NCBI GenBank assembly: GCA_029981855.1
Contig: JARRCS010000001.1
Coordinates: forward strand, 62,001 to 126,000
Direction: 5' to 3'
DNA length: 64,000 bases
From: Halanaerobiales bacterium
Lineage (GTDB): Bacteria; Bacillota; Halanaerobiia; Halanaerobiales; DTU029
The stretch's first letter is position 1. Every line of letters starts with the position of its first letter. Of this stretch, positions 1 to 64,000 are shown in pieces. The notes under the pieces were generated by a model. That model searched no databases, was not told the DNA's origin, and saw only the letters and a program-made list of their open reading frames with translations. The position numbers were made by a program, and so were the translations under genes.

Positions 1-478
1 TCTGCCTGCCCTGGCCCTCGGTTTAGATGAAGATAATGATGATGTAATGGCTAAGCCCCCCCGTGAGCCTTCTGAAAGTATTTTTGCCCACGGGATGGTC
101 AGTAAAATTGTAAGCCAAGGTGTTTTAATCGGGATCAGTACCATGGTGGCTTTCTTACTGGCGATTTTTCGCCTGGAGACGGATATTAATACCGCAAGAA
201 CCATGGCCTTTTCAACCCTGGTATTTTCCCAGCTCTTTTTCGTCTTTAGCTGCCGGTCTGAGGAGCACTTTTTCTGGCAGTTATCCCCCTTTACAAATCC
301 TTATCTGATTGGGGCGGTCTTTATCTCTGCCTTAATGCAGTTTGCAGTCATCTATCTACCAATTTTCAGTGGTTTCTTCCAGACCTCGGTGCTGAATACT
401 GAACAATGGGTGATTGTATTTATTTTATCTACCTGGTCAATAATAGTACTGGACTTTGCTCGTTATTTTTCTAAATAG
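1..478 (+). CDS. Cation-transporting P-type ATPase, C-terminal part (cut by window start)
   Basis: The frame is already open at base 2 and starts with [20 protein letters not shown], the typical end of the fourth core helix and following loop of calcium-type P-type ATPases, where a PALALG-acidic-MxxPPR stretch precedes the last membrane helices. About four hydrophobic segments follow, matching the C-terminal cation ATPase domain. The phosphorylation (DKTG) and nucleotide domains lie outside the window. The ATG at 47 is internal, not a start. The protein sits in the cytoplasmic membrane and would export Ca2+ or a similar cation; the ion cannot be fixed from this fragment. It is followed after about 100 bases by remA. 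Confidence 0.85.
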
Positions 479-581
479 CTTGTCAAATCAAGCTCACTGT
501 GATATTATAAATGAAGAAATTTATAGAAATACACTACTAAAGAGAGTATCCAGCCAGTTATTAAGGATAGGAGGATTTTTG

Positions 582-827
582 ATGGGTGTTAGTCTAATAA
601 ATATTGGTTTTGGAAATATTGTAGCTGGAAACAGGGTAATAGCTGTTGTCAGCCCTGAATCGGCCCCGATAAAGAGGATTATTCAGGAGGCCCGGGAAAG
701 GGGAATGCTGATTGACGCTACCTATGGAAGAAGGACCAGGGCGGTTATTATAACCGATAGTGATCATGTTATCCTATCTGCAATTCAGCCCGAAACAGTA
801 TCACACCGCTTAACTGATGAGGACTAG
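582..827 (+). CDS. remA: RemA-type DUF370 regulatory protein
   Basis: An 81-residue protein beginning [12 protein letters not shown] and containing [16 protein letters not shown], the conserved core of the DUF370 / RemA family. In Bacillus subtilis RemA is a DNA-binding regulator of extracellular matrix and osmotic genes; here that role is inferred by family. I chose the ATG at 582 because TAGGAGG lies just upstream; the frame is open further 5' but that part does not match the family. It lies directly before gmk, rpoZ and coaBC, the usual Bacillota order (ylzA-gmk-rpoZ-coaBC), and is probably cotranscribed with them. Length is normal for the family. Confidence 0.93.
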
Positions 828-847
828 AGTTTGGAAAGGGGGAGGGG

Positions 848-1420
848 TTGGTGAAGAAAGAGGGGAAACTATTCGTGCTTTCAGGTCCATCCGGTGTAGG
901 CAAGGGTACTATACTGGCTAGATTGCTGGCAGATTTTGATCAGGTAGAGTACTCCGTTTCAGCGACTACCCGCAAACCCCGCCAGGGAGAGATCGATGGT
1001 CGGGATTACTTCTTTCTCTCGGAAGAGGAATTTTTCCGGATGGTAGAAAAGGATCAGTTTATTGAATGGGCTAAAGTACACAATAATTACTACGGCACTC
1101 CCCGAAAGTATGTTGATGAAACCCTTAAAGCGGGGAAGGATATTATTCTGGAGATAGATATTCAGGGCGCCAAACAGGTTAAGGAAGATTACCCTGAGGC
1201 AGTTTTTATCTTTCTGGCCCCCCCATCTTTAGAGGAACTGGAAAACCGTCTTGAGCGGCGCGGTTCTGAAGATGAGAAGAATAAGGAGATACGTTTAAGA
1301 AATGCCAAAGGAGAGATGAGAGAGATAGTAAACTATGACTATAAAATAGTTAATGAAGAGATCGATGAAACGGTTGAGAAACTAAAGGCCATTATTATTG
1401 CTGAAAAATGTAGAATTTGA
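848..1420 (+). CDS. gmk: Guanylate kinase
   Basis: Phosphorylates GMP (and dGMP) to GDP with ATP in the cytoplasm. The P-loop GPSGVGKGT is near residue 13, followed by the GMP-binding segment SATTRKPRQGEIDGRDYFF and the lid with RLERRGSEDE. The 190 residues are close to the usual length. Start is uncertain between TTG 848 and GTG 851: the purine-rich AAAGGGGGAGG at 835-845 fits either, and the two products differ by one residue. It is followed 15 bases later by rpoZ, the common Bacillota arrangement coupling nucleotide supply and transcription genes. Confidence 0.96.
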   Translation: MVKKEGKLFVLSGPSGVGKGTILARLLADFDQVEYSVSATTRKPRQGEIDGRDYFFLSEEEFFRMVEKDQFIEWAKVHNNYYGTPRKYVDETLKAGKDIILEIDIQGAKQVKEDYPEAVFIFLAPPSLEELENRLERRGSEDEKNKEIRLRNAKGEMREIVNYDYKIVNEEIDETVEKLKAIIIAEKCRI

Positions 1421-1435
1421 GGGGGATGATCAGGG

Positions 1436-1651
1436 ATGATTACTTATCCATCTTTGGATGATCTCATGGAAAAGGTTGATAGTCCTTATACTCTAGTTAT
1501 TTTAGCAGCCCGGCGGGCAAGACAGCTTAATATGGGGGCTAAAGAATTACTGGATGAGTATAAATCAATGAAACCGGTTTCTATGAGCCTGGAAGAGGTA
1601 GCTGCCGGCAAGATAAAGTACCGCAAAAATTATGTCAAGGGTATTAAATAG
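1436..1651 (+). CDS. rpoZ: RNA polymerase omega subunit
   Basis: A 71-residue omega subunit, which supports assembly of the beta-prime subunit of RNA polymerase. It shows the expected SPYTLVILAARRARQLN segment, in which the ARRARQL helix is the family hallmark, and a short acidic-basic tail ending in GKIKYR. GGGGGATGATCAGGG upstream supplies the ribosome site for the ATG at 1436. It lies between gmk and coaBC in the standard order, and its stop codon is only seven bases before the proposed coaBC start, so the genes are almost certainly one transcript. Confidence 0.95.
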   Translation: MITYPSLDDLMEKVDSPYTLVILAARRARQLNMGAKELLDEYKSMKPVSMSLEEVAAGKIKYRKNYVKGIK

Positions 1652-1658
1652 ATATGGG

Positions 1659-2849
1659 ATGGTTAGCGTGAGAAAGAATATTTTGCTCGGTATTACAGGT
1701 GGTATTGCGGCCTACAAAATGGTGGAGGTGGCCAGCAGGCTGACAAAACTAGGCCATTCTGTTCATGTTGTTATGACTGAAGGGGGCACCAGATTTGTTA
1801 CCCCTTTAACCTTTCAGAGCATTACTCATAACTCTGTAGAAACCGACCTCTTTACCCCACCGGAACACTATAATGTTAAACATATCTCTCTGGCTGATGC
1901 AGCGGATGTCTGTCTGATAGCCCCTGCTACGGCCAATTTTATTGGTAAAATCGCCGGGGGGATAGCAGATGATCTCCTTTCGACAATTGTGATGGCAACA
2001 GAAGCTCCCGTTTTGATTGCCCCCTCCATGAATGTGCATATGTTTCATAATCCCATTCTTCAGGACAATCTATCCTATCTCAGGGATAAGGGGTATAAGA
2101 TTATTGAGCCGGGGACGGGGGTACTGGCCTGCGGTTATCAAGGTAAGGGCCGTTTGCCTGAACCAGTTGAACTGGTAGAGAGAATTCTCTATGAACTGCG
2201 AAGCCGGGAACTGGCAGGCAAGAAGGTTTTAGTTACAGCAGGTCCCACCAGGGAGCCCCTTGATCCGGTCAGATATCTTAGCAACTATTCCTCAGGAAAG
2301 ATGGGTTATGCCCTGGCCCGGGCTGCAAGTTTTAGGGGGGCTGAGGTAATCTTAATTTCGGGACCTACTACTTTAACCCCACCCCTGGGAGTCAGGTATA
2401 TATCTGTCAAGACTGCCAGGGAGATGGAGCGCGAAGTTAAAAAGTATGCACCGGAACAGGATATTATAATTATGGCCGCGGCTGTAGCTGATTATCGACC
2501 TGTAGAGTTCCGGGCCCAGAAGATTAAAAAGGGGGATAAACAGGGACTTAATTTAGAACTAATGCCCAACCCTGATATACTGGCCGGAGTGGGTAAAAAT
2601 AAAAGGGAAGGTCAGCTTTTAATCGGTTTTGCCCTCGAGAGTGAAAACCTGATAGAGAATGCCCTAAAAAAGCTTGAGAAGAAAAATCTGGATATGATAA
2701 TCGCTAATGATATCTCCGCTTTTGCTGGTGACGAAAATGAGGTGACTGTTATAAACAGTACAGAAAAGGAAAAGCTGCCGAGGATGGAGAAGAGTGAGCT
2801 GGCCGATACAATAATGGACAGGGTCATCAGGCTAATTGCAAAAAATTGA
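1659..2849 (+). CDS. coaBC: Bifunctional phosphopantothenoylcysteine decarboxylase / phosphopantothenate-cysteine ligase
   Basis: Two steps of coenzyme A synthesis in one protein. The N-terminal flavin-dependent CoaC half has GITGGIAAYK, HISLADAAD with the catalytic histidine, APSMNVHMF and the ACGYQGKGRL cysteine loop. The C-terminal CoaB half has TAGPTREPLDPVRYLSNYSS and later AAAVADYRP for CTP and substrate binding. About 396 residues, normal length. The frame opens at ATG 1632 inside rpoZ; ATG 1659 or GTG 1668 (behind GGGATGG) are likelier starts. It ends the remA-gmk-rpoZ-coaBC run, and a promoter for the next operon overlaps its stop. Confidence 0.95.
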   Translation: MVSVRKNILLGITGGIAAYKMVEVASRLTKLGHSVHVVMTEGGTRFVTPLTFQSITHNSVETDLFTPPEHYNVKHISLADAADVCLIAPATANFIGKIAGGIADDLLSTIVMATEAPVLIAPSMNVHMFHNPILQDNLSYLRDKGYKIIEPGTGVLACGYQGKGRLPEPVELVERILYELRSRELAGKKVLVTAGPTREPLDPVRYLSNYSSGKMGYALARAASFRGAEVILISGPTTLTPPLGVRYISVKTAREMEREVKKYAPEQDIIIMAAAVADYRPVEFRAQKIKKGDKQGLNLELMPNPDILAGVGKNKREGQLLIGFALESENLIENALKKLEKKNLDMIIANDISAFAGDENEVTVINSTEKEKLPRMEKSELADTIMDRVIRLIAKN

Positions 2850-2874
2850 TTTTTGTTCGTAATTAGTCTATAAT
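2846..2874 (+). promoter_or_regulatory. SigA-type promoter for the peptide ABC operon
   Basis: TTGATT at 2846-2851, a 17-base spacer, and TATAAT at 2869-2874. The -35 overlaps the coaBC stop codon. It precedes a leader of about 240 bases before the binding-protein gene at 3122. Confidence 0.6.
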
Positions 2875-2902
2875 TTATGTATAGGTTACCGTTTTTTTCT
2901 TG

Positions 2903-2926
2903 TCCGGGAAAGAAAGGATTCCCGGA
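2903..2926 (+). other. Leader hairpin upstream of the peptide ABC operon
   Basis: TCCGGGAA at 2903-2910 pairs perfectly with TTCCCGGA at 2919-2926 around an eight-base loop. No U-run follows, so this is not a clear terminator; it may shape or protect the leader RNA. Confidence 0.45.
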
Positions 2927-2998
2927 TAGCAGCAAATTTTTCCTTTATAAGGAGGTGAAATCAGCCGGTAATATAGTTCTCATTTAAGTCACCTTTTC

Positions 2999-3048
2999 CT
3001 GGTTCGGTGACCGGATGGATAGGTTTGTGCAGATTTCAGTAACCAGGT
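2999..3048 (+). repeat. 50-bp dispersed repeat B, copy 1
   Basis: Begins CTGGTTCGGTG and ends AGTAACCAGGT; the ends are inverted (CTGGTT / AACCAG). A second copy of 49 bases lies at 59534-59582 with only a few differences, directly in front of the Y-family polymerase gene. Here it lies about 70 bases before the binding-protein gene. Both copies are associated with a GGAGGTGAAA string upstream (2951-2960 here). Confidence 0.65.
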
Positions 3049-3121
3049 GATTTGAATAGGAGAGTAGCCTTTTTTTCTAGGGGTTTTACTTGCAAAAAAA
3101 TATGAGGAGGAAGAAGAAAGA

Positions 3122-4687
3122 ATGAAGTGGAGAAGTCTATCAGTGTTGTTAGTACTAGCATTAGTATTAGGGGCCTTTAGTCTTTCAGCCTTTGCTGAAG
3201 GAAAGTACGGAGGCACCTTTATTTTTGGGCGCGGTGGAGACTCTGTTGGTCTGGACCCAATTCAGGTAACTGATGGAGAGTCTTTCAAGGTAACCCAGCA
3301 GATCTATGATACTATTGTCCAGTATAAGCCGGGTACTACCGAAGTAATTCCGGGACTGGCTAAAGAATGGGAAGTATCTGATGATGGTTTGAGATGGACC
3401 TTCTATTTAAGAGAGGGTGTTAAATTCCACGATGGAAATCCAGTAAATGCTGAAGCTATCAAGTGGAATTTTGACCGCTGGCGTTTAGTAGATCATCCCT
3501 ACCATATCGGTGGAGATTTTACTTATTATTCTTACATGTTCCAGGGATTTCCCGGGATAATTAAAGAGGTTAATGCTGTCGATGAATATACGGTAGAATT
3601 TGTTCTTACCGAACCCCAGGCACCCTTCCTTAATAATCTGGGTATGGTTTCCTTCGGTATTGCCAGCCCTGCAGCAGTTAAGAAGTGGGGTGAGGACTAC
3701 TTTAAACATCCTGTTGGTAGCGGACCCTTCAAGTTTGTTGAGTGGAAGAAGGATGACAGAATAGTCCTGGAGGCCAATGAGGATTACTGGGGCGGCCGTC
3801 CTTATCTGGATAAGGTTGTCTTCAGGTCAATCCCTGATAATGGTGCCAGGTATATGGAGCTACAGGCCGGAACCATCGACATGATGGACTACATCAATCC
3901 TGAAGATGTAGCCAGTGTCAAGGAGAATCCTGAACTGGACCTGGTTCTGCGTCCTAGTTTCAATGTTGGTTATTTTGCCATGCACCAGAATTTTCCGCCC
4001 TTTGATAATGTTCTGATCAGAAGGGCCTTTAACCATGCCATCAATAAGGAAAACCTGATCGGTGCCTTTTATGCAGGATTAGCCCAGCCGGCCAAGAACC
4101 CGTTACCGCCTTCCTTATGGGGCTATAATGATGAGATTAAGGATTATGAATATGATTTAGAGAAGGCCAAGGAATTGCTGGCTAAAGCGGGTTATCCCGA
4201 TGGTTTTGAGTTTGATCTCTGGTATATGCCCGTACCGAGACCATACTTCCCCCAGCCTAAACTGGTTGCCCAGGCCATTCAGTATTACCTGAGCCAGATC
4301 GGTGTCAAGGCCAATCTAAAGACGGTTGACTGGGGTACCTATCTGGATAAATACTATGCTGATGAACTTCCTACCTATCTATTGGGCTGGACCGGGGATA
4401 ATGGTGACCCCGATAATTTCCTTTATGTATTACTGGATCAAACCCAGAATAACTGCGGTTATAAGAATGATGAGCTACATGAGATCTTGCTGGAGGCCCA
4501 GAGGACAGTTGATCATGAACGTAGGGTTGAACTCTACATGAAGGCCCAGGAGATTATCCATAATGATGCTCCGTGGGTTCCGATAGCTCATTCTACACCA
4601 CCGCTGGTTAAGAGGAGTTATGTTAAGAACTATATACCTAACCCGACCAGTACCGAGAAATTCCACAGGGTTTGGTTAGATAAATAG
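3122..4687 (+). CDS. ABC transporter solute-binding protein, peptide/nickel (family 5) type
   Basis: A 521-residue extracytoplasmic binding protein. The first about 25 residues are a signal peptide ending SLSAFAEGK, an ordinary signal-peptidase I site with no lipobox cysteine. The mature part starts YGGTFIFGRGGD and has the family 5 hallmarks: TQQIYDTIVQYKPG, LAKEWEVSDDGLRWTFYLRE, GVKFHDGNPVNAEAIKWNFD, GSGPFKFVEW and an RRAFNHAINKENLI segment. Such proteins bind oligopeptides, nickel or sometimes oligosaccharides; the ligand cannot be read from sequence. RBS GAGGAGG at 3103-3109, a little far from the ATG. Two permease genes follow after a 250-base gap holding two hairpins; no ATPase genes are in the operon. 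Confidence 0.93.
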   Translation: MKWRSLSVLLVLALVLGAFSLSAFAEGKYGGTFIFGRGGDSVGLDPIQVTDGESFKVTQQIYDTIVQYKPGTTEVIPGLAKEWEVSDDGLRWTFYLREGVKFHDGNPVNAEAIKWNFDRWRLVDHPYHIGGDFTYYSYMFQGFPGIIKEVNAVDEYTVEFVLTEPQAPFLNNLGMVSFGIASPAAVKKWGEDYFKHPVGSGPFKFVEWKKDDRIVLEANEDYWGGRPYLDKVVFRSIPDNGARYMELQAGTIDMMDYINPEDVASVKENPELDLVLRPSFNVGYFAMHQNFPPFDNVLIRRAFNHAINKENLIGAFYAGLAQPAKNPLPPSLWGYNDEIKDYEYDLEKAKELLAKAGYPDGFEFDLWYMPVPRPYFPQPKLVAQAIQYYLSQIGVKANLKTVDWGTYLDKYYADELPTYLLGWTGDNGDPDNFLYVLLDQTQNNCGYKNDELHEILLEAQRTVDHERRVELYMKAQEIIHNDAPWVPIAHSTPPLVKRSYVKNYIPNPTSTEKFHRVWLDK

Positions 4688-4700
4688 GTTTAAGTTAAAT

Positions 4701-4726
4701 AATGCGGTCAATGATTTGGCCGCATT
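4701..4726 (+). terminator. Hairpin after the binding-protein gene
   Basis: AATGCGGTCAA pairs with TTGGCCGCATT (one G-U pair), then ATGAATTTTTGTTTT. A weak terminator or an mRNA-stabilising 3' hairpin, of the sort that raises binding-protein expression above the permeases. Confidence 0.55.
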
Positions 4727-4766
4727 ATGAATTTTTGTTTTCGGTAAAAAACTACTTTTCTGGCTA

Positions 4767-4798
4767 ACACGCTTTGGGGTTGTTACTCCAAAGCGTGT
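4767..4798 (+). other. Second, perfect 11-bp hairpin between binding protein and permeases
   Basis: ACACGCTTTGG at 4767-4777 and CCAAAGCGTGT at 4788-4798 are exact inverse complements around a 10-base loop, followed by AAAATTG without a U-run. Probably an RNA processing or stability element between binding-protein and permease cistrons. Confidence 0.5.
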
Positions 4799-4885
4799 AA
4801 AATTGATTTAAACCTTTGGATTTATATGAGAAATTATACGTAAATCTTTACTTAACTTGATACTATAGGAAATTCCTTTTTTGCA

Positions 4886-4910
4886 AACTACAAATAGATG
4901 TTTTCGATTC
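4886..4910 (+). repeat. Palindromic repeat A, left half only
   Basis: AACTACAAATAGATGTT followed by TTCGATTC, matching the left arm and inner segment of the full copies at 6870 and 26405. The right arm is absent. It ends 30 bases before the permease start. Confidence 0.65.
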
Positions 4911-4940
4911 AGTGGAAATTTAATGAAAGGAGGAGATTGT

Positions 4941-5945
4941 ATGGTAAATTATATAATCAAAAGATTACTGGCTTTAATACCTATCATAATTGGAGTAGTT
5001 TTGATTGTTTTTTTAATGATTCATTTAATTCCCGGAGACCCCGCTCAGGTAATGTTAGGGGAAAGGGGAACCGAAGAAGCACTGGCTGCCCTTAGAGAAT
5101 CGATGGGCTTAAATGATCCTCTTTATGTCCAGTTCTGGCGTTATATTAGTAAGTTGCCCCGGGGTGATTTCGGTCGTTCGATCATAAGTAATAATCCTGT
5201 TCTACTGGAGATCTCCCATAGATTTCCTGCAACAATTGAGCTATCGGTTTTTGCCATGATCTTTGCGGTATTAATAGGAATTCCGGCGGGAATCTTTGCC
5301 TCAATCCATCAGAACTCCTGGTTTGATAATTTGAGTATGTCCTTTGCCCTAATAGGGGTTTCCATGCCGATTTTCTGGTTAGGATTAATGTTAATCTGGT
5401 TATTTGCCGTAGTTCTCGGCTGGTTACCGCCATCTTCCCGACTCAGTGTCGGTATTGAACTTAATAACATCACAAACCTCTATGTACTGGATAGTTTAAT
5501 TCAGGGAAACTGGCCGGCTCTCTGGGATTCTTTCAAACATCTGCTCTTACCTTCTGCGGCGCTGGCAACCATTCCGATGGCCATTATAGCCAGGATGACC
5601 CGCTCCAGTATGCTGGAAGTATTACGGCAGGATTATATCAGGACTGCCTATGCCAAGGGACTAAGCGGCAGAATAGTTGTTTATAAGCATGCCCTAAAAA
5701 ACGCCTTAGTACCTATTATCACCGTTGTCGGCCTGCAATTCGGTGTTCTTTTGGGGGGAGCAATCCTGACCGAGACCATTTTTTCCTGGCCGGGACTGGG
5801 AAGATACCTTGTCAATGCAATCTATGCCCGTGATTACCCGGTTGTCCAGGGGGGTATTCTCTTTTTTTCCATTACCTTTGTCTTTGTCAATTTAATAGTT
5901 GATCTGTCTTATGGAAGTATTGACCCCAGGATTCAGTACGACTAA
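4941..5945 (+). CDS. ABC transporter permease (DppB/OppB-like)
   Basis: A 334-residue inner-membrane permease of the dipeptide/oligopeptide class. Starts MVNYIIKRLLALIPIIIGV, the usual amphipathic start plus first helix, followed by HLIPGDPAQVMLGERG, the DppB-type periplasmic loop, and five further membrane segments. The ATPase-coupling loop around residues 218-250 reads MARMTRSSMLEVLRQDYIRT plus TAYAKGLS, the EAA-type motif. ATG 4941 is chosen because AAAGGAGGAG is directly upstream; the frame extends 5' into the repeat half-copy at 4886 without family similarity. It pairs with the next permease. Confidence 0.92.
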   Translation: MVNYIIKRLLALIPIIIGVVLIVFLMIHLIPGDPAQVMLGERGTEEALAALRESMGLNDPLYVQFWRYISKLPRGDFGRSIISNNPVLLEISHRFPATIELSVFAMIFAVLIGIPAGIFASIHQNSWFDNLSMSFALIGVSMPIFWLGLMLIWLFAVVLGWLPPSSRLSVGIELNNITNLYVLDSLIQGNWPALWDSFKHLLLPSAALATIPMAIIARMTRSSMLEVLRQDYIRTAYAKGLSGRIVVYKHALKNALVPIITVVGLQFGVLLGGAILTETIFSWPGLGRYLVNAIYARDYPVVQGGILFFSITFVFVNLIVDLSYGSIDPRIQYD

Positions 5946-5969
5946 GCAGTTAAAGGAGGGAGAAATCAA

Positions 5970-6860
5970 ATGACTACGGATGGTACAGCAGTAAAAAACA
6001 GACCCCGCAAAAAAAGTGGTAATCCCTGGCTCGAGGCTGGTCACCGTTTGAAGAAGAGCAAGATAGGTATGGCCGGGGTGGTAATCATTGGAATCCTACT
6101 TCTGGTTGCACTTTTTGCACCTCTTCTTGCCCCCTATAGCCCTACAGAACAGAATATTCTCTTCCGTTATCAGCCGCCTTCCTCCGAGCACTGGTTGGGG
6201 ACAGATGAAATGGGACGGGATATCTTGAGCCGGATTATCTACGGTTCAAGAATCTCTTTAAGGGTCGGCTTGATCTCAATTAGCCTGGCCCTGCTAATGG
6301 GGGTGACGCTGGGGTTGATTGCCGGGTTTTATGGTGGATTTCTGGACATGGTTATCATGAGATTTATGGATATTATGCTTGCCTTCCCCTCTATTTTATT
6401 AGCGATCGCAATTGTTGCTATTCTTGGACCCCAGCTTGAGAATGCGATGATTGCTATAGCCATCATCAATGTGCCCCGGTTTGCCCGGATTATCAGGTCT
6501 TCGGCCCTCTCCTTAAAGGAGAACGATTTTATCAAAGCCGCCAGGGCACTGGGAGCCGGGGATTTTCGGATAATTGTTAATCATCTACTGCCGAATGCCA
6601 TGGCTCCGTTAATCGTTCAGACAACATTAAGCATAGCCACTGCTATCCTGGAAGCTGCTGCCCTGAGTTTCCTCGGTCTGGGGGCCCAGCCGCCCAGTCC
6701 TGAATGGGGAGCGATGCTGAGTGATGCCAGAAGTGCCTTGCAGAAGGCCCCCTGGGTGGCAACCTTCCCCGGCTTAGCTATCTTTTTTGGTGTTCTGGGC
6801 TTTAATCTGCTGGGAGATGGTTTGCGGGATGCCCTGGACCCCAAGATGAAGAATGCTTAA
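5970..6860 (+). CDS. ABC transporter permease (DppC/OppC-like)
   Basis: A 296-residue permease forming the heterodimer with the preceding gene. A basic N-terminus is followed by KIGMAGVVIIGILLLVALFA and the loop APYSPTEQNILFRYQPPSSE, then HWLGTDEMGRDILSRIIYGS, the diagnostic OppC/DppC segment. The coupling loop FARIIRSSALSLKENDFIKA plus ARALGA is present near residue 172. RBS AAAGGAGGG upstream of ATG 5970. The operon then ends in a palindromic repeat and terminator: no oppD/oppF-type ATPases follow, so the transporter must use ATPases encoded elsewhere. Confidence 0.92.
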   Translation: MTTDGTAVKNRPRKKSGNPWLEAGHRLKKSKIGMAGVVIIGILLLVALFAPLLAPYSPTEQNILFRYQPPSSEHWLGTDEMGRDILSRIIYGSRISLRVGLISISLALLMGVTLGLIAGFYGGFLDMVIMRFMDIMLAFPSILLAIAIVAILGPQLENAMIAIAIINVPRFARIIRSSALSLKENDFIKAARALGAGDFRIIVNHLLPNAMAPLIVQTTLSIATAILEAAALSFLGLGAQPPSPEWGAMLSDARSALQKAPWVATFPGLAIFFGVLGFNLLGDGLRDALDPKMKNA

Positions 6861-6869
6861 GGCTTTTTG

Positions 6870-6924
6870 AACTACAAATAGATGTTTCCGATTCCAAACA
6901 TCTCTCCAACATCTATTTGTAGTT
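6870..6924. repeat. Palindromic repeat A, full copy 1
   Basis: AACTACAAATAGATGTT (6870-6886) and AACATCTATTTGTAGTT (6908-6924) are a perfect 17-base inverted repeat around a 21-base centre containing AAACATCTC. It begins ten bases after the permease stop. The copy at 26405-26459 has the same length and nearly the same sequence; shorter copies lie at 15078, 4886 and 27603. Confidence 0.8.
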
Positions 6925-6972
6925 TCCTTTAAAAGTTGCCAACAGTAGTAAGCATTAATTTGAAATTTCTTT

Positions 6973-7006
6973 AGCAGGAAGGCTTATATCCTCCCTGCTC
7001 TTTTTT
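6973..7006 (+). terminator. Rho-independent terminator of the peptide ABC operon
   Basis: AGCAGGAAGG pairs with CCTCCCTGCT (one internal A-C mismatch) around CTTATAT and is followed by CTTTTTT. It also lies just beyond the 3' end of the converging DUF1540 gene. Confidence 0.75.
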
Positions 7007-7062
7007 AATGTGTTTAATGCCTTAAGAAGTAAAGGTAAGAGAGTTATTTTCTTTAAAGCCAT

Positions 7063-7257
7063 TTATTTATTTGCTTTAGCCAGCTCTACCTTCCTGTTAG
7101 CCTCTTTTAATTCCCTTGCTCTGAAACTCATACAGCTAATCGCCTCATTACCGGTAGCCTCAGGTGTATTTGTTAAAACTCGAATATTTTCCTTGGTACA
7201 GGCCCTGTCTTCATTGTAAACACAGTTAGTAACATCACAGATGATTTTCCTTGGCAT
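7063..7257 (-). CDS. DUF1540 domain protein
   Basis: A 64-residue protein with the DUF1540 cysteine pattern: IICDVTNCVYNEDRACTKEN then IRVLTN and ISCMSFRAR. The spacing C-x4-C-x7-C...C fits a small metal-binding (probably zinc) module common in Clostridia and Halanaerobiales; its function is unknown. The reverse strand has GGGAGGAAAAG just before the ATG at 7257, so this is a real gene and not a shadow. It stands alone, converging on the terminator of the ABC operon and divergent from lgt. Confidence 0.85.
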   Translation of the reverse strand: MPRKIICDVTNCVYNEDRACTKENIRVLTNTPEATGNEAISCMSFRARELKEANRKVELAKANK

Positions 7258-7413
7258 TATCTTTTCCTCCCTTAGGAAATTTTTTGTAACATAATTTCTC
7301 TAATATCTATTTTAGTATTTCCAAGATTGAAGAAATAATTATAGTTTTTTTGCAGGAATTTATTTACTGATGAATAAATATATCTAGAGAAAGTACAACC
7401 TATCGATAAGGGG

Positions 7414-8190
7414 GTGAGGAAGATTATTGATCCGGTGGCCTTTTATCTGGGACCATTAGCCATCCGCTGGTATGGCATTATTTTAAGTGTTGCCGTTTTA
7501 ATAGGTATCTTTTTGACCCTGAGAGAGGCAAAAAGGCAGGAGATTGATCCGGATTTTTTTCTTGATTTCTTTATTTATGGGATCCCGGGGGCTGTAATAG
7601 GGGCCCGTCTCTATTATGTTATCTTTCGCTGGGAGCTATATCAGGATAATCCTCTTAAAATATTTGCTACCAGGGAAGGAGGGCTGGCTATTCACGGGGC
7701 TGTTATTGGAGGCCTGATAGTCTTAATTTACTTAAGTAGAAGAAGAAGGGTTTCTTTCTGGAAGGCTGTAGATATTTTGGCACCGGCTCTTGTTCTGGGG
7801 CAGGCCATCGGAAGATGGGGCAATTTTATTAACCGGGAGGCCCATGGTGGTGTTGTTAGCAGGGAGTTTATCGGCCATTTTCCGGAGTTTATTCAAAAAC
7901 AGATGTATATCAATGGAGAGTATTATCACCCTACCTTTTTATATGAATCTATCTGGGATCTGTTAATCTTTCTATTATTAATCTATTTCAGAAGGAAGGA
8001 CTATGTTAGAAGGGGTGATATCTTTTTGACCTATCTTATCGGTTACTCACTGGGTCGTTTCTTTATTGAGGGTTTAAGGACAGATAGCCTCATGCTTGGC
8101 CCAATTAGGGTTGCCCAGCTAATCAGTATTATTGCTATAATTATCGGAATCGTTTTACTTTACTTGAGACATGGAAGGGCCGCAGATTGA
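7414..8190 (+). CDS. lgt: Prolipoprotein diacylglyceryl transferase
   Basis: Transfers diacylglycerol from phosphatidylglycerol to the lipobox cysteine of prolipoproteins in the cytoplasmic membrane. The 258 residues contain the Lgt signature GQAIGRWGNFINREAHGG near residue 129, the LAIHGAVIGG segment, and about seven hydrophobic helices. GTG start at 7414, overlapping the purine-rich GGGGGTGAGG. Lipoproteins therefore exist in this organism, although the two binding proteins in this window lack lipoboxes. Monocistronic by spacing; metK has its own promoter. Confidence 0.95.
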   Translation: MRKIIDPVAFYLGPLAIRWYGIILSVAVLIGIFLTLREAKRQEIDPDFFLDFFIYGIPGAVIGARLYYVIFRWELYQDNPLKIFATREGGLAIHGAVIGGLIVLIYLSRRRRVSFWKAVDILAPALVLGQAIGRWGNFINREAHGGVVSREFIGHFPEFIQKQMYINGEYYHPTFLYESIWDLLIFLLLIYFRRKDYVRRGDIFLTYLIGYSLGRFFIEGLRTDSLMLGPIRVAQLISIIAIIIGIVLLYLRHGRAAD

Positions 8191-8310
8191 CAGGTAATTG
8201 AGAATATGCTAAACTAATATTATTGTATGCTTTAGTTAATTAAATACAGTTTCTTACATATTTAAGGATCTATTAGCCTGCCGGCTGTAGTATTTTCTTA
8301 AATGGATAAA

Positions 8311-8338
8311 TTGACCTTTGCCGGAAACTATATATAAC
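8311..8338 (+). promoter_or_regulatory. Probable metK promoter
   Basis: TTGACC at 8311-8316, 16-base spacer, TATAAC at 8333-8338 (overlapping TATATA). The about 40-base leader is too short for a SAM riboswitch and none is visible in the upstream 190 bases. Confidence 0.5.
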
Positions 8339-8379
8339 ATAGTTTTCTAGGACATTTAAAGAAACAGAGGTGGTGACTT

Positions 8380-9564
8380 ATGACAGAAAAGTATTTCTTT
8401 ACCTCAGAATCAGTTACGGAGGGGCATCCGGATAAGGTTGCCGATCAGATCTCCGATGCTATTCTTGATGCTATCTTAGCAAAGGATCCAATGGCCCGGG
8501 TAGCCTGTGAAACCTTTGTCACAACCGGACTGGTCCTTATTTCCGGTGAGATATCAACCGAATGTTATGTGGATATTACCGATATAGCCCGTAAAAAGAT
8601 TAAGAGCATCGGTTATGATAGGGCAAAATATGGTTTTGATGGGGATACTTGTGCTGTTCTGACTGCTATTGATGAACAATCCGCCGATATTGCCCTGGGG
8701 GTAGATGAAGCCCTGGAGACTAAGGAAGGTCTGGAAGAGGGGCAGCTGGGAGCAGGTGACCAGGGTTTGATGTTCGGTTATGCCTGTAATGAAACTCCGG
8801 AATTAATGCCTATGCCTATTACTCTGGCCCATAAACTGGCCCGGCGTCTGGCTGAGGTCAGGAAAAGCGGTATTTTACCGTATCTCAGGCCTGATGGTAA
8901 AACCCAAGTTACGGTAGAATATGTAGATGATAAACCGGTCAGGGTAGATAAGATTGTACTTTCAGCACAACACCATCCGGAGGTGGAAAATGCACAATTA
9001 AAGGAAGATATTATAAATAATGTTATCAAGGAAGTAATTTCAGCTGAATTAATGGATGATGATACTGAAATTTTTGTTAATCCTACCGGACGGTTTGTTA
9101 TCGGTGGACCCCAGGGGGATACCGGTCTTACGGGCAGAAAGATTATTGTAGATACATATGGGGGAATTGCCAGACATGGTGGTGGTGCCTTCTCCGGTAA
9201 AGACCCGACAAAGGTTGACCGTTCGGCTTCCTATGCCGCCCGTTATGTGGCTAAAAATATTGTAGCGGCCGGGCTGGCCGATCGCTGTGAGGTGCAGCTT
9301 GCCTATGCTATCGGGGTGGCTAGACCGGTTTCGATTATGGTAAATACCTTCGGTACCGGTCTGATCAGCAATGACAAAATAGTATCATTGATTAGGAAGC
9401 ACTTTGATTTAAGGCCGGCACAGATTATTAAGGAGCTTAATCTCAGGAGACCGATCTATTCACAGGTTGCAAAATACGGTCATTTTGGCAGGCCAGACCT
9501 GGATCTGCCCTGGGAGAAAACGGATAAATGCGAACTTCTAAAGAGAGATGCAGGAGTATTTTAA
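8380..9564 (+). CDS. metK: S-adenosylmethionine synthetase
   Basis: Makes S-adenosylmethionine from methionine and ATP. The 394-residue protein has the N-terminal [20 protein letters not shown], the signature [15 protein letters not shown] near residue 122, and the glycine-rich [17 protein letters not shown] near residue 265. RBS AGAGGTGGTGA precedes ATG 8380. It is followed within six bases of its stop by a hairpin terminator, so it is a single-gene unit. Confidence 0.97.
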
Positions 9565-9569
9565 GACAG

Positions 9570-9595
9570 ATACCGGAGGATTTTTCCTTCGGTAT
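9570..9595 (+). terminator. Terminator after metK
   Basis: ATACCGGAGG pairs with CCTTCGGTAT (one G-U) around a short A/T loop; a TTATTTG tail follows. Confidence 0.65.
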
Positions 9596-9620
9596 TTATT
9601 TGTCAAATTGAGGTGAAATT

Positions 9621-10664
9621 ATGGAGAAGGGATTCGAACTTAATAAAGTAACCAAGGGGCTACGTTTTGCAATTATACTAAGTTTATTTATATCTGCAGT
9701 ATTAATCCTATTCACAATGGATGGTAGTAGTCTGAATGAGGCCCTGACAGGAGTTAGCCCCGTAGTTATCCCCTTTCTCTTTATCATGATAATATTAAAC
9801 TGGGTTTTTGCCGGTTTAAGATTGAAGATATTACTTACAACGATTGGGGGAAGGCTGACCTTGCTGGATAGTATTGTTGTCTATCTGGCCGGGGCCTTTA
9901 TTTCCAATGTAACTCCCTTTGCTACCGGTGGAGGGCCCTTTCAGATATACTTCCTGCATAAAAAGGGGGTTAATATCGGGAAGGCGTCGACAGTTATTGT
10001 AACTCAGTTTATTTTGCGCATCTTTTTTTTCGGGATAGCTTCCTTTATCTTCCTGGTTTTTTTTAACCAGGCTATTTCTCCGGGTGTTGTTCCCCCCTAC
10101 CTTTTTTATTTAGCCTTCGGTCTGGGTTTTTTATTTGCCGTTTTTTTAATTATCTTTAGTCTGGTTCCGGCAGCAACTGAAAGATTTCTTGAGTTAATCT
10201 TTAAGATTAATAGGTTAAGGTCCTTTTTTCAGAATAGTTATCGGGCTAAGAAGTTACTGGTCAAGGCCAGGAAGGAATTAAGGGACTTTCATGCTTCTCT
10301 GGATTTACTGGGAAAGTACAAGGGCAGGCTCTTACTGGCAGGACTGTGTACGGTTTTTTACTGGAGCACCCTCTTTATGATTATCCCTCTGACCCTTAAG
10401 GGGCTGGGTTTGCAACCATATTACTTTAGATCTTATGTGATGCAGACCATCTTTTACCTCATTTTACCCTTTATGCCTACACCCGGTGCCAGCGGTATTG
10501 CGGAGATAGGTTTTGCCTCTATCTTTGTTGCCTTTATACCAGGAAGTTTAATCGGGCTGGTTACCTTTATCTGGCGTTTTATCAGTTTCTATATCATACT
10601 ATTAATCGGGGGATTTTTTGCCTTTAGGGAAATAGGATGGAAGAGGAGTATGAAAGATGGCTAG
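9621..10664 (+). CDS. Flippase-like membrane protein (lysylphosphatidylglycerol synthase TM family)
   Basis: A 347-residue integral membrane protein with about eight hydrophobic segments. It carries AGAFISNVTPFATGGGPFQI near residue 91, the pattern typical of the UPF0104 / PF03706 family, and LPFMPTPGASGIAEIGFA near residue 285. Members include the membrane domain of MprF and hopanoid or glycolipid-related proteins; a lipid transport role is likely but substrate is unknown. No aminoacyl-transfer domain is fused, so it is not a full MprF. RBS GAGGTG before ATG 9621. Its 3' end overlaps the priA start by eight bases, implying translational coupling. Confidence 0.85.
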   Translation: MEKGFELNKVTKGLRFAIILSLFISAVLILFTMDGSSLNEALTGVSPVVIPFLFIMIILNWVFAGLRLKILLTTIGGRLTLLDSIVVYLAGAFISNVTPFATGGGPFQIYFLHKKGVNIGKASTVIVTQFILRIFFFGIASFIFLVFFNQAISPGVVPPYLFYLAFGLGFLFAVFLIIFSLVPAATERFLELIFKINRLRSFFQNSYRAKKLLVKARKELRDFHASLDLLGKYKGRLLLAGLCTVFYWSTLFMIIPLTLKGLGLQPYYFRSYVMQTIFYLILPFMPTPGASGIAEIGFASIFVAFIPGSLIGLVTFIWRFISFYIILLIGGFFAFREIGWKRSMKDG

Positions 10665-12894
10665 ATATGCCCGGATAATCGTCGATATTCCCGTAGCCGG
10701 TCTTAACCAAGTTTATGATTACACCGTTCCAGAAGGGTTAAGGGAGAGGACAAGGATAGGCCAGGTTGTAACCGTACCTTTTGGCAGAAGAAGGGTTAAT
10801 GGTTTTGTGGTTGGCTTTGCCGAAAAACCTCAGATAGAGGCCGGGAGGGTCAAGGATATCCTGAAGATTAATACTGAAGAGCCTTTATTCGATGAAGAGA
10901 TGCTTAAATTACTTAAATGGATCGCCGCCTATTATAAATCTTATCTGATAAAAGTAATTAAAACCGCTATCCCCACCGGTTTAGTAAGTGGCAGGGTGGG
11001 TAAAAAAAGGATCGGGTACTTAAAACTGAATCAACCAGCAGAAAAGACCCGGGAGCTGGTAAAGAAACTAAAAAAGAGGGCACCTAAACAGGCCAGGGTT
11101 TTGCAGATTCTGCTGGAAAGTAAGCGATCTTACTCCAAAAGCAAACTGGCAGAAATGGCCGGCACCTCAAGTGGAACCGTATCAAGATTGCTGGAAAAGG
11201 GTTATCTTAAATACGTAGAGGAAGTAGAAGAACGCCGGCCCGTTCTGGAGAAGGATGAGCTGGTGACCAGGCCCTTTAAACCGACAGCTGCCCAGGCAGG
11301 TGTTATTAGGGCTATCTCCGGAAGTATAAAAGAGGGGAGCCATAAAATTTTTTTGCTGCACGGTGTTACAGGAAGCGGCAAAACAGAGGTTTATCTCCAG
11401 GTAATAGAGGAGGTTTTGCAAGCGGGTAAAGGTGCTATCGTACTGGTTCCCGAGATTTCTCTGACCCCTCTAATGGTAAGGCGTTTTTACAGCCGTTTTG
11501 GTGATGAAGTTGCTGTATTACATAGCAATCTCTCTTTGGGTGAGAGATATGATGAATGGAGGCGGTTAAAGCGGGGAGATGCCCGGATTGCTATCGGTGC
11601 CAGATCTGCCATCTTTGCCCCGGTTAATAATCTGGGTTTAATTATCCTGGATGAAGAACATGAGAATTCCTATAAGCAGGGAGAAAACCCCTACTATCAT
11701 GCCCGTGAGGTTGCTTTGAAAAGGGGGAAGATACTTGAAATTCCGGTAGTTCTAGGCTCTGCTACCCCTTCAGTTGAAAGTTTTTACTGGGCAAAGAGGG
11801 GGAGATTTCATTACCTGGAACTCCCGGAAAGGATTAATCAGGATAAACTACCCCCGGTTAAAATTATTGATATGAGGGAAGAATTAAAAAAGGGTAATAC
11901 CTCTTTTCTCAGTCATGATCTTGAGAGGGCTATTGAGGATTCACTAGCCAGAGATGAACAGGTTTTGATCTTTTTAAACAGGCGTGGCTATGCTAACTTC
12001 ATTCTCTGCCGTGAATGTGGTCATGTTATTAAATGCCAAAACTGTGATATATCTTTAACCTATCATGCCGGAGCCAATCACCTGCGCTGTCATTATTGTG
12101 ACTTTACCAGGAAGGTGCCGAAAAACTGTCCCCAATGTGGTAGTAAGTATATCAGGGAGTTTGGAATCGGTACAGAAAGGGTGGAGGAGGAATTAAGCAG
12201 GATCTTTCCCGGAGCGGTTATTGACAGAATGGATGTTGATACGACTACCCGTAAAGGATCTCACCGTAAGATACTGGCAAAGCTGGAGAGGGGTGATACC
12301 GACATCCTGGTAGGAACCCAGATGATTGCTAAAGGCCATGATTATCCCAATATATCCGTTGTCGGGGTGATAACGGCAGATACTATTTTAAATATACCTG
12401 ATTTCAGGTCGGCAGAAAGGACATTTCAATTGCTTACCCAGGTGGCCGGGCGGACCGGGAGAGGGGATAAAGCCGGTAAGGTGATTATCCAGACCTATAC
12501 CCCCGGGCACTATAGTATCCTGGCTGCCAGCAGGCATGATTATACAGGCTTTTTCCAGCAAGAGATTAAACTGAGGGAGAAGTTATTTTATCCCCCCTTT
12601 GCCTGGCTAACTAATATAGTGGTTCAGGGATATGAGGAGAGTTCGGTAATGGTAGGGGCTCAGAAACTGGGAAAATTTTTGCAACAGTATCATAAGTATA
12701 TTGATGAAATTTTAGGTCCCTCTCCAGCCCCGATAAATAAATTGCGCAAGAGATTCCGCTGGCAGCTAATCTTAAAGTTTAGGGACTGGAATTTGCGAAA
12801 TTTTGTTCTGACAGAGCTGGAGAAGAGATTTTTAATAGAGCAGCAAGGGGATGTGGTTTTTAATATTGATGTAGATCCTTTAAAAATGTTATAA
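10657..12894 (+). CDS. priA: Primosomal replication restart helicase PriA
   Basis: A 745-residue helicase that restarts stalled replication forks. The N-terminal 3'-OH-binding domain starts [20 protein letters not shown]. The helicase core has Walker [14 protein letters not shown] (about residue 238), DEEH (about 337) and GSATPSVES. The zinc-binding cysteines are [13 protein letters not shown] and CHYCDF...CPQCGS near residues 450-490, and helicase motif VI lies in [13 protein letters not shown]. Length and domain order are normal. It overlaps the preceding membrane-protein gene and precedes def and fmt, a frequent Bacillota order. Confidence 0.97.
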
Positions 12895-12914
12895 TTAAAG
12901 AGGAGGTGAAGGGG

Positions 12915-13373
12915 TTGGCTATCTTAAATATCAGAAAGATCGGTGACCCTGTTTTAAGAAGTAAAGCAAAAGAAGTAGAGGAAGTGACCGATAAAACGAG
13001 AGATTTACTGGATAACATGGCTGAAACGATGTATGATGCTCCGGGAATCGGCCTGGCCGCTCCCCAGGTAGGGATTTTGCAGCGGGTAATAGTAGTAGAT
13101 GTTGAGGATGATAACGGATTGTTAGAGTTGATTAATCCTGAAATAATTTCAGTATCTGAAGAAAAGGCAATCATGGAGGAGGGCTGTCTCAGTATACCAG
13201 AAGAGAAAGGCCATGTTGTCAGGGCGAAGAAGGTTACAGTCAGGGGATTGAACCGTAACGGTAAGGAGGTTATTATTGAAGCCGAAGATCTACTAGCCAG
13301 GGCCCTGCAGCATGAGATAGATCACCTTGACGGGGTTTTATTTGTTGATAAGTTGGTAAAGGTAATAGATTAG
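12915..13373 (+). CDS. def: Peptide deformylase
   Basis: Removes the formyl group from nascent N-termini. All three motifs are present: [18 protein letters not shown] with the metal cysteine, and QHEIDHLDG with the two metal histidines and catalytic glutamate. The frame also has a GTG at 12906, but that codon overlaps the AGGAGGTG ribosome site (12901-12908), so TTG 12915 is preferred. About 152 residues. It precedes fmt by 15 bases; the two enzymes act at opposite ends of the formylmethionine cycle. Confidence 0.96.
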
Positions 13374-13388
13374 GTTTGAGGTGAAATT

Positions 13389-14330
13389 ATGGATATTATC
13401 TTTATGGGCACACCCGACTTTGCCGTACCAAGTCTGGAGCAGTTGCATAAAAGTAAGGAAATAGAGGTTAAAGCTGTTGTTACCCAACCGGACCGCCCCC
13501 GGGGCCGGGGACAGAAACTCCAGCCATCTCCGGTAAAAAGGAAGGCCCTCAAGCTGGGGCTTAAGGTGTTTCAGGAAAAAGATGTTAATCAAGTAGAATT
13601 TATTGAAGAGCTAAAAAGACTTAACCCTGATGCAGTAGTGGTTGTGGCCTTTGGACAGAAACTGGGCCGGGAGCTTTTAAATTTAACCAGGTTTGGCTGT
13701 ATAAATCTTCATGCCTCACTCCTGCCCGAATACCGCGGGGCAAGTCCCATCCATCAGGCTATTATTGATGGCAGGAATGAGAGCGGGGTTACTACCATGT
13801 TTATGGATGAGGGTTGGGATACTGGAGATATCATCTATCAAAAGAAGGTTGAGATTAAGCGGACCGATACCGTTGGCACTCTGCACGATAGACTAGCAGT
13901 AGTAGGTGCCGAACTTTTGGTTAAAACAATCTTGGATATCGAGAAGGGTATCGCCCCCAGAATTAAGCAGGATGAAGGGCTGGCAACCTATGCCTCTAAA
14001 ATAGATAAGGAGATAGGTCGCATTAACTGGAACAATACCGCTGAGGATATCTTTAATCTGGTCAGGGGGGTAAATCCCTGGCCGGGGGCTTTTACAACCC
14101 ACCGGGGAAAGTTATTAAAGGTCTGGTGGGTAATTCCCCTTAAAGTAACTAAGGCTGAGAATGCAGAACCAGGAGAGATAGTTGCCACCGGAGAGGAGGA
14201 AGGTTTGGTTGTTAAGACAGGACAGGGGCTGGTAAAAATTGAAAAACTGCAACTGGCCGGACGGAGAAAGATGTCTGTTAAAGATTTTCTCCGGGGATAT
14301 AATATTGAAAAAGGTGAAAAATTCATTTAA
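13389..14330 (+). CDS. fmt: Methionyl-tRNA formyltransferase
   Basis: Formylates initiator Met-tRNA using 10-formyltetrahydrofolate. The N-terminal domain starts MDIIFMGTPDFAVPSLEQL and contains HASLLPEYRGASPIHQAI (catalytic N-H-D set with the SLLPxYRG loop) and the GDI segment of DEGWDTGDI. The C-terminal OB-fold domain covers about residues 205-313. Length is normal. RBS TTTGAGGTG before ATG 13389. Part of the priA-def-fmt run. Confidence 0.96.
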   Translation: MDIIFMGTPDFAVPSLEQLHKSKEIEVKAVVTQPDRPRGRGQKLQPSPVKRKALKLGLKVFQEKDVNQVEFIEELKRLNPDAVVVVAFGQKLGRELLNLTRFGCINLHASLLPEYRGASPIHQAIIDGRNESGVTTMFMDEGWDTGDIIYQKKVEIKRTDTVGTLHDRLAVVGAELLVKTILDIEKGIAPRIKQDEGLATYASKIDKEIGRINWNNTAEDIFNLVRGVNPWPGAFTTHRGKLLKVWWVIPLKVTKAENAEPGEIVATGEEEGLVVKTGQGLVKIEKLQLAGRRKMSVKDFLRGYNIEKGEKFI

Positions 14331-14366
14331 AACCAGGTCAATTTTAAACAAAAAGGAGGGATTCTA

Positions 14367-15062
14367 ATGTATTTTCCATTTTTCTATGATCCTACCTTTA
14401 TCTTGCTAATTCCTGCTTTTATTATTGCAATCTATGCCCAGTTTAAGGTTAAGGCTACCTTTAATAAATATAGCCAGCAGTATGCCAGTAGGGGATTATC
14501 AGGTGCCGAAGTTGCTAGAGAGCTCTTAAGAGAGCAGGGAATAAATGATGTAGCAGTAAGGCAGATCGGCGGTCACTTAAGCGATCACTACGATCCCGGT
14601 GAAAAGGTACTGAACCTCTCCCGGGAGGTTTACGGTAGCCGTTCCCTAGCTGCTATCGGGGTTGCTGCCCATGAGGCCGGTCATGCCATCCAGGATGCAA
14701 CCGGCTATAAACCGCTGGCCATCAGGGCAAGTCTGGTACCTGCTGCCAATATCGGTTCCAGCTGGGGAATACCTCTGGCAATCTTTGGGTTCTTCCTCGG
14801 TTCTGAGTTTATGGTAGGACTGGGACTGGTAATCTTTATCGGGGCCCTGCTTTTCCACCTAGTAACACTACCTGTGGAATTTAATGCCAGTAACAGGGCA
14901 ATTAGACTCCTGGTTGACGGGGGATATCTCTCAGGTAATGAGTTGACCGGTGTCAAAAAGGTCTTAAGGGCGGCAGCCTTTACCTATGTGGCAGCCACAC
15001 TGGTAGCACTGGCCAATTTGCTGAGAATATTGATGTTATTCGGTATGAGCAGGGATGAATAA
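14367..15062 (+). CDS. Membrane zinc metallopeptidase, YugP family
   Basis: A 231-residue protein with the zinc motif AAHEAGHAIQ near residue 98, preceded by a hydrophobic N-terminus and followed by two or three hydrophobic segments, matching the zinc_peptidase_2 (YugP) family. The motif LPVEFNASNRAI near 170 is also characteristic. Substrate is unknown. RBS AAAAGGAGGG before ATG 14367. It lies between fmt and rsmB, a common place for this gene in Clostridia-like genomes. A repeat A copy follows 15 bases after the stop. Confidence 0.9.
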   Translation: MYFPFFYDPTFILLIPAFIIAIYAQFKVKATFNKYSQQYASRGLSGAEVARELLREQGINDVAVRQIGGHLSDHYDPGEKVLNLSREVYGSRSLAAIGVAAHEAGHAIQDATGYKPLAIRASLVPAANIGSSWGIPLAIFGFFLGSEFMVGLGLVIFIGALLFHLVTLPVEFNASNRAIRLLVDGGYLSGNELTGVKKVLRAAAFTYVAATLVALANLLRILMLFGMSRDE

Positions 15063-15077
15063 AAATTCTTTATTGAA

Positions 15078-15121
15078 AACTGCAAATAGATGTCTCCAAT
15101 CTCCAACATCTATTTGCCGTT
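15078..15121. repeat. Palindromic repeat A, compact copy 2
   Basis: AACTGCAAATAGATGT (15078-15093) and ACATCTATTTGCCGTT (15106-15121) are inverted with one mismatch. The centre is shorter (44 bases in all, against 55) and lacks the AAACATCTC segment. It sits between the peptidase gene and rsmB. Confidence 0.75.
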
Positions 15122-15146
15122 ATTGCTGAAGTGAGGTACTAACTTT

Positions 15147-16481
15147 ATGAACACACGCCGGATGGCTATCAGGATCTTGCAGGAAATAGAAGAGGGGGCC
15201 TATTCTAACCTGGTTCTGGACAGGGAATTAAAAAAAGTTAGGGATAAGAGGGATAGAGGGCTGATTACCGAACTCGTTTACGGTGTCCTCAGACAACAAA
15301 AACGACTCGATTATCTTATCTCACAGCTATCCAGCAGGCCCTTGAGGAAGATTGAACAACCAGTCCTACTGGCCTTGAGGTTGGGGATTTACCAGCTGGA
15401 GTTTCTGGACAGAATTCCCGAAAGGGCTGCAGTAAATGAGACGGTCAATGCAATTAAGGGATTGGTTAAGCGGGGAGGGGTGGGTTTTACTAACGGTCTC
15501 TTGCGGGGGTTTATCAGAGAGAGGGAGCAGTTCTCATATCCCGATGATCCCCTTTTATACCTCTCTACCTATTATTCCCATCCTGAATGGATGGTCAGAC
15601 TCTGGCTTGAAAGATACGGGTATGATGACACCCTCCGCCTTTTACAGGTTAATAACCGGCAGCCGGATCTTAACATTAGACGTAATAGCCTTAAGGTTTC
15701 CACAGAAGAGTTTTTAAGCGGTCTGGAGGCTGCCGGGGTTGAGGTAGAGAGGTCACCTATCTCTGATTCATATACAATTCGTAATCTAGATAATGTTGAA
15801 AGCATTCCCTTATTTAAGGAAGGTGGATTCATGATCCAGGGGGCAGCAGCTATTCTTACCGGCCATATCCTTTCTCCGGAACCCGGAATGAGGATTCTGG
15901 ATATGGCAGCTGCTCCCGGTGGGAAAACGACCCACCTGGCCCAGTTGATGGAAAACAAGGGAGAGATAGTTGCTCTCGATATTTATGACCATAAGTTAAA
16001 GCTGATACAAGAAAACTGTCAGAGATTGGGTGTAAAGATTGTTAAAACCCTTAAAAGGGATGGTAGTAAGTTTCGTTGCGGTGATGCCTTTGATATGATT
16101 CTGGTAGATGCACCCTGTTCCGGTCTCGGCCTGGTCAGGCAGAAACCCGAGATTAAGTGGAACAAATCCCCTGCGGATCTGGAAAAATTGCCTTCCATTC
16201 AATTGAGCATGTTAAATAATGCCCTTAATTTATTGAAAGCAAGCGGAATCTTGCTTTACAGTACCTGTACCCTGGCCTGGGAGGAAAATCAGGGACTTGT
16301 TCATAAATTTATTGCAGCTAACCGGGAGAGGGTTGAGCTATTGGATATCGGTCAGGACTTAAAAAGACTGGGTCTAGACGGGTATCTGAAAACCAGTCCG
16401 GAGGGTTATCTGGAGTTATTCCCCCCTGATAGCGGAACAGAAGGGTTCTTCATTGCCAAGTTTAGGAAGGGAAACTATTAA
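15147..16481 (+). CDS. rsmB: 16S rRNA (cytosine-967-C5)-methyltransferase
   Basis: A 444-residue protein with an N-terminal NusB-like RNA-binding domain (about residues 1-140, including ITELVYGVLRQQKRLDYLI) and a C-terminal Rossmann methyltransferase. Motifs visible are MAAAPGGKTTHLAQL (SAM loop), VDAPCSGLG (catalytic proline-cysteine) and YSTCTLAWEENQ (second cysteine). It modifies C967 of 16S rRNA. Start ATG 15147 behind GAAGTGAGG. The rlmN start codon overlaps its stop. Confidence 0.95.
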   Translation: MNTRRMAIRILQEIEEGAYSNLVLDRELKKVRDKRDRGLITELVYGVLRQQKRLDYLISQLSSRPLRKIEQPVLLALRLGIYQLEFLDRIPERAAVNETVNAIKGLVKRGGVGFTNGLLRGFIREREQFSYPDDPLLYLSTYYSHPEWMVRLWLERYGYDDTLRLLQVNNRQPDLNIRRNSLKVSTEEFLSGLEAAGVEVERSPISDSYTIRNLDNVESIPLFKEGGFMIQGAAAILTGHILSPEPGMRILDMAAAPGGKTTHLAQLMENKGEIVALDIYDHKLKLIQENCQRLGVKIVKTLKRDGSKFRCGDAFDMILVDAPCSGLGLVRQKPEIKWNKSPADLEKLPSIQLSMLNNALNLLKASGILLYSTCTLAWEENQGLVHKFIAANRERVELLDIGQDLKRLGLDGYLKTSPEGYLELFPPDSGTEGFFIAKFRKGNY

Positions 16482-17530
16482 TGAAAAAAAAGCAGGATTT
16501 AAAGGCTTTAACTAGAAAAGAATTAATTGAGTGGTTTGAGAAGAGGGGTTACAAGAAATTCAGGGCCAATCAGGTATTTAACTGGGTTTATAAAAACGGT
16601 GTCGATAGCTTTGATGAGATGAGTAATCTTCCTCAGGACCTGCGTGATAAACTCAAAGAAGAAGCCTATCTCTCCAGACTGTTTTTACAGGATGCTGTGG
16701 AAGCCAGTGATGGTACTATTAAATATCTCTGGAGCCTTGCTGATAATGAGACAATTGAAAGTGTCTATCTGCCTTTTGAGGATGGACGTCATAGTGTCTG
16801 TATTTCCAGTCAGGCCGGATGTGCTATGAACTGTAAGTTCTGTGCTACCGGAATTGGTGGTCTAATCAGGAACCTGACTCCGGCCGAGATTGTTGATCAG
16901 GTTCTTGAGATACAGAAGGATATCAGTCAGGGGGAATTTGGCTCTCCCCGGATATCTAATGTTGTCTTTATGGGGATGGGTGAACCTCTGGCCAATTACG
17001 AGTCGGTTTTAAGGGCTATTTCGATTCTTAATGACCACCAGGGTCTAGATATCGGCATGAGAAGGATAACCCTTTCCACCTCAGGGCTTGTTCCCCAGAT
17101 TAAGCGGCTGGCCGATGAAGATTTACAGCTTGTGCTTGCTATATCCTTAAATGCTCCCAATAATCATCTGCGGGATCGGCTTATGCCCATTAACAAAAAA
17201 TATCCCCTGGAAAAGCTTCTGGCTGCAGTCCGTTATTATATAAAGAAGACAAACCGCAGGGTTTCTTTTGAATATGTACTGATAAGTGGAGTTAATGATT
17301 CAATTGACCTTGCTTACCAGACTGTCGAACTTCTGGAAGGGCTACTCTGTCATGTAAATCTGATTCCACTTAATCCCGTTACCGAATTTCCTTTTAAACG
17401 ACCTTCTTCAAGGGTTATCAAAAATTTTCAAGGGGTGCTAGAGGAAAAGGGGATTGAGACTACTATCAGGCAGGAGAGGGGAACTAATATTGAAGCCGCC
17501 TGTGGTCAGTTGCGCCGCCTTAACCAGTGA
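16481..17530 (+). CDS. rlmN: Dual-specificity RNA methyltransferase RlmN
   Basis: A radical SAM enzyme that puts a 2-methyl group on A2503 of 23S rRNA and A37 of some tRNAs. The [4Fe-4S] motif CAMNCKFCATG is near residue 111; the resolving cysteines are the one in ACGQLR near the C-terminus and that of the iron-sulfur segment. GMGEPLANYESVLRA and SLNAPNNHLRD are also typical. 349 residues, normal. ATG 16481 overlaps the rsmB stop (TAATG). Confidence 0.96.
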   Translation: MKKKQDLKALTRKELIEWFEKRGYKKFRANQVFNWVYKNGVDSFDEMSNLPQDLRDKLKEEAYLSRLFLQDAVEASDGTIKYLWSLADNETIESVYLPFEDGRHSVCISSQAGCAMNCKFCATGIGGLIRNLTPAEIVDQVLEIQKDISQGEFGSPRISNVVFMGMGEPLANYESVLRAISILNDHQGLDIGMRRITLSTSGLVPQIKRLADEDLQLVLAISLNAPNNHLRDRLMPINKKYPLEKLLAAVRYYIKKTNRRVSFEYVLISGVNDSIDLAYQTVELLEGLLCHVNLIPLNPVTEFPFKRPSSRVIKNFQGVLEEKGIETTIRQERGTNIEAACGQLRRLNQ

Positions 17531-17542
17531 GAGGTGATTTTC

Positions 17543-18253
17543 TTGGAATATGCAGTTTATTCAAATAAAGGGAAGTTAAGGGAAAATAATGAGGATAGCT
17601 ATTTGATTAAATCAGAGTCCTTTCTTCTGTTTGCTGTTGCCGATGGTATGGGCGGGCACCAGGCTGGAGAGGTGGCAAGTAAGCTCGCTATTGACTACCT
17701 GGGTGATTATCAGTTTGATCTGAAAGGAGATCTGTTTGCACAGATTGAGGAGGTTATCAAGGAGATTAATCAGGAGATAATCAGAACCGGCCTTAAAGAT
17801 CCGGAGTGTATCGGTATGGGAACAACCCTTTCTTTGGGGTTTATTTATGAGCAGGACTTATATATAGGTCATGTTGGAGATAGCCGGATTTATCTCTTTA
17901 GAGATGATAAATTAAGACAGCTTACCAGGGATCATTCCCTTGTAAACCAATTAATAGAGCAGAACCGGATTACCAGTGAAGAGGCTTTCAATCATCCCCA
18001 GAGACACATTATTACCCAGGCACTGGGCATTGAGACCGACCTTAAGGTTGACCTTAAGAAGATGGCTTTAAAAAAGGGGGATCTCTTATTATTCTGTACG
18101 GATGGTCTTAGTGACATGATTAAGTTTAAGGATATTGAGACGCTCTTTCTGCAACAGTCAGATATTAATAAATTGAGTAATCTCCTAGGAGAAAAAGCAA
18201 TGGAAAACGGCGGGAATGATAATATTACCCTTATTATCTGTAAGATGGGGTGA
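17543..18253 (+). CDS. stp: PP2C-type serine/threonine phosphatase (Stp/PrpC)
   Basis: Dephosphorylates targets of the neighbouring PASTA kinase. PP2C motifs in order: RENNEDSYL, VADGMGGHQAGEVAS, GTTLSLG, VGDSRIYLFRD, RDHSLVNQLIEQ, TDGLSD and GGNDNITLIICK. About 236 residues. The frame also has a GTG at 17534, but it is part of the GAGAGGTGA ribosome site, so TTG 17543 is the likelier start. The kinase gene follows four bases after the stop, the standard pair regulating cell wall growth and sporulation or germination. Confidence 0.95.
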   Translation: MEYAVYSNKGKLRENNEDSYLIKSESFLLFAVADGMGGHQAGEVASKLAIDYLGDYQFDLKGDLFAQIEEVIKEINQEIIRTGLKDPECIGMGTTLSLGFIYEQDLYIGHVGDSRIYLFRDDKLRQLTRDHSLVNQLIEQNRITSEEAFNHPQRHIITQALGIETDLKVDLKKMALKKGDLLLFCTDGLSDMIKFKDIETLFLQQSDINKLSNLLGEKAMENGGNDNITLIICKMG

Positions 18254-18257
18254 AGCT

Positions 18258-20198
18258 ATGCTAGGAAAGATCTTAAAAGACCGGTATAAAATAATAAAGG
18301 AACTAGGTAAAGGTGGAATGGCGATAGTTTTTGAGGCGCAGGACCTCTTGCTGGACCGGAAGGTTGCTCTGAAGATGCTTAGACCGGAGTTTGTCAATGA
18401 TAAGGACTTTGTTAAGAAATTTCGCCATGAAGCAAAGGCGGTTGCTAGGCTTTCCCATCCCAATGTCGTCAGTATTTTTGATATTGGACAGGATGATGAG
18501 AATTATTACCTGGTAATGGAAAATGTAGAGGGGCGTAACCTTAAGGATATTATCAAAGAGCGGGGCAAATTATCGATCACGGAATCCCTTGATATTGCCA
18601 ACCAGATCTGTGCCGCTCTGGTAGTAGCCCATAAGAATAATATAATCCACTGTGATATTAAACCTCATAATATTTTAATCACCCCTGATAAGCAGGTTAA
18701 AGTAACGGACTTCGGTATAGCCCGGGCTGCTACCTCTACTACGATGACCGTAACCGATACTATTGTGGGAAGTGCTCACTATTTTTCACCCGAGCAGGCC
18801 AGGGGTGGAGAGATCAAGGCCCGGTCGGATATATACTCTCTAGGGATTGTTCTCTATGAGATGTTGACAGGTGAGGTGCCTTTTAAGGGCGATAGCCCTA
18901 TCTCTGTTGCTTTAAAACATATCCAGGAAAAACCAAAGAAGCCCTCCCTGCTCAATCAGGAGATTCCACCCGAGGTAGATGAACTGGTAATGAAGGCTAT
19001 TGCCAAGGAGCCTGAAGAGAGATTTAATAATGCTGCCGAGATGAGGGAGAATATAACCAGGGTTTTAAAGGGATTCCAGAAGGCAAATAACCTGGATAAC
19101 CGGTATGAACTATCCGACCAGGGTGATACCAAGATATTAAAGCGAGTAAATCTGAAGGAAAGGAATCAGGCAAAGGCAGAGACCAGGGTAAACCCGCCTA
19201 ATAATAAGAGGTATTTGACTGATCCCGGTCAAAAGAAGGGGATGCCGGACTGGGTAAAATGGACACTCGGCTTAATGATCTTTTTTACTATCAGTATCAT
19301 TGCCCTGTCCTTCTTCTATCAAAACTATATGGAGGTTCCCATTGTGGAGGTACCTGATCTGGTGGGAATGGACTTTGAGGAAGGAGAGAAGGTAGCAGCC
19401 CAGGTTGGACTCCATCTGGAGAAACAGAATGAAGGGGTCTTTCACCCCGAAATACCTGAAGGAAACATCATCTCGCAGTATCCTCCTGCCGGTGAAAGGG
19501 TTCGCCAGACACGGACTCTGCTGGTTACCTTAAGTAAAGGACCGGCAATTTTAACCATGCCTGATCTAACAAATCTCTCTCTTAGGGAGGCAGAGGTTAT
19601 TCTCGATAATAATAACCTGGTCATCGGTGAGAGGGAATATATTTATACAGATAAGGTACCTGAGGGAAGTATAGTCACTCATGAACCCGCACCCGGTGAA
19701 GAGATTAATACCGATACCAGGATTAATCTGGTTATCAGCAAGGGTACCCAGCCTAAAATGGTAAGGGTTCCTAACTTAATCGGCCTGATCCGTCAGGAGG
19801 CCCTGGAGAGGCTTAAGGAGAGCAACCTGACTCCGGGGAAGATTACTGAAGAACTGACCAGACGCTTCAAATTTGACCAGGTGGCCCGCCAGGAATTCCA
19901 GCCGGGTTCTGAGGTGGCTGAAGGTAGTAAAATGGATCTCACTATCAGCAAGGGCCTGATCAATATCGAGGGGGCAGAGGTTCATACAATTATTGTGAGA
20001 AATATTACCATCGACCCCTGGCCCCGGGAGCAGAGGATTCAAATTGTAGTTATTGACAATAACGGCAAGGATATCGTCTATGATAAGGTACACCATCCGG
20101 GGGATATCTGGCAACCCCTGACCATTAATAGTGTTGGCCCAACGACCTATGAATTTTATAATAATGGAGAGTTGATCAGGAGGATAAAAAGGGGTTAA
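18258..20198 (+). CDS. prkC: PASTA-domain serine/threonine kinase (PrkC/Stk)
   Basis: A 646-residue membrane kinase. The kinase domain (about 1-275) has the glycine loop LGKGGMAIVFEAQ, VALKML lysine, catalytic HCDIKPHNIL, DFGIA and SPEQARG. One membrane helix (about residues 347-368) is followed by three PASTA repeats starting VPDLVGMDFEEGE, MPDLTNLSLREAE and VPNLIGLIRQEA, which bind muropeptides outside the cell, and a further about 80-residue tail. HCD replaces the more common HRD, as in many bacterial kinases. ATG 18258 is preferred because the upstream frame lies in stp. Paired with stp; rsgA and rpe follow. Confidence 0.95.
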   Translation: MLGKILKDRYKIIKELGKGGMAIVFEAQDLLLDRKVALKMLRPEFVNDKDFVKKFRHEAKAVARLSHPNVVSIFDIGQDDENYYLVMENVEGRNLKDIIKERGKLSITESLDIANQICAALVVAHKNNIIHCDIKPHNILITPDKQVKVTDFGIARAATSTTMTVTDTIVGSAHYFSPEQARGGEIKARSDIYSLGIVLYEMLTGEVPFKGDSPISVALKHIQEKPKKPSLLNQEIPPEVDELVMKAIAKEPEERFNNAAEMRENITRVLKGFQKANNLDNRYELSDQGDTKILKRVNLKERNQAKAETRVNPPNNKRYLTDPGQKKGMPDWVKWTLGLMIFFTISIIALSFFYQNYMEVPIVEVPDLVGMDFEEGEKVAAQVGLHLEKQNEGVFHPEIPEGNIISQYPPAGERVRQTRTLLVTLSKGPAILTMPDLTNLSLREAEVILDNNNLVIGEREYIYTDKVPEGSIVTHEPAPGEEINTDTRINLVISKGTQPKMVRVPNLIGLIRQEALERLKESNLTPGKITEELTRRFKFDQVARQEFQPGSEVAEGSKMDLTISKGLINIEGAEVHTIIVRNITIDPWPREQRIQIVVIDNNGKDIVYDKVHHPGDIWQPLTINSVGPTTYEFYNNGELIRRIKRG

Positions 20199-20208
20199 AG
20201 GAGGCATA

Positions 20209-21045
20209 ATGAAGGGGATTATAACCAAGGCAATTGGCGGTTTCTTTTTTGTAGCCGATGATGCACAAAATGTCCACCGGACCAGGATCAGGGGTAAAAT
20301 CAAGGAAAAGGTTTATCCCGGAGATCTGGTAGAGTTCAAAGAGGGTATGATAGAGGGACTTTACCCGAGGAAAAACCTGCTGCACAGGCCCAATATTGCC
20401 AATGTAGATCAGGTATTAATTGTTCAATCCCTGGCTGAGCCTGTCCTGGATAAAAAATTACTGGACCGTTTCCTGGTGATGGTAGAGGCTGCCGGGCTGG
20501 TACCCCTCATCGTTATCAACAAAATAGATCTGATGGGAGAGATTGATTTAGAGGCAGGCTTTAAAGAATATGCTGCTGCTGGCTATAAGGTCTATTTTAT
20601 CAGTGTTAAACAAGGAATAGGAATTGAATCTCTAATTAATGATCTTCATGAAAGAGTTAATGTACTGACAGGGCCCTCGGGTGTGGGTAAATCTTCTTTG
20701 ATCAATCAATTTATTGCCGGTGTAGATCTAGCCGTCGGTGAAATTAGTCCCAGGTTAAAGCGGGGTACTCATACAACCAGACATGTAGAGTTATTACCGA
20801 TAAATAAAGGCGGCTGGGTTGCCGATACGCCCGGTTTTACCTCCCTGGATATAAGTCATATTTCACCTGAGGAATTAACCTTCCTTTTCCCGGAATTTAT
20901 AGAGCATCTGGATCGCTGTAAGTTCAGGGTTTGCAGTCATACCCATGAACCGGGATGTGCAGTTAAAAAGGCAGTAGAGGAGGGGGAGCTCTCTTCCTCC
21001 AGATATGATTCCTACCAATTATTTTATCAGGAATTGCTAGATTAA
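20209..21045 (+). CDS. rsgA: Ribosome small subunit biogenesis GTPase RsgA
   Basis: A circularly permuted GTPase acting in late 30S maturation. An N-terminal OB fold is followed by permuted G motifs: VINKID (G4) before GPSGVGKSSLIN (G1) and DTPGF (G3), then a C-terminal zinc site with cysteine, histidine and cysteine in CKFRVCSHTHEPGC. 278 residues, slightly short of but within the family. RBS AAAGGAGG before ATG 20209. The stp-prkC-rsgA-rpe order is conserved in Bacillota. Confidence 0.96.
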   Translation: MKGIITKAIGGFFFVADDAQNVHRTRIRGKIKEKVYPGDLVEFKEGMIEGLYPRKNLLHRPNIANVDQVLIVQSLAEPVLDKKLLDRFLVMVEAAGLVPLIVINKIDLMGEIDLEAGFKEYAAAGYKVYFISVKQGIGIESLINDLHERVNVLTGPSGVGKSSLINQFIAGVDLAVGEISPRLKRGTHTTRHVELLPINKGGWVADTPGFTSLDISHISPEELTFLFPEFIEHLDRCKFRVCSHTHEPGCAVKKAVEEGELSSSRYDSYQLFYQELLD

Positions 21046-21057
21046 GGAGGGCTATTT

Positions 21058-21714
21058 ATGGTATCTTTTTCACCTTCATTACTGGCCGCAGATTTCAGTA
21101 ATCTAAGAGAAGAGATTAGCAAGGTAGCAGGGGCAGATTATCTGCATCTGGATATAATGGATGGACAATTTGTACCGAATATAACCTTCGGACCCGGATT
21201 AATCAGGGCAATCCGCCCCTATTCTTCTCTGAAATTCGACACCCACCTGATGATTGAGGAGCCCGAGAAATACATAGAGGAGTTTGCGGTAGCGGGTAGT
21301 AATCTAATAACCTTCCATGCGGAGGCTACTTATCATCTTGACCGTCTGGTTCACCAGATTAAGGATGCCGGCTGTCAGGTCGGTGTTGCCTTAAATCCAG
21401 CGACCCCTTTAAGCGAGCTGGAGTATATCCTGACAGATATTGATCTGGTATTAATCATGTCAGTTAATCCCGGTTTCGGCGGGCAGAAGTTTATCCCCCA
21501 GATTCTTGATAAGATCAGCAGGCTGAGGGAGATGATCGATAGTCGGGGCCTAGATGTCATGATAGAGGTGGATGGGGGAGTAAACAGAGATAATGTGCAA
21601 GAGATTGTGGAGGCAGGGACCGATATTATTGTAGCCGGTTCTGCCATCTTCAGGGCAGATGACCCTGCCGGTGCTCTGGAGGAGATGAGAGCGAGGGTTG
21701 CCTTTACAGGGTAA
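21058..21714 (+). CDS. rpe: Ribulose-phosphate 3-epimerase
   Basis: Interconverts ribulose 5-phosphate and xylulose 5-phosphate in the pentose phosphate pathway. The TIM-barrel protein starts SPSLLAADFSNLREEI and shows HLDIMDGQFVPNITFG, DTHLMIEEPE, VNPGFGGQKFI and EVDGGVNRDN, giving the metal-binding histidine and aspartate set. 218 residues, normal. RBS AAGGAGG before ATG 21058. It closes the long housekeeping run that began at 9621; the next gene group is under the FMN riboswitch. Confidence 0.97.
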   Translation: MVSFSPSLLAADFSNLREEISKVAGADYLHLDIMDGQFVPNITFGPGLIRAIRPYSSLKFDTHLMIEEPEKYIEEFAVAGSNLITFHAEATYHLDRLVHQIKDAGCQVGVALNPATPLSELEYILTDIDLVLIMSVNPGFGGQKFIPQILDKISRLREMIDSRGLDVMIEVDGGVNRDNVQEIVEAGTDIIVAGSAIFRADDPAGALEEMRARVAFTG

Positions 21715-21814
21715 TAATCTTATGATATAATTAATTTGACGAATAAATTGGCTTAACGGTCATAGTTTCTTTTTAACGTAATATAATTTCCTCATCGAAA
21801 ATTAAATATCTTTT

Positions 21815-21940
21815 AGTAATGCTAACGAGGATGGGTGAAATTCCCTACCGGTGGTGAAAGTCCACAAGCCATGCGATGTAAGCTGGTTGATTTGGTGAAA
21901 TTCCAAAACCGACAGTATAGTCTGGAAGGGAGTTAGCTAA
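21815..21940 (+). ncRNA. FMN riboswitch (RFN element)
   Basis: Conserved RFN segments occur in order: GAGGATGGGTGAAATTCCC at 21827-21845, TACCGGTGGTGAAAGTCC, AAGCCATGCGA, then GGTGAAATTCCAAAACCGAC, AGTATAGTCTGGA and the closing strand GGGAGTTAGC, which pairs with GCTAACGAGG at 21821. FMN binding would switch off the downstream riboflavin genes. A -10 box TATAAT lies at 21782-21787, with no good -35. Confidence 0.95.
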
Positions 21941-21994
21941 TTTATCCTGTTTATTGGCTTATTGCATTAGTATATTATATCAGGATTTATGTTT

Positions 21995-22030
21995 AAATCC
22001 CTTCCATTGCGGAAGGGATTTTCTCTTTCT
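21995..22030 (+). terminator. Riboswitch-controlled terminator of the rib operon
   Basis: AATCCCTTCC (21996-22005) and GGAAGGGATT (22011-22020) pair perfectly around five bases, then TTCTCTTTCT. Lying about 60 bases after the FMN aptamer and 90 before ribD, it is the expression platform: AGGGA in the closing strand of the aptamer can compete for pairing. Confidence 0.8.
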
Positions 22031-22121
22031 AGGAAGGTAGAGTAAAAGGCAAACGGAAGAAATCATAGTTTTGTTCAACTTATTAAAGCAAATGATGGAG
22101 TCATTTTATTTTGGAAAGGGG

Positions 22122-23231
22122 ATGAGTTGGTTGCAGGAGGATCAGCTCTATATGAAGAAGGCTCTAGACCTGGCTAAAAAGGGACTGGGCTATACCAGTC
22201 CTAATCCGCTGGTAGGAGCTGTGCTGGTAAAGGATGGTAAGGTCATCGGGAAAGGTTATCACCGTTTCTACGGGGGACCGCATGCTGAGGTCTATGCGAT
22301 TGAAGATGCCGGAACTGAAGCCAGGGGGGCAACCCTCTATGTAAATTTAGAACCATGTAGTCATTACGGCAAGACACCTCCCTGTGCTTTGAAGATTATT
22401 GAGGCGGGGATTAAGAGGGTTGTGGTGGCTATGGAGGACCCCAATCCACTGGTTTCCGGCAAGGGGATTAAACTGCTGAAAGAAGCTGGTATTGAGGTTG
22501 AAGTAGGTTTAATGGAAGGAGAGGCCAGACGGTTAAATGAGATCTTTTTAAAATATATCTCTACTGACCTCCCCTTTGTGATAATCAAAACTGCCCAGAC
22601 CCTGGACGGCTATCTGGCTACCGGTACGGGTGATGCGAAATGGATTACCAACAGGGAGGCCCGGCTTTACGGCCACAAACTCCGCCATCAGGTTGATGCG
22701 ATTTTAGTAGGTATTGGGACTGTTCTGGCTGATAATCCCAGTCTGACCACCCGGCTCCCGGCGGGCGGGGGTAGGGATGGTATCAGGATAGTTTTAGATA
22801 GCAAGCTGAGAATTCCGCCGGAGGCCAGGATCATTAACCAGGATTCGCCAGCAAAAACAATTATAGCCTGCGGGCAGGAGGTAGACCAAAATAAAATACT
22901 CCAGCTGCAGGATAAGAAAGGGGTCGAGATTCTACCATTACCCTTAAACAGGGAGGGGAGGATTCCCTTAAGGGAGTTATTAAGTAGATTCCATAGTGAT
23001 GGTATCAGCAGTATTCTGGTAGAGGGAGGGAGCAGAGTCAATTATTCCTTCCTTAAATCTGGACTGGTAGACAGGGTTTATACCTTTATTGCCCCGAAGA
23101 TACTGGGTGGTAGTGACGGTATTCCCGCATTTACCGGAAAAGGACCGGCTAAAATGGACGGTTTAAAGAGGCTAAAAAATGTAAGATGCCAAAATCTGGG
23201 TGATAATCTCCTGGTTATTGGCGATTTATAA
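22122..23231 (+). CDS. ribD: Bifunctional riboflavin deaminase/reductase
   Basis: Deaminates and then reduces the pyrimidine intermediate of riboflavin synthesis. The deaminase domain has PHAEVYAI (zinc histidine, catalytic glutamate) and PCSHYGKTPPC (zinc cysteines) in the first 100 residues; the reductase half starts near KTAQTLDGYLATGTGDAKWI and ends with LVEGGSRVNYSFL. About 369 residues. The frame opens at TTG 22071, but ATG 22122 behind GGAAAGGGG gives the usual N-terminus; a second candidate is ATG 22155. First gene of the FMN-controlled operon. Confidence 0.96.
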   Translation: MSWLQEDQLYMKKALDLAKKGLGYTSPNPLVGAVLVKDGKVIGKGYHRFYGGPHAEVYAIEDAGTEARGATLYVNLEPCSHYGKTPPCALKIIEAGIKRVVVAMEDPNPLVSGKGIKLLKEAGIEVEVGLMEGEARRLNEIFLKYISTDLPFVIIKTAQTLDGYLATGTGDAKWITNREARLYGHKLRHQVDAILVGIGTVLADNPSLTTRLPAGGGRDGIRIVLDSKLRIPPEARIINQDSPAKTIIACGQEVDQNKILQLQDKKGVEILPLPLNREGRIPLRELLSRFHSDGISSILVEGGSRVNYSFLKSGLVDRVYTFIAPKILGGSDGIPAFTGKGPAKMDGLKRLKNVRCQNLGDNLLVIGDL

Positions 23232-23255
23232 ACCTATAATAAAGGAGGGTGACAG

Positions 23256-23903
23256 TTGTTTACGGGAATTGTGCAGGAGACCGGTATTTTAAAGCAAAGA
23301 AAAAAAACAGATAACAGTTTCCAGCTGGTAATTAATTGCAGGGATGTTCTAAAAGATATTAAAAAGGGAGATAGTATTGCAGTTAACGGGGTCTGCCTGA
23401 CAGTTGTTACCTATACAGACCACTCCTTTACAGCAGATGTTTCTCCCGAGACTTTACAGGCTACTAATCTTGCAAATCTACAGATAGGTTCCAGAGTTAA
23501 TCTGGAGCAGGCCTTAAGGGTTAACGGTTTTTTGGGAGGCCATCTGGTAACAGGTCATGTTGATGGAACCGGCAGGATTAAGAAGATAGAGACAAACTTT
23601 AATGCTAGACTGATAGAAATCGATATTGATCCAGAAATGGAGAGATTTATGGTAGATAAGGGGTCTGTTACTGTCAACGGTATAAGCCTGACGATTGTTA
23701 AAGTTACCGCTGATACTCTGACCCTCACCTTGATACCTGAGACCTGGAATCAAACAACCTTTAAGTATGCTAAAGTCGGTGATGAGGTAAATATTGAGAC
23801 AGATATTATCGGTAAGTACCTGGTCAAAATGATGGAGAGGGATAATAGTAAAAAAAATTCAGGGTTAGATAGGGATTTTTTAAGGGAAAATGGATTTATC
23901 TAA
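23256..23903 (+). CDS. ribE: Riboflavin synthase
   Basis: Dismutates two lumazine molecules to riboflavin. Two repeated lumazine-binding barrels: the first starts MFTGIVQETG and carries SIAVNGVCLTVV, the second has VNGFLGGHLVTGHVDGTG and SVTVNGISLTIV. 215 residues, normal. The start is TTG 23256, directly behind AAAGGAGGGTGA. Second gene of the rib operon; forms the classic complex with the RibH capsid. Confidence 0.96.
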   Translation: MFTGIVQETGILKQRKKTDNSFQLVINCRDVLKDIKKGDSIAVNGVCLTVVTYTDHSFTADVSPETLQATNLANLQIGSRVNLEQALRVNGFLGGHLVTGHVDGTGRIKKIETNFNARLIEIDIDPEMERFMVDKGSVTVNGISLTIVKVTADTLTLTLIPETWNQTTFKYAKVGDEVNIETDIIGKYLVKMMERDNSKKNSGLDRDFLRENGFI

Positions 23904-23960
23904 GAAGAAAGGGACCTTATAGAAACTTTACTACAGACTGCCAGAAGGAGGAATCCTAGT

Positions 23961-25154
23961 ATGAACAGCATCAAAGAAGCTCTGGAAGATATCAGGGACG
24001 GTAAGATGGTAATTGTGGTTGACGATGAAGATAGGGAGAATGAAGGAGACCTGGTCATGGCTGCCGAGAAGGCAGATAAAAACAAGATTAATTTTATGAT
24101 TAAAAGGGCCAGAGGACTTGTCTGTGTGCCTATGGAAGAAGAGAGATTGGATGAACTTGAGTTACCGCCTATGGTAAGCAATAATACTGATTCCCATGAA
24201 ACGGGTTTTACTGTTTCGGTTGACCATAAGGATACAACGACCGGGATTTCAGCCGGGGAAAGGGCCCTAACCATTCAGAAGCTTATAAATCCCGATAGTA
24301 AGGCCTCTGACTTTAAAAGGCCTGGCCATATATTCCCCTTAAGGGCCAAAAAGGGCGGGGTTTTACGGAGAGCAGGCCATACAGAGGCCGCTGTTGATCT
24401 GGCCAGGCTTGCCGGTTTAAAACCTGCCGGAGTTATCTGTGAGATTATCAATGATGATGGAACTATGGCCCGTTTACCTCAGTTAGAAACATTTGCCAGC
24501 GAGTTTGGTCTAAAAATAATTACTATAGCTGATCTGATTAAATACAGAAAGAGCCGTGAGAAACTGGTGAAGTTAGAGGCTGAGGCTAAATTACCAACAA
24601 GGTTTGGGGATTTTATAATAAAGGTCTATACAACTTCTTTAGATAAACAAGAACATGTTGCAATTATCAAGGGTGATATTAGCGGTAAAGAGAATGTTTT
24701 AACCAGAGTTCATTCTGAGTGTTTGACTGGCGATGTTTTTGGTTCTCTCAGGTGTGACTGTGGTGAACAGCTGGTCCATGCCCTACGGATGATAGAAAAA
24801 GAAGAAGAGGGAGTATTACTTTATATGAAACAGGAAGGCCGGGGAATAGGATTGGTTAATAAGATTAAGGCCTATGCACTGCAAGATGAAGGTATGGATA
24901 CTGTCGAGGCCAATCTGGCTCTGGGTTTTGCCCCGGATTTAAGGGATTACGGTATCGGTGCCCAGATTTTAGCCGACCTGGGTTTAACCTCAATCCGCCT
25001 AATTACCAATAATCCCAGGAAAGTAGTTGGTCTGCAGGGTTATGGTTTAACTATCACCGAGAGGGTTCCTCTGGAGATTGAGCCTAATGAAGAGAATGAA
25101 TTTTATCTCCAGACTAAAAAAGATAAATTAGGTCATCTACTAAATATTAAATAG
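23961..25154 (+). CDS. ribBA: Dihydroxybutanone-phosphate synthase / GTP cyclohydrolase II
   Basis: Catalyses both entry reactions of riboflavin synthesis. The RibB domain (about 1-200) has [18 protein letters not shown] with its acidic metal site and [16 protein letters not shown]. The RibA domain (about 205-397) has the zinc cysteines in [18 protein letters not shown] and the catalytic stretch [19 protein letters not shown]. 397 residues, normal fusion length. RBS AAGGAGGAATCC before ATG 23961. Confidence 0.97.
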
Positions 25155-25169
25155 GAAAGGGGTTATATT

Positions 25170-25634
25170 ATGTCAAAAGTATATCAAGGAGAATTGATAG
25201 GAGAAGATCTTAATATCGGAATTGTTGTTGGACGGTTCAATGAGTTTATCTCGGGTAAACTGCTGGATGGGGCCCTGGATGGTTTAAAGCGCCACGGGGT
25301 AAAGGAAGATAGTATTGAGATTGCCTGGGTGCCCGGCGCCTTTGAGATACCTCTTACGGCTAAGAAAATGGTTCAATCGGGCAAATATGATGGAATAATC
25401 TGCCTGGGAACGGTTATCAGGGGAGAGACCCCTCATTTTGATTATGTCTCTGCTGAAGTTTCTAAAGGTATAGCCAAAGTGGGACTGGATTATGAGGTGC
25501 CCGTTATTTTCGGTGTCTTAACTACTGATAATATTGAGCAGGCGATTGCCAGAGCCGGTACTAAAGCCGGTAATAAGGGTTTTGACGCTGCTTTAAGTGT
25601 CATTGAAATGATTAATTTATTGAAAAAAATATAA
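25170..25634 (+). CDS. ribH: 6,7-dimethyl-8-ribityllumazine synthase
   Basis: Condenses the butanone phosphate with the ribityl-pyrimidine to lumazine, forming an icosahedral or decameric shell. Shows [50 protein letters not shown] (catalytic histidine) and [20 protein letters not shown]. 154 residues, normal. RBS AAAGGGGTT before ATG 25170. Last gene of the FMN-controlled operon; a TPP-controlled unit follows. Confidence 0.97.
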
Positions 25635-25711
25635 TTTATAGGCAGGAATTTATCTTTAATTGTTGAATATAATATTTATATAAGAGCTGCTATTTAAGCA
25701 GTTAAAATACT

Positions 25712-25802
25712 AAAAATGGGGAGCCTTAACTGGAGGCTGAGAGGATGTTCGACATCGACCCATAGACCTGATCCTGGTAATGCAGGCGTAGGGAAATACT
25801 GT
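25712..25802 (+). ncRNA. TPP riboswitch (thi box)
   Basis: TGGGGAGCC...GGCTGAGAGGATG, a variable hairpin, ACCCATAGACCTGATCCTGG and TAATGCAGGCGTAGGGAA are the conserved blocks of the thi element in their normal order. It controls the thiamine transporter gene thiT. Confidence 0.95.
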
Positions 25803-25816
25803 TTATAGATCTATCT

Positions 25817-25862
25817 AATCTCCTCCGGTTTAGGCTTTGGCCCCAAAAATCAGGAGGAGATT
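25817..25862 (+). promoter_or_regulatory. TPP riboswitch expression platform that sequesters the thiT ribosome site
   Basis: AATCTCCTCC at 25817-25826 is the exact complement of GGAGGAGATT at 25853-25862, which contains the thiT Shine-Dalgarno. The hairpin is directly followed by TTTATG, so it could act as a translational block and, with its short U-run, as a weak terminator. Confidence 0.75.
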
Positions 25863-25865
25863 TTT

Positions 25866-26405
25866 ATGAGAGAGAAGAAGGTAAGGATTCTGGCGGAGAT
25901 TGGTATGGCGGTAGCCCTGGCTGTGGTCTTCAATTTTTTACCTCTATGGAAGATGCCCCAGGGCGGTTCTGTTAGTCTTGAGATGTTACCGATTCTGATT
26001 ATTGCCTTCCGCTGGGGAGGGGTTCCTGGTATGGCTGCCGGTCTGGTTTACGGTCTGGTCCAGCTGGCTATTAACCCCTATATCGTTCACCCGGTTCAGC
26101 TGATTCTGGACTACCCCCTGCCCTACATGCTGGTGGGAATAGCCGGGTTTATTCCACTGAAAGCGCAAGTGGATAGTGCTAGATATGCCGTATTATTCTT
26201 TGCCGTCTTACTGGGAGGAGCAGCTAGATTTGTTTCCCATCTTCTTTCCGGGGTTATCTTTTTTAGCCAGTATGCACCTGAGGGACAGAGCCCCTGGTTA
26301 TATTCGGCAATCTACAACGGGAGCTATATGATTCCCTCACTGATTATTTCCTTTTTAATTATCCTGCCGCTACTCAAAAAACTAATTTTAAATAACAAAA
26401 AGTAA
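25866..26405 (+). CDS. thiT: Thiamine-specific ECF transporter S component ThiT
   Basis: A 179-residue membrane protein with about six helices. It has the ThiT features MPQGGSVSLEMLPILIIAFR near residue 35 (thiamine-binding loop) and GGAARFVSHLLSGVIFF near residue 120. It captures thiamine and uses the shared ECF T/A1/A2 module, which is not in this window. TPP riboswitch control supports the assignment. ATG 25866 follows GGAGGAGATTTTT. Its stop codon overlaps the first base of a repeat A copy. Confidence 0.95.
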   Translation: MREKKVRILAEIGMAVALAVVFNFLPLWKMPQGGSVSLEMLPILIIAFRWGGVPGMAAGLVYGLVQLAINPYIVHPVQLILDYPLPYMLVGIAGFIPLKAQVDSARYAVLFFAVLLGGAARFVSHLLSGVIFFSQYAPEGQSPWLYSAIYNGSYMIPSLIISFLIILPLLKKLILNNKK

Positions 26406-26459
26406 ACTACGAATAGACGTTTCCGATTCCAAACATCACTCCAACATCTATTTGTAGTT
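26405..26459. repeat. Palindromic repeat A, full copy 3
   Basis: Same 55-base architecture as 6870-6924. The left arm has two base changes (AACTACGAATAGACGTT) relative to the right arm AACATCTATTTGTAGTT; the centre differs at about one position (ATCACT for ATCTCT). It starts within the thiT stop codon and precedes thiN. Confidence 0.8.
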
Positions 26460-26528
26460 AGAGGCGAGTTGCTAAATTAAGGTTTCCGGCTCCTTCAGTG
26501 CACTAAAAACGTAGCTTGGAGTTGGTAA

Positions 26529-27212
26529 ATGACGCAAAGGAAAGGAATAGTCTTTATGGTTGATAAAGGAGTAGTTTTAGCTCTAAACGGAGAGTTAAAG
26601 AGTGATAAGGAAGAGTACAGAAAGTTTATTGATAGAAATAATAATCTCTTAATCGGGGCAGATGGCGGAGCTCTCTTCCTGGAAAAAATTGGCTTTTTAC
26701 CCGATGTTGTTATCGGTGATTTTGATTCCCTTACCGAGGAAAAGATAGCTCATCTAAAGAAGATGGGGGTTGAGATAAAAAAATACCCTGCTGAAAAGGA
26801 TGAGACTGATGGAGAACTGGCTTTAGAGTACTGTCGGGATAACGGCTATACGGATATTATCATCATAGGCTCTCTGGGTGGGCGTTTTGACCAGCAGCTG
26901 GCTAATGTCTTTCTGTTGGAGTATGCCCATAGATCAGGATTGAATGCAGTAATAAAGGAACCTGGTTTAGAGCTGGGAGTTATATACAAAGAAAAGGTAA
27001 TCTGTAATAAAAAGGGTTCCAGTATTTCCCTCATACCGTTGAATGACAGGGTAGCGGGGGTTTCCATCGGCGGCTGTAAGTATGGGCTTGATAATGAAAG
27101 CCTTTTAAGGTATAAGTCCAGGGGTATCAGTAACCTAATTGTCAGTGAGCGGGCATCGATCAGCGTTAAGACCGGACTCTTATTATATATCATAAATGAG
27201 CAGGGATATTAG
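26529..27212 (+). CDS. thiN: Thiamine pyrophosphokinase
   Basis: Converts imported thiamine to thiamine pyrophosphate. Typical motifs: IGADGGALFL, PDVVIGDFDSL, YPAEKDETDGELALEY and IIIGSLGGRFDQQLANV. 227 residues from ATG 26529 (GGAG seven bases upstream); ATG 26556 is an alternative with AAAGGAA upstream and would remove nine poorly conserved residues. It follows thiT, so salvage uptake and activation are adjacent, although a repeat A copy separates them and thiN may have its own transcript. Confidence 0.94.
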   Translation: MTQRKGIVFMVDKGVVLALNGELKSDKEEYRKFIDRNNNLLIGADGGALFLEKIGFLPDVVIGDFDSLTEEKIAHLKKMGVEIKKYPAEKDETDGELALEYCRDNGYTDIIIIGSLGGRFDQQLANVFLLEYAHRSGLNAVIKEPGLELGVIYKEKVICNKKGSSISLIPLNDRVAGVSIGGCKYGLDNESLLRYKSRGISNLIVSERASISVKTGLLLYIINEQGY

Positions 27213-27271
27213 CATATAACTTCCTTCTGTTAAATATTATTAAATATAAGGATTTAACAGGAGGGATTATT

Positions 27272-27472
27272 TTGAAGGTAAAACTCGGTGATCTGGTTGT
27301 AAGGAAGGGAGAGATTAATGATCTACTATTTAAGGTGACCGGTTTTGACGGAGAATATGCGGTATTAAAGGGGGTAAAAATTCCGATTATTACCATCTGC
27401 CCATCAGAAAAGCTTATTAAGTTGAATAGAAAGCGGGACAGGTATTTTTCGAACCTCAGGTTAGTCAAGTAG
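27272..27472 (+). CDS. Small protein resembling the N-terminal module of sporulation protease YabG
   Basis: A 66-residue protein starting MKVKLGDLVVRKGEINDLLF and continuing KVTGFDGEYAVLKGVKI. The pattern GDxVxRK...D.LFKV...AVLKG recalls the first about 50 residues of YabG, but the cysteine protease part is absent. TTG start at 27272 with AACAGGAGGG upstream; a clear terminator follows, so it is a real small gene. Function unknown; the YabG likeness is from memory and moderate. Confidence 0.65.
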   Translation: MKVKLGDLVVRKGEINDLLFKVTGFDGEYAVLKGVKIPIITICPSEKLIKLNRKRDRYFSNLRLVK

Positions 27473-27506
27473 AAACAGTGGGTGACTGCTGTTTCTTTCT
27501 TTTTGC
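27472..27506 (+). terminator. Terminator after the YabG-like small gene
   Basis: GAAACAG at 27472-27478 pairs with CTGTTTC at 27489-27495, followed by TTTCTTTTTGC. The first base is the last base of the stop codon. Confidence 0.7.
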
Positions 27507-27602
27507 AGGATATTATTTACTTTTGGTGAAAATAATAATAGAACCTTTTGTGGCTTGACCTAATTTTTCCTTTTGATTCACCAAGAATCATTAACAAAAA
27601 AT

Positions 27603-27635
27603 TTCCAAACATCTCTACAACATCTATTTGCAGTT
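27603..27635. repeat. Palindromic repeat A, right half only
   Basis: TTCCAAACATCTCTACAACA and then TCTATTTGCAGTT match the inner segment and right arm of the full copies, with two changes. The left arm is missing. Lies about 50 bases before the fumarase alpha gene. Confidence 0.65.
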
Positions 27636-27688
27636 ATAGCCAAACTTTAGTTTCAGGATACGCAGTAGAAAAAGGGGGGCTTTATGAG

Positions 27689-28528
27689 ATGCGAAAAATA
27701 GATCCTGAAGTAATTACTACTTCCGTAGCGAGGCTGGTTAAAGAAGCAAATTATTTTCTCGGTGAGGATATGGTTAGGGCCCTAAAGAGGGCTTCTGAAG
27801 AAGAGGAATCACCTGTCGGTAAAGAGATTTTCAACCAGATTATTGAGAATGCAAAAATTGCTGCTGAAGAAGAGGTACCTATCTGTCAGGACACAGGTGT
27901 AGTGGTGGTTTTTCTGGAGGTAGGTAATGAGGTTTACATTAAGGGCGATATCTATCAGGCGGTTAATGCAGGTGTTCGCCGGGGTTACCGTGAAGGCTAT
28001 TTACGTAAGTCTATGGTGAAGAGTCCCATTAACCGGGTTAATACCGGTGATAATACACCGGCCGTTATCCATACCAAGATTGTTTCGGGTGAAAAATTGA
28101 AGATAATTGTGGCCCCTAAAGGCGGGGGAAGTGAAAATATGAGTATTGTCAGGATGCTAAAACCTTCAGATGGAATTGAGGGAATTAAAGAGTTTGTCCT
28201 TAAAACCATCAGGGAAGCCGGGGCAAATCCCTGTCCCCCTATTATTGTTGGTATAGGGCTCGGGGGTACTCTGGAGAAGGCCGCCCTGCTGGCGAAGGAA
28301 GCATTACTGCGGCCACTTGATGATTCCAATCCTGATCCGGAGGTGGCCCGGCTGGAGGACGAGCTGCTTGAAGAGATAAATAAACTGGGAATCGGGCCCC
28401 AGGGACTGGGCGGTATCAAAACAGCCCTGGCTGTCAAGATAGAGACCTTTCCCTGCCATATCGCTTCACTACCGGTGGCAATTAATCTTAACTGTCATGT
28501 CGCCAGGCACAAGGAGGTAATTATCTAA
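27689..28528 (+). CDS. Class I (Fe-S) fumarate hydratase, alpha subunit
   Basis: The N-terminal catalytic subunit of a two-subunit, oxygen-sensitive [4Fe-4S] hydratase. Visible are PICQDTGVVVVFLEVGNEV (first cluster cysteine), NTGDNTPAVIHTKIV, APKGGGSENMS, and GIGLGGTLEKAALLAKEALL with CHIASLPVAINLNCHVARH near the end. 279 residues. I chose ATG 27689 behind AAAGGGGGGC; the frame extends upstream into the repeat without similarity. L(+)-tartrate dehydratase alpha is the alternative, as the families are close. The beta-subunit start overlaps its stop. Confidence 0.92.
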   Translation: MRKIDPEVITTSVARLVKEANYFLGEDMVRALKRASEEEESPVGKEIFNQIIENAKIAAEEEVPICQDTGVVVVFLEVGNEVYIKGDIYQAVNAGVRRGYREGYLRKSMVKSPINRVNTGDNTPAVIHTKIVSGEKLKIIVAPKGGGSENMSIVRMLKPSDGIEGIKEFVLKTIREAGANPCPPIIVGIGLGGTLEKAALLAKEALLRPLDDSNPDPEVARLEDELLEEINKLGIGPQGLGGIKTALAVKIETFPCHIASLPVAINLNCHVARHKEVII

Positions 28529-29070
28529 TGGAACTTAAGACACCTTTAAGAGACGAGGATATTTTAAAGTTGAAGGCCGGAGACAGGGTAAATCTCTCAG
28601 GTATAGTCTTTACCGCCAGGGATGCGGCTCATGCCAGGTTGGTTGATCTGATAGAAAAGGATGAAAAGTTACCTATTCCTTTACAGGGACAGGTTATCTA
28701 TTATGTAGGGCCGGCCCCGGCTAAACCCGGGGAGATTATTGGCTCGGCCGGGCCAACTACCAGTTACCGGATGGATCCCTTTACCCCGGTTTTACTTAAA
28801 CACGGCCTAAAGGGAATGATTGGTAAGGGGGCACGCTCAAAAGAGGTCAGAGAGGCGATCAAAAGGTACGGGGCGGTATATTTTGCCGCAGTTGGGGGTG
28901 CGGCAGCCCTGATATCCCGGTCAATTAAAAGGGTCGAGCTGGTCGCCTATCCAGATCTAGGACCGGAGGCTATTAGAAAACTGGAGGTAGAATCATTCCC
29001 CTTAATAGTTATCAATGATGTTTACGGTAATGACCTCTATGAGGAAGGGGTAGCCAGGTACAGGAAATAA
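28528..29070 (+). CDS. Class I (Fe-S) fumarate hydratase, beta subunit
   Basis: A 180-residue C-terminal subunit. Typical segments are LKAGDRVNLSGIVFTARDAA, YYVGPAPAKPGEIIGSAGPT, then TSYRMDPFTPVLLKHGLKGM and GAVYFAAVGGAAALISRSIK. It binds substrate together with the alpha subunit. ATG 28528 overlaps the alpha stop (TAATGG), so translation is coupled. Converges on rpmB with a shared palindrome between them. Confidence 0.93.
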   Translation: MELKTPLRDEDILKLKAGDRVNLSGIVFTARDAAHARLVDLIEKDEKLPIPLQGQVIYYVGPAPAKPGEIIGSAGPTTSYRMDPFTPVLLKHGLKGMIGKGARSKEVREAIKRYGAVYFAAVGGAAALISRSIKRVELVAYPDLGPEAIRKLEVESFPLIVINDVYGNDLYEEGVARYRK

Positions 29071-29101
29071 AAAAAGGAGTAGATTCAGCTGAATCTACTC
29101 C
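29066..29101 (-). terminator. Strong terminator of rpmB, shared with the fumarase operon
   Basis: GGAGTAGATTCAG at 29076-29088 and CTGAATCTACTCC at 29089-29101 form a perfect 13-base-arm palindrome. On the minus strand it is followed by a run of seven or more T. The plus side has only CCTATATA, so it is mainly the rpmB terminator. Confidence 0.85.
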
Positions 29102-29127
29102 CCTATATAAGATGGTCTTTAGACCGA

Positions 29128-29358
29128 TTAATATGCCCTTTCAACCCAACCTGATTTAAGGCATTGGGTACAAACCTTAATTGTTTTTGGTGAACCATCA
29201 ATAATGGCCTTAACTTTTTTCAAATTGGGTTTTTGCCTTCTACCGGCAACCTTGGTGATATGTTTACCGATTCCACCTTCTTTTTTGGCTTTACCGCGTC
29301 TGGTAATTCTACTGGCTTTAACACTACCCTTACCGCAGATTTCACATATTCTAGCCAT
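29128..29358 (-). CDS. rpmB: Ribosomal protein bL28 with zinc-ribbon cysteines
   Basis: A 76-residue 50S subunit protein. It starts MARICEICGKGSVKASRITR, has the GRRQKPNLKKV core, and ends with CTQCLKSGWVERAY. Two CxxC pairs make this the zinc-binding C+ form of L28. The ATG at 29358 (reverse strand) follows GAGGAGGTGG; an in-frame ATG three codons upstream is inside that site. Divergent from the Asp23 gene, the usual Bacillota arrangement. Confidence 0.96.
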   Translation of the reverse strand: MARICEICGKGSVKASRITRRGKAKKEGGIGKHITKVAGRRQKPNLKKVKAIIDGSPKTIKVCTQCLKSGWVERAY

Positions 29359-29407
29359 TTTTTCCACCTCCTCATAGAAGACTCACTAAATATCACACCT
29401 AAGCTAT

Positions 29408-29437
29408 ATTTTAACACACCTGGTCAAGGTATGGCAA
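29408..29437 (-). promoter_or_regulatory. rpmB promoter
   Basis: On the minus strand TTGCCA (29437-29432), 18-base spacer, TAAAAT (29413-29408), about 50 bases upstream of the start codon. Confidence 0.5.
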
Positions 29438-29500
29438 GTACTATTTGACAATAATTACAGACATTTAGACTATATTTCTTAAAGCATTCTTGAATGATAC

Positions 29501-29529
29501 TTTACTTGCATACGAAATTATATTATAGT
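29501..29529 (+). promoter_or_regulatory. Asp23-fakA operon promoter
   Basis: TTTACT at 29501-29506, 17-base spacer and TATAGT at 29524-29529, with the start codon about 30 bases on. TTGACA at 29445 with TATATT at 29471 is a weaker alternative with a 20-base spacer. Confidence 0.45.
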
Positions 29530-29557
29530 AGAATAGGTAATGAAAAGAGGTGAAAAA

Positions 29558-29920
29558 ATGGAAAAAGAATGGTCAAACGAATATGGAAAAATAACTATTG
29601 CTAAAGAGGTTATTGCCAAAATTGCCGGCCTGGCTGCTATGGAGTGTTACGGACTGGTCGGCATGTCTTCACGTAATGTTCAGGATGGTCTAGCCGACCT
29701 CTTAGGCCGGGATAACCTAAGTAAAGGTGTTCTTGTCGAAATTAATGATGATCAGGTAAGGTTAGAGTTAAATATTATTGTTGAGTATGGAACAAATATT
29801 CATGAAGTTGCCCATAACATTATAGATAGAGTAAAATATATTTTAGAAGAGAAGATTGGTATTAAGGTTGAGAAGATAGATGTTAATGTACAGGGAGTGA
29901 GGGTTGGTAATGCAGGTTAA
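29558..29920 (+). CDS. Asp23/Gls24 family envelope stress protein
   Basis: A 120-residue protein with the family pattern YGKITIAKEVIAKIAGLAAM near the N-terminus, then CYGLVGMSSRNVQDGLADLL and a C-terminal half with VEYGTNIHEVAHNIIDRVKY. Members such as YloU are membrane-associated or cytoplasmic proteins of unclear role. ATG 29558 is chosen behind AAAGAGGTG; ATG 29540 is in frame but lacks a site. Overlaps fakA, as in most Bacillota (yloU-yloV). Confidence 0.92.
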   Translation: MEKEWSNEYGKITIAKEVIAKIAGLAAMECYGLVGMSSRNVQDGLADLLGRDNLSKGVLVEINDDQVRLELNIIVEYGTNIHEVAHNIIDRVKYILEEKIGIKVEKIDVNVQGVRVGNAG

Positions 29921-31559
29921 TGAGGAATCAAAGGGCCTACTTAAGGCTATTGATGGACATAAATTTAAGGAAATGTTAATTGCGGCTTTAATGTGGTTAA
30001 AGGAACAGCAATCTTTGATAGATTCTTTAAATGTATTCCCCGTTCCTGATGGGGATACCGGGACTAATATGTATTTAACCTTTCTGGAGGCTATCAAGGA
30101 AGTAAAGAAGGTTGAATCAAATAATGTGAATGAGATAAACTCTGCACTGGCAAAGGGAGCCTTAATGGGGGCAAGAGGTAACTCGGGCGTTATCTTATCC
30201 CAGCTGTTAAGGGGCTTTTCCCTTGCTAATAAAGATAATAGGGAATTTACCTGCGAAAATCTGGTTCAGTCCTTAAGGAAGGCATCAGAGGTTGCCTATC
30301 AGGGTGTTCTTAAACCCGTCGAGGGAACGATTCTGACGGTTTCCCGTAAGGCTGCCGAAGGGGCCGAGTTAGCCTTTAAAAATAAGCTCGATCTGGTTGG
30401 AATACTGGAAAATTCGATTTATTTTGCTAGAGAAGCCCTGAATAAAACCCCGAAACAGTTACCTGCCCTTAAAGAAGCCGGGGTAGTTGATGCTGGTGGT
30501 CAGGGGTATCTGACCATTCTTGAGGGCCTGTTAAAGGGGCTTGCCGGTGATAAGGTCTTTCATCAGACAGAACTGGAGGTTATTAAGCCCGGGAAGAAGG
30601 AAGAAGTTAAAGAGGATTTAAAATACGTCTACTGTACTCAGTTTCTGATTAATTTCGAAGGTAAAAATAGAAAGGAAATAAATGAGATTAGAAGTGACCT
30701 CGAGGCTTATGGGGATTCCCTTTTAGTTGTTGGTGCCGATAATATTGTTAAAATCCATATTCATACTAATCATCCCGGTGTAATTCTGGAGTACGGACTA
30801 AAGTTAGGTTCTATTAATGACGTCAAGATCGATAATATGAAGATGCAGAGCGAGGAAAAAATCCGCCGGGAGGAAGAGAAACAGAGACAGGAATTTATGA
30901 ACCGGCAGGGCAAGGGGATTATTGCTGTTGGCCAGGGTCAGGGCATTAAAGATATTCTGCAAAATCTAGGTGTTGATATAGTTATCGATGGCGGACAGTC
31001 AATGAATCCCAGTACCAATGACTTTCTGGAAGCAATTAATAATTTAAATAGTCCGGAGGTTATTATCTTGCCGAATAATAAGAATGTAATCTCTGCTGCC
31101 AGGCAGGCAGCTTCCTTAAGTGAAAAGATGGTAGAGGTTGTTCCCACAAGAAATATTCCCCAGGCTATCAGCAGTTTGCTGGTCTTTGATGAAGATGTTG
31201 AGCTGAGTGAATTAAGGGAAATGATGGAGAGAGAGATGAAACATGTGAAGACCGCAGAAATAACTACGGCAGTTAAGGATTCCAGGGTTAACGGATTTGA
31301 GATCAAGGCAGGGGATATAATCGGTATCTATAATGGCGATATAATAGAGGTTGGGAACAACTATAAAGAGGTTGTTGCCGCCCTGCTGGAAAAAATTGCC
31401 GATGATGAGGAGATATTAACCATCTATTATGGTGAAGATATTGCTGAGGAAGAAGCCATGGAGATTAGGGATCTGATAGAACGGGAATTTAATTTTGATG
31501 AAGTAGAGGTGTATAATGGGAGCCAGCCATTATATCCATTAATTATTTCATTGGAATAG
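29910..31559 (+). CDS. fakA: Fatty acid kinase catalytic subunit FakA (DAK2 domain)
   Basis: A 549-residue protein that phosphorylates fatty acids bound to a DegV-family FakB partner. The N-terminal DhaL-like domain has NVFPVPDGDTGTNMYLT (Mg-ADP aspartates) and GARGNSGVILSQLLRGF; the middle and C-terminal domains include IHIHTNHPG and later DDEEILTIYYGEDI. ATG 29910 overlaps the Asp23 gene; TTG 29904 is also in frame. The degV/fakB-like gene follows directly but is interrupted, so its usual partner is lost unless another copy exists elsewhere. Confidence 0.94.
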   Translation: MQVNEESKGLLKAIDGHKFKEMLIAALMWLKEQQSLIDSLNVFPVPDGDTGTNMYLTFLEAIKEVKKVESNNVNEINSALAKGALMGARGNSGVILSQLLRGFSLANKDNREFTCENLVQSLRKASEVAYQGVLKPVEGTILTVSRKAAEGAELAFKNKLDLVGILENSIYFAREALNKTPKQLPALKEAGVVDAGGQGYLTILEGLLKGLAGDKVFHQTELEVIKPGKKEEVKEDLKYVYCTQFLINFEGKNRKEINEIRSDLEAYGDSLLVVGADNIVKIHIHTNHPGVILEYGLKLGSINDVKIDNMKMQSEEKIRREEEKQRQEFMNRQGKGIIAVGQGQGIKDILQNLGVDIVIDGGQSMNPSTNDFLEAINNLNSPEVIILPNNKNVISAARQAASLSEKMVEVVPTRNIPQAISSLLVFDEDVELSELREMMEREMKHVKTAEITTAVKDSRVNGFEIKAGDIIGIYNGDIIEVGNNYKEVVAALLEKIADDEEILTIYYGEDIAEEEAMEIRDLIEREFNFDEVEVYNGSQPLYPLIISLE

Positions 31560-31574
31560 GGGTGTAGTGTAGTA

Positions 31575-32658
31575 ATGAAGATCGGACTTATGGCCGACAG
31601 CACCTGTGATTTAAGCAAGGTTATTCTGGAAAGATATAATATTAAGCTAGTTCCTTTAAGTATTCATTTCGGGGAGACCGTTTATCTGGACAGGGTAGAG
31701 CTGGGAAGTGAGGAATTTTTCTTAGCATGAAAAAGTAGATTGGCAACCAAATGCAAAAATTATGGTAAATATTGTCAAATAACTGGACATTTCGCTCTAA
31801 ATATTATATGATTGGATTGTGAGCTATATATTGGTCATCAACATTATGCTTAAATAATGAATGGGACAATTATTGGTTACATAATAATGTGGCATAACCA
31901 ACCGACTTTTTCATGCTACCGAATTTTTTGCAAAACTGGAGAATTCTGAAGAACTGCCAACAACCTCTCAACCGCCTATCGGTATCTTTGTAAAAAAGTA
32001 TGAGGAAATGGCAGCAGAGTATGATGCCATTATCTCTATCCATCTCTCCGAAAAGTTTAGCGGAACAGGGAAGGCTGCCCGGATGGCAGCTACTCAATTT
32101 GATGATCTTGATATCAGGGTAATTGATTCCCGTTCTGTTAGCCTGGGAACCGGTTATCTAGTTTTACTGGCAGCGAGATTAATCAGGTCTGGTTATGGCC
32201 CGGATGAAATAGTTGAGAAGATTGAGAAGGCCCGGGATAATATCTTTATCTACTTTACCGTTAATGACCTCAGTTATCTCCAGAAGGGGGGCAGAATCGG
32301 TAAAGCCCAGGCCTTTCTGGGGTCGATCTTAAATGTTTATCCCGTCCTATCTCTGCCTGGAAATAGCGGGGAGATCCTGCCGCTGGAAAAGGTCAGGGGC
32401 AAAAAGAAGATTATTAAAAGGCTGGTTAAGCTTGCAATGGAAGAACTGGAAGGTGTGAATAATGCCTGTCTGGGTTTGGTTCATGGCACCAATTTAGATG
32501 TCTTTAATAATTTTAAAGAGATGTTAAAGAATAGATTGTCTGAGAAAGAATCATTTGAATATAGAATGGATGTTGAATGGATCAGTTCAGTTCTGGGATG
32601 TCATGTAGGTCCCTCAGTCTACGGGATTGTTATTTTTAAAGGAGACTTTCTTAAGTGA
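31575..32658 (+). pseudogene. DegV family (FakB-type) protein gene, split by a 200-bp insertion
   Basis: Residues 1-51 (31575-31730) begin MKIGLMADSTCDLSKVILER and end GSEEFFLA at a stop supplied by the insert. The rest resumes at 31921 with EFFAKLENSEELPTTSQPPI and runs to 32658, including IISIHLSEKFSGT, VIDSRSVSLGTG, GGRIGKAQAF and VLGCHVGPSVYGIV. These are the lipid-binding DegV motifs. If the insert (31721-31920) and one copy of the 8-base duplication are removed, both halves join in frame with no other defect. ATG 32008 could start a shortened C-terminal product. Located between fakA and recG, as expected for fakB-like genes. Confidence 0.88.
31721..31920. mobile_element. MITE-like 200-bp insertion with terminal inverted repeats and 8-bp target duplication
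   Basis: The element is flanked by GAATTTTT on both sides (31713-31720 and 31921-31928). Its ends are inverted: CTTAGCATGAAAAAGT at the left, and the reverse complement of the right end reads GGTAGCATGAAAAAGT; over 23 bases, 19 agree. It has no long ORF, so it would need a transposase in trans. An 8-bp duplication is seen with ISL3-type and some other IS families, so a derivative of such an element is possible. Confidence 0.85.
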
Positions 32659-34703
32659 TGAAAGAGTTGCCCAAGAGCGTACAATTTATTAAGGGGGTAG
32701 GCCCCAGGTATGCCGGGATACTGGCAAAACTGAATATTGAAACCGTGGAAGACCTGCTCTACTATTTTCCCCGGGATTATCAGGACAGGAGTCATTTTAC
32801 ACCGATTAAATATATCAGGCCCGGTGAGGAACTTACCGTTAGGGGAGAGGTACTTAAGGTTGCTGAACAAAGGCTTAGACGGGGGCTTTCTATTTTGCGG
32901 GTAACTATCACAGATGGTACGGATGTCTTAAACGGTGTCTGGTTTAATCAACCCTATCTCAAAAATAAATTTAAAAAGGGACAGGCCTACATCTTTAATG
33001 GGAAGTTAAATGAAAAGAGCTGGCAGTTTAAGAAAAAGGAGATCAATAATCCTGTCTTTGAGGAGCTTGATGCCGGGGAAAATATTCATACGGGCAGGGT
33101 AGTTCCCATCTACCCCCTGACCAGTGGCATTACACAAAAAAGGCTGAGGCAGATAGTCTATAATGCCCTTAATGACTATGCCTGTCATTTAGATGATATC
33201 CTGCCGGGTTTCTTAAAGGAAAAATACGGCTTTTTAGATATTGCCGAGAGTATCCGGGGATTACACTTTCCGGACGATAGAAATCATTATATAAAAGCCC
33301 GCAGCAGACTGGCCTTTGAAGAACTTCTCCTACTGCAATTATTAGTTCTGAAGAGAAAGAGGGGTATTTCCCAGGAAAGGGGGATTAAACACCGGGACCC
33401 GGGAAGGGTTCTGGAGGATTTCTTAAACTCTCTTGCCTTCGAGCTTACCCCTGCCCAGAAGAGGGTCTGGTCTGAGATAAAAAATGACCTGGAAAGGGAC
33501 ATACCCATGCAGCGTCTATTACAGGGTGATGTTGGTTCAGGGAAGACCATTATTGCTACTCTGGCCCTGATTGAGACCATGGCCAATGGTTTTCAGGGGG
33601 TTTTTATGGCCCCGACCGAGATCCTGGCAGAACAACACTATCTCAAATTAAGTGAACTGCTGGGCAATCTGGGATTTAAGGTAAGGTTGTTAGTAGGGGG
33701 ATTAAATCAGGGAGAAAGGCAAGAGGTCGAAAAAGAGATCAAAGCTAATGAGGTGGATCTGATTATCGGTACTCATGCCCTTTTTCAGGAGAAGATTACC
33801 TATCATAGACTGGGTCTGGTTGTAATTGATGAACAGCATAGATTCGGGGTAGAACAACGTTTCCGTCTGAAAAATAAAGGAGAGAATCCGGATTTGCTGG
33901 TTATGACGGCAACTCCGATCCCGCGTACCCTGGCCCTAACCCTTTACGGAGACCTGGACCTCTCCATTATTGATCAATTACCCCCGGGGCGTAGTCCGGT
34001 GATTACGACCTGGAGGAATGAAGAGGCCAGGCCTGGCGTCTACAGATTCGTTAAAGATAAAATTAAAGAAGGCCGGCAGGCCTATGTGGTCTGTCCTCTA
34101 ATAGAGCCTTCTGATGAACTTAAGGCAATTTCCGCTCTAGAGATGCAGGATAGACTGGCCGGTGATATTTTTAAGGATTTTAAGATCGGCCTTTTACATG
34201 GCAAATTAACCTCAGAGGAGAAAAAGGCTGTCATGGAGGAGTTTCGTGACGGCAAAATCGATATCCTGGTCTCAACAACTGTGGTAGAGGTCGGGGTTGA
34301 TGTTCCCAATGCCTCGATTATTATTATTGAGAATGCTGAACGTTTCGGACTGGCCCAGCTGCATCAGTTAAGGGGCAGGGTCGGCAGGGGTAGGCACCAG
34401 TCCTATTGTATCTTAATTGCCAATCCGACTACCGAAGAGAGCAGACAGAGACTCAAGGTTATGACCGCTACTGGTGATGGATTTCAGATTGCTGAAGAAG
34501 ATCTAAAGATCCGTGGTCCGGGTGAATTTTTCGGGACCAGACAGCATGGGATTCCTGATTTAAAGGTGGCCAATATTCTTAAAGACCAAAAATTAATTAA
34601 CCTTTCCAGGAAAGAGGCCGAAGCAATCATCTATGAAGAGAACTGGGAAGAAAAGTACCCTCTATTAAAAAAGAAGGTTGATGAACTTGAATTGAAGGTT
34701 TAA
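32658..34703 (+). CDS. recG: ATP-dependent DNA helicase RecG
   Basis: Remodels stalled forks and Holliday junctions. The N-terminal wedge domain (about 1-230, with VEDLLYYFPRDYQDRS) precedes the helicase core: GDVGSGKTIIATLAL (Walker A, about residue 290), DEQHRFGVEQR, TATPIPRTLAL and the C-terminal QLRGRVGRG. 681 residues, normal. ATG 32658 overlaps the DegV stop (TGATG); GTG 32655 is one codon upstream. Followed by a strong terminator. Confidence 0.97.
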   Translation: MKELPKSVQFIKGVGPRYAGILAKLNIETVEDLLYYFPRDYQDRSHFTPIKYIRPGEELTVRGEVLKVAEQRLRRGLSILRVTITDGTDVLNGVWFNQPYLKNKFKKGQAYIFNGKLNEKSWQFKKKEINNPVFEELDAGENIHTGRVVPIYPLTSGITQKRLRQIVYNALNDYACHLDDILPGFLKEKYGFLDIAESIRGLHFPDDRNHYIKARSRLAFEELLLLQLLVLKRKRGISQERGIKHRDPGRVLEDFLNSLAFELTPAQKRVWSEIKNDLERDIPMQRLLQGDVGSGKTIIATLALIETMANGFQGVFMAPTEILAEQHYLKLSELLGNLGFKVRLLVGGLNQGERQEVEKEIKANEVDLIIGTHALFQEKITYHRLGLVVIDEQHRFGVEQRFRLKNKGENPDLLVMTATPIPRTLALTLYGDLDLSIIDQLPPGRSPVITTWRNEEARPGVYRFVKDKIKEGRQAYVVCPLIEPSDELKAISALEMQDRLAGDIFKDFKIGLLHGKLTSEEKKAVMEEFRDGKIDILVSTTVVEVGVDVPNASIIIIENAERFGLAQLHQLRGRVGRGRHQSYCILIANPTTEESRQRLKVMTATGDGFQIAEEDLKIRGPGEFFGTRQHGIPDLKVANILKDQKLINLSRKEAEAIIYEENWEEKYPLLKKKVDELELKV

Positions 34704-34730
34704 AAGGGTTGGCTTCTGCCAACCCTTTTT
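34703..34730 (+). terminator. Terminator after recG
   Basis: AAAGGGTTGGC pairs with GCCAACCCTTT around TTCT, followed by TT and GGGAGAGG; the stem overlaps the recG stop codon. Confidence 0.85.
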
Positions 34731-34856
34731 GGGAGAGGAGAAATTGGAGGAAGAGTTTTAAATGGGGAGGACTTAACACTTACTCCTTATTTAAATCCTC
34801 ATCCCCTAAATGGAACTATTAATAGTATAACTATTATTTGATAAAATATACATATC

Positions 34857-34884
34857 TTGTTGATAATAAAAATACCACTATATT
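34857..34884 (+). promoter_or_regulatory. Probable rsmD-coaD promoter
   Basis: TTGTTG at 34857-34862, 16-base spacer, TATATT at 34879-34884; the rsmD start codon is about 55 bases downstream. Confidence 0.4.
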
Positions 34885-34938
34885 AAAAACGTTGAGTTAT
34901 ATAAATGTGATAACTAATTGATTAAAGGAGTAAAGGGT

Positions 34939-35517
34939 ATGCGGATTATAGCCGGTGAAGCTAAGGGCAGGAAATTAAAATCAATCAAAGGTACGGCAAC
35001 CCGGCCGACTTTAGACAGGGTTAAGGAAGCGATTTTTAATATAATAGGCTTTTATCTTCCTGTTGCCTCTGGTCTCGACCTCTTTGCTGGCTTCGGTAAT
35101 CTGGGACTTGAAGCCCTGAGTAGGGGGGCCGAGAGGTTTATCTTTGTAGAGAAGGACTACAGGAATGTAAAGATTATCAAGGAAAATATTGAGTTATGTG
35201 GTTTCGGTGAACGGACCCTGGTTAAAAAGGAGGATGTCTTTCATTTTTTAAATCATACCGGTGAAGATTTTAACCTGATCTTGATGGACCCTCCCTATGG
35301 AAGGGACCTGGCTAACAGGGCAGTTGAACTGATCCTTAAAAGGGGGCTTTTAAGTAGAGATGGTTTAATTGTAGTTGAACACAGGGATACAGATAAGATG
35401 AGGGAATTTCCTGAACTTGAGGTAATTAAAACAAGAAATTACGGGGATACGAGTGTTACAATCTATCATGCTGGAGGGGGAGATAAATATGGTAACAAGA
35501 GTAGTCTATCCAGGTAG
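34939..35517 (+). CDS. rsmD: 16S rRNA (guanine-966-N2)-methyltransferase
   Basis: A 192-residue SAM-dependent methyltransferase. Starts MRIIAGEAKGRKLKSIKGTA with TRPTLDRVKEAIFNII, then DLFAGFGNLGLEALSRGAER (SAM loop) and MDPPYGRDLA, the NPPY-like catalytic motif. ATG 34939 follows AAAGGAGTAAAGGG; upstream frame is not conserved. It overlaps coaD, the common Bacillota pair. Confidence 0.95.
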   Translation: MRIIAGEAKGRKLKSIKGTATRPTLDRVKEAIFNIIGFYLPVASGLDLFAGFGNLGLEALSRGAERFIFVEKDYRNVKIIKENIELCGFGERTLVKKEDVFHFLNHTGEDFNLILMDPPYGRDLANRAVELILKRGLLSRDGLIVVEHRDTDKMREFPELEVIKTRNYGDTSVTIYHAGGGDKYGNKSSLSR

Positions 35518-35980
35518 TTTTGATCCGGTAACAAACGGGCATGTAGATATAATTAGAAGGGCCGCTCAGATTTTTGATGAGGTAATTGTGGCTGTTTTCC
35601 GTAATCCCCAAAAAAAACCCCTGTTTACCATGGAGGAGAGGGTAAACTTTTTAATTAAAGCTACCGAGGGTATTAAGGGAGTCTCTATCGATTCCTTTAC
35701 CGGGCTAACGGTAGATTATGTTAAGTCCAAAAATGCTATTGCTATCATCAGGGGCTTAAGGGCCATTTCTGATTTTGAGGGTGAATTTCAGATGGCCTCA
35801 ATGAATAAACAGATAGCTGGCGGAATAGAGACCATCTTTTTTATGACTGATACCAAATACGCCTTCTTAAGCTCCAGTGTGGTTAAGGAGGTTGCCCAGT
35901 TCGGTGGTGATATCGGGGACATGGTCTCTGAATGTGTCCATAGGGCATTACTGGAGAAGTTTAATGTGGACAAGAGCTAA
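35489..35980 (+). CDS. coaD: Phosphopantetheine adenylyltransferase
   Basis: Fourth step of CoA synthesis, transferring AMP to phosphopantetheine. The nucleotidyltransferase motif GSFDPVTNGHVDIIRRA is at the N-terminus, IIRGLRAISDFEGEFQMA in the middle and LSSSVVKEVAQFGGD near the end. 163 residues from ATG 35489, behind GGAGGGGGAG; the in-frame codons upstream lie inside rsmD. Together with coaBC at 1659 two CoA steps lie in this window. Confidence 0.97.
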   Translation: MVTRVVYPGSFDPVTNGHVDIIRRAAQIFDEVIVAVFRNPQKKPLFTMEERVNFLIKATEGIKGVSIDSFTGLTVDYVKSKNAIAIIRGLRAISDFEGEFQMASMNKQIAGGIETIFFMTDTKYAFLSSSVVKEVAQFGGDIGDMVSECVHRALLEKFNVDKS

Positions 35981-36023
35981 ATCTCACCGGGTCGGTATTC
36001 TTGGTTTTGTGAAGTTCAAAAGT

Positions 36024-37250
36024 CTATCTATGAAAATGGAAGTAGATAATTCTGATTTTTTGGATGGTGTAGATTAAAAGTGAGAGAAACAGGGAGCCAC
36101 CCAGGATGGTAACAAAAATTGCTGAAATAAGTAATAGTCCATTCTGTAAATTCATCTGTTGTAGGAAAGGTAAGAAGGTTGGTTCTATCTTTTTACTGTA
36201 TGGTATGAAGAGAAAGATGGTTATAACTCCTGCTAGTATACTCTGAAGTATCCTGGCAAATACATAGGGTTTAAGTTTTATATCTGTACCGTTGACCATG
36301 GTAGCTACCTGGGCATGAACGGATAAACCGCTCCAGGCAATGACGGCATTGGCGATGATAACCTGTTGTAGCAGGGGTGCCATAGCCTGGCTGGCCAGAT
36401 TGGTACCGTTTGTGATTTCAAAGAAACCGCTTATTAACGGTAAAACCATGGTCTGAGACAAACCCAGAGGCTGTAAGATATACATAAAAAAGCGGGTCAT
36501 GGCATTTATCAGTCCGGTGACGATAAAAATTTCCGTTATTACGGAGAAAAGAATAATAAAGCCACCGACCATGAGAAGGGTATTGACAGACTCTCTGACC
36601 GAATCCCCGAGGAGTTCGCCCAGCGGCCTACCGTCATTTTTCCTGGCTTCAATTAGTTCTGTAATGGCATATGATAATATATTCCTCCTATTTTTGTTCT
36701 TCCTTGGCATGAACGTTCTTTCCGATTTCTCCCCTTTATAAAAACGCAAAACCAGACCGATAATAATACTTGATATATAATGAGCTCCGGCGATAATTAT
36801 ACCCAGATCTGCCCGATGAAACATTCCGACTGCGACAGCCCCAACCATAAACAGCGGGTCAGCGGTATTGGTAAAGGAAACGAGTCTTTCGGCCTCAGTT
36901 TTGCTGCAGAGCCTCTTCCGGCGCAGGCTGGCTGTTATCTTTGCCCCAATCGGATAACCCGAGGCCAGCCCCATAGCCATGGCAAAGGCCCCTACCCCCG
37001 GGACTTTAAAGAGCGGCCTCATTAAGGGTTCTAAGAGAGCTCCCATAAAATGGACTACACCGAGCCCCATCAGGATTTCTGCAATTATAAAAAAGGGTAA
37101 TAATGACGGAAAAACAATCTCCCACCAGACCTTTAAACCTTCCAGGGCTGCATTAAAGGCATCTTCGGAAAAGATTACAATCAGAACGGTAATAGTAACT
37201 GCCATCATGGCTGTTATAACATAATTTCTCTCTTGTTTATGAATACGCAT
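36024..37250 (-). CDS. ylbJ: Sporulation integral membrane protein YlbJ
   Basis: A 408-residue polytopic protein of the nucleoside-transporter gate (Gate) family. It has about eight or more helices and the segments GVGAFAMAMGLASGYPIGAK and FFEITNGTNLASQAMAPLLQ, as in YlbJ, which is needed for spore cortex formation in B. subtilis. ATG 37250 follows TAGGAGGTAATT on the minus strand. Downstream it converges on coaD, the usual neighbour. This is the best sign in the window that the organism can form spores or descends from spore formers. Confidence 0.92.
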   Translation of the reverse strand: MRIHKQERNYVITAMMAVTITVLIVIFSEDAFNAALEGLKVWWEIVFPSLLPFFIIAEILMGLGVVHFMGALLEPLMRPLFKVPGVGAFAMAMGLASGYPIGAKITASLRRKRLCSKTEAERLVSFTNTADPLFMVGAVAVGMFHRADLGIIIAGAHYISSIIIGLVLRFYKGEKSERTFMPRKNKNRRNILSYAITELIEARKNDGRPLGELLGDSVRESVNTLLMVGGFIILFSVITEIFIVTGLINAMTRFFMYILQPLGLSQTMVLPLISGFFEITNGTNLASQAMAPLLQQVIIANAVIAWSGLSVHAQVATMVNGTDIKLKPYVFARILQSILAGVITIFLFIPYSKKIEPTFLPFLQQMNLQNGLLLISAIFVTILGGSLFLSLLIYTIQKIRIIYFHFHR

Positions 37251-37480
37251 ATAATTACCTCCTAATTTGTTCCTGGCTATAATAAATATTATTTAAGGTA
37301 GGGGGTTAATATAACCAGAAAGAGAAATTTCCTCTTTTCTTTTAGGCCCAGTAAATCCGTTATTGAATATTAGTCTTTAAAAATCCCATTATTAGTACAT
37401 ATATTTTTTTAAAAAAATTATAAAAAAAAGAAGGATTTTTTTAATTCGGTGGCGAATAAAAATAAATATAATAAATAATA
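37251..37480. other. AT-rich intergenic region between ylbJ and the rhamnose region
   Basis: No ORF or RNA gene recognised. It contains long A and T runs (37406-37442) and must hold the ylbJ promoter on the minus strand. The first rhamnose-type operator lies at its right edge. Confidence 0.4.
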
Positions 37481-37491
37481 GGAATGATACC
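37481..37491. promoter_or_regulatory. LacI-type operator 1, upstream of the regulator remnant
   Basis: GGAATGATACC, one base from the perfect palindrome GGAATGATTCC found before rhaI (38147). Confidence 0.6.
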
Positions 37492-37557
37492 ACAAGAAAA
37501 ATTGATGTTCTTAAGTAAATACATGATTTTCATAAATTCTTTTTTTTAAGATAAATG

Positions 37558-37568
37558 GGAATGATACC
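37558..37568. promoter_or_regulatory. LacI-type operator 2, just before the regulator remnant
   Basis: GGAATGATACC, identical to operator 1 and about 25 bases before the first LacI codons; suggests that the regulator once controlled itself. Confidence 0.6.
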
Positions 37569-37591
37569 ATTTTAAAACGAGATATTACTCA

Positions 37592-37994
37592 GTAGCAACA
37601 ATAATGGATGTGGTAAAATTAGTCGGATTTTCAAAAACAACAGTCTCTAGGGTGATTAACGGCTATGGGCCTGTCAGTGAAGAGGCGCGACTAAAAATTG
37701 AAGAGGCAATGAGAAAGCTAAATTACACGCCCAATCATTTTACCCAGGGAATGAGGACTAATAAAACCAGGACCATTGCACTATTAGTTCCTGATTGTTT
37801 AAACCCCTTCTACCCGGAGCTATTTAAAAGTGTAGAAGAGGTTGCCCGATATAACCACTTTATGTAATACTGCTGAAGAAACGGTAAGGGAACCTGAACG
37901 GGCTAACAAACAAATAAAGCTGGAAAATGAGTTAATAATCAGAGAGTCTACAGAAGAAGGAAAGTCCAAAGTTTTTACATTTGATGGGTTCTGA
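37592..37994 (+). pseudogene. LacI family regulator, internally deleted and frameshifted
   Basis: The N-terminal helix-turn-helix and hinge are intact: MDVVKLVGFSKTTVSRVING from ATG 37604, then NKTRTIALLVPDCLNPFYPE. The frame ends at 37867. One base over, reading resumes as NTAEETVREPERANKQIKLE, NELIIRESTEEGK, to a stop at 37994. LENELIIREST resembles the extreme C-terminus of LacI regulators, so about 200 residues of the sugar-binding core are missing. Codons back to about 37592 fit the family N-terminus without an ATG. The product could at most be a short DNA-binding fragment. Confidence 0.8.
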
Positions 37995-38146
37995 GACCGG
38001 AAGGGAATTAAGCAAGTTATAGTTTAACTAAATGGGAAGGTTACCACTTCAATTAGAGAGTAAAAATATATAATTAAACCATTAAAATGGTAAACATATA
38101 TAGAATAGAAAATTAAATACTTAAGAATATATTAGTAATCTTTATA
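37995..38146. other. AT-rich gap before rhaI
   Basis: Nothing coding is seen. It presumably holds the rhaI promoter; no clean -35/-10 pair was found. Confidence 0.35.
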
Positions 38147-38157
38147 GGAATGATTCC
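38147..38157. promoter_or_regulatory. LacI-type operator 3, perfect palindrome before rhaI
   Basis: GGAATGATTCC is an exact inverted repeat around a central G. It lies 20 bases before the rhaI start, just ahead of the ribosome site, positioned to block transcription or elongation. Confidence 0.7.
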
Positions 38158-38176
38158 ATTAAAGGAGGATATTTTA

Positions 38177-39337
38177 ATGAACAAAGAAAAAATGTATAAA
38201 AAAACCGAAATTGAGATGATTAAAAAAAGACTCAAAAACCAGAAGATAGAGACCCCTTCCTGGGGATATGGTGATAGTGGAACTAGATTTAAGGTCTTTC
38301 ATCAAGAAGGTGCTGCCAGGGAAATTTATGAAAAGATTGCTGATGCTGCACAGGTTCATAAATACACAGGTATTACGCCTTCAGTGGCCTTGCATATTCC
38401 CTGGGATCAGGTTGATGACTGGTTGGAATTAAAGGAATACACAGAAGATAAGGGCCTGAAAATCGGGGCTATCAACCCCAACCTTTTTCAGGAAGAGGAG
38501 TATAAACTGGGTAGTTTAACCCACCCCGATGAACAGATAAGGAAAAAGGCTTTAGATCATATTTTGGAATGTATTGAGATTATGAGAAAAACCGGGTCAA
38601 AGTTCTTGAGTTTATGGCTGGCCGATGGGACCAACTATCCCGGTCAGGATGATTTTAAGGCCAGGAAACATCGCCTTGAAGATGCCCTGCAAAAGGTCTA
38701 TCAGGCAATGGATGATGATATGACCTTGCTAATTGAGTATAAGTTCTTTGAACCGGGCTTTTACCATACAGATATAGGTGACTGGGGAATGGCCACCTTA
38801 TTAGCTAAAAAATTGGGGCCTCAGGCCAAAACCCTGGTTGATTTAGGCCATCATCCTCTGGGGACCAATATAGAACAGATTGTGGCTTATCTCATCGATG
38901 AGGACAAGCTGGGAGGATTCCACTTCAATAATAAGAAATATGCCGATGATGATCTTACCGTGGGTTCAATAAACCCTTATGAATTATTTCTGATTTATAA
39001 TGAATTGGTTGCCGGTGAAGAAGAGAAGGAAATGAATGTCGCCTATATGATTGATCAGAGCCATAACATAAAGCCCAAGATTGAGGCCATGATCCAGTCG
39101 GTTATGAATATCCAGGAAGCTTATGCAAAAGCATTACTGGTGGACCGTGAATCTTTAAAGGAGGCACAGCAGGCTGGTGATGTGGTTATGGCAGAGGAGA
39201 TTCTACTCGATGCTTATAGAACTGATGTTAGACCGTTACTGGCGTCTATTCGGGAAGAGATGGGTGTTCCAATTAACCCTCTGGAAGCTTATCGAAATTC
39301 GGGATATGCCAGTAAGATAGCTGAGGAGAGAGGTTAA
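38177..39337 (+). CDS. rhaI: L-rhamnose isomerase (RhaI type)
   Basis: Converts L-rhamnose to L-rhamnulose. The 386-residue TIM-barrel protein resembles the Pseudomonas stutzeri-type Rha[21 protein letters not shown] near residue 26, [57 protein letters not shown] and [20 protein letters not shown], which together give the metal-binding glutamate, aspartate and histidine residues. ATG 38177 follows AAAGGAGG; an ATG at 38150 in frame lies inside the operator and is not the start. It heads the rhamnose operon. Confidence 0.9.
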
Positions 39338-39401
39338 TAAGTCTATTATCAGACTAGCTGATATCAGAAAGTCATTTAAATATTAAAGGGAGGATTCAAT
39401 A

Positions 39402-39662
39402 ATGGATCTTGGTATAACCCAGACAGGGGATGGCAAGTTAAAGATGGTAGTAAGTCAGGGGATGGCTACCGATGGAGAGATTATGCATGTGGGTAATACC
39501 ATGACACCTGTTAAATTTGCCATGAAACCCAGAGAGTTTATGGATAAATGGTTCAGTTTGGGTCCAACACACCATTTCGCCATGTCTGTGGGACATAATG
39601 CAACTTTACTGGAAAAGGTTGCAATATTAATAGATATACCATTTGAGATAGTATGTTTATAA
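39402..39662 (+). pseudogene. C-terminal stub of an L-fucose/L-arabinose isomerase-like protein
   Basis: Eighty-six residues starting MDLGITQTGDGKLKMVVSQG, then GEIMHVGNTMTPVKFAM and WFSLGPTHHFAMSVGHNATL. The GPTHHFA...GH segment and G-NT-TPV pattern belong to the extreme C-terminal part of fucose/arabinose isomerase-like proteins of about 470 residues; the catalytic N-terminal and central domains are missing. A good ribosome site (AAAGGGAGG) and ATG precede it, so the deletion seems to have fused a start region to the tail. It may be translated but cannot be a complete isomerase. Confidence 0.7.
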
Positions 39663-39689
39663 ACAAATTATTATAAAGGAGAGGGAATA

Positions 39690-40013
39690 ATGAAAAGAGT
39701 TGGTTTTAAATTAAAATTAAAAGCTCAAAAACAGGAAGAATATAAGAAACGCCATGATGAAATATGGCCGGAGATGCTTGAGGTTTTAGATAAAGCTGGA
39801 ATTAAGAATTATTCAATCTGGAATATAGGTACTGAGCTTTTCGGATATTATGAAGTAGAAGATTTAGAGTATAGTAATAAGGTGCAGGCTGAAAGTGAAG
39901 TTGTCAAAAAATGGAATGTTTATATGGAAGATTTACTGGAAAGTACAACCGATGATGATGGCAATGTAGTACCTGTAATAGAATTTATGGATTTAATGTT
40001 TTATAAAGAATAA
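39690..40013 (+). CDS. rhaM: L-rhamnose mutarotase
   Basis: Interconverts the anomers of L-rhamnose so that the isomerase receives its preferred form. 107 residues with KRVGFKLKLKAQKQEEYKKR, HDEIWPEMLEVLDKAGIKNY (the catalytic histidine region) and SIWNIGTELFGYYEVED. Length and start (ATG 39690 behind AAAGGAGAGGG) are normal for the dimeric RhaM/RhaU family. Adjacent to rhaI and the importer, in line with rhamnose use. Confidence 0.9.
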   Translation: MKRVGFKLKLKAQKQEEYKKRHDEIWPEMLEVLDKAGIKNYSIWNIGTELFGYYEVEDLEYSNKVQAESEVVKKWNVYMEDLLESTTDDDGNVVPVIEFMDLMFYKE

Positions 40014-40099
40014 ACTTAATTGTTTGGTAATATCTTATAAATAAAATAATTAGGTAATATTGCTTTTTGGAATAAAATCTTTGAATAGGAGAGTTATAT

Positions 40100-41611
40100 A
40101 TGTCAGAGTATATTTTAGAACTTAAAGGTGTGACCAAAACATTTCCGGGTGTAAAGGCGCTTGATGATGTTCATTTTCAACTAAAATCAGGTGAAATACA
40201 TGCTTTAATGGGTGAAAATGGTGCGGGCAAATCAACCTTTATTAAAATCATTACCGGAGTACATCAACCAGATGAAGGAGAAATATATTTAAATGGTCAA
40301 AAAGTTGATATAAATAATCCTAGAGATGCCCAAAAACTGGGGATAGCCGCTATTTATCAACATGTAACATGTTATCCTGATTTGAGTGTTACCGAAAATA
40401 TTTTTATGGGTCACGAGAAAATAAAAAAAGGTACTAATAGATTATTATGGAATGAAATGCACTCAGAAGCGCAGAAACTTCTGGATGAATTAGGTGCTAC
40501 TTTTGACCCTAAAACCAGGATGGGTGAGCTTAGTGTGGCCCAGCAGCAGATTGTTGAAATTGCAAAAGCTCTATCCACAAATGCTAAGATTATTATTATG
40601 GATGAGCCTACCGCATCTTTAACAAAAAGTGAGAGTGAAGAACTATATAGAATTACAGAAAAGTTACGGAATAATGGTACATCAATTATTTTTATATCCC
40701 ATAGATTAGAAGATATGTATAGATTAGCAAATAGAGTTACGGTATTTAGAGACTCTAAATATATAGGTACATGGGAAGTAAATGAAATCTCAAATGAGGA
40801 ACTTATTGTAGCTATGGTTGGCCGTGAAATTACACAGATGTTTCCTAAAAAAGAAGCTAAGATTGGCGAAGAAATTCTACGGGTTGAAAAACTTGGGAAA
40901 ATAGGTTTTTTTAAAGATATTTCCTTTACATTGCATAAAGGAGAAATCCTTGGATTAACAGGCCTTGTTGGTTCTGGGAGAACTGAGGTGTGTCAGGCTA
41001 TTTTTGGAATCACATCCCCTGATGAAGGTAAAATAATATTTGAAGGTAAAGAAGTGAAAATAGACCATCCATTGCAAGCAATGAATCTGGGAATTGGATA
41101 TTTACCTGAAGACAGACAAAAACAGGGACTTGTACTGGAATGGAGTATTGAAAAGAATATTACTTTACCTGCATTAGATAAGGTATCTCATAAAGGCTGG
41201 TTGGATAAGGAAAAAGAGGTAGAAATTGCTCAAGCATTAGCTAAAAAAGTAAATGTAAAGGCGAAAAGTATTTATGATTTAGCAAATTCATTGTCTGGAG
41301 GAAACCAACAGAAAGTAGTCGTAGCTAAGCTACTTACTGCAGATTTGAAAGTTATTATTGTTGATGAACCCACAAAGGGTGTTGATGTTGGAGCTAAATC
41401 TGCTATTTTGGAAATAATGAGTGATCTGGCCAGTCAGGGTTATGGAATAATAATGGTATCCTCAGAGATGCCTGAAGTACTTGGAATGAGTGACAGAATA
41501 ATTGTTATGAGAGAAGGTAGGATTACTGCTCAGCTTTCGCGAGAAGAGGCTTCACAGGAAATCATTCTTGAAGCTGCAATGACTAAAAAACGTTCTGTTA
41601 ACACTGCTTAG
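40100..41611 (+). CDS. rhaT: Sugar ABC importer ATP-binding protein (RhaT/RbsA-like)
   Basis: A 503-residue double ATPase of the carbohydrate CUT2 class. The first nucleotide-binding domain has GENGAGKSTFIKIITG, LSVAQQQIVEIAKAL and IIMDEPTASLT. The second, from about residue 250, has the degenerate GLVGSGRTEVCQAIFGI, LSGGNQQKVVVAKLL and IIVDEPTKGVDVGAKS, the usual CUT2 asymmetry. Rhamnose is inferred from rhaI and rhaM upstream. RBS AGGAGAG before ATG 40100. This gene and the next three appear more AT-rich than the flanking housekeeping genes. Confidence 0.88.
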   Translation: MSEYILELKGVTKTFPGVKALDDVHFQLKSGEIHALMGENGAGKSTFIKIITGVHQPDEGEIYLNGQKVDINNPRDAQKLGIAAIYQHVTCYPDLSVTENIFMGHEKIKKGTNRLLWNEMHSEAQKLLDELGATFDPKTRMGELSVAQQQIVEIAKALSTNAKIIIMDEPTASLTKSESEELYRITEKLRNNGTSIIFISHRLEDMYRLANRVTVFRDSKYIGTWEVNEISNEELIVAMVGREITQMFPKKEAKIGEEILRVEKLGKIGFFKDISFTLHKGEILGLTGLVGSGRTEVCQAIFGITSPDEGKIIFEGKEVKIDHPLQAMNLGIGYLPEDRQKQGLVLEWSIEKNITLPALDKVSHKGWLDKEKEVEIAQALAKKVNVKAKSIYDLANSLSGGNQQKVVVAKLLTADLKVIIVDEPTKGVDVGAKSAILEIMSDLASQGYGIIMVSSEMPEVLGMSDRIIVMREGRITAQLSREEASQEIILEAAMTKKRSVNTA

Positions 41612-41648
41612 ATTCAGAATATATAAAGTAAGAAGGTGGGACTAAAAT

Positions 41649-42656
41649 ATGAAAAAAAATGACAGGGGAAAGGTGTTTAATCATAAAAACATTAATAAGT
41701 TTAGGGAATTGGGGCTTCTAGGATTTATTATCATTCTTTCGATCTTTATACAAATGAGGAACCCTAATTATCTAACTTTAGAAAATATTAATGATTTAAT
41801 AAAAAATACAGCAATTCTTAGTATACTTGCTATAGGTATGATGATGGTAATTATAACAAGAGGGATTGATCTTTCAGTTGCTGCTACACTAGCATTATCA
41901 GGTATGATAACTGCAATGACTGTAAGATCTTATCCGAGTCTACATCCGCTTTTAACAATTTTATTGGGAACTATAATTGGTCTTTTTTGTGGAGCAATTA
42001 TAGGTTTCCTTGTCTCGAAAATGTCCATATTACCGATAATTGCTACACTGGGTATGATGAATATATACAGGGGACTTACTTACTGGATTAGTGGCGGAAA
42101 GTGGATTAGTTCATATCAAATGTCGACAGGCTTCAAGCGTATTGCGACAGGTTCAATACTGGGAATTAACAATTTAATATTTATAGCAATTGTGCTCTAT
42201 ATAGTGGCTTATTATTTTGTTAATCATACAAGGACAGGCAGGCAGATATATGCAGTAGGGAGTAATCCTGATTCAGCAAAAGTCAGTGGTATAAAGATTG
42301 ATAAAATATTATTTTTAGTTTATTCAATTATGGGAGTACTGGCCGGTCTTTCAGGTGTATTATGGGTTTCAAAGTTTGCTTCAGCACAAAGTAATACTGC
42401 TACAGGTTACGAATTAACGGTTATCGCTGCCTGTATTGTTGGTGGTGTTAATATAGCTGGTGGATCAGGTAAAATATCAGGTATTATTTTGGGCTCTCTT
42501 CTGCTAGGTGTTTTAAAAAATGCATTACCATTAATTAAGGTTTCACCTTTTTGGCAAGATGCGATCCAGGGGGGAATCATACTTCTGGCAGTAGTTGTAA
42601 GTGCACTTGTTAAAAGAAGTGTCGATAGAAATAATCTTATAAGAAGGGAAGTATAA
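41649..42656 (+). CDS. Sugar ABC importer permease 1 (RhaP/RhaQ type)
   Basis: A 335-residue CUT2 permease with about eight to ten helices. Features are ILAIGMMMVIITRGIDLSVA, the EAA-like coupling loop RQIYAVGSNPDSAKVSGIKI and the C-terminal AACIVGGVNIAGGSGKISGI. It should pair with the next permease to form the rhamnose channel; which of RhaP and RhaQ it is cannot be told. RBS AGAAGGTGGGA before ATG 41649. Tightly spaced with both neighbours. Confidence 0.88.
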   Translation: MKKNDRGKVFNHKNINKFRELGLLGFIIILSIFIQMRNPNYLTLENINDLIKNTAILSILAIGMMMVIITRGIDLSVAATLALSGMITAMTVRSYPSLHPLLTILLGTIIGLFCGAIIGFLVSKMSILPIIATLGMMNIYRGLTYWISGGKWISSYQMSTGFKRIATGSILGINNLIFIAIVLYIVAYYFVNHTRTGRQIYAVGSNPDSAKVSGIKIDKILFLVYSIMGVLAGLSGVLWVSKFASAQSNTATGYELTVIAACIVGGVNIAGGSGKISGIILGSLLLGVLKNALPLIKVSPFWQDAIQGGIILLAVVVSALVKRSVDRNNLIRREV

Positions 42657-42659
42657 GTT

Positions 42660-43658
42660 ATGGAAAATACCGATTTAACAGCAGAAAAAAATTTTGATTT
42701 AAAAAGTTTTTTCTTCCAATGGGAGTGGGTACTTGTATTAATATTGATAATAGTAAATTTTATTAATACATATTTATCTCCCTATTATTTAAATACTTAT
42801 ACACTACTGGATGCAACAATGACATTTCTTGATAAAGCCTTTATTGTATTACCTATGACTTTTGTCATAATATTTGGTGATATTGATATTTCAGTCGGTT
42901 CCACTGTTGCTTTATCTTCAGTTGTTATGGCTGTAGCTTATAATTTAGGAATGCCTATGTCTTTAGCAATTATTATATGTTTATTGGTAGGTACTGTTTG
43001 TGGGATGATTAATGGGTTGTTAATTGTTAAGTTTAAAGAACTGTCAGCTGTCATTGTAACACTATCTACCATGACACTATATCGCGGAATAGCTTATACT
43101 ATTCTTGAGGATCAAGCGGCTGGAGGTTTTCCAGAATGGTTTACTTTTCCAGGTTGGGGTTATGTAAAAGGTATTCCTTTTATTCTAATTGTATTTACTA
43201 TATTTGCTATAATCTTTGCTTTGCTTTTACATCGAACAACATTCGGGAGACAAGTATATGCAATAGGAAATAATGCTGTTGCTAGTAGATACTCAGGAGT
43301 ACAGGTTAATAAAATTAAATTTATTGTTTTTACACTTGCAGGTTTTATGTCTGCAATAGCTGCTTTGTTTTTAACCTCAAGAATGGGAAGTACAAGGCCA
43401 AATGTTGCACTAGGTTATGAATTAGATGTAATAGCGATGGTTGTCTTAGGTGGTGTAAGTACATCAGGTGGTAAAGGTAGAATAATTGGTACAATATTAT
43501 CAATTTTTATAGTTGGATATCTAAGATATGGACTGGGTCTTATTAATGTACCAGCACAAGTAATCTTAATTATTATTGGATTGTTATTGATATTTGCTGT
43601 AATGGTTCCCAATTTAGAAAAATATTTTAAAAGAAAAAAAACTAAAAAAGCATTTTAA
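42660..43658 (+). CDS. Sugar ABC importer permease 2 (RhaP/RhaQ type)
   Basis: A 332-residue CUT2 permease. It has TFVIIFGDIDISVGSTVALS, the coupling segment RQVYAIGNNAVASRYSGVQV and VIAMVVLGGVSTSGGKGRII. The start is ATG 42660, four bases after the previous stop, with AGAAGGGAAG upstream inside the previous gene. With two distinct permeases and a fused ATPase, this matches RhaPQ-T-S importers rather than the homodimeric ribose type. Confidence 0.88.
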   Translation: MENTDLTAEKNFDLKSFFFQWEWVLVLILIIVNFINTYLSPYYLNTYTLLDATMTFLDKAFIVLPMTFVIIFGDIDISVGSTVALSSVVMAVAYNLGMPMSLAIIICLLVGTVCGMINGLLIVKFKELSAVIVTLSTMTLYRGIAYTILEDQAAGGFPEWFTFPGWGYVKGIPFILIVFTIFAIIFALLLHRTTFGRQVYAIGNNAVASRYSGVQVNKIKFIVFTLAGFMSAIAALFLTSRMGSTRPNVALGYELDVIAMVVLGGVSTSGGKGRIIGTILSIFIVGYLRYGLGLINVPAQVILIIIGLLLIFAVMVPNLEKYFKRKKTKKAF

Positions 43659-43743
43659 TTATGGTAGTCATAAAATTTTATATGGAGTATATTGATTACT
43701 CCATATAAATACAATATAAATATTAAAAGGAGGAGAAAGTAAA

Positions 43744-44754
43744 ATGCAAAAGGTTTTTGCAGGTCTGATTTGTTTAGTATTGGTCGTGTCTATGGTATTG
43801 GGAATTGGTTCGAGTGTAAATGCTGCGGGAAAATATGCTGTAATTTTTAAGAGTGCTGGTAATCCTTTTGGTGAAAAACTGATGGAAGGGTTTAAAGATG
43901 CCATCGAAGAAGTTGGCGGTGAAGCTATTTTAAGGGCCCCTGCTCAGCCAACTGCAGAAGAGCAGATTCAGATGATAGAACAACTTATAGCTCAACGCGT
44001 TGATGCGATAGCTATAAGTGCTAATGATTATGATGCCCTTGAACCGGCTCTTAAAAAAGCGATGAGCAGAGGCATAAAGGTTGTTTCCCTTGATTCTGCT
44101 GTTAACCCTCAGAGTAGACATGTACATGTAAACCAGGCAGATCCGGAATTAATTGGCCGTGTTGAAGTTCAAGCTATTTATGAAATGATAGGTGGAGAAG
44201 GGCAAATTGCTATTTTAAGTGCTACTTCTCAGGCCAGTAATCAAAATCTCTGGATTGAGTGGATGAAGAAAGAACTGGAAAAACCAAAATATGATAAGGT
44301 TGAACTTGTTAAAGTTGCTTATGGGGATGACCTTAGAGACAAGAGTGTTGCTGAAACAGAGGCTTTGCTAAAATCATACCCTAATCTCAAAGGTATAATA
44401 GCTCCAACAACAGTTGGTATTGCTGCAGCAGCAAAAGTACTTACAGATAAAGGATTAAAAGGCAAAGTACAGCTAACAGGTCTTGGATTACCTAGTGAAA
44501 TGGCTGAATATATTAAAAGTGGAGTTTGTCAGTGGATGTATCTTTGGAATCCTATTGATTTAGGATATTTAGGAGGTTATGCAGCTCATGCCCTGGTAAC
44601 AGGGGAAATAACTGGTGAACCTGGTGATACATTCGTTGCTGGAAAACTTGGTGAAAAAGAAGTAATTCAAGCTGGAGAAGGAACTGAAATTATGCTTGGT
44701 GCTCCATTTAAATTCGATGCCAGTAATATTGATGAGTGGAAGGATGTATATTAA
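43744..44754 (+). CDS. rhaS: Rhamnose-type sugar-binding protein
   Basis: A 336-residue periplasmic-binding-protein-like 1 family protein. A signal peptide of about 27 residues ends SSVNAAGK without a lipobox cysteine. Mature features: YAVIFKSAGNPFGEKLMEGF, EQIQMIEQLIAQRVDAIAIS, RGIKVVSLDSAVNP and VNQADPELIGRVEVQ, the usual RhaS/rhamnose ABC binding pattern. The gene is last in the importer operon, with its own GGAGGAG site and about 85 bases of preceding space. Ligand assignment rests on context. Confidence 0.85.
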   Translation: MQKVFAGLICLVLVVSMVLGIGSSVNAAGKYAVIFKSAGNPFGEKLMEGFKDAIEEVGGEAILRAPAQPTAEEQIQMIEQLIAQRVDAIAISANDYDALEPALKKAMSRGIKVVSLDSAVNPQSRHVHVNQADPELIGRVEVQAIYEMIGGEGQIAILSATSQASNQNLWIEWMKKELEKPKYDKVELVKVAYGDDLRDKSVAETEALLKSYPNLKGIIAPTTVGIAAAAKVLTDKGLKGKVQLTGLGLPSEMAEYIKSGVCQWMYLWNPIDLGYLGGYAAHALVTGEITGEPGDTFVAGKLGEKEVIQAGEGTEIMLGAPFKFDASNIDEWKDVY

Positions 44755-44797
44755 TACAGACTATTTTACTTGCCTGAATAACCAGGAGTAAATAAAG

Positions 44798-44828
44798 GAG
44801 GAGATTAACATTTGTTGTTAATCTCCTC
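44798..44828 (+). terminator. Hairpin after the rhamnose importer operon
   Basis: GAGGAGATTAAC at 44798-44809 pairs exactly with GTTAATCTCCTC at 44817-44828 around seven bases. No clear U-run follows, so it may stabilise the 3' end as well as stop transcription. Confidence 0.6.
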
Positions 44829-44881
44829 ATAAACATTATAATTCAGAAAGATAGCATAATAGTATTAAATAATTGAAAACC

Positions 44882-44944
44882 TCACCCCGTAATTTCCTGA
44901 GTTTAATTGGTTACCGCATAAAAAGCCAGAAAATTACAAGGTGA
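44882..44944. repeat. Imperfect long inverted repeat
   Basis: TCACCCCGTAATTTCCTG (44882-44899) and CAGAAAATTACAAGGTGA (44927-44944) are inverse complements at 15 of 18 positions. No gene is evident in 44829-45097; the structure could be a remnant of a mobile element end or an RNA hairpin. Confidence 0.45.
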
Positions 44945-45097
44945 AGTCTATTTCTAAATATTCGATACATAATCATAATATCCTTCAAAATTTTGAAGAA
45001 TAGCTTCAGGTAAAGGCTTAATTTTGAAATGGAATGCTTAGCACAAAATAATGTCTCTGCTAAACTATCCCGATAAGGGTGATAGATGGAAAGCTAG

Positions 45098-45832
45098 TAC
45101 AAATCTTGTTTCAGAGCACGGGTAATACCAGCCTCAGGTGCTATAGCACTTCTAGCTGTACCGGATGGAGTTTTATTTGATAATTTTCAAATTTCTCAAG
45201 GTTTACCAATGATTCTTGATACTAGACCTTTAAAACAAGTAACAACTCTTGACAATTTCACTCTTATTGTAACTGCTGATAATATTGGAAGTTACAAAAA
45301 AGGTGCAGAAAAAACAAAGTTATATACGAAGAATGCCCTTGGTAACTGGAAGTTAGATACATTCCAGGGTGGCGAATTAAAGCATGTGAATGCTCCAGGT
45401 ATATATGAAACTATACTATCAATAAATGATATTTCCAAGTATAAAGGGAAACCCTGCTTCCTAGATTTAGGTGAAGTTCATACTGTAGCTGAAGTCAAAG
45501 TAAACGGTAAGCAGGCGGGAACTTTAATGTATAGTCCCTATAAGCTTGATATCTCCGGGTATCTGAAACAAGGCGAAAACATTATTGAAATTAAGGTTAC
45601 ATCACGTATCATGAACAGATATATCGGGTTTGGTCTGGCTTATAAAAATACTACAGGTGCGGAGCAAAAGACATATCAATACTATAAAGAGGTATCAGAA
45701 GTTTCCACCGGATGGGGAGGAAATAGTAGTAGTAACTATGTAGATGCAGGGTTACTTGGGCCTGTATGTAGTATCATCCTTAAGTTCATTATTTCTTTGA
45801 TCTTTACAGGCAAAAATCTATACGGCTTGTGA
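45098..45832 (+). pseudogene. 3' remnant of a GH106-type alpha-L-rhamnosidase
   Basis: Open from just after a stop at 45095; the first ATG is 45209. The protein has PGIYETILSINDISKYKGKP, CFLDLGEVHTVAEVKVNGKQ, AGTLMYSPYKLDISGYLKQG, ENIIEIKVTSRIMNRYIGFG and YVDAGLLGPV. This is the C-terminal jelly-roll-like carbohydrate-binding domain that ends GH106 rhamnosidases (full length about 1000 residues); the catalytic TIM barrel is absent. It lies behind the rhamnose importer, so the locus once included release of rhamnose from glycans. Residues upstream of 45209 in the same frame also look coding. Confidence 0.7.
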
Positions 45833-45833
45833 C

Positions 45834-45906
45834 GGCTTTATTGTACAGGGCGGCGCGTACTTCTCGCTGGGCTATATAGCTTGAACGCTGCTGCCTCAAT
45901 AAAGCC
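45834..45906. repeat. 10-bp inverted repeat enclosing a GC-rich loop between convergent genes
   Basis: GGCTTTATTG at 45834-45843 and CAATAAAGCC at 45897-45906 are exact inverse complements. The 53-base centre is GC-richer than its surroundings and not coding. It sits between the rhamnosidase remnant and the convergent reductase gene; a shared terminator is one reading, a mobile-element scar another. Confidence 0.4.
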
Positions 45907-45941
45907 CCTTGATCTCTTCAAGATTAAGTCTTTATTTAGTG

Positions 45942-47288
45942 TTAAAGTTTCTTTTCAGCTACCATTCCCAGAACTGCTATCGGGTCTTTCGGAGTAGAAT
46001 AGGGTGGGGCATAAGCCAGGTCAATTTGAAAGAGGTCACGGGCGGTTAATTTACTATAGATAGCTGTACTTAAAACGTCTATTCTTTTATCAGCTCCGGT
46101 CTTACCAATGACTTCCGCACCGATTATCCGGCCTGTTTTTTTGTCAAAAACCCCTTTTAAATGGAGCATCTCTAAGTCAGGATAATAGCCAGCGTGATTA
46201 GCTACCTTGATTTTGGTTGTAATAACATCAAAACCTTCTTCTTTTGCTTCTTTTTCCGATAGACCGGTTCTGGCAACGGTTAAATCAAAGATTTTAGTAA
46301 TTCCTGTTTTTAAGATCCCGTCATGTTCATAATTACCACCGGTGGCATTTTCGCCGGCAACTCGTCCCTGTTTGTTAGCTGTAGAACCTAAAGGGACCCA
46401 GACCGGTTTTTCGGTAATTAGATCTATACTCTCAGCGCAATCACCAGCAGCGTAGATATCTGGTTGTGAGGTCTCCATCTTTTTATTGACGGCAATTGCA
46501 CCGGTTTTACCAATTTTAATCCCGGCTTTTTTTGCTAATTCCACATTGGGTCTAATCCCGATAGAAATTAAAACTAGATCGGTTTCTATTTTCTGCCCTT
46601 TTTCTGAATAAATCTTTTTAACCGTTTTATTACCAGTAAATTCTTTTACACCATCTCCTAATATCAGCTTTACTCCTTTTTCTTTGAGATGTTCCTCAAC
46701 AATCTCAGCCATATCAGCACTAAATTGTGGGAGCACATGGGGTAATTTCTCTATTACAGTAACCTCTAAACCTGACTCTTTAAAGGATTCAGCCATCTCT
46801 AAACCGATTAATCCTGCTCCAACTATGGTAACCTTATCAGGATTTTGATCTTCAATTATATTTTTAATCCTATCTGCATCACCTACTGTTCTCAACTGCA
46901 GGATATTATCTAGTTCAATCCCTGGTATAGAAGGAATAAGCGGACTTGCTCCGGTAGTAATGATTAGTTTATCATATCTATATTCCCCTGTTTTTTCCTG
47001 ATCCAGGTCTTTATATTTTAATAACTTCTTACCAGGGATTATCTCTGTTACCTCATGCCTAACCCTGACATCAACCTCATATTTTTTGATAAATTCTTCC
47101 GGGGTATTGATAACCACCTTATCCCTGGTACTGGTTACTCCGGAAATATAATATGGTAACCCACAACCGGCATAAGATATATCCTTATCCTTTTCAAATA
47201 AAACAATTTCCGTATTACTATCTGCCCGGCGGGCCTTAGCAGCTGCACTTGTTCCTGCAGCAACCCCACCAATTATAGCAATCTTCAT
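45942..47288 (-). CDS. CoA-disulfide reductase / NADH oxidase family flavoprotein
   Basis: A 448-residue FAD-dependent pyridine nucleotide-disulfide oxidoreductase. It shows MKIAIIGGVAAGTSAAAKAR (FAD), SYAGCGLPYYISG with the single redox cysteine near 42, VTIVGAGLIGLEMAESF (NAD(P)H) and DIYAAGDCAESIDL. This single-cysteine type includes CoA-disulfide reductases and NADH oxidases/peroxidases; the exact reaction is open. No rhodanese domain is fused. The ATG at 47288 follows AGGGGTGAG on the minus strand; the frame extends eight codons further. Role: oxygen or disulfide stress defence. Confidence 0.9.
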   Translation of the reverse strand: MKIAIIGGVAAGTSAAAKARRADSNTEIVLFEKDKDISYAGCGLPYYISGVTSTRDKVVINTPEEFIKKYEVDVRVRHEVTEIIPGKKLLKYKDLDQEKTGEYRYDKLIITTGASPLIPSIPGIELDNILQLRTVGDADRIKNIIEDQNPDKVTIVGAGLIGLEMAESFKESGLEVTVIEKLPHVLPQFSADMAEIVEEHLKEKGVKLILGDGVKEFTGNKTVKKIYSEKGQKIETDLVLISIGIRPNVELAKKAGIKIGKTGAIAVNKKMETSQPDIYAAGDCAESIDLITEKPVWVPLGSTANKQGRVAGENATGGNYEHDGILKTGITKIFDLTVARTGLSEKEAKEEGFDVITTKIKVANHAGYYPDLEMLHLKGVFDKKTGRIIGAEVIGKTGADKRIDVLSTAIYSKLTARDLFQIDLAYAPPYSTPKDPIAVLGMVAEKKL

Positions 47289-47532
47289 TAAACTCACCCC
47301 TATTATGGCCAAAGGCCAGTTTACTCTTTTAAGTTATTGTAGTGAATTATAGGAACCTAAGACTTATTATATCAATAATAAACTAAAAAACTGTAATCTT
47401 ATTTACAGAAAATAAAACTATATGTAGTATGTTTAACAGTAGGAATAAATTTAAAAATATAGTTAATTCCGACGAAATAAATCGAGATTAAACCATTTAC
47501 TGAGAATAATTTTCAATTGAAGGAGGAATAAG

Positions 47533-48138
47533 ATGGTTATATTAGGCAAGACTAAGGTAAAAGAAGCGGTGTTTTAGGTAGAACCGGTCGATGCCGGTAC
47601 CAGTGGAGGTGTTGAGGGAGCACGGCATGGTGCCTGTATGATGATCGGAGCAGAGGATGAGGTTTTTTCCTATCTGGAGCGGGTTTTTAAGGATGTCAAT
47701 GTGGAAAAGGGGTATCTCCACACCGGGAAAGTTGGCAGCGGCCATTTTACTAAAATGGTTCATAATGGTATAGAATACGGGATGTTACAGGCTATCGGAG
47801 AAGGATTTGAGGTTCTAAAAGAGAGTGATTTTGATCTTAATCTAAAAGAAATTGCCAGGGTATGGAATCATGGTTCTGTAATAAGAAGCTGGTTAATGGA
47901 ATTAACTGAACAAGCCTTTAGTGAGGATCCTAAGCTTGATAAGATAAAAGGAGTTATCCATTCTTCTGGTGAAGGACTCTGGACGGTAGAAGAAGCTCTT
48001 AAATTAAGGGTGCCGGTACCCATTATCGTCAATTCTCTTTTAGTTCGTTACCGTTCTGAGCAGGAAGATTCTTTTTCCGGTAAAGTTGTGGCAGCTTTAA
48101 GAAAGGGATTTGGTGGCCATGAAGTTGAAAAAAAATAA
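47533..48138 (+). pseudogene. 6-phosphogluconate dehydrogenase with N-terminal domain deleted
   Basis: After AGGAGGAATAAG and ATG 47533, fourteen codons lead to a TAG; in the same frame the sequence goes on as VEPVDAGTSGGVEGARHGAC, then KVGSGHFTKMVHNGIEYGML, QAIGEGFEVLKESDFDLNLK and EIARVWNHGSVIRSWLMELT. This is the second half of the short (about 300-residue) 6-phosphogluconate dehydrogenase: the catalytic DAGTSGG and K-M-VHNGIEY residues are present but the NADP-binding Rossmann domain (about 110 residues) is gone. It ends overlapping zwf. The oxidative pentose phosphate route is therefore broken here unless another gnd exists. Confidence 0.85.
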
Positions 48139-49621
48139 CATTCAGCCCAAACCGTGTCAGCTGGTGATTTTTGGTGGTACTGGTGATTTGACCCACCGCA
48201 AGCTACTGCCTGCTTTATACAATCTTACTGTTCAGGATTTATTACCTGAGGGATTTGTCTTAGTTGCCATTGGGAGAAGAGATAAAACCAGTAAATCCTA
48301 CCGTCAGGAGGCATATAAGTCAGTTAAAGAATTCTCAAGGTTGGAAGTAGATGAAGCAGCCTGGTGGTCTTTGGAGGAGAGGATCTATTACCAACGCTTT
48401 GATTTTCGGGAAGATCCGGGGTATTTAAAATTAAATAAATTCTTACAGGAAATGGATGAAAAATATCAGACTAAGGGTAATCGTATATTTTATTTAACTG
48501 TTGCTCCAGATTATTTTGGAGTGATTGTTGATAAATTAGAAACCCATGGCATATTAAAGAATGCTTCTTCTACCTGGCCCAGGGTAGTAATTGAAAAACC
48601 TTTCGGCCATGATCTTAAGTCAGCCCGTCATCTTAATGATAAACTAACCAGGGTTTTTAGCGAAGATAGAATTTACCGGATTGATCATTATTTGGGTAAA
48701 GAGATGTTGCAAAATATCATGGTTATTCGTTTTGCCAATACCCTCTTTGAACCGTTATGGAATAACAAATATATTGATAATGTCCAGATTATTTCCGGTG
48801 AAACAGCAGGGGTCGGTAATAGGGGCGGGTATTATGAAAGGGCCGGGGCTTTAAGGGATATGGTACAAAACCATATGCTTCAGCTATTAACCCTGACAGC
48901 TATAGAACCGCCCGGTGATTTAGAAACAGAATCAATCAGGGATGAAAAGGTAAAGGTTCTAAAAAAATTAGCTGATTTTGAACCTGATAAAATTGATGAC
49001 TTTGCTATCAGGGGTCAGTACGGCCCGGGTTATATTAAGGGAGAAAAAGTTTTTGGCTACCGGGAAGAAGAACGGACTTCACCTGAGTCAAATACGGAAA
49101 CCTTTGTCGCCCTGAAGTTATTTATCAATAACTGGCGCTGGGCTGGAGTTCCCTTTTATATAAAAACAGGTAAGAGATTACCGAAGAAATCAACGGAAGT
49201 TATCATTGAGTTTAATTCACACCTCCATCCGGACTATTTACAGGATTTTACCTCTCTAGAGCCAAATCTACTGGTTATCAGGATTCAGCCCCGTGAAGGT
49301 GTCTATCTACAATTTAATGGTAAAGAACCGGGTAGCAGGCAGAAGATTATTCCGGTTAAGATGGATTTTTGTCAGAACTGTCAGATAGGCACCAACTCTC
49401 CGGAAGCCTATGAAAGACTTTTTTATGATATTATGTTAGGTGATCAGACTTTATTCACCCGTTGGGATGAAGTAGAGTATTCCTGGAGGTTTATTGACAA
49501 GTTATCTAGGGCCTGGGAAAGGATAAAACCTGACTTTCCCAATTATGCTGCCGGTTCAAAGGGGCCAAAGGCTGCTGATGAATTATTAGTGAAGGATGGA
49601 CGTAAATGGTGGGAGATTTAA
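48119..49621 (+). CDS. zwf: Glucose-6-phosphate 1-dehydrogenase
   Basis: Oxidises glucose 6-phosphate to 6-phosphogluconolactone with NADP. The 500-residue protein has the nucleotide loop LVIFGGTGDLTHRKLLPALY, VIEKPFGHDLKSARHLN, the active-site signature RIDHYLGKEMLQN near residue 195 and later KTGKRLPKKSTEVII. Complete and normal in length. The start could be ATG 48119 or TTG 48110; both overlap the 3' end of the gnd remnant. Intact zwf next to a truncated gnd is unusual. Confidence 0.95.
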   Translation: MKLKKNNIQPKPCQLVIFGGTGDLTHRKLLPALYNLTVQDLLPEGFVLVAIGRRDKTSKSYRQEAYKSVKEFSRLEVDEAAWWSLEERIYYQRFDFREDPGYLKLNKFLQEMDEKYQTKGNRIFYLTVAPDYFGVIVDKLETHGILKNASSTWPRVVIEKPFGHDLKSARHLNDKLTRVFSEDRIYRIDHYLGKEMLQNIMVIRFANTLFEPLWNNKYIDNVQIISGETAGVGNRGGYYERAGALRDMVQNHMLQLLTLTAIEPPGDLETESIRDEKVKVLKKLADFEPDKIDDFAIRGQYGPGYIKGEKVFGYREEERTSPESNTETFVALKLFINNWRWAGVPFYIKTGKRLPKKSTEVIIEFNSHLHPDYLQDFTSLEPNLLVIRIQPREGVYLQFNGKEPGSRQKIIPVKMDFCQNCQIGTNSPEAYERLFYDIMLGDQTLFTRWDEVEYSWRFIDKLSRAWERIKPDFPNYAAGSKGPKAADELLVKDGRKWWEI

Positions 49622-49677
49622 TGATTATGAGCTTAAACAGAAAAAAAGTATATATAAGCATAAGGAGGGATTAATGA

Positions 49678-50301
49678 ATGGAAATATATGATATCTCGAT
49701 GGCAATCCATCCTGAGATGCCTGTTTATAAAAATAGGGAGAAACTGAAGCCAGTATTTACAGTTATTAATAACTTTCAAACGGGTAAGGTTCATCAAACC
49801 AGGGTGACAATGGATTTGCATTCAGGTACCCATGTAGATGCCCCTTTCCACATGTTAGAGGAGGGTAAAACAAGTGAGCACTTTAACCTGGAACAGATAA
49901 TTACCGAATGTCGGGTACTGGATTTAACCTATGTAGAAGATAAAATAACAGTGCAAGACCTTAAGGAAAAACAGATTAAGCCGGGAGAATTTATCCTCTT
50001 TAAGACCCAGAATTCCTATCGGAAGGATTTCAATATTAATTTTATCTACCTTGGACAGGAAGGAGCTAAATACCTGGCTAAAACAGGTATTGTCGGGGTA
50101 GGGATTGATTCCCTCGGGATTGAAAGAAACCAGAAAGGCCACCCTACCCATAAGACCCTTTTATCTAATGAGATTACTATTTTAGAGGGTTTACGCTTAA
50201 AAGGAATTAAAGAGGGTGTTTATAATTTAATCCTGGCTCCACTAAAGATTAAGGGTAGTGATGCAGCCCCGGTTAGGGCATTGTTAGTTAAAGGGCTTTA
50301 A
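49678..50301 (+). CDS. Cyclase family (kynurenine formamidase-like) metal hydrolase
   Basis: A 207-residue protein of the PF04199 cyclase family. The zinc-binding motif HSGTHVDAPFHMLEEG is near residue 44, with the N-terminal YDISMAIHPEMPVYKN and GVGIDSLGIE near residue 140. Family members hydrolyse arylformamides or cyclic amides; isatin hydrolase and KynB are the best known, but no kynurenine genes are nearby, so the substrate is open. ATG 49678 behind AAGGAGGG. The 3' end overlaps a minus-strand radical SAM remnant. Confidence 0.88.
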   Translation: MEIYDISMAIHPEMPVYKNREKLKPVFTVINNFQTGKVHQTRVTMDLHSGTHVDAPFHMLEEGKTSEHFNLEQIITECRVLDLTYVEDKITVQDLKEKQIKPGEFILFKTQNSYRKDFNINFIYLGQEGAKYLAKTGIVGVGIDSLGIERNQKGHPTHKTLLSNEITILEGLRLKGIKEGVYNLILAPLKIKGSDAAPVRALLVKGL

Positions 50302-50462
50302 ATTGTCCTTTATAACACCAGGAATCTTCGGCCATATAATTACCATCATTATAATAATATGCCCGAGCCCTGTAGCACCACATATATCTATATCGTCACA
50401 TTTACCACAATGGCCTTGATAATTACTTTAATCCCTGAGCTTTTTTGAAGATTTCGTTTTTC
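50288..50462 (-). pseudogene. C-terminal SPASM-type fragment of a radical SAM protein
   Basis: Read on the minus strand, EIFKKAQGLK, then HCGKCDDIDICG, then in another frame CYRARAYYYNDGNYMAEDSW plus CYKGQFKAL and a stop at 50288. The run CxxC...ICG(G)C-RARAY...AEDPWC is the auxiliary Fe-S cluster region that ends many radical SAM/SPASM proteins, such as heme-related and peptide-maturing enzymes. At least two frameshifts and the absence of the CxxxCxxC core make it a decayed tail. It overlaps the cyclase 3' end by 14 bases. Confidence 0.65.
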
Positions 50463-50465
50463 TGC

Positions 50466-50485
50466 CTACCGGCTTTAGCCGGTAG
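50466..50485. other. Perfect 8-bp hairpin
   Basis: CTACCGGC, TTTA, GCCGGTAG. It lies just upstream of the radical SAM remnant in a stretch (50486-50730) that is AT-rich and shows no further gene. No U-run on either side. Confidence 0.45.
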
Positions 50486-50761
50486 TGGTTGAGTTAATTG
50501 CCGGGATAGTTTGTATTTTCTGATGATGTTGAACCCGGTTAATAAAGATTGCTATTTTTTTATTATTGTAATATACTATTATTAACCATATGAGTAATCA
50601 TTCAAAAATTTAGTGAAGACATAATATGAGAGAAGCTTATACTTATAAAAGTCATTTGGTGCTTAAGGCCATGAGATTTATTAAAATGAGTAAATAAATA
50701 GTTAAAACGAGAAAATATCTAAAATAATATAATGGGCAGGGAAGAGAGGGGGAAGTTATAT

Positions 50762-51133
50762 ATGAGGAACGAAAAAGAGGTCTGTGATATCTGTGAAATT
50801 TTTGCTCCGAACAAAAAGATAGTAGAGCTATTAAAAAATGAGCAGTTAGATGAGGATATAGTCCGGCAGCTGGCGGAAATTTTTAAAACGATGGGTGACC
50901 CTACCAGAATAAAAATCATCAATGCCTTAAGAGAGAGGGAATTATGTGTCTGTGACCTGTCGGAATCACTGGGGATGAGTCCTTCTGCTATCTCTCATCA
51001 ACTGAGGGTTTTACGCAATACAAATCTGGTTAAATACCGTAAGGAAGGCCGTTCGGTTTACTATTCTCTAGATGATGATCATGTTTTATGTTTGTTCGGT
51101 CAGGGGTTAAAGCATGTGCTGGAAGACAGATAG
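50762..51133 (+). CDS. ArsR/SmtB family metal-responsive repressor
   Basis: A 123-residue winged-helix repressor. FKTMGDPTRIKIINALRE is the start of the ArsR fold, ELCVCDLSESLGMSPSAISH the metal-binding alpha-3 (CVC) and recognition helix, and DDDHVLCLFGQGLKHVLED the C-terminal helix with D-x-H...H-x-x-E ligands. The N-terminal CDICEIF pair resembles CadC-like sensors of Cd, Pb or Zn, while position before acr3/arsC suggests arsenite; both site types may exist. ATG 50762 follows AGAGGGGGAAG; a 5' extension to 50732 is in frame. Confidence 0.9.
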   Translation: MRNEKEVCDICEIFAPNKKIVELLKNEQLDEDIVRQLAEIFKTMGDPTRIKIINALRERELCVCDLSESLGMSPSAISHQLRVLRNTNLVKYRKEGRSVYYSLDDDHVLCLFGQGLKHVLEDR

Positions 51134-51144
51134 AAAGTCTTCAG

Positions 51145-51401
51145 TTAAAAAAAGCCTTAGGATTTTTTGAAAGGCATTTAACTATCTGGGTGGGACTCTG
51201 TATTATAGGCGGGGTAATGATTGGCCGGGTCTGGCCGGCGTTTCCCGCTGCCTTAAGTAAGTAGGAGTACGCCCAGGTGGCCTAAGCTCAGGTGCAGCTT
51301 TGGCAACTCTTGTTGGAGTGCTGGTGGAAGTACCAGTTATGCTTGGGCTGGTGGCTATTGCCAACCGGACCAGGCACTGGTTTCCCGGAACAAATAGGTA
51401 A
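51145..51401 (+). pseudogene. Arsenite efflux pump Acr3, reduced to its two ends
   Basis: The first part reads [33 protein letters not shown] and a stop at 51264, the normal N-terminus of ACR3 pumps. About 20 bases later another frame gives [33 protein letters not shown] and a stop at 51401, the normal ACR3 C-terminus. About 280 central residues, including the transport cysteine, are missing. It lies between arsR and arsC, as a real acr3 would. Confidence 0.85.
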
Positions 51402-51450
51402 CATGGCGAAGTCAATTTATTCAAAATGAGAAAGGAGAATCAAGATAAAA

Positions 51451-51846
51451 TTGAAAGTAGGATTTGTCTGTGTGGGTAATTCCTGCCGCAGTCAGATGGC
51501 TGAAGGTTTTGCTAAACATTACGGAAATGATCTGCTGGAGGTTTATAGTGCGGGTACCGAACCGGCTGAAAGGGTCAACCCCAATGCTGTAAAAGTAATG
51601 GAGGAAGCAGGGGTTGACTTAAGTGATCAGCGTCCAAAACTACTGGAAGAAATTCCTTCTGAACTGGACATTTTAATTACTATGGGATGTAATGTTGAGT
51701 GCCCATATGTTCCCTGTAAACTGAGGGAAGACTGGGGCCTGGATGATCCCGATGGTAAACCAATAGAGGTGTTCAGGAAAACCAGGGATATCATTGAAGG
51801 TAAGGTAAAGGATTTAATAGAGAGGGTTAAAAATAACGAAATCTAA
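51451..51846 (+). CDS. arsC: Arsenate reductase, low-molecular-weight phosphatase type
   Basis: A 131-residue thioredoxin-coupled ArsC. The P-loop CVGNSCRSQMAEGFA (C-x5-R) is at the N-terminus, followed by YSAGTEPAERVNPNAVKVM and TMGCNVECPYVPCK with the second and third cysteines of the disulfide relay, then WGLDDPDGK with the catalytic aspartate. TTG start at 51451 with AAAGGAG 14 bases upstream. With the Acr3 pump destroyed, arsenite made here would need another exit route. Confidence 0.92.
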   Translation: MKVGFVCVGNSCRSQMAEGFAKHYGNDLLEVYSAGTEPAERVNPNAVKVMEEAGVDLSDQRPKLLEEIPSELDILITMGCNVECPYVPCKLREDWGLDDPDGKPIEVFRKTRDIIEGKVKDLIERVKNNEI

Positions 51847-51877
51847 ACCAAAATGAAAACCACAGTAGATGAAGAAA

Positions 51878-52215
51878 AACACTGTTGACAGAAGGAGTGT
51901 TTGATTATAGAACCTACGACAATATCTATGAAAACGGAAGCCCTTATCTTATATATAACATTTGACTTATGGACGACATCTTAAAAAATGCGATTAACGG
52001 CGAGGAGAAAGATAACTACCAAGATAAACTTTTAAAAGAGCTTGAAATGAATAAGGGATAGTGCTACGGCATTATCCCTTTTTCTAAGCGGGTCTACATT
52101 ACCGTTACTGTAAAGGTGAATGGTCGAAGTGTGTAAGATATCAGATGGAAGAAAAAGGAGAGTATCATCACGACTGGATGCTGCCGGACGGCACTCTGGA
52201 CGAAGGGCTTAAGTA
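51878..52215 (+). other. Coding-like scraps between arsC and fur
   Basis: Three short frames look like protein debris: FDYRTYDNIYENGSPYLIYN (51900-51964), MDDILKNAINGEEKDNYQDK (51970-52059) and LHYRYCKGEWSKCVRYQMEE ending PDGTLDEGLK (about 52090-52215). The last has a C-x6-C-x-R-Y arrangement like some small Fe-S or zinc proteins, but I cannot name a family. No ribosome site belongs to any of them convincingly. GGGATAGTG...ATTATCCC at 52056-52078 is a small hairpin with a TTTTT tail and may be a terminator. Confidence 0.4.
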
Positions 52216-52237
52216 AAGGAATTTTTTTTAAAAATTA

Positions 52238-52266
52238 TTGACATATGACCAAAATTGGTATATAAT
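52238..52266 (+). promoter_or_regulatory. Consensus promoter of the fur gene
   Basis: TTGACA at 52238-52243, 17-base spacer, TATAAT at 52261-52266: both hexamers are perfect. The sequence TTGACATATGACCAAAATTGG shares TTGACATATG with the promoters at 52819 and 57531, and ATGACCAAAATT with 57460-57471. Confidence 0.85.
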
Positions 52267-52366
52267 AAAATCATAATGAACAAATGACAATAAATTCCAT
52301 CCCATTTTGGGATGATCTTACCCGGTAATTTGGTGCGAAGAGTGGGGTTTTGAAAGGGGTATATGG

Positions 52367-52798
52367 TTGTTAATGGAAAGTAAGATTATAAATGAACTGG
52401 AAAAAAATATTAGATTAACCCCCCAGCGCAAGGAAATCGTAAGAATTTTTCTGGAAAATAATCAAAAACATCTTTCTGCCTTTGATATCTATGATCTAAT
52501 TAAAGAAAAAGACTTATCTATAGGTATGGCTACTATTTACCGGACCTTAGATTTACTAGAAGAGAAGGGTTTAATTGCCAAAAGGGACTTTGGTGATGAC
52601 TTAGCCAGATATGAGTTTATTTACAAGAACAAGGGAAAACATCATCATTTAATCTGCAAGAATTGCGGCAAGATAATAGAGATATCGAATATACTACCTC
52701 CCGATTTAAAGGAGAGACTACTGGAAGAAGAAGGGTTTCAGTGTACCAATTCCCGGCTGGAGATATATGGATATTGTGAGGACTGTAAAAAGAATTAA
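52367..52798 (+). CDS. Fur family metalloregulator
   Basis: A 143-residue Fur/PerR-type repressor. The winged helix has RLTPQRKEIVRIFLENNQKH and MATIYRTLDLLEEKGLIAKR; the dimerisation domain has KGKHHHLICKNCGKIIEI (metal-binding histidines and first CxxC) and CEDCKKN (second CxxC) for structural zinc. Whether it senses iron, zinc or peroxide cannot be decided. Start is TTG 52367 or ATG 52373. It stands at the head of a metal and Fe-S gene region. Confidence 0.93.
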   Translation: MLMESKIINELEKNIRLTPQRKEIVRIFLENNQKHLSAFDIYDLIKEKDLSIGMATIYRTLDLLEEKGLIAKRDFGDDLARYEFIYKNKGKHHHLICKNCGKIIEISNILPPDLKERLLEEEGFQCTNSRLEIYGYCEDCKKN

Positions 52799-52818
52799 AG
52801 TAATAATTATATTGGTTA

Positions 52819-52847
52819 TTGACATATGCTTGAAACCATGTTAAAAT
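52819..52847 (+). promoter_or_regulatory. Promoter of the MinD/ferredoxin ATPase pair
   Basis: TTGACA at 52819-52824, 17-base spacer, TAAAAT at 52842-52847. The first 17 bases, TTGACATATGCTTGAAAC, match 57531-57548 except one base. Confidence 0.8.
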
Positions 52848-52883
52848 TTTTTTGAAAAAAATAAAGTGAGGTAGATATAACTT

Positions 52884-53729
52884 ATGAAGATAACCGTGTT
52901 AAGCGGTAAGGGTGGTACCGGCAAGACAACCGTTGCTACCAATCTTGCCCTCTCTTTAGAAAATGTACAACTTTTGGATGCTGATGTAGAGGAGCCGGAC
53001 TCCTATATATTTCTTAAGCCCGAGTTCGGCGAAGAATATGAACCTGTTAAAAGGACGGTACCGGTTATAGATGAGGACAAATGCACCGCCTGCCGTAAAT
53101 GTGTCGATTTCTGTGAATATAATGCCCTGGCCATGATGCTCGATAAGGTACTGGTCTTTCCTGAGATCTGTCACAGCTGTGGAGGCTGCATGCGGATCTG
53201 CCCGGAAAAGGCGATTACAGAAAAAGAAAGGGAGATCGGTAAAATCAGGTGGGATGAATCGGGGAAGGAAGTAGAATTCTGGCAGGGAGAGCTAAATATA
53301 GGTGAAGAGTCCTCCGTACCCGTAATTGAACATTTAAAGAAACATATTAATGATGAAAAGACAGTTATTATCGATGCTCAGCCGGGTACAACCTGTCCGA
53401 CGGTTGAAGCGGCAATCGATAGTGATTACTGCCTGCTGGTAACAGAGCCTACCCCCTTTGGTCTGAATGACCTCAAGATGGCTGTAGAGATGATTAAAGA
53501 GATCGGTAAACCCTGCGGGGTTATAATTAACCGTTCTGAAGAGGGATATAACCATATAATTGAAGACTACTGTAAGGAGGAAGGAATTCCAGTTCTAATG
53601 AAAATACCCTTTAAACGCAGAATTGCAGAACTCTACTCTGTTGGTATTCCTTTTGTAGAGGAATTAAGCGGGTGGAAGGAACGATTTCAAGAACTATATA
53701 CCAGAATCAAGGAGGCTATTGAAAAATGA
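52884..53729 (+). CDS. MinD-superfamily P-loop ATPase with inserted ferredoxin domain, 1
   Basis: A 281-residue soluble protein. Deviant Walker A SGKGGTGKTTVATNLA at the N-terminus is followed by a two-cluster ferredoxin insert: CTACRKCVDFCEYNAL (about 67-82) and CHSCGGCMRICPEKAI (about 92-107). The MinD fold resumes with VIIDAQPGTTCPTVEAA and VTEPTPFGLNDLKMAVEMI. The family (COG1149) is widespread in anaerobes and probably handles Fe-S or metal cofactors or electron transfer to NifX-like proteins; no member has a settled role to my knowledge. Overlaps its paralogue by four bases. Confidence 0.93.
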   Translation: MKITVLSGKGGTGKTTVATNLALSLENVQLLDADVEEPDSYIFLKPEFGEEYEPVKRTVPVIDEDKCTACRKCVDFCEYNALAMMLDKVLVFPEICHSCGGCMRICPEKAITEKEREIGKIRWDESGKEVEFWQGELNIGEESSVPVIEHLKKHINDEKTVIIDAQPGTTCPTVEAAIDSDYCLLVTEPTPFGLNDLKMAVEMIKEIGKPCGVIINRSEEGYNHIIEDYCKEEGIPVLMKIPFKRRIAELYSVGIPFVEELSGWKERFQELYTRIKEAIEK

Positions 53730-54592
53730 AGAAGATAACGGTAATCAGCGGGAAGGGGGGAACCGGTAAAACTACGGTCATTTCCAATATGGCTGCCCTG
53801 GCTGAGAACCTGGTACTGGCTGATTGCGATGTGGATGCACCCAATATGCACCTTCTATTAAAACCAGAGATTACTGGAGAGAGGATCTTCAAAAGTGGCA
53901 AGCTGGCTGTCAGGGATGAAAGCAAATGTACGGAATGCTACCTCTGCCTTGAGTTTTGTAGGTTTGGCGCTATTTCAGCTAATTTCGAGATAAATCCCAT
54001 TAAATGTGATGGGTGTGGTGTCTGTGCTGCATTCTGCCCTGCAGGTGCCATTGTCTTAGAAGAGCAGGAAACAGGTTATATTTATATATCCGAATCCGAG
54101 TTCGGACCGATGATTCATGCAAGATTAAAGGCTGGGGCTGATAATTCCGGGAAACTGGTCAGTGAGGTCAGGAAAGAGGCAGATAAGGTTGCAAAGGAGA
54201 AGGGCATGGAACTAATATTGATAGATGGTTCTCCCGGTATTGGATGTCCGGTTATCGCTTCTCTCAATGGAGTAGATGCTGCCTTGATTGTTACAGAGCC
54301 TACTAGATCTGGTTTATCCGATTTAAAAAGGGTTCTTGAGGTAACACGGCACTTTGGTATTCCGGCTATGGTCGTTACCAATAAATATGATTTGAATGAA
54401 GGGATAGTGGCAGAGATAGAAGAATATTGCTGGCAAATGGATATCCCTGTTATAGGAAGAATTCCCTTTGACCCGGTGGTAAATCAATCCTTACGTGATG
54501 GAGAATTACTAATTCGGTATAGAGAAGATAGCAAACCTGCCCAGGCCATTAAGACAATCTGGCAGAAGTTCAAAGAAACAATGGTATTATAA
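53726..54592 (+). CDS. MinD-superfamily P-loop ATPase with inserted ferredoxin domain, 2
   Basis: A 288-residue paralogue of the preceding gene, same architecture: ISGKGGTGKTTVISNMAALA, ferredoxin clusters CTECYLCLEFCRFGAI and CDGCGVCAAFCPAGAI, then LIDGSPGIGCPVIASLNGVD and VTEPTRSGLSDLKRVLEVTR. ATG 53726 overlaps the previous stop (ATGA), so the two are coupled and may form a heterodimer. Such tandem pairs usually sit with NifX-family and DUF5320-type small proteins, both found here. Confidence 0.93.
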   Translation: MKKITVISGKGGTGKTTVISNMAALAENLVLADCDVDAPNMHLLLKPEITGERIFKSGKLAVRDESKCTECYLCLEFCRFGAISANFEINPIKCDGCGVCAAFCPAGAIVLEEQETGYIYISESEFGPMIHARLKAGADNSGKLVSEVRKEADKVAKEKGMELILIDGSPGIGCPVIASLNGVDAALIVTEPTRSGLSDLKRVLEVTRHFGIPAMVVTNKYDLNEGIVAEIEEYCWQMDIPVIGRIPFDPVVNQSLRDGELLIRYREDSKPAQAIKTIWQKFKETMVL

Positions 54593-54674
54593 TAGATTAG
54601 ATTTTACCGTAATGGTATTTCAGGGAACAGATGATTTCCTTAAAGACAAATATTATTTAAAGTAGGTATTAAAG

Positions 54675-54776
54675 ATGCCTGGAGGAGATGGTACAGGTCC
54701 TGTCGGATTAGGTCCAATGACTGGAAGAGGCATGGGTTATTGTGCCGGTAATGATTCTATTAAAGAATTTTCCTGA
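54675..54776 (+). CDS. DUF5320-like glycine-rich mini-protein (short version)
   Basis: Thirty-three residues starting MPGGDGTGPVGLGPMTGRGM and then GYCAGNDSIKEFS. The first 25 residues match the invariant start of DUF5320 proteins (MPxGDGTGPxGxGPMTGRGxGYCAG), small proteins of metal clusters that usually run to 60-120 residues with a coiled-coil and glycine-rich tail. Here the tail is replaced by eight unrelated residues, so it is probably truncated. The upstream site AAGTAGG is modest. Confidence 0.7.
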   Translation: MPGGDGTGPVGLGPMTGRGMGYCAGNDSIKEFS

Positions 54777-54809
54777 TTTTAAGTAACAGTATAATGTTTT
54801 TTGTAATAG

Positions 54810-54845
54810 CCTCCTTGCAAGTAGTTTTTGTAAGGGGGTTTTTTT
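54810..54845 (+). terminator. Terminator of the ferredoxin ATPase operon
   Basis: CCTCCTTGCAA pairs with TTGTAAGGGGG (two G-U or C-A-type irregularities) and is followed by TTTTTTT. A ten-codon ORF, MAKFKYKWAG, with GAAGGAG upstream lies just beyond at 54871-54903. Confidence 0.75.
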
Positions 54846-54918
54846 AAAATAAATTGAAGAAGGAGTTGAAAATGGCTAAATTTAAGTATAAATGGGCTGG
54901 ATAGGTGGAGAAAAAGGA

Positions 54919-54948
54919 TTTGACTAATTTAAAAGAATATATTATAAT
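54919..54948 (+). promoter_or_regulatory. Promoter of the feo operon
   Basis: TTGACT at 54919-54924, 18-base spacer, TATAAT at 54943-54948. An operator-like palindrome lies just downstream at 54961. Confidence 0.65.
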
Positions 54949-54960
54949 AAAATTAAATGA

Positions 54961-54977
54961 AAATGATTACCATTTTA
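54961..54977. promoter_or_regulatory. Fur/DtxR-like operator before feoAB
   Basis: AAAATGATTACCATTTT is a 17-base inverted repeat with one mismatch (AAAATGAT / ACCATTTT). It spans about +7 to +25 of the predicted transcript, and resembles iron-repressor boxes in composition and symmetry. Confidence 0.6.
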
Positions 54978-55067
54978 AAGATTAATTTATTTTTTTCTGT
55001 AAAAGCTAGGGTTGTCTAACAAAAGAGGAAGCTCTTGAAGGAGTAATATTTAAAGTTATCTTCAGCT

Positions 55068-55211
55068 ATGGAGGATTATCCGGAAACTATCTTAAAGTTG
55101 AGTGAAAAAGAAGGGACCATTACAAGTGCAGTAGTTGGAAAGTTTTTAAGGAGTGTGATAATGGTTGAGCCAGGCTACATTACATCAATTAAAACAGGGG
55201 GAAAGGGGTAG
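55068..55211 (+). pseudogene. N-terminal scrap of a DtxR/MntR-family metalloregulator
   Basis: From ATG 55068 the frame gives MEDYPETILKLSEKEGTITS and AVVGKFLRS, closely like the first helix of DtxR/MntR proteins (MEDYLExIxxLxxxxG-V---DIAxxL). Helix-turn-helix, metal-binding and dimer domains are absent: after about 30 residues the frame runs into feoA in another frame and stops at 55211. The site upstream (55043-55067) has no good Shine-Dalgarno. It is the kind of regulator that would control feoAB. Confidence 0.6.
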
Positions 55212-55398
55212 AATTATTGGTTTTATCGGTGGTCGTGGTGTTGTTAATAAGTTAAATGCGCTGGGGCTTAGAGAGGGAAAGGAGATAACTGTAATAAGTA
55301 ATTCTTTCCTTGGTGGACCGGTAACTGTCAGGGTGGATAATACAAAAATCGCAATCGGGCATGGCATGGCAGCTAAAATTATAGTAGAAGTTTTATAA
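55165..55398 (+). CDS. feoA: Ferrous iron transport protein A
   Basis: A 77-residue SH3-like protein that binds FeoB. It has TLHQLKQGERGRIIGFIGGR, LNALGLREGKEITVISNSFL and GGPVTVRVDNTKIAIGHGMA, the full FeoA pattern. TTG 55165 is the start in this frame, with AAGGAG at 55148-55153; the upstream scrap of a DtxR-like gene overlaps it. feoB follows 24 bases later. Confidence 0.92.
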   Translation: MSQATLHQLKQGERGRIIGFIGGRGVVNKLNALGLREGKEITVISNSFLGGPVTVRVDNTKIAIGHGMAAKIIVEVL

Positions 55399-55422
55399 AC
55401 AAACGGAGGTGAAAAAACTTAA

Positions 55423-57231
55423 GTGAAGGTACTATTAATGGGGAATCCTAATGTAGGAAAAAGTGTTATCTTCTCCAGATTGACCGGTACAAGTGTCACC
55501 TCTTCCAACTACCCGGGAACAACCGTTGAATATATAGAAGGCAAGATGAAATGGAGAGGGAAAATAGTCAGGATAATTGATGTGCCGGGAACCTATACCC
55601 TTGAACCGACAAATAAGGCGGAAGAAGTAGCGGTTGATATGTTAAAGGATGGAGATTTAATCGTAAATGTTGTTGATGCTACCAATCTGGAAAGGAACTT
55701 AAACCTGACCCTGCAGCTATTAGAGAGGAAGAAACCGGTTATAGTAGTACTTAATTTATGGGATGAGGCCCTGCACAAGGGTATTGAGATTGATGTGGAA
55801 AAACTTGAGCGATATCTAGGGGTTCCGGTTATTCCAACTGTTGCTACTAAGGGAGAAGGGATTAAAGATCTAATTGCCAGGTTTTCCTATCGGGAAGTAG
55901 TTGAGCGAGAATATGGAATTAGAGAAGAAAGATGGGCTGCTATTGGAAGGATTATAAATGAAGTTCAAAAGCTTAAACACCGTCACCATTCCTTACTGGA
56001 TGTATTGGAAGATATCTCTATTAAACCGGTAACCGGTCTACCTATAGCTGTAATAATACTATATCTTTCTTTCATGATTATCCGGTTTATCGGTGAGGGC
56101 TTAATTAGCTATGTATCCGAGCCCTTTTTTGAAGTTATCTACCGGCCGTTAATGACCAGGTTAAGTGTTCTGGCAGGTTCAGGCGGGTTTCTCCATGACC
56201 TGTTTATCGGCCATTTAATTAACGGGGAGATAGATTTTGAACAGTCTTTTGGATTACTAACCACCGGGATCTATATTCCCCTGGCGTCAGTTGTACCCTA
56301 TATAATTGCCTTCTATTTTGTACTGGGTCTGCTTGAGGACACGGGTTATCTACCCCGGCTGGCCGTACTTGTAGATAATATTATGCACAAGGTAGGTCTG
56401 CACGGTTTTTCCATTATTCCCATGATTTTGGGATTAGGCTGTAATGTACCGGCAGCCCTTTCCATCCGCAGTCTGGAGAGTAAGCGGGAGAAATTTATTG
56501 CCAGCACCTTAATGGTGATTGCCATCCCCTGTATGGCTCAGACGGCTATGATCGTCGGTCTGTTGGGGTCTTATGGTGGTAAGTATATCGGTTATGTCTT
56601 TGTTATTCTCGGTGCGGTCTGGATTACAGTAGGATTATTCCTTAACAGGCTGTTACCCGGTTTCAGCTCTGACCTTTTGTTAGAGGTACCTCCTTTCAGG
56701 GTGCCAAGTATCGAAACCGTTGCCAAAAAGTTATGGATGCGGATTTCTAGTTTCTTCCGGGAAGCAATCCCCTTTGTACTCTTCGGTATTATAATTGTTA
56801 ATTTGCTTTATCTATCGGGAATAATAGAAGTACTGGCAGCCGCTATCGGCCCTTTTTTAAATGTGATTTTTGGCCTGCCAGAGAAAGCGATTACCGCTCT
56901 TTTGATGGGGTTTTTGCGTAAAGATCTGGCAATGGGGATGCTGGCCCCCTTAAATTTAACACCAAAACAACTGGTGGTAGCCAGTACCGTTTTAACCGTT
57001 TACTTTCCCTGTATAGCAACCTTTTCAGTCTTAATCAGAGAACTGGGGATTATCAACATGTTTAAATCGACACTGGTAATGCTGATATCAACAATACTGG
57101 TGGGGGGATTTACCAACTTTGCCTTCCGGGGTGATGGTTTAACCATGGGGGGATGGTTAATTATCATATTAGTATTATTACTCATTAAACGGCTCCCCTT
57201 TAAGGATTATCGTTTCTTTAAGATAAGTTGA
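55423..57231 (+). CDS. feoB: Ferrous iron transport protein B
   Basis: A 602-residue GTP-gated Fe(II) permease. G domain: GNPNVGKSVIFSRLTG (G1), NYPGTT (G2), DVPGTY (G3), LNLWD (G4), in the first 170 residues. The membrane part has Gate-type helices with LGLGCNVPAALSIRSLESKR (cysteine motif) and FLRKDLAMGMLAPL. It is shorter than the E. coli protein but normal for Clostridia. GTG start at 55423 behind GGAGGTG. Preceded by feoA and an iron-box-like operator, so probably iron-repressed. Confidence 0.96.
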   Translation: MKVLLMGNPNVGKSVIFSRLTGTSVTSSNYPGTTVEYIEGKMKWRGKIVRIIDVPGTYTLEPTNKAEEVAVDMLKDGDLIVNVVDATNLERNLNLTLQLLERKKPVIVVLNLWDEALHKGIEIDVEKLERYLGVPVIPTVATKGEGIKDLIARFSYREVVEREYGIREERWAAIGRIINEVQKLKHRHHSLLDVLEDISIKPVTGLPIAVIILYLSFMIIRFIGEGLISYVSEPFFEVIYRPLMTRLSVLAGSGGFLHDLFIGHLINGEIDFEQSFGLLTTGIYIPLASVVPYIIAFYFVLGLLEDTGYLPRLAVLVDNIMHKVGLHGFSIIPMILGLGCNVPAALSIRSLESKREKFIASTLMVIAIPCMAQTAMIVGLLGSYGGKYIGYVFVILGAVWITVGLFLNRLLPGFSSDLLLEVPPFRVPSIETVAKKLWMRISSFFREAIPFVLFGIIIVNLLYLSGIIEVLAAAIGPFLNVIFGLPEKAITALLMGFLRKDLAMGMLAPLNLTPKQLVVASTVLTVYFPCIATFSVLIRELGIINMFKSTLVMLISTILVGGFTNFAFRGDGLTMGGWLIIILVLLLIKRLPFKDYRFFKIS

Positions 57232-57248
57232 CCTCTTCCTACTGCCCG

Positions 57249-57410
57249 TTAGTTTTGTGCTTTAGGAGTGATCAAGTTGCAGATATTTGGTCCGATACCT
57301 AGTAAGACACTTTCTCTATTGGGGAATTTGTAGCCATAGGTGGTTCGTATAGCTGTTGATACAAACTGAACTGCCCGGTCCAGTGCCAGGAGGGTGCCTA
57401 TTTTTTTATT
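57249..57410 (-). pseudogene. Unidentified minus-strand coding remnant
   Basis: The minus strand has an open frame GTLLALDRAVQFVSTAIRTT, YGYKFPNRESVLLGIGPNIC, NLITPKAQN and a stop at 57249. It reads like the tail of a real protein (balanced composition, no low complexity) but has no start codon or ribosome site before it runs into stops at about 57410. I cannot assign a family. Confidence 0.4.
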
Positions 57411-57415
57411 TTACC

Positions 57416-57444
57416 TTGATAATTTTTTTGTAAGGTGGTATACT
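57416..57444 (+). promoter_or_regulatory. Promoter upstream of the NifX gene pair, distal
   Basis: TTGATA at 57416-57421, 17-base spacer, TATACT at 57439-57444, followed by GAGCAAATGACCAAAATTAC at 57453-57472, which resembles GAACAAATGACAATAAATTC at 52277-52296 downstream of the fur promoter. Confidence 0.6.
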
Positions 57445-57492
57445 ATAAATGAAATGAGCAAATGACCAAAATTACCGAAAGGAGATGATCTT

Positions 57493-57534
57493 ATGCCCCG
57501 CGGAACCCCCTATCTGCTTAATAATGGTTATTGA
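57493..57534 (+). other. 13-codon reading frame with a strong ribosome site
   Basis: AAAGGAGATGATCTT then ATG: MPRGTPYLLNNGY and a stop that overlaps the next -35 box. MPRG is the usual start of DUF5320 proteins, so this is either a scar of such a gene or a leader peptide. Confidence 0.4.
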
Positions 57535-57559
57535 CATATGTTTGAAACAGTGATATAAT
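57531..57559 (+). promoter_or_regulatory. Consensus promoter of the NifX gene pair, proximal
   Basis: TTGACA at 57531-57536, 17-base spacer, TATAAT at 57554-57559. TTGACATATGTTTGAAAC is one base different from the promoter of the ferredoxin ATPase pair at 52819. Confidence 0.85.
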
Positions 57560-57606
57560 ATTTTGTGAAAATTTAAAATACATATCAAGGAGATGGTATT
57601 TACAAA

Positions 57607-57975
57607 ATGAAGGTTGCAGTAACTGCGAGCAATAATAACGGGCTAGAGGCGAAGGTTGATTCGCGTTTCGGACGCGCACCCTATTTTGCAATTGTTGATC
57701 TAGATAAGATGGAAGCAGAGTTTATTAACAATTCTGCTACCGGAGCAGCAAGTGGGGCCGGTGTAATGGCGGCTCAAACAGTTGTGGATCAAGGAGTAGA
57801 TGCTTTAATATCCGGTAATTTTGGCCCCAAAGCCTTTAGTGCCCTGAAGGCAGCCAATCTAAAATTATACTCCTTTACTGGCGGCACGGTCAGGGAGGCA
57901 GTTGAGGCCTATAAAAATGGGCAGCTGGAGGAATTATCCAATCCCACCAATCGTGCCCATTCCGGACTTAGATAA
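57607..57975 (+). CDS. NifX/NifB-C-terminal family (dinitrogenase iron-molybdenum cofactor) protein 1
   Basis: A 122-residue protein of the PF02579 fold: MKVAVTASNNNGLEAKVDSR, FGRAPYFAIVDLDKMEAEFI, ASGAGVMAAQTVVDQGVDAL and ISGNFGPKAFSALKAANLKL. Such proteins bind Fe-S or Fe-Mo clusters; with no nitrogenase genes around, this is the stand-alone type found in anaerobes beside MinD/ferredoxin ATPases. It shares its promoter sequence with those ATPases. RBS AAGGAGATGG before ATG 57607. Confidence 0.92.
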   Translation: MKVAVTASNNNGLEAKVDSRFGRAPYFAIVDLDKMEAEFINNSATGAASGAGVMAAQTVVDQGVDALISGNFGPKAFSALKAANLKLYSFTGGTVREAVEAYKNGQLEELSNPTNRAHSGLR

Positions 57976-58086
57976 AAAATAACTAACTGGTTAATCGAAT
58001 TCGCTGATGTACTCTGGGAATCTGATAGGTATGCAGTTAATTTAAAATGGATTTTATTTAGTAACACCCCAGGAGGAGTGATATAA

Positions 58087-58419
58087 ATGCAAAAAATTGC
58101 TATTCCAAGTGAAGGAAATAGATTTGCCCAGCACTTCGGACGTTGCCCCGAGTATACCATTATTGAAACAGATGGCAAGGAAATCCTTAATAAAAAAGTT
58201 ATTCCTAACCCCGGCCATGAACCGGGTTTTCTACCCAGGTATCTAAAGGATTTAGGGGTTGACTGTGTTTTAGCCGGCGGTATGGGTAGAAGGGCTAAAG
58301 ATCTTTTCGATAGCAATGGAATTAAAGTTGTTACCGGGGTCAGTGGTTCTATTGAAGATGGTGTAAAACTGTATCTGGAGGGTAAACTTGAGACTGAGGA
58401 AGATATCTGTGACCACTAA
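58087..58419 (+). CDS. NifX/NifB-C-terminal family protein 2
   Basis: A 110-residue paralogue: MQKIAIPSEGNRFAQHFGRC, PEYTIIETDGKEI, LKDLGVDCVLAGGMGRRAKD and LFDSNGIKVVTGVSGSIEDG. HFGRC with the cysteine is typical of the subgroup. It has GGAGGAGTG before ATG 58087, about 110 bases after the first copy. The C-terminal DICDH may add metal ligands. Likely an Fe-S carrier or assembly factor; a substrate is not known. Confidence 0.92.
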   Translation: MQKIAIPSEGNRFAQHFGRCPEYTIIETDGKEILNKKVIPNPGHEPGFLPRYLKDLGVDCVLAGGMGRRAKDLFDSNGIKVVTGVSGSIEDGVKLYLEGKLETEEDICDH

Positions 58420-58452
58420 AAGAGCATGGCTACTTGTAAGCGAGGTGATTTA

Positions 58453-59313
58453 ATGGCCTGTGGGGATTTAGAAATTGTACTACTGGTAGAGGATACGGTT
58501 CATAAAAGGGGATTTATGGCTGAACACGGTTTGTCCTTCTGGATCAGATACGGAGGGGATGATTATCTCTTTGACACCGGTCAGGGCCTGGTTTTGCTCC
58601 ATAATGCCACTAAGATGGGAATAGATTTAAGTAAACTGGTAGGCGTTTTTTTAAGCCACGGCCACTATGATCATACAGGTGGTTTAAAGGATCTGTTGAA
58701 CATTGTTCCCGATTTGAAGGTTTATGCTCACCCCGGAATTTTTAATCCTAAATACTATCAAGGTGACAATGAATTACGCGAGACTGGGATTGACATCAAA
58801 AGGCAGGCTGTCCCCGGTTTTATCCCAGTAGAAGGGGTAAAGGAAATAGCGGACGGGATCTGGGTTATCAATCAGATCCCGCGTGCTACCGGGTTTGAAG
58901 AAATTGATAGTAACTTTAAGGTCTATAAAGTTAGTTCAGGGGAAGAGCTATCTAAATTCGGCCCAGAGGATGAGCTGTCTGTAGATGATTTTACAGATGA
59001 TCAGTCTCTTTTTATTAAAACTGAGAAGGGTTTGGTAGTTCTCGTAGGCTGTAGCCATGCTGGTATAGTTAATATCCTGGAGTATATCTGGAAGGTTACT
59101 GAAGATAAAGATATCTATGCTATTATCGGCGGTATGCACCTCATAGGTGTGAAGGAGGAGAGGATTAACAGGACGGTTGATTATCTGGCAGATCTTGACT
59201 TTCAGCTATTAGTACCCCTTCACTGTACCGGAATCGGTGCGATTAATCAGATGATTAACAGACTTGGTGAGAGGGTAAGGATTGCTTATACAGGAGATAG
59301 TTTCAGCTTTTAA
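58453..59313 (+). CDS. Metallo-beta-lactamase fold hydrolase (COG1237 type)
   Basis: A 286-residue metal hydrolase. LFDTGQGLVLLHNATKMGID and SHGHYDHTGGLKDLLN (HxHxDH metal motif) are in the N-terminal third; LVGCSHAGIVNILEYIWKVT, IIGGMHLIG and PLHCTG give the remaining ligands. The family includes proteins annotated as methanopterin-type synthases but the true reaction is unsure. The frame opens at ATG 58426; ATG 58453 behind GCGAGGTGA is preferred. It ends the NifX operon and commonly accompanies this cluster in anaerobes. Confidence 0.9.
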   Translation: MACGDLEIVLLVEDTVHKRGFMAEHGLSFWIRYGGDDYLFDTGQGLVLLHNATKMGIDLSKLVGVFLSHGHYDHTGGLKDLLNIVPDLKVYAHPGIFNPKYYQGDNELRETGIDIKRQAVPGFIPVEGVKEIADGIWVINQIPRATGFEEIDSNFKVYKVSSGEELSKFGPEDELSVDDFTDDQSLFIKTEKGLVVLVGCSHAGIVNILEYIWKVTEDKDIYAIIGGMHLIGVKEERINRTVDYLADLDFQLLVPLHCTGIGAINQMINRLGERVRIAYTGDSFSF

Positions 59314-59350
59314 TCTAGCCCTTATTAGTCGAATAATTTCCTTCCTTATA

Positions 59351-59382
59351 AAGTCCATCCATGGGATGGTCTTATTTTTTTC
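59351..59382 (+). terminator. Terminator of the NifX operon
   Basis: CCATCC (59355-59360) and GGATGG (59364-59369) form a tight stem followed by TCTTATTTTTTTC. Confidence 0.7.
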
Positions 59383-59394
59383 TAGAATATACCG

Positions 59395-59423
59395 TTGCAA
59401 ATCGAACAGATGTATGATAAAAT
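59395..59423 (+). promoter_or_regulatory. Promoter with an internal LexA-type SOS box
   Basis: TTGCAA at 59395-59400, 17-base spacer, TAAAAT at 59418-59423. Between the hexamers CGAACAGATGTATG (59403-59416) agrees at 13 of 14 positions with the Gram-positive LexA box CGAACRNRYGTTYG. The gene downstream is a Y-family DNA polymerase, a usual SOS target. Confidence 0.75.
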
Positions 59424-59533
59424 AAGGATGTACTGATGTTTGATTGTTTGATTGGCAATGTCAAAAAATACTGGAGGCAGGTCATACCATTTTAAGCTGT
59501 GATTTACTGCTAGTTGTCAACGGGAGGTGAAAA

Positions 59534-59582
59534 CTGGTTCGGTGGCGCATGAATAGGTTTGTGTAGATTTTAGTAACCAGGT
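59534..59582 (+). repeat. 50-bp dispersed repeat B, copy 2
   Basis: Begins CTGGTTCGGTGGCG and ends AGTAACCAGGT, the relative of 2999-3048. It ends five bases before the polymerase start codon. GGGAGGTG at 59522-59529 lies directly upstream, and pairing of CTGGTT with AACCAG would bring this ribosome site close to the ATG at 59587. Confidence 0.65.
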
Positions 59583-59586
59583 TATT

Positions 59587-60846
59587 ATGAATGAGATCAA
59601 CTATAACCAGCTGCCCCATCAAAAGATTTTGTGTGTTGATATGAAATCCTTCTATGCCAGTATTGAGGCTGTATCCCGGGGACTAGATCCGTTAAAGGTG
59701 TGTTTAGCAGTTACAGGGGACAAAAATAGGCCCGGGTCGGTTGTTCTGGCAGCATCCCCTGCCTTAAAAAAGAAGTACCGGATCGGGACTGGTAATAGAT
59801 TATATGAAATACCTAAAGTCCCTAAGATAGAGATAGTGGAGGCCCGGATGGGGCTCTATCTGAAAAGATCGATGGAGATTGTCCGGTTATTTAATCAGTT
59901 TGTCCCCCTAAATGCCATTCATGTCTATTCTATTGATGAGGCCTGGCTGAAGCTGGATGGGACGGAAAGGCTCTTCGGGGATAAGTGGGAGGTGGCCGGA
60001 AGGATTAAGAAGGAGCTTTTGGATAAATTTGGTCTGCCTTCCAGTATGGGCCTCGGCCCCAATATGTTTTTAGCCAAGGTAGCTATGGATATAGAGGGTA
60101 AGAAAAAGGGACTGGTGGAGTGGACCTATGAGGATGTACCTGAAAAATTATGGCCGGTGAAACTGGAGAAGTGCTGGGGTATAGGCAGGAGACTGGCAAA
60201 AAGGTTTCATAAAATTGGTGTAAAGACCGTGGGGGATCTGGCCCATCTGCCTCTGGATTATCTGGAGAGAAAGTTTGGCATTATGGGTAATCAGCTCTAT
60301 TATCATGCCTGGGGGGTTGATCTATCAAAACTTGAGGGCCACTATAACGATAAACCCAGAAGTCTGGGCAGGGGAATTACCCTGCTGCGGGATTATAAGG
60401 ATATTGGTGAGATCAGGACGGTGATCTTTGAACTGGCCGAGGAGGTAGCCAGAAGGGCCAGGGATGATAACCTGGTCGGTAAGACCGTTAGTCTGGGACT
60501 GGGCTACAGTCATGATGAGGTAGAAGGGGGATTTCACGTTCGGCGGACGATGGGTAATTATACCAATTTGAGCTTTGATATCTATCAGACAGCCCTAGAA
60601 TTGCTGGAAGAGAACTATAACGGTCAGGTGGTCAGGAAGATCAGCCTGGCTTTGGGAAATCTTACCTCAAATTCTGCCCTGCGTCTAAATCTTTTTAGCG
60701 ACAAGTTGAAGCAAACCAGGATTGCCAAAGCCAAGGATTATATTCAGGACCGGTTTGGCCATCAGGCCCTCTATTACGGGATAAGTCTTAAAAAGGGGAG
60801 TATCAGAAAGAGGATAAATACTACCATTGGAGGGCATAAGGCCTGA
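59587..60846 (+). CDS. Y-family (DinB/UvrX-like) DNA polymerase
   Basis: A 419-residue translesion polymerase. The catalytic acidic residues are in LCVDMKSFYASIEAVSRG (N-terminus) and HVYSIDEAWLKLDG near residue 118. Thumb helix-hairpin-helix: CWGIGRRLAKRFHKIGVKTV near 199; the little-finger domain follows. The WL after SIDEA and total length resemble the Bacillus UvrX/YqjW branch rather than canonical DinB. The only plausible ribosome site lies 57 bases upstream, behind a potential hairpin formed by repeat B. The promoter has a LexA-type box. Confidence 0.93.
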   Translation: MNEINYNQLPHQKILCVDMKSFYASIEAVSRGLDPLKVCLAVTGDKNRPGSVVLAASPALKKKYRIGTGNRLYEIPKVPKIEIVEARMGLYLKRSMEIVRLFNQFVPLNAIHVYSIDEAWLKLDGTERLFGDKWEVAGRIKKELLDKFGLPSSMGLGPNMFLAKVAMDIEGKKKGLVEWTYEDVPEKLWPVKLEKCWGIGRRLAKRFHKIGVKTVGDLAHLPLDYLERKFGIMGNQLYYHAWGVDLSKLEGHYNDKPRSLGRGITLLRDYKDIGEIRTVIFELAEEVARRARDDNLVGKTVSLGLGYSHDEVEGGFHVRRTMGNYTNLSFDIYQTALELLEENYNGQVVRKISLALGNLTSNSALRLNLFSDKLKQTRIAKAKDYIQDRFGHQALYYGISLKKGSIRKRINTTIGGHKA

Positions 60847-60869
60847 TTTTTAGCAATTTTAACCCCTGC

Positions 60870-61235
60870 TCATTTGTGTGCGGTTTCTTTATCTTTATTT
60901 TTCTTATCAGCCGTATAGGTAATTACCTCAATATCTTCGACGGTGATTAACCCTTCCTTCACCATTTCCTTTACTTCCGGAAGGATTGCTTCAATTTTTT
61001 CAGCCCTATCCACTACTTCAATAATCAGCGGTAGGTCTTCCGATAATTGTAGGATATGGGCACTCTTAATCCTGCTGTTTAATCCAAATCCTTCAATCCC
61101 CCTGATTACGGTTGCTCCAGCCAGTCCCGCCTTTTTAAATTTCTTAATCAGGGCGTGATACAGGGATTCATGTTTCCATTTATCGGTTTCACCGATGTAG
61201 ATCTTTAAAATCTTTCCTTTACCCCTCATATCCAT
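60870..61235 (-). CDS. DUF190 (CrcB-associated) protein
   Basis: A 121-residue protein of the PF02641 family, with ILKIYIGETDKWKHESLYHA and KFKKAGLAGATVIRGIEGFG, LSEDLPLIIEVVDRAEKIEA. The fold resembles PII-type nucleotide-binding regulators. It is regularly linked to fluoride exporters, and crcB lies just upstream on the same strand, so a regulatory role in fluoride export is a fair inference. ATG 61235 follows AAAGGAGG on the minus strand. Confidence 0.9.
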   Translation of the reverse strand: MDMRGKGKILKIYIGETDKWKHESLYHALIKKFKKAGLAGATVIRGIEGFGLNSRIKSAHILQLSEDLPLIIEVVDRAEKIEAILPEVKEMVKEGLITVEDIEVITYTADKKNKDKETAHK

Positions 61236-61357
61236 TAATTTAAAACCTCCTTTACTCTTTTAAGAGAATTTAATATGTTAGTTTTTTCATATCCAATTGG
61301 TATGAGACCGTTGTAAAATGTTGGCCCAATCAACGGATTATGAAGTACTGTAATATA

Positions 61358-61732
61358 CTAAAGGGTCCGGGCGATAATTATTCCGATCATAACAAAAATC
61401 AACCCCATGATTAAATTAGCTAGAATATTGATCCCGGCAAAAAGGATCTCCTTATCTTCTAAAAGCATCATCGTCTCGTAGCTAAAGGTAGAAAAGGTTG
61501 TAAGTGCACCGAGAAAGCCGGTAGTTAAAGCAACCCTCAGGTGTGGCTGACTAAAACCTTTCTCCAGGAAAAAAGTCATTAAAAATCCCAGGAGAAAGGA
61601 ACCTAGTACATTGACTATCAGTGTGCCGAAGGGGAGGGTGCTGTCCCATCTACTTTCAACCCATTTTGAAATACTATAACGACTGACTGCCCCAAAGAAA
61701 CCTCCGAGTCCAATGTAGATTAGTTTTATCAT
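61358..61732 (-). CDS. crcB: Fluoride-specific ion channel CrcB/Fluc
   Basis: A 124-residue small membrane protein with four helices that works as a dual-topology dimer. GGFFGAVSRYSISKWVESRW, PFGTLIVNVLGSFLLGFLMT (conserved asparagine), and TTGFLGALTTFSTFSYETMM with the polar-track TFS(T) and Phe-box residues are all present. ATG 61732 has AAAGGAGCAG upstream on the minus strand. A single crcB with DUF190 after it, 122 bases apart. I see no fluoride riboswitch upstream. Confidence 0.95.
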   Translation of the reverse strand: MIKLIYIGLGGFFGAVSRYSISKWVESRWDSTLPFGTLIVNVLGSFLLGFLMTFFLEKGFSQPHLRVALTTGFLGALTTFSTFSYETMMLLEDKEILFAGINILANLIMGLIFVMIGIIIARTL

Positions 61733-62145
61733 CTAACTGCTCCTTTCTCTATTTTGCATCTATCTGCTCTATTAGATCACCATAATTTAGAAGTTGCGAA
61801 CTAAGTCGAGTCATTAATTTTCTTTATCAAAGTCCAGTTTCAACTGATTAAACCTACTCTCCAGTCTGGTTGACCCGGAAAGGGTTAAAATCATTTTCTA
61901 CCATAATAATATAACTCAATTCAAAAAAACTCAAGGCTAAAATTTCCAACAGCAGACGATAGGCTGATTCGGTTGAGCTTGCATCTGCAAAGACTATCAG
62001 ATAAAATGAAAATAGCAGGCAATTACATTTAATTATATATCTTTTTGCGGAAAATATAGCTGCAGAATATATTGCCGAGATACCTTTTCTCTAATAATTT
62101 AGATGCGAAAGGTGTATTTGAAAAGAAAGGGGAAGGTGATGTAAA
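61733..62145. other. Divergent intergenic region between crcB and the DUF362 gene
   Basis: No ORF, tRNA or riboswitch recognised. It must hold both divergent promoters. A short hairpin ACCC/GGGT lies at 61873-61885. The sequence is AT-rich with no repeat A or B copy. Confidence 0.4.
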
Positions 62146-63240
62146 ATGAATGTCAATGAACTGCACATTATTTACGGAAATAAACCTGAGAAGATGGTGA
62201 AAAAGGTTCTGTCTGCAATTGAGATTGAGAAGGAGTTAAAACCCGGTATGTTAATCGGGATTAAACCGAATCTGATTCTGGCCAGCCCCTCAGAGGAAGG
62301 GGCCACTACCTCACCTGAAATAGTAGAGGGTGTTATTCGGTATCTTAAAGAGAAGGGGTTCAATAATATAATTATTCTTGAGAGTTCATGGGTTGGTGCC
62401 AGGACTAAAAAGGCTTTTAAGGTCTGTGGTTACGAAGAGATAGCAGAGAGGTATGATGTGCAGCTATATGACTTAAAGCAGGATTCCTACCGGGAAATAA
62501 CTGTTAAGGATTTAAATTTAAGGGTATGTGAAAAAGCCCTGGAGGTAGATTACCTGATCAATATGCCCGTTCTCAAGGCTCACTGTCAGACAAAACTGAC
62601 CTGTGCTTTAAAGAATTTAAAAGGCTGTATTCCCGATCAGGAGAAGAGGAGATTTCATTCCCTCGGTCTGCATAAACCCATTGGTTACCTGAATAAGGTT
62701 CTCAAGAGCCAGCTAATTATTGTTGATGCGATTAATGGAGATCTTACCTTTGAGGAGGGGGGTAATCCCGTTCAGATGGACCGGATCATTGCCGGTAAGG
62801 ATCCAGTGCTGGTCGATAGTTACGGTGCCTCACTAATCGGTTATTCCGGAGAAGAGATTGAGTATATTAAGATTGCAGCATCTATCGGGGTAGGAACTAA
62901 CGATCTTGAGAGGGCTAAGATAATCGAGTATGATACCGACCTCAAAAACAGTCAGCGATTTAAGCATTCCCGCAAGGTAGAGAGGCTGGCCCGGAAAATA
63001 GAAGCCAGGAATGCCTGTTCGGCCTGTTATGGGAGCCTGATTCACGCCCTGAAGAGGCTTGAGGAAAAGGGGAAGCTAGCTAAGATCGATAAGGTATACA
63101 TAGGACAGGGGTTCAGGGGTAAATCCATCGATGGGACGGGGATCGGCATCTGTACCCGGGGTTTCAGCAGGTCATTAAAGGGCTGTCCTCCTTCAGCCCG
63201 GGAGATTGTTGAGTTTATTTTGGATTTAGTCCATCAGTGA
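62146..63240 (+). CDS. DUF362 domain protein
   Basis: A 364-residue protein of the DUF362 family: LKPGMLIGIKPNLILASPSE, TTSPEIVEGVIRYLKEKGFN, LESSWVGARTKKAF, then DYLINMPVLKAHCQTKLTCA, LKNLKGCIPDQEKRRFH and MDRIIAGKDPVLVDSYGASL. Cysteines near the end (NACSACYGS, ICTRG, GCPPSA) could bind a metal or Fe-S cluster, although no classical ferredoxin CxxCxxC set is present. Function is unknown; the family occurs mostly in anaerobes. ATG 62146 behind GGGGAAGGTGATG. Confidence 0.88.
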   Translation: MNVNELHIIYGNKPEKMVKKVLSAIEIEKELKPGMLIGIKPNLILASPSEEGATTSPEIVEGVIRYLKEKGFNNIIILESSWVGARTKKAFKVCGYEEIAERYDVQLYDLKQDSYREITVKDLNLRVCEKALEVDYLINMPVLKAHCQTKLTCALKNLKGCIPDQEKRRFHSLGLHKPIGYLNKVLKSQLIIVDAINGDLTFEEGGNPVQMDRIIAGKDPVLVDSYGASLIGYSGEEIEYIKIAASIGVGTNDLERAKIIEYDTDLKNSQRFKHSRKVERLARKIEARNACSACYGSLIHALKRLEEKGKLAKIDKVYIGQGFRGKSIDGTGIGICTRGFSRSLKGCPPSAREIVEFILDLVHQ

Positions 63241-63396
63241 GCTGTTATTTTTTGCATTTTGAGGGACCATAATATATAATGTCAATTACCCCCACCTAAC
63301 ACCGACGGCATTTGAGGGAGCTTGTTGACGTATTCTCCCTATCCTATAAAGGACGGGGTATCCTGCGCCATTTTGGATGTAACAGGAGGGATTATC

Positions 63397-64000
63397 TTGG
63401 GAGAAAAAGTAAAGATTGGTCTGGCCCTCGGGGCCGGTGCTGCCCGCGGTTTAGCTCATATAGGTGTCCTCGAGGTGCTGGAGAGAGAGGGAATCGAGAT
63501 TGATATGATTGCCGGCACCAGTATCGGCAGCCTGATCGGCGGTATCTATGCTGCCGGGATTCCGCTTAAATATATCAGGGGGCTGGCCTGTGAGCTAAAC
63601 TGGGATCAGATTACCGATGTTACTTTCCCCCGCCGGGGGTTAATCAAAGGAGAGAAACTGCTCTCCTTCCTTGAGATTCTGACCGGGGGAAAGGATATTT
63701 CTGAGTTGAAAATACCTTTTGCAGCAATTGCCTGTGATATTGAAGAGGGTAAACACATAGTTATAAAAGAGGGATCATTAGCAAAGGCGATCAGAGCTAG
63801 CACGGCAATTCCAGGAATCTATACCCCCTTCAGGTTCCAGGAGAGGTTACTGGTTGATGGGGCGGTTTTAGATAAGGTTCCCGTTTCAACGGTGAGAGAG
63901 ATGGGGGCTGACCTGGTAATTGCAGTGGATGTAGGGACAAAAGATATTAATAAAAAGGTAAAAAATATCTTTGATATACTTTTTAATACCTTCGATATAA
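63397..64000 (+). CDS. Patatin-like phospholipase (RssA type), cut by window end
   Basis: Open from TTG 63397, behind AACAGGAGGG, to the window end (about 201 residues seen). It has GLALGAGAARGLAHIGVLEV (oxyanion loop), the nucleophile elbow AGTSIGSLIGGIYAAG, RRGLIKGEKLLSFLEI and LVDGAVLDKVPVSTVREMGA with the catalytic D-G-A. Probably a cytoplasmic lipid acyl hydrolase; the physiological substrate is unknown. Frame and composition are uninterrupted, so the gene simply continues beyond the window. Confidence 0.9.
   Translation, partial: MGEKVKIGLALGAGAARGLAHIGVLEVLEREGIEIDMIAGTSIGSLIGGIYAAGIPLKYIRGLACELNWDQITDVTFPRRGLIKGEKLLSFLEILTGGKDISELKIPFAAIACDIEEGKHIVIKEGSLAKAIRASTAIPGIYTPFRFQERLLVDGAVLDKVPVSTVREMGADLVIAVDVGTKDINKKVKNIFDILFNTFDI

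Follow-up and report, generated by a model that had tools for sequence, protein, structure and literature searches.

A fakB-type degV gene in the 64,000-nucleotide stretch of DNA that we analysed (the window) is split by a 200-bp element, and this element is very probably an internally deleted insertion sequence (IS) of the prokaryotic Mutator-like (p-MULT) superfamily that inserted in degV. We hold this explanation, taken as a whole, with high confidence; the anatomy of the insertion, the parentage of both of its segments and the uninterrupted state of degV in relatives can be read directly from sequence comparison, as can the probable superfamily of the transposase.

The element occupies positions 31721-31920 on the plus strand and is flanked by two identical copies of GAATTTTT (31713-31720 and 31921-31928), which is the exact 8-bp target-site duplication (TSD) that the first-pass annotation had described. 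With the boundaries fixed and the composition of the gene taken into account, the probability of such a match by chance is about 2e-5. The terminal inverted repeats, each of 23 bp (CTTAGCATGAAAAAGTAGATTGG at 31721-31743 on the plus strand and GGTAGCATGAAAAAGTCGGTTGG at 31898-31920 on the minus strand), are identical at 19 of 23 positions, and half of the mismatches come from the two bases at the very tip, which read CT at the left end and GG at the right, so that a terminal C is present on the left end only and the right end begins with G. The length of 200 bases, the 19 agreeing positions and the absence of a transposase ORF were all reproduced base for base. The boundaries do not depend on the degV locus alone, since other copies in the same genome end at the same bases: the left end found on contig C1 begins at the same base, the right end on contig C22 stops at the same base, the left repeat is also shared with a relic on C6, and the right repeat is found nearly unchanged on C16 and C6. 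Inside these ends, positions 31721-31850 (plus strand) form the left segment of the parent IS, with its terminus and the putative transposase promoter region, while positions 31851-31897 (plus strand) are, by sequence comparison, a remnant of the 3′ end of a transposase gene, ending in NEWDNYWLHNNVA and a stop codon. The two parts meet at an internal deletion junction (31850-31851, about 1 bp of microhomology) that was located by comparison with C1 and C16.

The consequence for degV is a short frame. Its 5′ fragment (31575-31730, plus strand) has 51 codons and then stops at a TGA within the element (31728-31730), and for the 3′ fragment (31929-32658, plus strand) the first in-frame start codon listed is at 32008. 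When the flanks are joined on one copy of the TSD, an open DegV frame of 291 codons is obtained (Pfam DegV, E=5e-82) with no further stops or frameshifts, just as had been predicted for removal of the 200 bases and one duplication. The joined frame has both the DegV domain and the orthologous position that are looked for in a member of the DegV/FakB group. Aligned with the proteins of 29 relatives of the same order and class (none of them from the same genus, and all compared at the protein level), it passes through the junction, EEFF/AKLENSEE, without a gap. Upstream lies fakA, encoding the catalytic subunit of fatty acid kinase (29904-31559, plus strand; Pfam Dak2, FakA-like_M and FakA-like_C), and downstream lies recG (32655-34703, plus strand; Pfam RecG_wedge and helicase domains), which overlaps the degV stop codon. 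The order fakA-degV-recG is kept in 25 of the 29 relatives, and their degV genes can therefore be regarded as orthologues; in these relatives degV is uninterrupted through the site.

The claim that a non-autonomous transposon splits degV is thus borne out by the TSD, the terminal repeats and the uninterrupted gene in all 29 relatives, none of which carries the same 200 bases without a duplication. On this comparison of sequences, the insertion is specific to this genome among the genomes searched. The first-pass annotation had also suggested that the insertion is young. Of 53 near-invariant positions, two are changed in the joined DegV, and 0-7 are changed in intact relatives; together with the frame that is open apart from the insertion, these substitutions are compatible with a decay that has not been long under way, while the event itself is not dated by them. 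FakB proteins bind fatty acids, and FakA phosphorylates those fatty acids (PMC9136124). What we describe is a fatty acid kinase operon that is losing its fakA-adjacent FakB gene. Two other degV genes, on contigs C20 and C32, keep open frames, and with these intact genes in the genome the loss may be tolerable.

A search of the whole genome for the element and for matching ends revealed related copies on contigs C1, C16, C6, C22 and C2. The first 130 bp of the element are found at the end of C1 with 97% identity (four differing positions), and there the sequence continues beyond the deletion point with a Shine-Dalgarno-like AGGAG and then an ATG opening TTTACAATGAAA, before the contig stops. 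The last 70 bp or so are found at the end of C16 with one difference, in the second-last base, and this right segment encodes the C-terminus of a transposase, reading ALLALKTIQLNNEWDNYWLHNNVA and then a stop codon. As both termini are accompanied by coding sequence, the parent was longer, with a single gene spanning it, in agreement with the earlier proposal that the element had been moved by an IS residing elsewhere in the genome. Repeated insertion sequences usually fall at assembly breaks. The full-length parent is, we infer, present in the genome within assembly gaps, and the contig ends point to an intact transposase. The flanks equivalent to the TSD are AAATTTTT on C1 and ATATTTTT on C16, and because they differ by one base, the two ends may belong to different copies of the IS. 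The right-end relic on C22 is flanked by AATTTTTT, and an AT-rich target is thus common to degV, C1, C16 and C22.

Three older relics were also recognised: C6 has one of 360 bp with both ends, C22 retains a right end, and on C2 there is a left region that has diverged. The C6 relic (L057 4999-5358; G000:C6:29303-29662) carries a 72-codon frame of the C-terminal region of the transposase; a tRNA-Thr gene is about 85 bp away, and a clear duplication is no longer visible in the flanks of the relic. The C2 relic (L006 1501-1936; G000:C2:16290-16725) has kept the promoter, and it adjoins, at the contig end, what appears to be a C-terminal fragment of an IS3-type transposase on the other strand. Close to the end of contig C1, where the full-length IS starts (L058 8211-9732; G000:C1), at least two pseudopilin-like genes (FTLVELLVVIAIIGVL) stand in tandem.

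The most plausible course of events would be as follows. One full-length copy of the IS lost its interior when a deletion, whose endpoints share almost no homology, took out everything between about nucleotide 130, counted from the left end, and a point about 70 bp short of the right end. What remained, a 200-bp form with both terminal repeats, would then have been moved in trans into degV by the transposase of a full-length IS, which is the simplest account precisely because both ends were kept, and this insertion would have duplicated eight AT-rich target bases. DegV would be truncated after about 49 native residues and hence presumably inactive. Read in this way, the locus clearly illustrates how an IS gives rise to a non-autonomous derivative; as a mobile-DNA event it is clean but ordinary, and it leaves the knowledge of such elements unchanged. 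A variant of the same explanation, differing in the order of events only, is that the full-length IS entered degV first and its interior was deleted in place, so that the 200-bp form never moved. We consider this order possible, if the less probable of the two. The deletion junction is found once in the genome assembly, at degV, with no second copy that would prove transposition of the short form, and several relics indicate that internal deletions do occur in this IS family. Nothing decisive speaks against it, as a TSD is expected either way, and with a single copy of the junction, movement as a miniature element and deletion in place are inseparable.

Under the preferred explanation, in which the deleted IS was carried into degV, the left segment brought with it a sigma-70-type promoter-like site, TGGACA-17-TATGAT (31784-31812, plus strand), which agrees with the consensus at 10 of 12 positions, is directed toward recG and is one of the best-matching promoter-like sequences of the region. 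The same hexamers with the same 17-bp spacing are found in the C1 copy, and the diverged C2 relic reads TGGACA-17-TATAAT. This conservation suggests that the site is the transposase promoter of the parent IS. If it is active, it probably helps transcription of recG and of the genes beyond, and thus it may offset the polarity of the insertion on recG. Several miniature inverted-repeat elements (MITEs) of prokaryotes are known to carry a promoter-like site of this kind (PMC10969869).

The first-pass annotation had called the disruption reversible. As removal of the element would restore the frame, it might be assumed that degV is a phase-variable switch, operated by precise excision that takes place often between the two 8-bp copies of the repeat. 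For IS256, a family related to that of the degV element, precise excision has been attributed to transposase-independent slippage that needs a repeat of at least 8 bp (PMC5225508). A repeat of exactly this minimum length is present here, and the folded-back ends (z of -3.6 as RNA) could favour such slippage. We therefore treat precise excision of the degV element as mechanistically possible only. No selection for switching is evident, and we regard a regularly operating switch as improbable.

The first-pass annotation had gone further and named the element a MITE. Its small size, inverted ends and TSD do look like those of a MITE, as does the absence of an ORF, and prokaryotic MITEs such as Chunjie and Correia (PMC10969869) resemble it in being about 200 bp long, with inverted ends, a TSD, no ORF and an internal sigma-70-like promoter site; Chunjie-1 likewise disrupts one of two duplicate operons (PMC10969869). 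However, several identical short copies, which characterise a MITE, are not found: the other copies in the genome differ in structure, the deletion junction has no second occurrence in the assembly, and no copy with it was seen in 40 relatives. Exact searches of genome_contigs with the left end and of viral_contigs with the element ends gave no match either, though both collections may omit this genome. In contrast to Chunjie and Correia, here we have a single copy of this structure, which is a recognisable deleted IS and not an amplified family. Because the junction is unique, the element is, on its sequence, a single internally deleted IS, the term MITE is too strong, and membership in an established multi-copy MITE family appears quite unlikely. 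Also unlikely is a combined scenario in which a small mobile family, belonging to an uncurated p-MULT lineage, starts with this element, which at the same time serves as a reversible switch, with FakB turned off, the promoter maintaining recG, and excision restoring DegV in a subpopulation.

Both parent ends lie at contig ends, which tells us that the assembler struggled with this IS, and one may therefore ask whether the element is an assembly artefact in which the two ends of a collapsed IS were fused. We find this hard to believe, as four positions separate the left segment from C1 and one separates the right segment from C16, the overlap at the junction is only about 1 bp, and the TSD is exact and locus-specific. 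That the element is a self-removing intron or is bypassed in translation, so that DegV is still made, can practically be dismissed: exact removal does leave an intact frame, but a search of Rfam with the element matched no family, introns included, and the TSD and the IS-derived ends explain it fully.

The assignment of the deleted IS to p-MULT relies on its transposase, which could be scored from a C-terminal piece only, as the whole protein is not assembled. An 86-residue query pieced together from C16 and the C6 relic matched, in hmmscan, the profiles of ISKra4 (8.5e-5), ISLre2 (1e-3) and ISH6 (0.01), all three being p-MULT families (PMC3942029). In this superfamily the inverted repeats measure 18-39 bp and have a terminal C that is conserved, and the duplications are of 8-9 bp (PMC3942029). 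When 398 genomes of the phylum were searched, closer relatives came to light. One of these genomes, G336, contains on its contig C16 a complete IS of 1,712 bp (L084 2821-4532), both ends of which begin with CTTAGCACGCATAA, and hence with C, and which is flanked on both sides by the 8-bp TSD AAAGATTT; a duplication of p-MULT length is thus shared by this relative and the degV element. The CTTAGCA ends are also common to the two. The G336 IS has one long transposase frame, broken by a stop near the C-terminus, and this frame matches ISKra4 (5e-32), ISLre2 (1e-17), ISH6 (6e-13) and Pfam UPF0236 (3e-12). The curated cut-off of the ISKra4 profile (NF033572) is 205 bits, and the transposases of two relatives reached 111 (G336) and 99 bits. 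Given that the G336 score is below this cut-off, we place the parent IS, by its transposase sequence, in the p-MULT superfamily, nearest to ISKra4, without filing it as a member of ISKra4.

With p-MULT 4 (the ISKra4, ISMich2 and ISAzba1 groups; PMC3942029), the parent shares what looks like the C-terminus of a Mutator-like DDE transposase, the 8-bp duplication and inverted repeats of about 23 bp with a C on the left; it is unlike them in that the degV copy has no transposase, the relatives score well below the ISKra4 cut-off, the right end has a G and the parent is incompletely assembled. ISH6 (p-MULT 2) resembles it in the 8-bp AT-rich target duplication, the reported preference of ISH6 being AANATNTT (PMC3942029), and in a weak profile similarity, but its profile score is below that of ISKra4 and its known members are almost all archaeal.

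Several other searches gave little. The 24-residue C-terminal peptide alone matched no family, and its 57% match in genome G027 was a false lead, lying within a long ORF that reads as a rhamnose isomerase. No relative turned up in genome_contigs when it was scanned with the C-terminus of the relic, and matches to an Acaryochloris plasmid represent a weak relative only. In the genome studied here, no match to the ISKra4 profile (NF033572) was above the curated cut-off; those on contigs C14 and C39 look IS256-type by reading and carry no piece of the element.

The combination of CTTAGCA ends, an 8-bp AT-rich duplication and an ISKra4-related transposase lineage is found in distant genera of the phylum. 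It is possibly an undescribed or little-described IS group, and it could be described as a new one. Further copies of the CTTAGCA-ended IS stand at contig ends of G336 and of another genome, G357. On contig C12 of the latter, the right end of a related IS is flanked by AAATTTTT, and directly beside it (L066 1-1450) lies a CRISPR-like array of regular repeats, translated as ISIPSSSGQGLQ or VAVLDPMTRGLK.
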